A stretch of DNA of 34,326 bases from Desulfobacterales bacterium (GTDB lineage Bacteria; Desulfobacterota; Desulfobacteria; Desulfobacterales; ETH-SRB1). The translations under genes and the position numbers were made by a program. The stretch is taken from assembly GCA_030610995.1 (NCBI GenBank), contig JAUWQO010000018.1, forward strand, positions 1 to 34,326, in the 5' to 3' direction. The notes below the pieces were generated by a model. The model was not told the DNA's origin, searched no databases, and saw only the letters and a program-made list of their open reading frames with translations. Shown piece after piece: positions 1 through 34,326 of this stretch. Each line of letters begins with the position of its first letter. Positions within the stretch are counted from its first letter, which is position 1.

Positions 1-291
1 TACCTTGTGTTGCAGGCTCGTCCCACTCATGCACGCCTGACTCGATTTCTGTTCGTCACCCCGTACTTTCGCGGTACCCTGCCTCAGCAGAGCTACTGCC
101 TTCCGAGGCACCGTCACCGATACCCCGTTGTAATACCGCTATGCCGTTGGACGCTCCTTACAGTCGCTCTTGCATTCGCAAGCCTCTCCGCTTCGCTCCG
201 AACGCCTCCATCTGGCTGGGTCTAAGACTTGCCAAAGTCACCACTACGTGGTAACTTTGACTCACTTTTAAGAACATGTGCCGTGCCCGGC

Positions 292-423
292 ACACAACCA
301 ATCACTCCACCTGACCGCCAACAGCGTGGCGGTTTTTGAAATGCCCTGCCCCGCATTAAAGCAGGTGGTTTTTCAAGGTTTAGTGTTCCGCCATGTTGGC
401 GGCAGGTGAGCTCGGCGTTCGGC
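292..423 (+). repeat. attC-like integron recombination site (long, VCR-like)
   Basis: About 130-nt imperfect palindrome: ctccacctgAccgccaacagcgtggcgg ... ccgccatgttggcggcaggtgag with an extrahelical base, inner stem ttgaaa..cctgc / gcagg..tttttcaa, ending in R'-like GCGTTCGGC. The internal text (CAACaGCGTGGCG..., GGTGGTTTtt..., GTTTAGTGTT) resembles Vibrio-type repeats from memory. Confidence 0.75.
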
Positions 424-436
424 ATAAACTTACATC

Positions 437-468
437 TTGACATACTCATTATTATAAGTACAATGTAC
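437..468 (+). promoter_or_regulatory. Sigma70-type promoter with palindromic operator candidate for brnTA
   Basis: TTGACA (437-442), 16-nt spacer, TACAAT (459-464); inverted repeat GTACA-a-TGTAC overlaps the -10 box, directly upstream of brnT. Confidence 0.55.
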
Positions 469-470
469 AT

Positions 471-764
471 ATGAATGAATTGCAGTTTGAATGGGATAAA
501 CGGAAGGAAAAGGCTAATATCAAAAAGCATGGCGTTTCTTTCGATGAAGCGCGTACGGTCTTTTACGATGAGAATGCCATACAATTTTTCGACCCCGACC
601 ATTCAGAAGATGAAGACCGTTTCATCCTGCTTGGAATGAGTTTTAAACTTCGGATTCTCGTCGTCTGCCACTGTTTCCGAGAAAGTGAGACGATTGTTAG
701 AATCATATCGGCCAAGAAGGCGGATGGAGATGAAGAAAATGAGTATTGGAGGCATAGACGATGA
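471..764 (+). CDS. brnT: BrnT family toxin
   Basis: FEWDKRKEKANIKKHGVSFDEARTVFYDENAIQFFDPDHSEDEDRFILLGMS ... VRIISAKKA: typical BrnT; followed by BrnA with ATGA-type overlap. Confidence 0.9.
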   Translation: MNELQFEWDKRKEKANIKKHGVSFDEARTVFYDENAIQFFDPDHSEDEDRFILLGMSFKLRILVVCHCFRESETIVRIISAKKADGDEENEYWRHRR

Positions 765-1000
765 GAGACCATTACGATTTCTCCAAAATGAAAGGACGTA
801 AAAATCCTTACATCAAGTACCTAAAACAACCGGTAACTATGCGGCTGGATCGTGACACCGTTTCCTATTTCAAGTCCATGGCGGAGGAAACAGGTATTCC
901 TTATCAGAACCTGATCAATCTTTATCTTCGTGACTGCGCGGTTCATCACCGAAAACTACACATGAAGTGGCATCCTGAAAGTGCCGAACAAGTCAGTTAA
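761..1000 (+). CDS. brnA: BrnA family antitoxin
   Basis: MRDHYDFSKMKGRKNPYIKYLKQPVTMRLDRDTVSYFKSMAEETGIPYQNLINLYLRDCA: BrnA/CopG-type antitoxin next to BrnT; stop codon lies inside the following attC. Confidence 0.88.
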   Translation: MRDHYDFSKMKGRKNPYIKYLKQPVTMRLDRDTVSYFKSMAEETGIPYQNLINLYLRDCAVHHRKLHMKWHPESAEQVS

Positions 1001-1083
1001 CCGGAGCGCGTGATCTATCGCGGTTCGCGTGAAACTACGGGTTCGCCTCATGCAGGGCGCGCCCGGTTACTTCGCCGTTCGGC
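983..1083 (+). repeat. attC-like integron recombination site
   Basis: Perfectly inverted R''/R' pair GCCGAAC (983-989) ... GTTCGGC (1077-1083), plus internal stem gttaaccggagcgcg / cgcgcccggttac with one extrahelical base. Confidence 0.75.
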
Positions 1084-1121
1084 GGCTACAAGTTATGTCC
1101 GATACGACGGACTTGCTTGGG

Positions 1122-1149
1122 TTGCATCTACCGTCTTTTCTGCTATAAT
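1122..1149 (+). promoter_or_regulatory. Putative sigma70 promoter upstream of cassette ORF
   Basis: TTGCAT - 16 nt - TATAAT, followed by an AAGGA RBS and ATG at 1177. Confidence 0.4.
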
Positions 1150-1176
1150 GCGTTTATCGAACATCAAGGAGTCCAT

Positions 1177-1287
1177 ATGGAGCCGCAGGATTCGACAATA
1201 CCTAAATTTCGCGCCGATGGTTACCTGCCTGAAGGGCTGTACCTGGCTTCGAAAACCGAAGTCATGTTTCGATTTGGAGCGAGTTGA
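1177..1287 (+). pseudogene. Truncated DUF6932-like (nucleotidyltransferase-like) cassette ORF
   Basis: 36-aa frame MEPQDSTIPKFRADGYLPEGLYLASKTEVMFRFGAS*, not in the ORF track; resembles only the N-terminus of DUF6932-type proteins (IPxFxxxGYLPxGIHxAxxxEVxxRFG). Confidence 0.5.
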
Positions 1288-1410
1288 GGGACGTCCATAA
1301 ATAAGTAAATAACTCGCTATAGCGGTAAGCTTGGGGGGACATGCGGGACGTATTAAACTTATCAACTTATTTTTTTTTCAAACAGCAAAAGTTTAATGGT
1401 TTAATAACGC

Positions 1411-1518
1411 GACATGGATGCGGACATAGCGGTATTGGAAAAGAAATTAGAAAAATATAAAATGGTAAAGCAGGGAATGATGCAAAATCTTTTAACTGGG
1501 AAGATACGATTAATATGA
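1411..1518 (+). pseudogene. Remnant of type I restriction HsdS specificity subunit C-terminus
   Basis: Frame DMDADIAVLEKKLEKYKMVKQGMMQNLLTGKIRLI*, characteristic HsdS C-terminal helix ending (LLTGKIRL). Confidence 0.75.
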
Positions 1519-1910
1519 AAGAGTCTCAGAACATCGAATGGAAAGAATCATGGTGGCCTGTTATTGCTAATGTGTTTTTTCGTGCAGGTCTAATTGAGGC
1601 CTGGGGTAGAGGAATTTTTAAAATTATCCATGCGTGTCGTGTTTCCAATTCGCCGGAACGTTTATTCAAGTGCGATTTTTCTGGTTTTTTTGTAGAACTC
1701 TTTGCACAAAAAATAAAAACGCCTGGTGAAAAGTTGGGTGAAAATAGACTTGGAATTATTAAACTGATGCAGGCTAATCAGCAGAATTTCTATAGCTATC
1801 ATAACACAGGTATTGTTAAGAGGCGAATCTATGGACTACAAAGTGATCATTGTTGGCGCAGGTCCTGCCGGTATCTTTGCGGCGCTATCCTTGGCGGAAC
1901 TTGGCATTGA
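1515..1910 (+). pseudogene. Internally deleted AlbA_2 / RecG-like ATP-binding protein
   Basis: N-terminus MKESQNIEWKESW joins directly to the C-terminal part PVIANVFFRAGLIEAWGRGIFKIIHACR...GEKLGENRLGIIKLMQANQQ; the middle of the protein is missing and the 3' end runs out of family similarity. Confidence 0.75.
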
Positions 1911-3183
1911 GTCTGTTCTCTTGCTGGAGCAGGGGAAGGACCTGAACCAGCGCAGCCGCAAGAACGCTGAAGACATGCTCTGCGGTTGGGGCGGAGCCGG
2001 CGCGTACAGCGACGGCAAGTTGACGCTTTCCCCAGACGTAGGCGGATTCCTGGGGGAATTCATTGACCAAGAGTCTCTTCACCGGCTTCTCAGCAAGGCT
2101 GATGGAATTTATGTCGCTCATGGAGCGCCGGGCCATGTCTATGGTGAGATGTCTCCAGAATTGGAAGCTTTTGCCCGCCGTGCCCGCGTTGCCGAGCTTG
2201 AGTTGATCCCCACGCGTATCAGACACATCGGAACCGAAAACTGCCGGGTTGTCCTGGACCGTCTGAGACACTCCCTTGCGGGTCTAGTCGAAGTGCGCAC
2301 CGGTTGCCGGGTCCAAAACCTTTTGTCAGAAAATGGCAAGGCTCGCGGGGTGAGACTGGCCGACGGGCAGACCATTACCAGTCAGTTTGTTGTGGCCGCT
2401 CCAGGCCGATCAGGGGCAAGCTGGATGAAGAAGACGGTGGAGTCCCTGGGTCTTAAAACCAAGTCCAATCCCGTGGATATCGGCGTCCGTGTTGAACTGC
2501 CGGCCGTTGTACTCAGGGAAATGACGGATATCAGCTTTGAAGCGAAACTCATACACTACTCCAAGACATTCGACGACAAGGTGCGCACTTTCTGCATGAA
2601 TCCCTATGGAGAGGTCGTCGCGGAAGAGTCCGCCGGAATCACCACCGTGAACGGTCACAGCTATGCCAAAGAAAGGAGCGAGAACACCAACTTTGCAGTC
2701 TTGGTGAGTAGCGCGTTCACTGAGCCGTTTGACGATCCCATTGCCTACGGGCTTTACATTGCGAGGCTGGCGAATCTTCTCGGCGGAGGCGCGATCGTTC
2801 AGAGGCTGTGCGATTTGCTGGCAGGTCGACGCAGTACGAAGGCACGTCTTGACCGTTGTCTTACCAGGCCAACTCTCGCCAAGGCTACACCGGGAGACTT
2901 AAGCTTTGTATTTCCCTACCGGCATCTCGTGACCATTATCGAAATGCTTCAAGCCCTTGATAAATTAGCCCCCGGGGTTTACGGACGTCACACGCTTCTT
3001 TACGGCGTGGAAGTCAAGCTTTACTCCAACCGCCTTGATGTAACGGCGGAAATGCAAACCGAGGTGACCAACCTGTTTGCCATTGGGGATGGGGCTGGTA
3101 TTACGCGTGGCCTGCTTCAGGCCTCAACAAGCGGGATCATTGCCGGCAGAGCTATCGCAGAGCGGCTAAAAGGTAGAGAATAA
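1831..3183 (+). CDS. FAD-dependent oxidoreductase (COG2509-type)
   Basis: N-terminal Rossmann motif VIIVGAGPAGIFAALSLAELG, C-terminal LFAIGDGAGITRGLLQASTSGIIAGRAIAERL. ATG at 1831 preferred over the track's TTG at 1813. Confidence 0.85.
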   Translation: MDYKVIIVGAGPAGIFAALSLAELGIESVLLLEQGKDLNQRSRKNAEDMLCGWGGAGAYSDGKLTLSPDVGGFLGEFIDQESLHRLLSKADGIYVAHGAPGHVYGEMSPELEAFARRARVAELELIPTRIRHIGTENCRVVLDRLRHSLAGLVEVRTGCRVQNLLSENGKARGVRLADGQTITSQFVVAAPGRSGASWMKKTVESLGLKTKSNPVDIGVRVELPAVVLREMTDISFEAKLIHYSKTFDDKVRTFCMNPYGEVVAEESAGITTVNGHSYAKERSENTNFAVLVSSAFTEPFDDPIAYGLYIARLANLLGGGAIVQRLCDLLAGRRSTKARLDRCLTRPTLAKATPGDLSFVFPYRHLVTIIEMLQALDKLAPGVYGRHTLLYGVEVKLYSNRLDVTAEMQTEVTNLFAIGDGAGITRGLLQASTSGIIAGRAIAERLKGRE

Positions 3184-3300
3184 ACAGAGCCAGGGGGGTG
3201 CCTTGGGGACGTCCAGTAAATAACTATCTTTTAAGCATGGGAAGAGTGAAGGTTCGGTGTCTTGATTAGCGCATTAGCTGACATCTGGTTACACAGATAC

Positions 3301-3417
3301 ATTGAAAAAACATGTCAAGGAGATGGACAGACAAGTACGCGACAAATCACCGGGGAAGTCACGGGTGAAGTTCAGAAATTCTTAAAAATACTGCATACGC
3401 CTATGAGCTCTTCTTGA
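3301..3417 (+). pseudogene. Remnant of AlbA_2/RecG-like protein C-terminal winged-helix region
   Basis: Frame ...TSTRQITGEVTGEVQKFLKILHTPMSSS*: the (V/I)TGEVTGEV linker plus helix seen near the C-terminus of that family. Confidence 0.45.
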
Positions 3418-3535
3418 TGGGAGTCCATCGGCTCAGGACCATTGGCCGGATGCGATCCAGTTTGTGGGACTTGGTTTGCCGGAGGAAATGGCCGGGACAA
3501 CTGAAATAGAATATAGGGGACATCAACTATTAAAC

Positions 3536-3730
3536 TTAATTCTTGCCTGGGGATATGTTATTCGAATTGCATACCGATAATACCGGAACGCTACGGGCTC
3601 CTCCTGAAATCTCCATCATTTCTTTGAGTGCCTCTTTGTCTGTTGTTACGTCGTAGGCAACAAACTCAACCCCTTTTTGTGAAAGAAACTCTTTCGCTTT
3701 CTTACAATACGGTCAGGTAGGTGTTGTACT
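3536..3730 (-). CDS. Glutaredoxin-like protein with in-frame TGA (possible Sec) at the first redox Cys, or its pseudogene; start unresolved
   Basis: Minus-strand translation STTPT[TGA]PYCKKAKEFLSQKGVEFVAYDVTTDKEALKEMMEISGGARSVPVLSVCNSNNISPGKN*. The TGA (3715-3713) sits where CPYC expects Cys; the frame is open upstream to 3898. Confidence 0.65.
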
Positions 3731-3854
3731 GGCGCGATCACTATAAATAGCATTAATACCAAATAGTTGTCGTAAGTTCTTTTTAAGGGTGCGTGTTTGT
3801 ACTGCTGAAAGGTTCTGGTCTTTAGAGTGAATAAAAATGTGCAGGCACTGTGTT

Positions 3855-6302
3855 CTATTCGACTTTAGCTTTATACAGGAAAAGACTGTTCGATACAACA
3901 GAAATACTGCTTAATGCCATTGCGAGTGCCGCAAGAATGGGATGAAGCTGTCTTAAAAAATCCGGGAAAAAATCAAAAGGCTGCAAAATTCCAGCCGCTA
4001 CAGGAATTAATATGATGTTGTAACCAAACGCCCAGAAAAGATTCTGTTTTACCGTTGTCATGGTTGCCCTGCTTAACCTGATAGCCCTGGATACACCGGT
4101 TAAGCTGCCGCTTGCAAGAATAACATCCGCTGTCTCAATCGCAACATCGGTACCGGTTCCTATTGCAAGACCCACATCTGCCTGGGCAAGTGCCGGCGCA
4201 TCGTTTATCCCGTCTCCAACCATTCCAACTTTCTTTTCCCTGTCCTGAAGCTCTTTAATTTTCGATGATTTTTCTTCAGGGCGAACTTCTGCAAAAATTT
4301 CATCAATATTTACTTCAGAGGCAATGGCTCTTGCAGTCTGTATGTTATCTCCCGTCAGCATTACAACATCAATGTTCTGATCTTGAATATGACCTATTGC
4401 TGTTTTTGATTCCGGCTTTAAGGTATCTGATACGGAAATCAGTCCGCACAGTTCATTTTCCTGTACAACAGCCATAACAGTTTTGCCTTCAGATTGAAGC
4501 TTTCTAATTTTTTCTTGGGCTTTTTCAATGTTTATCCCCATTTCCAAAAACCAGCCGGGTTTTCCAACCATCACAGACTGGCCATTGATTTTTGCCTCAA
4601 CGCCAAGCCCGCCAACTGCCTTGAATTCTTCAGGGTTCAAAAGGTCAACCCTTTTGTTTGCTGCTTCATTAACTATAGACTTTCCAATCGGGTGTTCAGA
4701 GCCTTTTTCAACCGAAGCGCCTAGTTTCAGCAACTGGCTCTCAGTCTCACAGGCTGGATCAAAAGGTATGATATCAACTACTGCCGGCTTTCCCTGTGTT
4801 ATGGTTCCGGTTTTGTCCAGCACAATTGTATCCAGCTTGGTGGCTGTTTCAAGGGCCTCGCTGTTTTTAAACAGGATGCCGTTTTCAGCCCCTTTACCGG
4901 TACCAGCCATTATTGCCGTTGGTGTTGCAAGACCAAGGGCACATGGACATGCAATCACAAGTACGGCCACAAGCCTTATCATTGCAGGGACGAATTCACC
5001 TGATAGAAACCACCACAGGGCAAAGGTTACAATTGCAACAGCAATAACAGATGGAACAAATATCGCCGCCACCCTGTCTGCAATAGCCTGGATCGGGGCC
5101 TTGCTTCCCTGGGCCTCCTGAACCAGCCGAATAATGTGTGCCAGCGCGGTTTCGTTGCCGACACGGGTCGCCCTGAACTTTAACAGACCTTGCCCGTTTA
5201 TCGTACCCCCTACGACTTCATCACCATTGCGCTTATCAACCGGCAAAGGTTCACCGGTGAGCATTGACTCGTCAACAGCAGATTCTCCTTCAAGCACAAT
5301 TCCGTCAACCGGAATCCGTTCACCGGGACGGACAACAACAGTGTCATTCAGACCAACCTCTGTTATCGGTATTTCCTTTTCCTTATCATTTTCAACTATC
5401 GTTGCGGTTTTTGGCCTAAGGCCCATAAGTTTGCGGATTGCGCCGCCGGTTCTGCCTTTTGTGCGCGATTCCAGCATTTTTCCCAGTTTTATAAGGGTAA
5501 TGATTACTGCGGATGTTTCAAAATATACATGTTGTCCTAGAACCGGAAAGATGAGAAGCGCAACAGAATAAAAGTATGCAACAGATGAACCCATTGCAAC
5601 AAGCACATCCATATTCGCACTCTTGTTTTTTAGGCTTTTAAAGCCCCCGACATAATAGTCCCACCCTGTATAGAACTGCACAGGTGTTGCCAATGCCCAG
5701 AAAAACCAGTTGACCCAAGGCGCATGGCTCCACATTCCAATTATACTAAAGTCCCTTCCCATGCTGAAAAGAAAAAGCGGAAGGGCAAACACAACCCCTA
5801 CGGCAAACTTGCGTGTCTGGTCTCTAATTTCAGCATTGCGGGCAATCTGTTCCGCATCTTCATCCGTATGATCATCATCAGGTGGTATTGCATCGTAACC
5901 GGCCTTTTTTATTACTGAAATAATTTCATCAAGACTTGAAACCAAAGGGACATATTCAATTTGAACCCGCTCGGTGGCAAAGTTTACTGAAGCATTAACA
6001 ACTCCCGGAACTTTCTTGTTTAATGCCCTCTCAATATTCATGGCACAGTTCGCGCATGTCATTCCTGTAACCGGCATTTCAACCTTTGCAGTTGCAACGC
6101 CGTAGCCTGAACCCTGGATTTTTTTCACGATATCCCCGATGAAAATCTTCTTGTGATCAAAATCTACCACGGCCTGTTCAGCCGCAAAATTGACGTTTAC
6201 TTCATCAACGCCTTCAAGCTTTTTTAATCCCCTTTCAATATTAAGGGCACAGCTTGCGCATGTCATCCCGGTAACAGGTATTGTTATTTTATTCTCAGCC
6301 AT
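3855..6302 (-). CDS. copA: Copper-translocating P-type ATPase
   Basis: Two HMA domains (GMTCASC, GMTCANC), CPC motif ([17 protein letters not shown]), [23 protein letters not shown]. Confidence 0.95.
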
Positions 6303-6314
6303 TTTATTCCGCCC

Positions 6315-6518
6315 TTATTCTGAAGGATAATTAATCTCTGCCAACTTATCCTTTATCGTTTCCACGGTAGCCGGGTCTTCCCATTCAACTGTTATGTTTT
6401 TGCTTTCCGGGTCACCTTCCACAGTTTTTACTCCTTTCAGTTCGGTCAGTTCGTTTTTTATAGACATAACACAGTGGCCGCATGATATATTAGGTACCGA
6501 AAATATCTGTTTTCCCAT
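6315..6518 (-). CDS. Heavy-metal-associated domain protein (CopZ-like chaperone)
   Basis: MGKQIFSVPNISCGHCVMSIKNELTELKGVKTVEGDPESKNITVEW; ATG at 6518 preceded by AGGAGG, directly upstream of copA. Confidence 0.85.
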   Translation of the reverse strand: MGKQIFSVPNISCGHCVMSIKNELTELKGVKTVEGDPESKNITVEWEDPATVETIKDKLAEINYPSE

Positions 6519-6921
6519 ATCAAACACCTCCTTTTTCTGTCTTGTCACAAACTTGATAACGAAGCCTAAGGTTTATCATTATCAGAAATGTGAAAAATGC
6601 GGAACATCTGTTTGAAAATTATAGCGTATAAAAAACGCCATGCCACGAAAAGTGGGAAAACATATAAAATGCCTGCTGCTTAAATTTAACAGGAAAATAT
6701 ACATGCTTGACAATTAAAACTCAGATGTGTTTTTTACCTAATCGAGGTGTTTTTTAAATTCAAACAAAGTTATACCTCTTTCTAAAATAATTAAAATTGA
6801 AAAAAATTGCAAACAATGAGTAAGTTACTATATGAAGATTTAAGCTGTAAAATCATAGGTGCAGCACGGGAAGGATATAAAAGAACTTGGCCCTGGTTAT
6901 AATGTTGAGAAAGGAAAATGT

Positions 6922-8532
6922 ATGAATGATTTGTCTGTAAGGACCTGCGTATCGACTTTTGGTGAATTTGTTTACGGCATTCACAAGCCCGATTATACAG
7001 TTGTCAATCTCAGGGAAAAAGATCACATTACAACTCTTGGACATATTGACGGCAAGACCACTGTTGAAAACAAAATTAACTTTCCCGCAAATGATGTAAC
7101 AATTGATAACGCAGACTGGGTATTCGAGATCTCCAACCCGTTTCCTTTTATGGGCGCAACTTTTATATTAAAGTCAAGCGCCGACAAAAGAATAGAAAAT
7201 GCGAATCCTTTCGATATTATTAACAAACACAAAGCTTCGAAATTAAAAGCCGGTATAAATGAGTTCGAAGACAATGACCCGCTGACTATATCATTGGGCA
7301 AAACGTCCACAGACGCAGATCTGCTTACAGAGTTAGCCAGGAAATCGTGCTTGTTTGAGTTTGATTCCCATGGAGAGCCCGCTGGTATTCAATATGAAAA
7401 GACAAAAAATGGAGGAATTCGACAGGCAATTAAAAACCGCCATCTGTTTGAAATCGTATCCAACAATCCTTTTTTACCTGATACTTACAAGCAGACAATG
7501 GTACTTATTCCCGGTATCCAGGGCCCTAATAAAATTGTGGGAGAGTATAGAAAGTCTGCCGGCACTCACATCTGGGAATATCTGAGAGGAAACAGCTATA
7601 TCCCATGGGGACATTATGCAGCAAACATGGCACATGATTCCATCAGGTATAAAATCGAAGCGCTTAAGAAAGAGGATTTGATCGGTCTCAGGCATTTATA
7701 CTACCAGAGAGTTTACACACAGCTCGCCCAAAGTCTGGGCATTTCCATCCCCGCAAAAAAACGTACTCTCACAGAAGAGGAGTTAGAGTCTTTGCGAATA
7801 CATCTTCTCGAAACCGCAAAGCATAATGAAGGAGATAAAACCAATTTGCCCTTTAACGCATCAATGTGGGCATGGAATTTCGGATTTGATCTATCTCCTT
7901 CAGGATATCGCCTCAATGCCTCTCACCAGCAAATACACCAGCAATTTGCCATAGTGCCCAAATATACTCCGGGTTTTATCAATGGAAAAAATGATGAGAG
8001 CCACACTTTATTTCCAACCTATACTCAAGGAGATGAAGTAGCTCTCTTCTGCCGCCGGTTCAGAAACAGTACCGGCAAAAACTTCTTTGAAACATACATT
8101 AATGCCATAAAAAATAACAGGAGAATGGATGGTAGAAAAGACAAGGCAAAAAGCCTTATTTTCTATCAGGACGAAAACATCATAGCTTTTGTACCCAAAG
8201 CTCAACGCTCTCAAGGAGAAGTACAGATTATGGCCACAACAAAGTGTGGCAATATCCTTGAGGCAAATTCTACAATCAGAAGATCTCTGGACATGGCTAT
8301 TTTGACAACTGCAAGGATGCTGGAGAAATTGGGTGTAGAAATGATGATTTGTTACGAACTATCCAAGAGGTTTGATAACCCGGACAATGACCAGCGGCTT
8401 ATGTACACTTTTATTCCCCGTCATCCTAAATCACCAGGAACTTACAGTCAGTGGCTGTATCGCTGGATTATAGGGCATTATCCCGAAGACTTCGCCCATG
8501 CCTGTAGTAAGGCTGTTAGTCAGGAATTTTGA
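6922..8532 (+). CDS. Uncharacterised protein (possible distant HIT/GalT-like fold)
   Basis: Long uninterrupted ORF; MNDLSVRT start with AAAGGA RBS. Contains NASHQQIHQQFAIVP, weakly reminiscent of a HIT/GalT histidine motif; no confident family. Confidence 0.6.
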   Translation: MNDLSVRTCVSTFGEFVYGIHKPDYTVVNLREKDHITTLGHIDGKTTVENKINFPANDVTIDNADWVFEISNPFPFMGATFILKSSADKRIENANPFDIINKHKASKLKAGINEFEDNDPLTISLGKTSTDADLLTELARKSCLFEFDSHGEPAGIQYEKTKNGGIRQAIKNRHLFEIVSNNPFLPDTYKQTMVLIPGIQGPNKIVGEYRKSAGTHIWEYLRGNSYIPWGHYAANMAHDSIRYKIEALKKEDLIGLRHLYYQRVYTQLAQSLGISIPAKKRTLTEEELESLRIHLLETAKHNEGDKTNLPFNASMWAWNFGFDLSPSGYRLNASHQQIHQQFAIVPKYTPGFINGKNDESHTLFPTYTQGDEVALFCRRFRNSTGKNFFETYINAIKNNRRMDGRKDKAKSLIFYQDENIIAFVPKAQRSQGEVQIMATTKCGNILEANSTIRRSLDMAILTTARMLEKLGVEMMICYELSKRFDNPDNDQRLMYTFIPRHPKSPGTYSQWLYRWIIGHYPEDFAHACSKAVSQEF

Positions 8533-8978
8533 TGTTTTTCAATAGAATAAAACCGGCTGTTTCCAAATACTTGCTTATTGCTCTTGCCGGCCTGATGTGG
8601 AGCACAGTGGGTGTGATGCTTTGTCGTATGGCTTATTACTGGCTTAAGGAAATCAACTGGCTCACTGCTCTACCTTTAGAGCTATTTGGGGTTATTTTGT
8701 CTTTGGCAGTATATCGCTTTGGATTTTCAGGGATCGCTCAAAAAAATATTGACCGTATCTGTCTACTCCCTGAAAGAGGATGTATTTTTGCATTTCAGGC
8801 ATGGAAAAGTTATCTTATCATTGCCTGTATGGTTACACTTGGAATCATTTTGCGGCATTCCCCTATTCCCAAGCAATACCTGGCAATTGTCTATACGACT
8901 ATAGGTGGAGCGCTCCTGCTGTCAAGTTTACACTATTACAGAGGGCTCTGGCGGTTGCTGATTCTGAAAAAACCGTGA
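8532..8978 (+). CDS. Small hypothetical membrane protein
   Basis: Overlaps the previous stop (TGATG); several hydrophobic segments (YLLIALAGLMWSTVGVML, ALPLELFGVILSLAVYRF, YLIIACMVTLGIIL, YLAIVYTTIGGALLLSS). Confidence 0.65.
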   Translation: MFFNRIKPAVSKYLLIALAGLMWSTVGVMLCRMAYYWLKEINWLTALPLELFGVILSLAVYRFGFSGIAQKNIDRICLLPERGCIFAFQAWKSYLIIACMVTLGIILRHSPIPKQYLAIVYTTIGGALLLSSLHYYRGLWRLLILKKP

Positions 8979-9019
8979 ACCGTTACGCTTACCGGAATCA
9001 ATAACAGGAGAATAATCAT

Positions 9020-9436
9020 ATGAAAAGTTACCGTAAAGAGCTGTGGTTCGAAGTTCCCGCAAGGCGAGGATTTATAAATATTACGCCTAAAGTTAGAGAG
9101 TGCCTGAAAAAAAGCGGGATAAAAGAAGGTTTGATACTCTGCAACGCCATGCATATTACAGCCTCGGTTTTTATAAATGACGATGAATCCGGTCTTCATC
9201 ACGACTATGATGTCTGGCTTGAAAAACTTGCTCCCCATGAGCCTGTCTCCATGTACAGGCATAATGTCGGCGAAGACAACGCGGACGCTCACATGAAAAG
9301 GCAGATAATGGGACGTGAAGTCGTTGTTGCGGTCACAGATGGTGAACTCGACTTTGGAACCTGGGAACAGATATTTTATGGAGAGTTTGACGGCAGAAGA
9401 CGCAAAAGAGTTCTTGTAAAGATAATTGGAGATTAG
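9020..9436 (+). CDS. YjbQ family protein (secondary thiamine-phosphate synthase-type, UPF0047)
   Basis: [57 protein letters not shown]...[40 protein letters not shown]. Confidence 0.92.
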
Positions 9437-9474
9437 AAGTTCAAGCAGTTTACACTTTATAATAGTAGGTTAAT

Positions 9475-10347
9475 ATGTCTTTGCTTAACTCTCTCCTTTA
9501 TGCTTTGAAAGAAGCTAAATACAATCCTATAACCATAATTCATGGTTCGTTATATGCCGCTACAGTAACGTATTTGAGGGTGTTGAAAAAACTTGTAAAG
9601 CTAAATTCCAAATCGTTCCGTAACCACATAAGCGAAACTTATCATAGCAAAGTGGTTCGATTGGATGATGCAGCCAAATTAATTACCATTAATAGGAATA
9701 TTGAACTCAGGGACTTAGATCAAGTACTTCCATATAGATATGCAAAAGACATTATACTCAAAAATCCTCAAAATATCGTGGTTTATGAATGCCCTTGCAG
9801 GGCTCAAAAAAGTGATCCGTGTAAACCGACAGATGTATGTTTGGTTGTTGGCGAGCCTTTTGCTGATCTAACCCGTATGTTTCAACCGTTTCGTTCTCGC
9901 AGAATAACTCCGGAAGAGGCGTTAAAGATTCTCAAAGAAGAGGATCAGAGGGGTCATGTCCATACGGCGTGGTTTAAGACAGTTATGCTAAATCGTTTTT
10001 ACGCGATTTGCAACTGTTGCAAGTGCTGCTGTTTGGGAATGAAATTCATGTTTGAGTACGACATGAAAACAGTTCTTCCATCAGGATATCGCGCCGTTAT
10101 CGGAGAGGATTGTGTCGGTTGTGGTGAATGTGCAAAATATTGCCAATTCGATGCAATAGAAATTATCTCAATTTTGGATAACGGCAAAAAAAAGAAGAAG
10201 GCTAAGGTTATCCCTGAGAGATGTTTTGGTTGTGGAATATGCGAAAGTAAATGTAAAAAAGAAAATATTTGTCTTATATTAGATGCTGAAAAAGGTATTC
10301 CGTTGAATATCGAAACGCTGGCACAATCTACTCAAAAGGTGGTCTAA
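9475..10347 (+). CDS. 4Fe-4S dicluster protein with additional Cys-rich motifs
   Basis: ECPCRAQKSDPCKPTDVC, CNCCKCCC, and ferredoxin motifs CVGCGECAKYCQFDA and CFGCGICESKCKKENICL. Confidence 0.8.
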   Translation: MSLLNSLLYALKEAKYNPITIIHGSLYAATVTYLRVLKKLVKLNSKSFRNHISETYHSKVVRLDDAAKLITINRNIELRDLDQVLPYRYAKDIILKNPQNIVVYECPCRAQKSDPCKPTDVCLVVGEPFADLTRMFQPFRSRRITPEEALKILKEEDQRGHVHTAWFKTVMLNRFYAICNCCKCCCLGMKFMFEYDMKTVLPSGYRAVIGEDCVGCGECAKYCQFDAIEIISILDNGKKKKKAKVIPERCFGCGICESKCKKENICLILDAEKGIPLNIETLAQSTQKVV

Positions 10348-10366
10348 ATTTAAAGTGAGCATCCTG

Positions 10367-11416
10367 TCACTGATAAGCTTGCGAAAGAGTAATTTGCCAG
10401 ATGTCCTTGCTGATCCGGTCCATGCTGATTTCGATATCCATGAAAAGCTTCAATACTTCGGAATTTGTCATGGTGTGTAGAGTCGGTTTAAGGGTGTTAT
10501 AGGAACCGCCGCCTGCCAGGGCAAAGGGGAGAAGCAACTGATCAGCGAGATGATCGCAGACAGGCACACCGGCAGCCAAGTAGCGGAGCGCTGCTTTAGC
10601 AGCCTTGTCTGCAACCGTTTCCGCTCTGACGCGTCTTTCCCCAAAACCGGTAAATACCTCTGAGATGTATTCGCTTTTAATCTCAATGGTGACAATGTTG
10701 CCCGGCCCCATGTCAGCCGGTTCTTCCTTGATATAGAGACATTCTTCACCCCATCCAAGCTTTTGCCCGATCACACCGATCTCTCGCTGCGCAATATGAC
10801 GTGGCAGACCGGCCACAGTGGCAATGGCGCGCTGCTCCAGAATTTTTCCTCGCTCATGGAGACAAAACGCTTTCAGTTTTTTAGCCGGCTGGATTGTCAC
10901 GCTCAACCTGCCTCCCCCTTTGGGGTAATACCCCGGACGTTCCAGGCGTGCTTCGACCTTTGGTCCCATACGGTTGATGATGGGCAGGAAGACCTGCTGC
11001 AGAAAGTCAAACGGAGGTGCAAAAGGGTTATGTGTGCCGCCTTCGAGTATCAGTGTTGATGGCCCGTTTGCGATCAGCAAGGCAGGAAGTATTGACTGCA
11101 GCACCAGAGTGGTGCTGCCGGCAGTACCAATGTCAAAATGGTAATGACCAGGCCTGATGGTCGTTGGAGCGAACATCAATTCCTGAGAGCCAAGTGTCGC
11201 TCCTTCAATCCTGGCGCCACCGATCTTTGCCGCAGCGTTGACACAGACCAGGTGCTGATGCCTGAAACCCGGTTTCTTTCGGCGTGCGCGCAGGTTTACC
11301 ATACGGAAAGGTTTGCCTAAACATAACGAAAGAGCCAGAGAGGTCCGCAGTATTTGCCCCCCTCCCTCGCCCATGGCACCGTCAATCAATACCAGGGCTC
11401 CTTTTTTGCTCCTCAT
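10367..11416 (-). CDS. rtcA: RNA 3'-terminal phosphate cyclase
   Basis: LIDGAMGEGGGQILRTSLALSLCLGKPFRMVNLRARRKKPGFRHQHL...GTAGSTTLVLQSILPALL; RtcA signatures. Confidence 0.93.
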   Translation of the reverse strand: MRSKKGALVLIDGAMGEGGGQILRTSLALSLCLGKPFRMVNLRARRKKPGFRHQHLVCVNAAAKIGGARIEGATLGSQELMFAPTTIRPGHYHFDIGTAGSTTLVLQSILPALLIANGPSTLILEGGTHNPFAPPFDFLQQVFLPIINRMGPKVEARLERPGYYPKGGGRLSVTIQPAKKLKAFCLHERGKILEQRAIATVAGLPRHIAQREIGVIGQKLGWGEECLYIKEEPADMGPGNIVTIEIKSEYISEVFTGFGERRVRAETVADKAAKAALRYLAAGVPVCDHLADQLLLPFALAGGGSYNTLKPTLHTMTNSEVLKLFMDIEISMDRISKDIWQITLSQAYQ

Positions 11417-11700
11417 TCTCCCACCATCAGCTTTTTATCAGATCATCAGCTTTGTAAAGGGAAAGTTTATGAACTTACCATTTGTTTTTTGACCAACAAG
11501 TTGTTATGAATACTTAGACCTAAGTTGAGCCATCTATTATAATAATAAAATAAAAAAATCATAACTTCAAGGAACGATTAAGCATATCAAAGATAAATTC
11601 AATTGGTTTGCTGGATGGTGAAAGGCTTGGAACTTGCTCAAAAATAACTTAGCATTTTGGCATCTCAGCTTCAAGCCACCTTTGGCAGGAGGAATAATTA

Positions 11701-12467
11701 TGATTAAGCAGGGCATGATTCATCCAAGAGAAGTGCTCCTCAAGCAGCGCCGGGAGATATTTGAACGGCGTCGACGGTTGAAAGCTGATTGGCAGGCTCT
11801 TGGAGAGCGGGATATTGAGCTGGAAGAAGAGGCTCAAAAGGCTGATGAAACGAGTCTTTTCGACCAGTTGAGTGAACTTGAAAAGGATGAGATTGAAGAT
11901 ATCGATCTTGCGCTGTGCAGAATTGCTGCGGGGAGTTATGGGATCTGTGAAAGCTGCGAGAAGATGATTTCCTTGAAACGGATGGAAGCGCTCCCGGCAA
12001 CCCGCCTGTGTCGCAGATGTGCACGAAGGTATGAGGAAAAACAAAAAAAGCTGCCTCGTGCCATGGAGGTGATTACCTGTGCGGAACTGCCGGATGAATA
12101 TAAGAATCTGACCGATGAGGAACTGCAGATGGTGATCCTTGAGCATCTTCGTAATGACGGTAGAGTCGATCAAGAAGAACTCGAAATCTCCTGCCGAAAC
12201 GGAGTGGTCTACCTGGAAGGTGTTGTTCCAAGCGAGAACGAGCGCCAGATTCTGTTGCGAATCCTGACAGATGTCATGGACTTTGCATCTGTTGTCGATC
12301 GCCTGGAAATCAACAGGCTGAGATGGGAACAGGAGGACCGTGCTCCAGGCAAAGCGGCTTTTAGACCCAGTGCCGATGTAGATGAAATCAGCGATGATGT
12401 GTTTGAATCCCAGGAAAAGGAAAGCCCTTACATGTTTCCCGACCGGCCGCCGGCGGAAAAAGAATGA
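11701..12467 (+). CDS. DksA/TraR C4 zinc-finger protein fused to a BON domain
   Basis: DLALCRIAAGSYGICESCEKMISLKRMEALPATRLCRRCARRYEE (DksA/TraR zinc finger), then LQMVILEHLRNDGRVDQEELEISCRNGVVYLEGVVPSENERQILLRILTDVMDFASVVDRLEI (BON). ATG at 11701 after AGGAGG. Confidence 0.85.
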
Positions 12468-12492
12468 TGATCGACAAGGAGGAGGAAATACC

Positions 12493-13023
12493 ATGAAAAT
12501 TCCATTGCAGATTACTGCCCGCAACTTTGATCTTACCGAGACAATCGAAGACGCGATTCGCGAGAAAGCGCGAAAATTAGACCTCTTTTATGACCAGATC
12601 ATGAGATGCAGGGTGCTGGTTGAGGCTCCTCACCGGCGCCGTCATAAGGGTGTTTTGTACAATACGCGGATCGATATAACAGTACCTGATAAAGAGATAG
12701 TGATAAAAAGAGAGCCCCATGAAGACCTTTATGTTTCCATAGGAGATGCCTTCCGTGCGGCACAACGTCAGATTGAAGATTATGATAGAGAGCGGCGCAG
12801 GAAAGTCAAATACCATGAAGAAATGCCTCGCGCCATTGTCAGCGCACTATTTCCGGAAAAAGGTTACGGCTTTCTGACCACACCGGATGGTCGGGAGTTT
12901 TATTTTCATAAAAACAGCGTACTTGGAGATAAGTTCAAAGATCTTAAGATTGGAACGAAGGTGCGTTTTGTGGAAGAATTAGGAGAAAAGGGGCCCCAGG
13001 CCAGCACCGTAAAAGTGAAATAG
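12493..13023 (+). CDS. HPF/RaiA-type ribosome-associated protein fused to a cold-shock domain
   Basis: MKIPLQITARNFDLTETIEDAIREKARKLDLFYDQIMRCRVLVEAPHRR...EDLYVSIGDAFRAAQRQIEDYDR, then GYGFLTTPDGREFYFHKNSVLGDKFKDLKIGTKVRFVEELGEKGPQASTV (CSD). AGGAGG RBS. Confidence 0.9.
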   Translation: MKIPLQITARNFDLTETIEDAIREKARKLDLFYDQIMRCRVLVEAPHRRRHKGVLYNTRIDITVPDKEIVIKREPHEDLYVSIGDAFRAAQRQIEDYDRERRRKVKYHEEMPRAIVSALFPEKGYGFLTTPDGREFYFHKNSVLGDKFKDLKIGTKVRFVEELGEKGPQASTVKVK

Positions 13024-13046
13024 GAAACAGTTGTGAAATATGAGTG

Positions 13047-13328
13047 TTATACGATTTTAAACGTTGCAGCCTCAATATGCCCCTGTTTGCATTGAGGGCA
13101 ACGACCGGGACGAGATAAACGTTTCCGGTCTTTAAATATATAATCACAGGTCAAACAGTGAAACGGATGAATCATAAGTTTCTTTTTTTGGGGCCTTATT
13201 GAATGGCGAATATGCTCAAGATGATCGTAAACCTCTTTTTCTCGAATCCCCAATGCCTTAGAAATTCCTCTGGCATTCATTTCATGGTTTTCAAGAAGCG
13301 ACATGATCTGCCGGCGAATTGTTTGCAT
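13047..13328 (-). CDS. HTH transcriptional regulator fused to Zn-ribbon (COG3357-like)
   Basis: MQTIRRQIMSLLENHEMNARGISKALGIREKEVYDHLEHIRHSI...HCLTCDYIFKDRKRLSRPGRCPQCKQGHI; the internal Met at 13328 avoids the repeat upstream. Confidence 0.75.
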   Translation of the reverse strand: MQTIRRQIMSLLENHEMNARGISKALGIREKEVYDHLEHIRHSIRPQKKKLMIHPFHCLTCDYIFKDRKRLSRPGRCPQCKQGHIEAATFKIV

Positions 13329-13343
13329 TAAAATATGATGCAC

Positions 13344-13470
13344 TCGTAAAAAGTCCCTTTGGCCTGTCATTTCGAGTGAAACGAGAAATCTTTATTCTGA
13401 AACCTATTGAAAAGATAAGATTTCTCCCTGCGGTCGAAATGACACATTCGATGAATTCGACTTTTTACGA
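13344..13470. repeat. Palindromic intergenic element
   Basis: TCGTAAAAAGTC ... GACTTTTTACGA outer arms; inner TGTCATTTCGAG..GAGAAATCTT / AAGATTTCTC..GTCGAAATGACA. Confidence 0.75.
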
Positions 13471-13578
13471 ATTCATCATTATTGACCTCGGGAAAAACGT
13501 ATTTTTAGAAAAGAACAGCTCTCATAAGATGTTATTTTACCTTACCAGAGGACCTATGGCTTATCAAGGGGATTCAAT

Positions 13579-14022
13579 ATGAAATATTCACAGGCAAAAC
13601 AGGGGCGTATTTTTGTTATACGTCTTGAAGACGGAGATATTGTTCATGAAGAGATTGAAAGGTTTGCGCGCAAGCAGTCCATTAAGGCTGCATCATTAAT
13701 TATTATCGGAGGAGCTGACAAAGACAGCAAGCTGGTGGTAGGGCCGGAGCAGGGACGCATGAAAACCATATTGCCAATGGAGCATATCCTTGACGATGTT
13801 CATGAAGTAGCAGGTGTTGGAACCATTTTCCCTGACGACGAGGGTAATCCAACGCTTCATATGCACATGGCTTGTGGTAGAAAAACATTTACAACAACCG
13901 GATGCATCCGCAATGGCGTAAAGGTGTGGCACATAATGGAAGTCATCCTTTTTGAATTAACGGAAACAACCGGTATCAGAACGTTTGAACCCCAAACAGG
14001 ATTAAAGCTGCTAAATCCATAG
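13579..14022 (+). CDS. PPC/DUF296 domain protein
   Basis: GRIFVIRLEDGDIVHEEIERFARKQSIKAASLIIIGGADKDSKLVVGPE...TLHMHMACGR...GCIRNGVKVWHIMEVILFEL. Confidence 0.88.
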   Translation: MKYSQAKQGRIFVIRLEDGDIVHEEIERFARKQSIKAASLIIIGGADKDSKLVVGPEQGRMKTILPMEHILDDVHEVAGVGTIFPDDEGNPTLHMHMACGRKTFTTTGCIRNGVKVWHIMEVILFELTETTGIRTFEPQTGLKLLNP

Positions 14023-14030
14023 CCTTATAT

Positions 14031-14238
14031 GGCATCCTTCATTCACCAGTTTACACTTTTTTCGAAAAAGCGAGTATTATCGAATTGAATACCGATGTCG
14101 AAACTGGAAACTGGAAATTTGAAATTAGGTAACGCATCTACATCTTTGTATTTTTTCCAATTTCTAGTTTCAAATTTCACTGCCAAAATACAAGATCAAC
14201 AAAGTGTAAACTACTTTTGACTTGTTGTGAAGGATGCC
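14031..14238. repeat. About 208-bp palindromic element downstream of DUF296 gene and rpsI
   Basis: GGCATCCTTC ... GAAGGATGCC ends; AGTTTACACTTT / AAAGTGTAAACT; inner GAAATTTGAAATTAG / CAATTTCTAGTTTCAAATTTC. Confidence 0.7.
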
Positions 14239-14255
14239 CATTATATCCATAAATA

Positions 14256-14651
14256 TTAACGTTTTGAAAACTGAAAATGAGCCCTTGCGCCCTTTTGACC
14301 GTATTTTTTTCTTTCTTTCACCCTGGAATCACGTTTGACAAAACCGGCCTTTTTCAGAACCTGTCTGAGTTCAGGGTCGGATAGCATTAGCGCCTTTGTA
14401 ATGCCGTGTCTGATCGCACCGGCCTGTCCTGAAACGCCTCCGCCTTTAACACGCACCTTTATATCAAACAACCCAATAGTATTGGTTAGAGCAAGCGGCT
14501 GAGTCATAATTGTCTTTGCCGATTCAATCTTGAAATAATCTTCCACTGGACGATCATTAACGACAATTGCTCCCTTTCCGGGCATTAGCCAGGTTCTGGC
14601 AATAGCGTTCTTTCGCTTTCCTGTTGCATAATAAACATTTTCTTTATTCAT
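14256..14651 (-). CDS. rpsI: 30S ribosomal protein S9
   Basis: [34 protein letters not shown]...[24 protein letters not shown]. Confidence 0.98.
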
Positions 14652-14705
14652 ATACTATTTCCTGATAATAATTAAATTTAAACTCACATTTTTAGTTGCA
14701 AAACG

Positions 14706-15134
14706 CTAAACAGCCTCTGGTTGCTGAGATATATGAGGGTGCTTATCGCCTGCATAAACTTTCAACTTTTTAAACAGCTTGCTCCCAAGCCTGTTTTTAG
14801 GAAGCATCCCTTTGACAGCAAAACGGATAAGATCTTCAGGCCTCTTTTCCAATAGTTTCTTTGCGGTAATTGTTTTTAACCCTCCGATATAACCGCTATG
14901 CCGATAATAGCATTTCTGGTCCAATTTCCTTCCGGTAAGAACAATTTTGTCAGCGTTTATAACTATAACCCAGTCACCTGTATCCACATGTGGAGTAAAT
15001 AACGGGTTGTGTTTACCCCTAAGACGTGAAGCTATCAAAGAAGCCAGCCTGCCGAGAACCGCTCCTTTTGCATCAACAATATACCATTTACCCTTATTAT
15101 CTGACTGAGTCGCACTGTATGTATATTTTTTCAC
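14706..15134 (-). CDS. rplM: 50S ribosomal protein L13
   Basis: [54 protein letters not shown]...; adjacent to rpsI. Confidence 0.98.
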
Positions 15135-15253
15135 TCTATTTTCCCCTCCCTAAAAAGAGTTTTTATAAATTAAAATATTATATCCTGTCAAGGATAAAAA
15201 TCAGGTGAAAACATCTCTTCATACGAAAAAACACTTTAGCACTTTAAAAAATC

Positions 15254-15516
15254 GTAATTATTCAGCCACCGATCTACGCTGATCATCACTGATATTTTTT
15301 CTTTTATTGTGTTGCCCACATAACATGAAAATTCCGTCATTCCGGGCATGACATGAAAGCGATGTTGCTTAGCGAGAATGTATTTTCACGGTAAATTAGT
15401 TTAACCTTGAAGTTTGAACCGCTTGGTTACTTGTATTTAAACCTATCTGCGTTCATCTGTGCCTGCCCCGTAGGTCAGATGATCGTACTGGGGTGAATCT
15501 GTGGCTGAATAGTTAC
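15254..15516. mobile_element. MITE-like repeat, copy A
   Basis: Terminal inverted repeats GTAATTATTCAGCCAC...GTGGCTGAATAGTTAC; ends shared with the copy at 22032-22211. Confidence 0.65.
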
Positions 15517-15549
15517 AAAAAATCTAAACTGTTACTAATTTTGCGGGAA

Positions 15550-15990
15550 TTATTTTTCGGAGAGAGGTTTTGTGCTATTTATTTTAAGCTGACGTTCAAC
15601 CATATCGGCAAGTGTTAAGGAATCAAGCATATTGTTTATTGTATTTTGTATATCTTTCCATATGTTATAGGTAACACATTTCTTAGCTCGATTACATGTC
15701 TCAGGATTATCAACACAATCTACAGGGAACATAGATCCCTCTAAAGCATCGATAATATCACGCAGCTTAATCTGGTGAACATCTTTACTGAGCGTATATC
15801 CTCCTCCAGCTCCACGAACACTCCTGATGAGGCCGGCCATTTTCAACAGCGGGATTAGTTGTTCCATGTATTTAACAGAAATACCCTGCCGGTGTGCCAA
15901 ACTCTTCACGGAAACAGGGCCTTTTTCATAATTTATAGCTATATCCAACATAGCTCTGGTGCCATAGCGTGATTTAGTTGACAGCCTCAT
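15550..15990 (-). CDS. Rrf2 family transcriptional regulator
   Basis: MRLSTKSRYGTRAMLDIAINYEKGPVSVKSLAHRQGISVKYMEQLIPLLKMAGLIRSVRGAGGGYTLSKD, plus Cys motif CVDNPETCNRAKKC. Confidence 0.93.
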   Translation of the reverse strand: MRLSTKSRYGTRAMLDIAINYEKGPVSVKSLAHRQGISVKYMEQLIPLLKMAGLIRSVRGAGGGYTLSKDVHQIKLRDIIDALEGSMFPVDCVDNPETCNRAKKCVTYNIWKDIQNTINNMLDSLTLADMVERQLKINSTKPLSEK

Positions 15991-16126
15991 TTAGATTTGC
16001 CCTCTTGCTTCTTTTTTGAGAAAAACGATCCTGGGCGGATTAACCGCAGAAATATATTGAACTGCAAAAGTATATAAATTTAAAAATAGCAAGCTTTGTG
16101 GCCTCTTGTCAAGGTTGTTGCTAAAA

Positions 16127-16513
16127 TCACTTTTTCATTGGATGGCACTCACCGCATGTAATCGGGCCTTTACCTTCCTTTTCATGACACCCCTTGCAGT
16201 TTTCATGAAATGCCTTCATTAGCGGTATCGTCTTGCCGTCAGCCTCAAGCTTATGGCATTCGGCGCACTCGGTTTCAGCAGAATCATCCCAAACATTTTC
16301 ACCATCTTTGTATATATGATGACATTCCAGACAATCGATTTCTGCTTCATCAGTATGAAGAACATGCGGGAAAAGAGCCGCAGATCTCTCACGTTCCACA
16401 AAGATATCATGCTTCAGGCTTTTGATGTCATCCTGAGCATATACAGCGCCAATGATAAAAAGAGACGCCAAACCCGCTATCGCTATATATAATGCTATCC
16501 TATTTTTTTCCAT
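16127..16513 (-). CDS. Cytochrome c3-type multiheme cytochrome
   Basis: Signal-like N-terminus; four CXXCH motifs (CLECHH, CAECHK, CKGCHE, CGECHP). Confidence 0.85.
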   Translation of the reverse strand: MEKNRIALYIAIAGLASLFIIGAVYAQDDIKSLKHDIFVERERSAALFPHVLHTDEAEIDCLECHHIYKDGENVWDDSAETECAECHKLEADGKTIPLMKAFHENCKGCHEKEGKGPITCGECHPMKK

Positions 16514-16550
16514 TCCAATCAGCCTCAAATTTTTTTGTCATATACAACGG

Positions 16551-17954
16551 TTACTCTTCTTTTGGTTTTAAATGATCCGGCACAATCGCCATCTCGAGAA
16601 GAATAGGCTTCAGGAAACTCCACTTGATTCCAATTTTGTAAACTTCTTCCAGGTCCCTGATTGCATCCCAGCAATTATGGCACGCGGAAACAACAAATTT
16701 TGCTCCGGTTGCCAGAATTTGATCACGCTTGACTTTCATGCCTATATTCCTTTGTTGCCTATAACGTCCAATGCCGTTCATTCCGCCGCCGCCGCCGCAA
16801 CAAAAATTGTGTTCACGGTTCGGGCTCATTGGACGAAAATCTTCTGCTATGTATGACATGATTTTACTTGTAACATCAGTCAAACCATGATTCCTAATAT
16901 AGTTGCACGGATCCTGAAGCGTGACAGGTTCTTTGATTTTTTTGGCTGGATCCAGCTTAAGCTTTCCTGTTTCCAGCGCCTCTAATACCCACTCAACGTA
17001 ATGAAACCCCGGTGCAGGTGGCTCGCCGTTTTTTCGTCCAGCCCAGTAAGGCCCTTCAGTAATGGTTGCACGATGCTGATGGCCGCATTCTGTGCCAACA
17101 TATCTCTTTACTTTTAGCCTTTCCATTGCCGCATAGACTCCTTCTACCTGCTGCTTGCAACATGCCCAGTCACCGGCAAACATAGCCAAACTTGTTCCTT
17201 CCCAGCCTTTGCTGGGGACTGTCCAGCTCTCACCGGCCAGATGGAACAAAATTGCAGCCTCTGCAAGATCCTGTGGATAATGTTTTGGTTCACGGGCATT
17301 TACTACATACATTATATCCGCCCCTACTTTATCGACAGGAATTTCAAGGCCGGGATAATATTCCTCGTTTTCTTCCGCCATCCACTCACAGGTTTCAACA
17401 TAGTCTTCTACAGTAACATCCATCTGTGCGTTATATAGCCAATGCATACATGATCCGATTTTCATCTCATGCGGCACAAAACCCTGCGAAAAGCACAGAC
17501 CTCTCAAGTAGCTGAACATGACACCCATATCAATGCCATGAGGACAATACATTCCGCAACGATTACAACAGGTACATTTACCCCATGCGGTATCCATGCA
17601 ATTTATCATGAATTGCGTGTCAACATCCCCCTTTCTTTTTACCAGTTTACCAAGTGTGGATTGTATTTTATAAGAGGGGATCTGCTTTGGATCATTATCA
17701 TTTGCAAGATAAAAGAAACAGGTGTCAGCGCACAAACTGCAATGAGCGCAAATCTCAAGCCATGTACGGATGCGAGACTTGCAGGTAGCATCCAAAGTTT
17801 TCTTTAAGGCCGCTGTATCAACGGGAAATACTTCCATCTCCTTATAATACCTTATGCCCTTGTCTGCCAATAAAAGATCGAGCTCTTTTTTGGTCTTCAC
17901 AGCTTTTCTGGTGACAAGAGGTGGTAAGTCCTGGTTTTTTGCTTCTTGTGCCAT
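16551..17954 (-). CDS. HdrD/DsrK/TmcB-like Fe-S protein
   Basis: [23 protein letters not shown], and CCG-type domains ([33 protein letters not shown]). Confidence 0.85.
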
Positions 17955-18006
17955 ATTTATCTCTCCAGTATGAAATTATTAATAATAATTCGTTATAAAA
18001 CCACCA

Positions 18007-18690
18007 TTACCAAGCGATCCCCCTGCCTTTCATGCCTCCTCTTTTTATTCCGTAGTCCATTCCTAATTGGATTCTAGAACAAAAGAAAAGAACGAAATGC
18101 GAAAGTTTTGTAAAAGGAATTGATATCAGCATAATTTCGCCGCAGAGGATATGTATAATTAACCAAGATTTGTATCCTGCCCCCAATTCCCATTGATGAT
18201 AGGCAATATAGCCTGTAATAAAAGGGGCTAATGCAATAGCTAAAACAATATAATCCGACGCAGTTGTTAAAATCTTTACATTGGGGTCAGTCAGGCGACG
18301 AATTAAAAAGAAGATTCCAGCGGCAATTACTGCTAAAGTCATATAATCTGCTACCTTGTCGGGTATGGTAACCCAGCTTATATTCCACGATTCTTCTATC
18401 AGCACTATATGAGCCATCAGAAAGATCGGAGTTAGGACAAGGCAGATATGGAATAGATAGGTTACAGCCATAAAAATGGGATGGTTTGCGGTTGTGCGAT
18501 TGAGTGGCAACAACCAATGGAAAAGAGATCTTGCAGCTCCCTTAATGCCGGCGCCAAGCTTCTCAGAATAGGCTACTCTATCGAGCCGCCAATCAAGACC
18601 TTTTACATACCAAACGATTCTGGTGATAATCCCGACAAAAAAGATAGCAAATGAAATTAAGGCTAATGGCCCACTTACAAATTCATACAT
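18007..18690 (-). CDS. NarI/DsrM/TmcC-like membrane subunit
   Basis: Hydrophobic multi-helix protein with ...FHWLLPLNRTTANHPIFMAVTYLFHICLVLTPIFLMAHIVLI..., immediately upstream of the HdrD-like gene. Confidence 0.75.
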   Translation of the reverse strand: MYEFVSGPLALISFAIFFVGIITRIVWYVKGLDWRLDRVAYSEKLGAGIKGAARSLFHWLLPLNRTTANHPIFMAVTYLFHICLVLTPIFLMAHIVLIEESWNISWVTIPDKVADYMTLAVIAAGIFFLIRRLTDPNVKILTTASDYIVLAIALAPFITGYIAYHQWELGAGYKSWLIIHILCGEIMLISIPFTKLSHFVLFFCSRIQLGMDYGIKRGGMKGRGIAW

Positions 18691-19126
18691 AGCTCCCCCC
18701 CTTAATAGAAAAAAACTAAATTATTTGTAACCTTGTCCGCAAATCCTACTTATTAGATAGGAATACTTATTATCTGACTATAAAAGGCTTTGTCAAGCAA
18801 ATATTTGATGAAGTGGAATGTGTCTTCAAGAAAGAGAAGGCTTTGGCGAGCAGGCGACTGTCTCACTCGATGGGTTTGGATTAAAGATAGGATGGCAATG
18901 TTTGAATGTCTTGATAATGCCAACTTTTTTCTTGATAATAGAAAAGAAGTTGTTAAACTTAATTTTTTGTAATATTTTAACCCTTTGAAAAAAACCAGAC
19001 AGGTTAACAAGATAAACAAGATTTTGATGAGGATTTACAGGATGAGTTTTGATGTTTTAATCCTGAATATCGTGTTAATCCTGTCAAAGAAGTCTTTTTT
19101 GAAGGCCTAAATCGGTTTATCGGCTT

Positions 19127-19915
19127 ATGGATAATACATTTTCTGTATTAACACTCAATCTGCGTTTTGGCCTGGCAGATGATGGCCCCAATAGCTGGGA
19201 TCAGCGGAAAAAATGCTTTCCCTATCTTTTAAAAAACCATAGCGTAGACTTTATCGGTTTTCAGGAAGCAAACGATTTCCAGACAGATTTTCTCAAAGAT
19301 ATCCTGTCTGAATTCAACTTTATTGGAAAGAGAAGCCCTGCTCCGTCCTTTTGGCAAAACAATATTATTTTCTATAAAAAAAACTGGGAATGCATCCATA
19401 ATGAGCACTTTTTCCTGAGCCCAACTCCAATGATACCCAGCCGTTCCCGGGAAAGTCGTTGGCCCAGACAATGTACTATTGGAATATTTAAAAATAAAAA
19501 CCGGATTTTAATATATATAAATACCCACTTTGATTTTGATGCCGCAGTCCAGACAAAAAGCGCCAAGCTGATTATGAAACGGCTATCACACCTGGCGCCT
19601 GAGCCGCCCGTAATTCTCATGGGAGACTTTAATGCAACACCATATTATCCATGTTACATGATATTTACAGGAGGGGATCAAAAATTAAAGACAAACAACC
19701 GGCTATATTTTAAAAACATTTTCAGGGAGCCTTATCCTGGCACCCATCATGGATTTACAGGAAATATTAACGGAAATCATATTGACTGGATTCTTTATCG
19801 AGGCGGGATTATTCCTCAGGAAGGCAAAATAATATATGATACAATTGATGGGGTTTATCCGTCAGATCACTACCCACTTTATGCAAAATTCAAATGGGAA
19901 AAGGATGAAATTTAA
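19127..19915 (+). CDS. Endonuclease/exonuclease/phosphatase (EEP) family protein
   Basis: LTLNLRFGLADDGPNSWDQRKK...DFIGFQEAN...VILMGDFNATP...HIDWILYRGG...SDHYPLYAKF. Confidence 0.9.
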   Translation: MDNTFSVLTLNLRFGLADDGPNSWDQRKKCFPYLLKNHSVDFIGFQEANDFQTDFLKDILSEFNFIGKRSPAPSFWQNNIIFYKKNWECIHNEHFFLSPTPMIPSRSRESRWPRQCTIGIFKNKNRILIYINTHFDFDAAVQTKSAKLIMKRLSHLAPEPPVILMGDFNATPYYPCYMIFTGGDQKLKTNNRLYFKNIFREPYPGTHHGFTGNINGNHIDWILYRGGIIPQEGKIIYDTIDGVYPSDHYPLYAKFKWEKDEI

Positions 19916-19928
19916 AAATTTCTCCATG

Positions 19929-20273
19929 TTATTTTGTTGGTTCCTGTTTCGAAATACAATTTACATCGGCATTTAATATTCCACCGGCCTCAACAACAAG
20001 ATTTTTACATACGACCCTGCCGCCACAGCTACCGGTAGAAAGTATTATAAGCTCGTTTGATGCCTCTAATTCCCCCTCAAACTTTCCCCCTATGGTAATA
20101 CTCGCCACCTTTGTATCCGCACAAATAACCCCTTCTTCGGCAACAATCACGGTTTCTCCGACAAGACTCCCCTTCACAGCCCCCTTTATTACCAATTTTC
20201 CTTTAGCAGAAATCGTGCCGTCAACTGTCAGACCTTCATCAATGATAGAAATATTATCCGATTTGTTCCACAC
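19929..20273 (-). CDS. Bactofilin (polymer-forming cytoskeletal protein)
   Basis: IIDEGLTVDGTISAKGKLVIKGAVKGSLVGETVIVAEEGVICADTKVASITIGGKFEGELEASNELIILSTGSCGGRVVCKNLVVEAGGILNADV. Confidence 0.93.
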   Translation of the reverse strand: MWNKSDNISIIDEGLTVDGTISAKGKLVIKGAVKGSLVGETVIVAEEGVICADTKVASITIGGKFEGELEASNELIILSTGSCGGRVVCKNLVVEAGGILNADVNCISKQEPTK

Positions 20274-20345
20274 AATATATCTCCTGCACAGTATATAATA
20301 GCCTGCTAATTATCATAAATCGAGACCTTTGAAAAACCACAGCAT

Positions 20346-20428
20346 CGTCATTGCGAGCGAAGCGAAGCAATCTCAAAACATGTTGACAATCCACAAGATT
20401 GCCACGTCGCTTTGCTCCTCGCAATGAC
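20346..20428. repeat. Intergenic palindromic repeat
   Basis: GTCATTGCGAGCGAAGCGAAGCAATCT ... AGATTGCCACGTCGCTTTGCTCCTCGCAATGAC. Confidence 0.8.
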
Positions 20429-20474
20429 CAGAATTGAGCAAAAATGTGGGTTGTGCAACGCTCTCAAATCGTAA

Positions 20475-22001
20475 CTATTCCAAAGCAGGCTCTTTCAAAT
20501 CGATGATCAATTCGCCTGCTTTTTGATTTTTATATGTAACTATTACCTTATATTTTAGCCCCTTTTTATCCAGCGAATAATTCTTCCAGAGATCTTTGGC
20601 GGTATTAATTACATACCCCCTGTCCTCTCCCGTATTGTTGGCTGAATCACCCACAAAACCTTTAAAGTTTACAACCATATCCGAAGGATCTCCGGGACCG
20701 CCAATCACATCCACAAGTGTAAAAGTGTCGCCCTTTATCAGTTTGACATGATCATTGTTCTTATAAATCATTTCATTGCCGTTAATTTTGGTTTTGAAAG
20801 AATGTACATAAGGTGTTAAAATTGATTTTTTTGAAATTGATACACCTTTAGCCATTTTTCTACGGCTTTCACCAAGCGCAATATAAACACTTCCACATGG
20901 GAAATAATCCTTTCTTGCAACAATCCTTGTCGGCCCCGTTACCCTGATTTTCTTGCGCACATCTCTTATGCTTCCGTAACCAATAATATCAGCGCTTAAT
21001 CCTCGTTCATAGTTTGTCTCAATATGAGATATAATGATGATATCGCCGGAGTTAATATGAAGTGTCTCCTGGTTTTTAACAACTATCGGCAAAGAATCAT
21101 TTATCGAAACAACCATATAATCAAGCACAGGTTTGTCAAAATTCAAACCAGGGGTCTCGGGAATAATATCAAATTTTTCCATAAAGGCATTTATTGCAAG
21201 GTTATGATACCGCACTTTCAATTCTATAGGAAGCGATTTATTTGTCTCAATACCAAATGCCGGTATGCCACATGTATATAAAGCATAATATGTGGCCGAT
21301 TTGCGCTGTTCCTTATGCAAGGAATTTTTTTCAGCAGTTCTGTGATTGTTGAAACGAATATAGTGAAGGGGATTTTTTATATTCTTATTGATTTTATCGG
21401 CCACCCAGTTCGCCATAGTGCCAAGGTCGATGGTCTTTCCTGTTTCAGGATTAATATAGACTTCACAATCCGAGATAATCGACTGGCCGTATCTCCGTGG
21501 ATTTCTATAAGGCCCTTCCCATTTGTCTGAATAAAAACCTGAGCCGTCGTGCAGATTGAGCAGACAATCACTTTCATTAATCATTTTTTTTAAGATTTCA
21601 ACGATCTTGGTTTCATAGTTATTTTTGCGATCCTCTCCAAACTTTCGATTCATATCATCATTTACCTTGCGCCGATACAAAACAATAGACTTAAAATTGG
21701 CCCTCGGGATTACGATAAGATTCCCTTTTGCCAGGCTAATATCAGCATAATGATCTGCTGAGAGGAAGCCTCCCGGCTCATCTCCCTGTATCCCTCCAAT
21801 TAAAAGAAGTGTTTTTCCAGGCAGTTCACCATATATTTTGTATACATAAAGCTCATGATCGGTGCCTTCAAAAAAAACAGTATGTACCTTTTTTTGCGCG
21901 CAAACAACATCCGGCAGGATAAAAACAAGCATAATTGAAAAAAGAATAATTATGGTTTTGCACACCGGACAAGTTATGTATTGTCTCTTCCTCTGAAACA
22001 A
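20475..22001 (-). CDS. M99-type metallocarboxypeptidase (Csd4/Pgp1-like)
   Basis: LLLIGGIQGDEPGGFLSADHYADI (Q..E zinc-ligand signature), CLLNLHDGSGFYSDKWEGPYRNPRRYGQSI. Confidence 0.8.
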   Translation of the reverse strand: MFQRKRQYITCPVCKTIIILFSIMLVFILPDVVCAQKKVHTVFFEGTDHELYVYKIYGELPGKTLLLIGGIQGDEPGGFLSADHYADISLAKGNLIVIPRANFKSIVLYRRKVNDDMNRKFGEDRKNNYETKIVEILKKMINESDCLLNLHDGSGFYSDKWEGPYRNPRRYGQSIISDCEVYINPETGKTIDLGTMANWVADKINKNIKNPLHYIRFNNHRTAEKNSLHKEQRKSATYYALYTCGIPAFGIETNKSLPIELKVRYHNLAINAFMEKFDIIPETPGLNFDKPVLDYMVVSINDSLPIVVKNQETLHINSGDIIIISHIETNYERGLSADIIGYGSIRDVRKKIRVTGPTRIVARKDYFPCGSVYIALGESRRKMAKGVSISKKSILTPYVHSFKTKINGNEMIYKNNDHVKLIKGDTFTLVDVIGGPGDPSDMVVNFKGFVGDSANNTGEDRGYVINTAKDLWKNYSLDKKGLKYKVIVTYKNQKAGELIIDLKEPALE

Positions 22002-22031
22002 AATTTAATCCTTTTAAAAATTTATTAATTA

Positions 22032-22211
22032 GTAACTGTTCAGCCACCGATCTACGCTGATTATCACTGATATTTTTTCTTTTATTGTAATAGTTCAACC
22101 ATAAAATTATAACATCACCAAGATATATAATATAATTCTTAATGTTCTGTGATTTTTTTGTATTTAAACCTATCTGCGTTCATCTGTGTGAATCTGTGGC
22201 TGAATAGTTAC
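22032..22211. mobile_element. MITE-like repeat, copy B
   Basis: GTAACTGTTCAGCCACCGATCTACGCTGAT.ATCACTGATATTTTTTCTTTTATTG ... GTATTTAAACCTATCTGCGTTCATCTGTGTGAATCTGTGGCTGAATAGTTAC; shares both ends with 15254-15516. Confidence 0.7.
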
Positions 22212-22219
22212 ATTAATTA

Positions 22220-23161
22220 TTACTCTAAACTATCCTCAACCATCTTTGTAATTGTTACCGGATAACTTTTTTCCAGCAGCAAATCTCCTGTTGTATTGTA
22301 TACTAATACCTCGGCATTATTAAACCGTTCAGGGTCTGCTTCATACTGTGCCTTGAAATTTACAGTTTTAAAACGGAAAATGGAAAAATACTGTCCTTTA
22401 TTATATCGAGATGGTTTCCCTGAAGATAGAGTAACATGAGGAAATGTCAACCACCTATCCTCATCAACTTCATCATCCTTTAATATAACAAAAGCGTGCC
22501 CTGAAACAGGCTGAGAATCGGGAGATATTTTTATTATTTTAAACTGCACCTTCAATATATTGCTGCCTGGTTCAAATAAAACCACGAAATCTTTAATTGA
22601 AGTGTTTGGCAGCTTTGCCGATATTGCTGAAGTTGTTTCTTCCTCCGGCTGCTTTTCGCCGGTTAATAAAACTGTTTTATCGACATCTGCCGTATCAGGC
22701 TTGGTTTTAATAGATGCACTCTTATCAGGTAAACTGCCGGAAGCTTCACCTTTTTGTTTTTTCCCGATATCGGCAGGTTTATCTTCGATTCCGGCTTCGA
22801 TTTTGGCTTCGATTCCGGCTTCGACTCCGGATTCAGCCAGAACAAGACGAACCATGAGAAGGTCCTTTTCATCACGCAAAGCCGCAACCTGCTTTTTTGA
22901 TATATCCAGAGCATTCCGCAACCCCTCATTCTCTTCGCTTGCGCTTTTTGCAATAATTAATAAGGATGAAACTGAAACAACAACGACAACCAGTGTCAAT
23001 ACCAATGCAATCATCAGGCCCTTAAGCCTTCCAATCGATATTATCTTCCCGCGTTCCTCTATTGCCAAAAGAGTCCAGGACTTAGCCCTTGCCTTTTTTG
23101 ATTGTTTCGGCAAAGACAGCGATTTTACAACTTTTTCCAGGTTTCCCGGTAGATTTTCCAC
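22220..23161 (-). CDS. Membrane-anchored coiled-coil protein of unknown function
   Basis: Single TM (LMIALVLTLVVVVVSVSSLLIIA), coiled coil, low-complexity linker, conserved-looking C-terminal domain; overlaps the 3' end of the upstream L,D-transpeptidase-like gene. Confidence 0.75.
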   Translation of the reverse strand: MENLPGNLEKVVKSLSLPKQSKKARAKSWTLLAIEERGKIISIGRLKGLMIALVLTLVVVVVSVSSLLIIAKSASEENEGLRNALDISKKQVAALRDEKDLLMVRLVLAESGVEAGIEAKIEAGIEDKPADIGKKQKGEASGSLPDKSASIKTKPDTADVDKTVLLTGEKQPEEETTSAISAKLPNTSIKDFVVLFEPGSNILKVQFKIIKISPDSQPVSGHAFVILKDDEVDEDRWLTFPHVTLSSGKPSRYNKGQYFSIFRFKTVNFKAQYEADPERFNNAEVLVYNTTGDLLLEKSYPVTITKMVEDSLE

Positions 23162-24504
23162 AATCCCTTTTCACGTATTAATATTAACTGTTTTATGCCT
23201 ACCGCCTCGAGGGCGCTGGATTTATAAGTTTGCACAAAAGAAGCTTCAGCCCTCTTTTTACCTTTTTTAATAACCAGTTTATCTTTTGAAACATTAATAA
23301 AATTGTATTTCCGATTTAATCGTTTTTTATACTTAAGCCATGACCTAAGATTCATGCCCTGGGACCGGAAATTATTTGCATAATATTTGCCATAGCGCCT
23401 AATATCTTTAGCAGACCAGGCTTTCAGCCATCCATCAATCAGGTCTTCGATTTCATCTTTACCTTCAAGCGTGCTTTTCAGATCGCAACTTGCAGTAACA
23501 AGAGGATGTTTTTGTTTAGAACTATTACGCCTTTTCGAAACAACCTGATACTCTTCGCCAACTATTCTGAATTGGCCTTCCATGTCTGATATATAAAGCT
23601 TCTTGCGTCCAACTGATAAATTAATGCCTGAAGAACTGACAATCTGGTCAAATAAAATCATATAAATACCGTTGTGCCTGAAAATCGAATTCTTTTTCAG
23701 CTCAACGGATAACTCCAGGTGAGAGGCCTGAAAACCCTTTTTAATTACGGCCCAATCAGACCACCACGAAATATCAGGAACATATTCATGGCTATATGAA
23801 TTCAAATATTCATGATAAGTGCCGTTTTCAAGAGCATCTTTCCATTGTGAAATCAAGTTCAATATGGAATCTTTAATTCTATTATCGCTATCTTCTGATA
23901 CAAAGGAAAGCCTATCCACAATGATGATCGGGGTTCTATTTAAATCTATATATTTTGCTAATCTATCAATATCATTGTTTGCAAGAACAATACAGCCATT
24001 AGAATCCCTCGGTTTTATCGGTTTATCGGTTCCATGAAGCCAGATCGAATACCCCTTGCGGCCATCAATGCGATCAAAAAAATTAGGATAATCTATCGGA
24101 AAGGCCCTATTTCCATAGGTTGGCGAAAGATCCCTCTTTTTATACTGATTGGTGAAAAAGTAGACCCCTTCAGGCGTCTTCTTGTCTCCGGAGCGTGATT
24201 TTCCCCCAGCCACTTCGCCGGTCGAACATTTAAAGCGATACATTTCCTTAAAGGAATCATCATAAGAATAGACAAGTAACTGCTGAGTGTCCTTTTCAAC
24301 CACTACTGCATATTTTGTGCCACCGTCATTATCAAATGAAATAAGCACATCCGGCGCTTTCGCCCGACTCGCTTGATGGCTTGCAACGGTCTTCAACCTG
24401 GCCTCCTTATGCTGTGATGCTGAAACTCCGGGGCTAATTACCGGCAACATAATCAGCGCAAGCCATGTATAAAATATCCGCATCTTGATATAACGAGCCA
24501 TCAC
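23125..24504 (-). CDS. YkuD (L,D-transpeptidase fold) plus NTF2-like C-terminal domain (Csd6/Pgp2-like)
   Basis: GDKKTPEGVYFFTNQY...SIWLHGTDKPIKPRDSNGCIVLANNDIDRL (YkuD HGT/SxGC motif); C-terminal LIDGWLKAWSAKDIRRYGKYYANNFRSQGMNLRSWLKYKKRL (NTF2-like). Confidence 0.85.
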   Translation of the reverse strand: MMARYIKMRIFYTWLALIMLPVISPGVSASQHKEARLKTVASHQASRAKAPDVLISFDNDGGTKYAVVVEKDTQQLLVYSYDDSFKEMYRFKCSTGEVAGGKSRSGDKKTPEGVYFFTNQYKKRDLSPTYGNRAFPIDYPNFFDRIDGRKGYSIWLHGTDKPIKPRDSNGCIVLANNDIDRLAKYIDLNRTPIIIVDRLSFVSEDSDNRIKDSILNLISQWKDALENGTYHEYLNSYSHEYVPDISWWSDWAVIKKGFQASHLELSVELKKNSIFRHNGIYMILFDQIVSSSGINLSVGRKKLYISDMEGQFRIVGEEYQVVSKRRNSSKQKHPLVTASCDLKSTLEGKDEIEDLIDGWLKAWSAKDIRRYGKYYANNFRSQGMNLRSWLKYKKRLNRKYNFINVSKDKLVIKKGKKRAEASFVQTYKSSALEAVGIKQLILIREKGLWKIYRETWKKL

Positions 24505-24860
24505 CTTCTCTAAAAAAACCTATAAGCAGAAATTTACAAACTCACTATCTCAAACTTTCTCTGCCACGAAATCCCCCTTTGACAAAGGGGCAATACTGTT
24601 GACTTAAGCAAATTTTCTTGAACCGCAGAATGTCGAACAAGGAATATCGAATGTCGAAGTAACCCCTTCGTAATTCTGCGGTTCCTTGTTCGATATTCGA
24701 TATTCAAAACCCATTAACAATTAGTAATTTACAATTGATTATTGATTATTATACAAAATGGGTCAGCGTCAATAACTACTTAATCTATCACTACAAATTG
24801 TCAATAATCAATTGTTAATTGTAAATTTTGCTCCAACTACTTCTGGGGTTAAAAAAATAC

Positions 24861-25661
24861 TTATTTAAGCACTGTAACCGTATCCCCCCTGTCTGCCATA
24901 AAATAACTCCTTGCGTTGCCGCAATTTACAGCTATTTCAAGATATCCTCTGCTGCCGATAATGGCAAGAGGATTTTGTGGCAATGCGCTTTCATAGCTTT
25001 TGGATAATCCAATAATTTTGTTTTGACCTATCCTGAATTCTAATCTTTTTTTGTTGCATGCCTTACAAAATTTATCAAGGCTCTTTTCATCTATATTCGT
25101 AATCAGGTTGCCGAATCTGTCAATAAATACAACGGCCCCCACAAGTTCGCCACTGTCTGAAATGGAGGCATGTTCGACAAACAGCCTTTTTAAACCTATT
25201 TTATTTATTGGCACACCTAATGCTTTAATTCCAATCCCTTTAGATAGATAAGCAGCAACAGGAGCAAAAATATCTCTTCCGTGAAAGGTTCGACTTACAG
25301 ATTCTAAAAAATAACGTGAGTCCTCAACACGAACGATCGAGCCGATATTACCTTCATCCATTAAAAGGGTTAAAGTGCCATTGTCCGGCGCAAGAAAAAT
25401 ATGTCCCGTCATTTCAAGGGCAATTATTGCACGGTCACTCCCAACTCCAGGATCTACAACGACAACATGAACTGTTCCTTCAGGAAAATATTTGAAAGAA
25501 TGTTTTATTATATATGCGGCATGGATTAAGTCCTGAGGCTCGATATGGTGAGTAATATCGACGATAATTGCGGCAGGGTTAATGGAAAGGATAACGCCCT
25601 TCATGACACCGACATACTCATCATTAACGCCAAAATCGCTAATAAGAGTAATTATTGACAT
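24861..25661 (-). CDS. SAM hydroxide adenosyltransferase / SAM hydrolase (DUF62 family)
   Basis: ITLISDFGVNDEYVGVMKGVILSINPAAIIVDITHHIEPQDLIHAAYII...VVDPGVGSDRAIIAL...FLAPDNGTL...FHGRDIFAPVAA. Confidence 0.93.
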   Translation of the reverse strand: MSIITLISDFGVNDEYVGVMKGVILSINPAAIIVDITHHIEPQDLIHAAYIIKHSFKYFPEGTVHVVVVDPGVGSDRAIIALEMTGHIFLAPDNGTLTLLMDEGNIGSIVRVEDSRYFLESVSRTFHGRDIFAPVAAYLSKGIGIKALGVPINKIGLKRLFVEHASISDSGELVGAVVFIDRFGNLITNIDEKSLDKFCKACNKKRLEFRIGQNKIIGLSKSYESALPQNPLAIIGSRGYLEIAVNCGNARSYFMADRGDTVTVLK

Positions 25662-25694
25662 AGCTGGTTGCTCGTTGCTCGTTGCTTTCAGCTT

Positions 25695-26741
25695 TCACCT
25701 TTGAGCTTCTCGTTGCTGAACACTAAAACCAAGGTGTCTGTATGCTGCTTCAGTAGCCTTTCTTCCTGAAGGGGTCCTTATAATCAGACCGATTTTAAGA
25801 AGATATGGCTCAACAACATCCACGAGGGTATCTGTCTCTTCCTGAAGTGTTGCAGAAATCGCTTCAATGCCGACCGGGCCACCATGATAAAACTTGATTA
25901 CTGTTTTAAGATATCCGCGATCAAGATGAGTCAACCCTTTTTTATCAACTCCTTCCAGAGCCAGAGCCTCTTCAACCGTCTTCTTTGTAATTTTCCCATC
26001 TGCCCGAACCTGGACATAATCCCTTACGCGTTTAAGAAGCCTGTTTATAATTCTTGGAGTTCCTCTGGATCTCTTTGCAAGCTCAATTGCGCCTTTATCA
26101 TCAATACTAACTTGAAGTAATTCTGCGGAACGTCTGCCGATTTCCACAAGGTCATCTTCTCCATAAAAATCAAGGCTTCTTAATATGCCGAATCGATCCC
26201 GCAAAGGGGCTGATAACAGCCCAACACGAGTAGTTGCGCCGATAAGGGTAAAAGTGTTTAAACGGTATCTATGACTACGCGCATGCGCTCCCTTATCAAA
26301 CATAAAGTCAACGGCAAAATCTTCCATTGCAGGATATAGAAACTCTTCCACTGTCTTTGGCATTCTATGAATCTCATCTACAAACAGGACATCCCCTTCT
26401 TCAAGGTGGGTTAGAATCCCTATCAGATCTCCGCCTTTTTCAAGCGCCGGCCCTGAAGTCACGGTAATATCGTTCCCCATTTCATTGGCAATAATATAGG
26501 CCAGGGTGGTTTTCCCAAGGCCCGGAGGCCCATGGAAAAGGACATGATCTATCGGCTCTTTACGCTGCATAGCCGCTTGTATCGCGATTTTAAGGGTTTC
26601 AACTATCTCGGTCTGGCCAACATATTCTGAAAGCCTTTGCGGACGCAATGACATTATTTCCGGTTCCTGATCAACAGGCAAACTTGATTTAGAAAGGATG
26701 CTGTTTTTATCAGAAGAATGTATCAGTATATTGTCTGCCAT
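25695..26741 (-). CDS. ruvB: Holliday junction branch migration helicase RuvB
   Basis: [12 protein letters not shown]...[24 protein letters not shown]...[10 protein letters not shown]...[19 protein letters not shown]. Confidence 0.98.
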
Positions 26742-26777
26742 AATTTCTACTACAATAATTAATTCGGCTTAAATTTA

Positions 26778-27398
26778 TTAGTTTTTTTCGCCGCGATATA
26801 CTTCTTCAATAAGTTCTTCAGGGGTTGATATGTTTATATTGCGTTTCACAGCTTCAGAAATCATCCGTTTGGCATCACCAGCCCTGTAACCTAACTGGCC
26901 AACAAGCACATCAAACACCTGCTTTGAAAAGTCCCGCATAACAGGCTTCTCTTCCCGCTCCTTTTCTATTTTGCGGATTAATGCAAACTTATCCATCTTG
27001 CCTTCAAGGGTGGCGATGATTTTTTGAGCTGTTCTCTTACCGATACCCTTTAATCGGTTTAGTATGGCAACATCTTTTGATTCAATGGCTCTTGCTATTT
27101 CACGAACAGGAATAGTCAGCGCTTTAACCGCTTTTAATGGCCCGATACCTTCAACCGAAATAAAATACTTGAAAAATTCTCTTTCCACCTCAAGATTAAA
27201 ACCGATCAATACAGGCTTTGGTTGCCGTTCGGTTTGTTGGTAATAAATATACAGGGAGATCTCGTTACCGATCGCCTTTGACTTAAAACCGTCCATAACA
27301 AATGCAGGAAGCAAAACCTCATATCCTACCTGATTAGCAAGAAGAAGTATGCGCTCATTCTCTTTTTTCAGCAGCTTTCCTTCAATATAACCTATCAT
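26778..27398 (-). CDS. ruvA: Holliday junction DNA helicase subunit RuvA
   Basis: MIGYIEGKLL...FKYFISVEGIGPLKAVKAL...LKGIGKRTAQKIIATLEGK. Confidence 0.97.
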   Translation of the reverse strand: MIGYIEGKLLKKENERILLLANQVGYEVLLPAFVMDGFKSKAIGNEISLYIYYQQTERQPKPVLIGFNLEVEREFFKYFISVEGIGPLKAVKALTIPVREIARAIESKDVAILNRLKGIGKRTAQKIIATLEGKMDKFALIRKIEKEREEKPVMRDFSKQVFDVLVGQLGYRAGDAKRMISEAVKRNINISTPEELIEEVYRGEKN

Positions 27399-27928
27399 TT
27401 ATTTGTATTATGGGATTTCATTGTTTGAGTTTTTAAAGTGTCCTGGTATCGATAAAGGCCAATAAGAGCAAGACCTAATGCATCTGAAGCATGGTAAGGC
27501 CTAATCGGTGTCGTCAAATTTAGAAAATGTCTGACCGCCTTTTCGAGCTGCATTTTACTGGCATTACCGTTTCCTGTCAAAACCTGCTTAGCTTCACGCA
27601 CCTGTACTTCGATAACAGGCAAATCAAGTTGGTTCCCGGCAAGAAGAATTATACCTGTAACTTTCCCCAAAGTTATGCCAGACTTCGGATATTTCTGAAG
27701 AGAAAATATATCCTCTACAACCATAAGATCCGGTTTTTCATCTTTTAAAATAATAAGAAGTTTTGAAAAGATTTTGTTGAGGCGACTTGGCAATGGAATA
27801 TTTTTTAAAGTAGTTATGCTGCCATAGGAATAAGCTTCAACCTTAAGCTCCGTCCCTCTGACGATGCCGATGCCCGTTGATGACAGGCCTGGATCTATGC
27901 CGATGGTCTTAATCGCTCTGTTTTTTAT
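27395..27928 (-). CDS. ruvC: Crossover junction endodeoxyribonuclease RuvC (start corrected upstream of the track ORF)
   Basis: In-frame extension upstream of 27793 encodes KNRAIKTIGIDPGLSSTGIGIVRGTELKVEAYSYGSITTLKNIPLPSRLNKIF...; catalytic GIDPG lies outside the track ORF. No ATG/GTG/TTG/CTG in frame before the upstream stop; ATA at 27928 is one option. Confidence 0.85.
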   Translation of the reverse strand: MKNRAIKTIGIDPGLSSTGIGIVRGTELKVEAYSYGSITTLKNIPLPSRLNKIFSKLLIILKDEKPDLMVVEDIFSLQKYPKSGITLGKVTGIILLAGNQLDLPVIEVQVREAKQVLTGNGNASKMQLEKAVRHFLNLTTPIRPYHASDALGLALIGLYRYQDTLKTQTMKSHNTNK

Positions 27929-28776
27929 TTCAACCCCTTTAATTTCTTCCTTGCTATCTTTGCTTCATTTGATTTCGGATGTTTTAGAACCAATTCCTTT
28001 AAAATAAGACGGGCGTTTGCCTTTTCTCCGAGATTTAAAAAGGCAAACCCCTGTTTCAAAATGGAAGCCGGCACCTTGTTGCCTTTCGGATATTTTTCTA
28101 TCACCTTCTGGTATTCCAATATCGCTTTTTCGTACCATTTTTCACGATAGTATATTTCGCCGATCCAGAATTGTGCATTGTCGGCATGCCGTGACTTTGG
28201 ATATTGCTTTATTATTCTTTGAAACTTCTCACGAGCGGCCTCAAGATCACCCTGATCAAATGCCTGTTTAGCTGATGCGTAAACTTCATCTTCCGAAAGC
28301 CCTTTTTCGGTTTTTCCCACAGCCTTGATTTTTGAATCAGAGTCCGAAGGCTCTAAATTGAGATATTGCTGTATATTTACAATGCAATCATAATTTAAAG
28401 CCGATCTTTCTTCAACTTTACCTAAAACATCTTTTCTCTTTGTTCCCGCATCTTCAAGAGCCGCTATTTTCCGTTTTAACAGGTATTCGGTCTCCTCAAG
28501 CTTTCCGTTTAAGATCCGGATTTCCTCTCTGAACCCGTCTAAGATGACATGCATATCTGCAGACTTGGTTCTATGGTAATGCTCCTTTTCTTCCTGTTTT
28601 TTTATGCATTCTTGCATAAGGGATTTAAACCGAGCCTCATCCTTCTCCAGCTCAACATTGCGCTGTTCAAGAACAGCCATACGATCATAGAGCGCTATAA
28701 CATCCTGCTGCATCGCGCACCCACACGAAATGGCAAGACAGGCAATAAATAAAACAATAATTTTCATAGCAAACAT
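27925..28776 (-). CDS. Tol-Pal system protein CpoB/YbgF-like (coiled coil plus TPRs)
   Basis: Lipoprotein-like N-terminus (ACLAISCGCA), coiled coil, then YASAKQAFDQGDLEAAREKFQRIIKQYPKSRHADNAQFWIGEIYYREKWYEKAILEYQKVIEKYPKGNKVPASILKQGFAFLNLG. Confidence 0.9.
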   Translation of the reverse strand: MFAMKIIVLFIACLAISCGCAMQQDVIALYDRMAVLEQRNVELEKDEARFKSLMQECIKKQEEKEHYHRTKSADMHVILDGFREEIRILNGKLEETEYLLKRKIAALEDAGTKRKDVLGKVEERSALNYDCIVNIQQYLNLEPSDSDSKIKAVGKTEKGLSEDEVYASAKQAFDQGDLEAAREKFQRIIKQYPKSRHADNAQFWIGEIYYREKWYEKAILEYQKVIEKYPKGNKVPASILKQGFAFLNLGEKANARLILKELVLKHPKSNEAKIARKKLKGLK

Positions 28777-28872
28777 ATTAAAACTTTCAGCTTCTCACGC
28801 AAAGTCGCCAAGCTCGCAAAGAAAAAAATAAAACTTAGTGTCCTGTCATCTATGTAATGTCGTAAAGATAGC

Positions 28873-28950
28873 CGTCATTCCCGCGGAAGCGGGAATCCAG
28901 AAGCGCCGAAGTAGCCAGAAATACTGGATTCCCGCGTTCGCGGGAATGAC
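28873..28950. repeat. Intergenic palindromic repeat
   Basis: GTCATTCCCGCGGAAGCGGGAATCCAG ... CTGGATTCCCGCGTTCGCGGGAATGAC. Confidence 0.85.
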
Positions 28951-29103
28951 ACCTGCCCGCCATTGCCATTTGTGCCGTCATTACAACTATCCTGCAAGAT
29001 AGGCGTTGGCAGGCGGGTTGGTGGTGTTCTACTTTGACGTTGCCGTGGAATACTAACCCCTAAGACAACATCCTGTTATCCTGTCAGTTTTTTGCGCGTT
29101 AAT

Positions 29104-29685
29104 CTATTCTATTGTGAAATGGGCCCGCCTGTTTTTTGCCCAGGCAACTTCATTGTGGCCGGGATCTACGGGACGTTCTTCACCATAGCTTATAGTTGTC
29201 AATCGAGAGCCGGCAATACCGAGATTGATCAGGTAGGTCTTTGCGCTTTCGGCCCGCCTGTCTCCAAGAGCAAGGTTGTATTCATTGGTGCCGCGTTCAT
29301 CACAATGCCCCTCAATAATCACGGATACGTCGGGATTATTCCTCAGCCATTCCGCTTTTCTCTGTAAAATCTGCTGGGCCAAAGGAAGAAGATTATACTT
29401 GTCAAAGTCAAAATGAATATTTTCATTAATGAACATATTCCTGGCGGCCATCTTCTCACGCGCCGCCTGCTCCTCTTTCAGGCGCTGCTCCTCAATAGCC
29501 CGCTGCCTTGCCAGCTTTTCCTGCTCTGCTTTTTCAGCCGCTTCGGCGGCAGCCTTTCTTGCCGCCTCATCCTCAACTGACAAAACCTCAGCAGGCTCAA
29601 CAACCTTTTTAGCGCATGAAGCAATACACAGCAATCCAGGGATTACCAACAATAAAACCAAACTTATCCACAATTTTTTCCGCAT
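29104..29685 (-). CDS. pal: Peptidoglycan-associated lipoprotein Pal (OmpA family)
   Basis: Lipobox-like [21 protein letters not shown]...[35 protein letters not shown]. Confidence 0.93.
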
Positions 29686-29717
29686 TTTTTCCTCCTTTAT
29701 TATAAGTCTGCCATATT

Positions 29718-31067
29718 TTAATTACTTATTATGTTTGGCGACCATCTCGGATTTGTTTGTTCACCCGGCATGGCTATCAAAAGCCTCTGATCGGTTCCAT
29801 AAGCGCTCATAACATAAATTCTATTAGGACCTTCTCTGTTCGAACTAAAAGCGATAAGGCTTCCATCCGGAGACCATGAAGGAGACTCGTTATCCCCTTC
29901 ATTAAAGGTCAATTGAAGCAGGTCATTGCCATCAATACCAATTACATAGATATTAAACTTTCCGTCGTTCGCTCCACAATAGGCTATCTTGTCTCCATTT
30001 GGAGACCAGCTTGGTGATGTATTATATCGACCCTGAAAAGTCAATCTTTCGACATTTCCGGAATCAATATCCATAATATAAATTTGCGGCGTTCCAGACC
30101 TGTTTGACACAAATGCCATCTTTTTACCGTCCGGAGACCATGAAGGGGACACGTCAATTCCCAATTTGCTGGTCAATTTCTTAATAATTTTCCCGGTTCC
30201 GGTCAACATATAAATTTCAGGGTCACCTGAAAATGAAAGGGTCGCAGCCAGCGCAAATTTGCCCGGAACCCAGGCCGGTGTAATATTAATGCCTTTTTTT
30301 TTGACTACAACACCGCGTTTTTCCGTTAAATGCTCTATATAAAGATCAGGCCTGCCCTTTTTGTAAGCAGTGTAAGCAATCCATTTTCCGTCATACGACC
30401 ATGCCGGAGAAAGGGTGATATTTTTATTATGGGTTTTTTGAATTGGATTGTAACCGTCAAATTCGCATATATATATCTCCTTATTTCCTGAGCCTGTTGA
30501 GATAAAAGCTATTTTACTATTAAAAATACCCCTTTTGCCGGTTAGACAATGAATAACATCGTTGCAAAAACGACGTATCATTTTCCGTTGATCATTTATC
30601 CATCCTCTGTATCTTTTACCAACGAGCAATTTTGATTTAAAGGTATCATACAACCTGAGTTCTATGTCAACGATATCATCCTTAACATAGAGACTTCCGG
30701 TTATCAAAAGCTCAGCGCCGATACTTGTCCAGTTCTGAAAATTGATGCTCAAAGCGGTTATATCAGATTTCTCAGGATCAACGAGAAAGGCATCACGGTC
30801 AAGCATTTTGAAATAACCTGTAAATTCCAAAGTTTCAGAGAGCAGATCAGAAGCCTTTTCAGACAAGCGTTTCTCCGCCCGGCTTTTAGCCATGGTCTTA
30901 AATAATGGAATTGCAATCGGTATCTTTCTCAGGAAAGGATTGTTTATATCAACATAATCATATTCCGACAGGCACAAAGCCGGACAAATCAAAAACGAGG
31001 CTGCCATAACCAGGAAGATAATATAAGCGGGCCATACCCGCAATCTGTTAACACGTTTCATAAACAT
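29718..31067 (-). CDS. tolB: Tol-Pal translocation protein TolB
   Basis: Repeated [31 protein letters not shown]-type beta-propeller blades; upstream of pal. Confidence 0.95.
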
Positions 31068-31521
31068 TACAATATCTCGATTGTATAGGAATTTCCTTTT
31101 TTCATCCCCTCACATTGCAAATTCTAAATAACAAATCACAAATATCAAATAAATTACAATGACCAAAATTCAAAATCCCAAACCCGTACCTTTTTGGTCG
31201 AGTAGTCGAGTAGGAAAATGGTCGAGTTGTTAACTACTCGACTACTCGACTATCCTGTTTCATTGAATACCTGCCGCGCCAGGGCGCGAGCACGGCGGGT
31301 TGAAATTCACGCGGCGCAAGCGCCCCTGCTGCGACGGGCGCAAGCACGGCGAGTGCGCTGCGCGTGGGATTTATTTGTAATTTGAATATTGAAATTTGGG
31401 ATTTTATAAGTTCTTTTGGAATGAATTCTTCCTTTCATATAAGGTTTTGGAAAATATATCTTTCCTTTGTGACTTGGTGTCTTGGTGGCTGAACTGTTAC
31501 CATACTTCTATAATCAAGCTG

Positions 31522-32424
31522 TTATCGTAAGCCCGATGGAGTAAAAATCAGACCAAGATTATAATACGGACGCAAATATCCTTTTGGAAGCATGGGAAGC
31601 GGATCTGATTTCATAACAGCCTTATAGGCAGACTCATCAAAATAGGTATTGCCTGACTTTTTTTCAAACCAGACATCTTTAATCTCGCCGTTTCGCATAA
31701 TCCTAATCACCACCACAGCCACCAAATCAATACGTCCCCCGGCCAACTGCTTGGGGAAAGCCCAGTTTTTTTCAATATGATATGAAATTTGCGCTCTATA
31801 TATATCTATTAATTCAAGCGCTTTTTTTCCGCCTGCCCACGGGCTGCCCGGTACTCCGGTAGAAGGTGACGCCGCACCTGTTTCTGCCACGCCTGTTTCT
31901 GATAGAGGCTCTTGACGGCCAATCGCCACTTTATTTTTTAAACGGTCAATTGCCTCGGCAATAGGATTTGGTCTTGACTCCTCAACCTTTTTTTCAACCC
32001 GCGCAATAACGCTTTTTACAACCCTGGAAGATTTAAAAGTCTTTTTTTTAAGTGACTTTTTTAGCCCCTTTCTTTTAGGGCTCACAGAAATGGCTTTCGA
32101 GGAATCTCGATTAGCTTTTGCGACTGTTGGAGGTAAAATCCTGGAAACCGGCGCCTTTTCGGACTTTACAATTTTTTTTTCTATTTCAAAACCGACCAGC
32201 CTGCCTGGGACCGGCATTTTCTTCTGACCAGGCAACGCAACCATACTGACATTTATAACAGAAGGTGAGAAATGTTTATATGGCTTGGGGCCAGGCACAA
32301 AAATCAAAGCCGCAAAAAAAATCAGATGTAATATCGTAGAAATAACAAAAGTAAAAAACAGGGCGCGAGACTCCCCTGTCATTACATGAAGCAAATAAGC
32401 ATGATGGTTTAAATTTTCTTTCAT
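31522..32424 (-). CDS. TolA/TonB-like energy transducer
   Basis: N-terminal TM, Lys-rich linker, C-terminal WAFPKQLAGGRIDLVAVVVIRIMRNGEIKDVWFEKKSGNTYFDESAYKAVMKSDPLPMLP; between tolR and tolB. Confidence 0.88.
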   Translation of the reverse strand: MKENLNHHAYLLHVMTGESRALFFTFVISTILHLIFFAALIFVPGPKPYKHFSPSVINVSMVALPGQKKMPVPGRLVGFEIEKKIVKSEKAPVSRILPPTVAKANRDSSKAISVSPKRKGLKKSLKKKTFKSSRVVKSVIARVEKKVEESRPNPIAEAIDRLKNKVAIGRQEPLSETGVAETGAASPSTGVPGSPWAGGKKALELIDIYRAQISYHIEKNWAFPKQLAGGRIDLVAVVVIRIMRNGEIKDVWFEKKSGNTYFDESAYKAVMKSDPLPMLPKGYLRPYYNLGLIFTPSGLR

Positions 32425-32430
32425 TTGCCA

Positions 32431-32856
32431 TTAGCTTTTTTTCTTTTTGTTCTCATCGATAATCGGCTCTGTCACCATGCCCAACCTCTCAATCCCGGCC
32501 CCTTTTATCTCCGACATAACACGAACCACCACCCCATAAGGGATTTCTTTGTCAGCACGCAGATAGACCTCACGGTCGTTACGACCTTGAAAAATTTTTA
32601 TTAGTTTCTCTTTAAGAAAGTCAAGCGTCACGTGGTAATCATTAATATATATCCGATTATTGCTGTCGATAGTAATAATAATGTGATCTTCTTTAGAAGA
32701 AAGGGAATCCGAGGTTGTTTTCGGCAAAGAAACATCTACTCCTTGCATCATCATCGGTGCGGTTACCATAAAAATGATCAACAGCACGAGCATAACATCA
32801 ACAAACGGCGTCACATTTATATCTGACATGAGCCTATTGTGGTCGCCGGATGTCAT
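32431..32856 (-). CDS. tolR: Biopolymer transporter TolR/ExbD
   Basis: SDINVTPFVDVMLVLLIIFMVTAPMMMQGVDVSLPKT...VYLRADKEIPYGVVVRVMSEIKGAGIERLGMVTEP. Confidence 0.95.
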   Translation of the reverse strand: MTSGDHNRLMSDINVTPFVDVMLVLLIIFMVTAPMMMQGVDVSLPKTTSDSLSSKEDHIIITIDSNNRIYINDYHVTLDFLKEKLIKIFQGRNDREVYLRADKEIPYGVVVRVMSEIKGAGIERLGMVTEPIIDENKKKKS

Positions 32857-33587
32857 TTGCCACCCTCCTTTTCGCTTAATATGTCCCGCTCAATAATATT
32901 AAGAAAATCTGCGGCAAAACTTTGGAGTTCGGTCTCAATAATTCTTATCTTCTGCATAAAATAATTAAAAGCAATAACCGCCGGTATTGCTACAGCCAAA
33001 CCTGCTGCAGTTGCAATGAGCGCCTCGGAAATTCCAGGAGCTACAACAGCCAAACTCGCAGAACCTCTGAGTCCGATACCATGAAAAGAATTCATTATGC
33101 CCCACACTGTGCCGAACAAACCGATAAAAGGCGTTGTATTCCCGGTTGTGGCAAGGAAAGGAACAAGTTGTGCCGTTTTCGTTGTCTCTGTATCAATGGC
33201 CCGGCGCAGAGCTCTCTTGACATTGTCTATGCCTGCGAATTTGGCGCTCAATGATGTAATTTCAGCGCCGGATGATAGCTGCGATTGAGATGTTATCGAA
33301 ACACCTGACCGGCTCAGCTTTTCAAGCTCAACATACCCTACACGGAAGACTTTCGCGATGGGACTTGCATGAAGATGTTTACCCTTTACAAAAGCATCGG
33401 AAAGATCCCGGCTTTTCCAGAAAAAATCTGTGAAATATACCGACTCTTTAAATGCCCTTTTGATATATCGATATTTAATTATTATAATAGTCCATGATGT
33501 AATGGAAAAAAAAAGCAGTACAAGCAACACAAACTGCACCATAAGACAAGCATTATATACCATGTGGATTAAATCAGTCTGAATCAT
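32853..33587 (-). CDS. tolQ: MotA/TolQ/ExbB proton channel protein
   Basis: VPFLATTGNTTPFIGLFGTVWGIMNSFHGIGLRGSASLAVVAPGISEALIATAAGLAVAIPAVIAFNYF. Confidence 0.95.
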   Translation of the reverse strand: MIQTDLIHMVYNACLMVQFVLLVLLFFSITSWTIIIIKYRYIKRAFKESVYFTDFFWKSRDLSDAFVKGKHLHASPIAKVFRVGYVELEKLSRSGVSITSQSQLSSGAEITSLSAKFAGIDNVKRALRRAIDTETTKTAQLVPFLATTGNTTPFIGLFGTVWGIMNSFHGIGLRGSASLAVVAPGISEALIATAAGLAVAIPAVIAFNYFMQKIRIIETELQSFAADFLNIIERDILSEKEGGK

Positions 33588-33612
33588 AAAAACAGCTCCG
33601 GTTAGTTAATTT

Positions 33613-33977
33613 GTAACCGTTCATGGGTTCAGAGGTTCAAAGGTTCAGGATAAAGCTATTAGCCATTAGCTGTTAGCTCTTAACTGAATGTGTTAACAGT
33701 TTGATTTTTTAATCTAAAGGCTAATTGCTAAAAGCTAACTGCTAACAATCTTCGATTTGAAAATATTGGTGCATAGCAGTTAGCCCGGCACTCCAAGAAA
33801 AATAACCCTGAACCTCTGAACCGTGAACCGTGAACGGTTACGTTAATTTAATATGATTTATGGTAATCTTAAATAGTAATCGTTCACGGTTAACAGTTTA
33901 CAGTTAACGGTTGATCAAAACATAAAAGCAAAAGGCTCAGTTGTGAGAACTGTGAACCGACAACCGTGAACCGTTAC
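33613..33977. repeat. Cluster of nested long inverted repeats upstream of tolQ
   Basis: GTAACCGTTCA..GGTTCAGAGGTTC (33613) pairs with GAACCTCTGAACC..TGAACGGTTAC (to 33841), enclosing GCTATTAGCCATTAGCTGTTAGC / GCTAATTGCTAAAAGCTAACTGCTAAC; second GTAATCGTTCACGGTT / AACCGTGAACCGTTAC pair at 33876-33977. Confidence 0.75.
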
Positions 33978-34219
33978 TATCAAACATGCTTCAATCATTA
34001 CAAAATTCATTAAAAAAACTGTGAACCGTGAACGGTGAACGGTAAACGGTAAACCGTAATCTTAAACATTACAAAAATAATATGAACCGGCTACAGTGTC
34101 AAGGAATTTGGATAGTTTGTTGTTTGTGGTGGCTCAATAATTATATTGACAGACAAGACAGAAATACTTAGAAAAACAACTGGTTCAAGTCAAAATCATT
34201 GCACAATGCAAAGAAAAAT

Positions 34220-34326
34220 ATGAGCTGGTTTACAAATACATTTAAAACTTCCATCGGCAAAAAGCTGATAATGGCTGTAACAGGACTGAGCTTTATCTGC
34301 TTTCTTATGGCACATCTTGCCGGCAA
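34220..34326 (+). CDS. Succinate dehydrogenase/fumarate reductase cytochrome b558-type subunit (partial, runs off window)
   Basis: [35 protein letters not shown]...: typical b558-type SdhC/FrdC N-terminus. Confidence 0.8.

Follow-up and report, generated by a model that had tools for sequence, protein, structure and literature searches.

Directly downstream of copA on the minus strand, a 34,326-nucleotide stretch of DNA from a Desulfobacterales bacterium (hereafter, the window) carries what is very probably a selenocysteine (Sec) glutaredoxin pseudogene that was broken recently. On this reading, a bacterial selenoprotein gene would have been lost via recombination with mobile-element debris, not through replacement of Sec by Cys, in a genome that kept most of the Sec machinery.

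Extent and coding potential of the fragment

The frame reads ...SDRASTTPT-TGA-PYCKKAKEFLSQKGVEFVAYDVTTDKEALKEMMEISGGARSVPVLSVCNSNNISPGKN*, with the TGA at 3715-3713. A first-pass annotation of this DNA had described a glutaredoxin frame running through an in-frame TGA where the first Cys of CPYC would stand, and the sequence was as stated; when the TGA was read as a residue, the fragment matched Pfam Glutaredoxin (PF00462, 1.1e-16) with a match that spanned the TGA. Several NCBIfam glutaredoxin models were also matched (TIGR02196, 5.6e-17). The score against the Uxx-star model NF041212 was 60.5 bits, below the curated cut-off of 66, and an intact orthologue (locus L039) scored 77.0 bits, above it. 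TGA-bearing homologues were 58-79% identical to the fragment (E, 4e-15 to 5e-25). These comparisons indicate that the glutaredoxin similarity is far above chance.

In a codon alignment with 16 orthologues, the window was collinear exactly over the fragment, and identity collapsed on both sides, nucleotide identity being 60-81% in the core and 13-37% in the flanks. Similarity ended immediately before TTPT on the left (3727) and immediately after VCN on the right (3566), and genuine glutaredoxin homology therefore covers only part of the 3536-3898 originally proposed. The 5' loss comprises the ribosome binding site (RBS), the start codon, and MxxKVKIY, and the 3' loss comprises ∼24 residues that include the GFD motif. 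In the intact orthologue, residues 2-78 of 86 aligned with glutaredoxins of solved structure. Judged by the general layout of the glutaredoxin fold, the fragment is predicted to lack the first beta strand as well as the strand and helix at the C terminus.

Apart from the TGA, no stop interrupts the frame between 3910 and a TAA at 3536-3538, and the last upstream stop is a TAA at 3913. A start scan found no in-frame ATG or GTG between that stop and the TGA, in agreement with an earlier caveat. The only standard in-frame start before the TGA, a TTG at 3898, lies inside the 3' end of copA and is without a Shine-Dalgarno sequence; the scan found no RBS before any candidate in-frame start of the fragment. 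With both ends lost, the fragment has neither the start codon and RBS nor the full fold of a complete gene. The supposition that ORF calling had missed a gene was therefore not upheld, because the copy is truncated at both ends, and the suggestion made alongside it, that this may be a decayed gene, proved the better reading.

The DNA of the left flank matched only itself, with no copies in its own genome or in 19 relatives, and its peptide (HIFIHSKDQNLSAVQTRTLKKNLRQLFGINAIYSDRAS) matched no plasmid and, at E below 0.1, no Pfam family. Fusion of the fragment to CopA by readthrough was excluded by a frame offset of 1. Elsewhere in the window, positions 471-1000 carry a BrnT/BrnA-type toxin-antitoxin pair (PF04365, 1.2e-26; PF14384, 3.5e-7).

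Table 1. Features of the window in and around the glutaredoxin fragment
Feature	Positions	Strand	Description
Further dispersed repeat debris	3245..3503	-	Two modules (3356-3503, 3245-3327); 97% identical to G000:C111, several copies of 83-92% in the genome
Dispersed repeat	3509..3580	-	In reverse complement, the leader and initial codons of an IS200/REP-type Y1 transposase, MPRKSRIDAPG...
Right junction microhomology	3566..3577	-	TCGGTATGCAAT, common to the glutaredoxin gene and the transposase leader (TCGGCATGCAAT); from alignment with nine other repeat copies and orthologues
Probable glutaredoxin pseudogene fragment	3566..3727	-	54 codons, TTPT-U-PYC...VPVLSVCN; ancestral gene predicted to be a Sec-glutaredoxin of ∼86 codons
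SECIS-type hairpin, remnant	3679..3697	-	GC-GAAAGA-GUU-UCUUUC-AC; conserved codons, GAG (3689-3691) and CTT (3683-3685)
In-frame TGA	3713..3715	-	First Cys of CPYC; ancestral Sec codon, judged from the codons of homologues
Left flank	3728..3854	-	Between the copA stop and the fragment; unique sequence without a start codon or RBS for the fragment
copA, copper-exporting P1B ATPase	3855..6302	-	Intact, upstream of the fragment; PRK10671, 2.2e-207; TIGR01511, 9e-191
copZ-like copper chaperone	6315..6548	-	Upstream of copA; TIGR00003, 1.6e-12, below its cut-off

The in-frame TGA and the downstream hairpin

A class-level search of 390 genomes detected a close relative in 20, its own genome included, and most of these matches had one internal TGA; further homologues came from scanning a collection that spans 84,980 species. 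The active-site codon was TGA in 20 of 100 homologues, TGC or TGT in the other 80, and no other codon in any, although these homologues are mutually related and the counts represent a consistent pattern rather than independent events. This distribution argues strongly that the TGA is a Sec codon by descent. The Sec-glutaredoxin call of the first-pass annotation thus holds for the ancestry of the TGA but not for a working gene. The annotation had also proposed a search for orthologues with Cys at the TGA position and conserved starts; the former are the 80 with TGC or TGT, and intact homologues begin with ATG, or in two cases with GTG or TTG, usually preceded by a purine-rich RBS, and continue with MxxKVKIYTTPT before U. 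After VCN they read NEVMVGFDxxRLExALxCLxQSSEI, which is absent from the window.

Neutral evolution of this copy and other stops in homologues, both named earlier as evidence that would count against a Sec-glutaredoxin, were not seen: all 100 homologues had TGA or Cys at the active site, and the mean pairwise pN/pS of the fragment versus intact homologues was ∼0.16, compared to 0.18 among the intact homologues themselves. These values indicate that purifying selection acted on the fragment during most of its past. The break of the gene was probably recent, because the substitutions show past purifying selection and no sign of long neutral drift, and with only 54 codons and nearly saturated synonymous sites they yield no date.

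The apical GAG loop proposed for a hairpin downstream of the UGA begins at 3691, 22 nt past the last UGA base, as had been claimed. The codons that frame this loop, GAG at +8 and CTT at +10, were present in the window and invariant in 20/20 TGA forms, all of which have GAG-TTx-CTT in common, whereas they varied among Cys forms (GAT, GAA, GAC, GAG, and others at +8; CTT, TTG, TTA, CTG, CTC, and others at +10). The mean local folding energy was -7.1 kcal/mol for Sec forms versus -2.4 for Cys forms and -4.7 for the window, in which the base of the hairpin is weaker than in most relatives. This pattern of conservation supports the earlier proposal and indicates that the family has a genuine SECIS-type element in this hairpin. 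When the window sequence was folded singly, the result was unremarkable (z, -0.69 and 0.31), and thus the evidence for the hairpin is comparative and does not come from its stability. An Rfam scan of 3150-3950 returned no family at E ≤5, and hence no Rfam support for a SECIS element. The hairpin was not recovered by RNAalifold from the full set of 21 Sec sequences, probably due to register shifts between AAA/TTT and AAG/TTC variants.

One Cys homologue (L022, genome G093) has TGC at the active site and retains the Sec-type codons GCG AAA GAG TTT CTT. It is possible that this gene is a recent Sec-to-Cys conversion, after which retention of GAG-TTT-CTT would be expected.

Loss of both ends of the gene

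Intact TGA homologues mostly adjoin a gene for a glutaredoxin-thioredoxin reductase fusion, which is 59-81% identical across the loci showing it, and in many of them a rubredoxin gene lies just upstream. At locus L039 (2796-6159), genes for rubredoxin, the Sec-glutaredoxin, and the fused reductase form a cluster with copA further downstream, and the first three recur elsewhere. The CopA of that locus is 68% identical to the CopA of the window over the first 248 residues, which were those compared, and P-type ATPases 45-47% identical to it are encoded upstream at three other loci (L021, L023, and L027); copA is plausibly an ancestral neighbour of the gene. No rubredoxin or glutaredoxin-thioredoxin reductase gene of the type seen beside homologues was found next to the fragment in the window. 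The conserved arrangement, together with the codon constraint peculiar to Sec forms, should be useful for annotating intact members.

The ancestral gene would have encoded a protein of ∼86 residues, MxxKVKIYTTPT-U-PYC...GFD..., with the UGA read as Sec by SelB and tRNA-Sec, aided by the hairpin ∼20 nt downstream. As judged from the operon, the protein was probably a thiol-disulfide redox carrier reduced by the neighbouring fused reductase.

Divergence of the C terminus after VPVLSVC had been noted from the start, and here a transposase-leader repeat replaces the 3' end of the gene. The join falls inside a 12-nt microhomology, TCGG(C/T)ATGCAAT. Copies of the repeat elsewhere in the genome are 87-95% identical and lie on many contigs. 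In an intact copy on contig C139 (L126), the repeat forms the leader to a reading frame, MPRKSRIDAPGALHHIIVRGIERR..., that matched Y1_Tnp (PF01797, 9.5e-14). Only the leader repeat is left at the fragment site, without the transposase gene, and the last residues of the frame, SNNISPGKN, are antisense to this leader. Positions 3245-3580 hold three or more distinct dispersed repeat modules, each multicopy in the genome; no internal repeats were found in 3100-3900.

Recombination at the short microhomology probably fused the 3' part of the glutaredoxin gene to leader sequence from the remnant of a Y1 (IS200/REP-type) transposase, with deletion of the codons for the last third of the protein, and a second rearrangement would then have taken away the 5' end. 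The remaining fragment would not be expected to be translated.

The amino acids, the TGA, and the loop codons are all well kept, as they would be in an active gene, and this speaks against a pseudogene. The genome is a draft assembly of 200 contigs (completeness, 93%; contamination, 4.6%), and the organism might have an intact gene if the contig were chimeric at the Y1_Tnp repeat. The remaining codons look selected, and the right junction lies exactly within a many-copy repeat, the kind of sequence at which short-read assemblies fail. However, such a misassembly seems unlikely, because the left end is missing as well, at a point where the unique flank is still joined to copA, and because a junction at a microhomology is what a real deletion typically leaves. 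Furthermore, no second close copy of the fragment and no other C-terminal piece was found in the genome with a query that ended before the missing piece, and a tblastn search of the window for that piece gave chance-level matches only.

There is even less reason to regard the open frame as a functional short selenoprotein or fused domain that starts at the TTG or at a nonstandard ATT and has its UGA read through. For this the genome offers most of the Sec machinery, and the fragment the loop codons, but the lack of an RBS, the position of the TTG within copA, the missing parts of the fold, the tail derived from the transposase leader, and the weakened hairpin base make it highly improbable. 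The same slight probability attaches to translation of the truncated frame from a nonstandard start into a selenopeptide of ∼50-70 residues that, without the glutaredoxin C terminus, retains some selenol function. Least credible of all is that a former Cys glutaredoxin acquired the TGA as an ordinary inactivating stop. One substitution turns TGC into TGA, the copy is dead, and no tRNA-Sec was found in the draft, but the closest homologues have TGA at this position and the same Sec-specific hairpin codons as the window, and their intact ORFs and conserved neighbours contradict their being broken. A recently broken Sec-glutaredoxin pseudogene remains the preferred reading, and a UGA with a SECIS element in a short frame is insufficient to call a working selenoprotein.

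Sec machinery and known Sec-glutaredoxins

The first-pass annotation had suggested checking the genome for selA, selB, selC, and selD. SelA (613 bits), SelB (370 bits), and SelD (377 bits) were all detected above their cut-offs, and the SelD active site is GSGU through a TGA (Sec-type SelD), but tRNA-Sec was not found: no candidate in the draft genome was above the cut-off, and the eight best weaker matches were ordinary tRNAs. Strong tRNA-Sec matches (72-77 bits) were present in 13 of 17 genomes of the family. In a genome of the same genus (G009), tRNA-Sec is located at L143:1501-1598, beside a gene whose counterpart in the genome studied here is on contig C134; it was not in place at the corresponding position (near 8700; L155 around 1500), and BLAST with the G009 tRNA-Sec gave no match in the genome. 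A contig of the sister genome G011 ends 27 bases into tRNA-Sec, which demonstrates that assembly breaks at selC do happen. It is probable that the tRNA-Sec of this genome was unassembled or has moved, and less likely that it has been lost.

Contig C192 carries another Sec glutaredoxin-like gene (L002:1471-1698), with two in-frame TGAs, MADTVLIFGKNT-U-PYT...GRS-U-GV. It is intact, and selA is encoded ∼4 kb away on the same contig. This gene scores above the cut-off for UXX-star family 1 (NF041114); it has UxxT and a second Sec, and at 38% identity it is only distantly related to the fragment.

Two PDB chains annotated as Glutaredoxin 3 (4tr0 and 4tr1), which we take to be the Clostridium oremlandii protein, matched the intact orthologue at 3e-10 to 9e-9. 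Sec-containing glutaredoxins (PF00462, UxxC) are an established selenoprotein family, with examples from Clostridium (Alkaliphilus) oremlandii and Geobacter sulfurreducens (PMC13188914, PMC1794560). The window copy has the same motif at the glutaredoxin active site as these proteins but differs from them as a truncated, probable pseudogene. Uxx-star proteins (NF041212) likewise have Sec at the same position, at the N-terminal end of the glutaredoxin fold, whereas the fragment has both ends missing and is flanked on the right by the leader and first codons of an IS200/REP-associated Y1 transposase (PF01797). These comparisons suggest that the fragment is most likely a decayed member of the already known Sec-glutaredoxin (Uxx-star-type) family.
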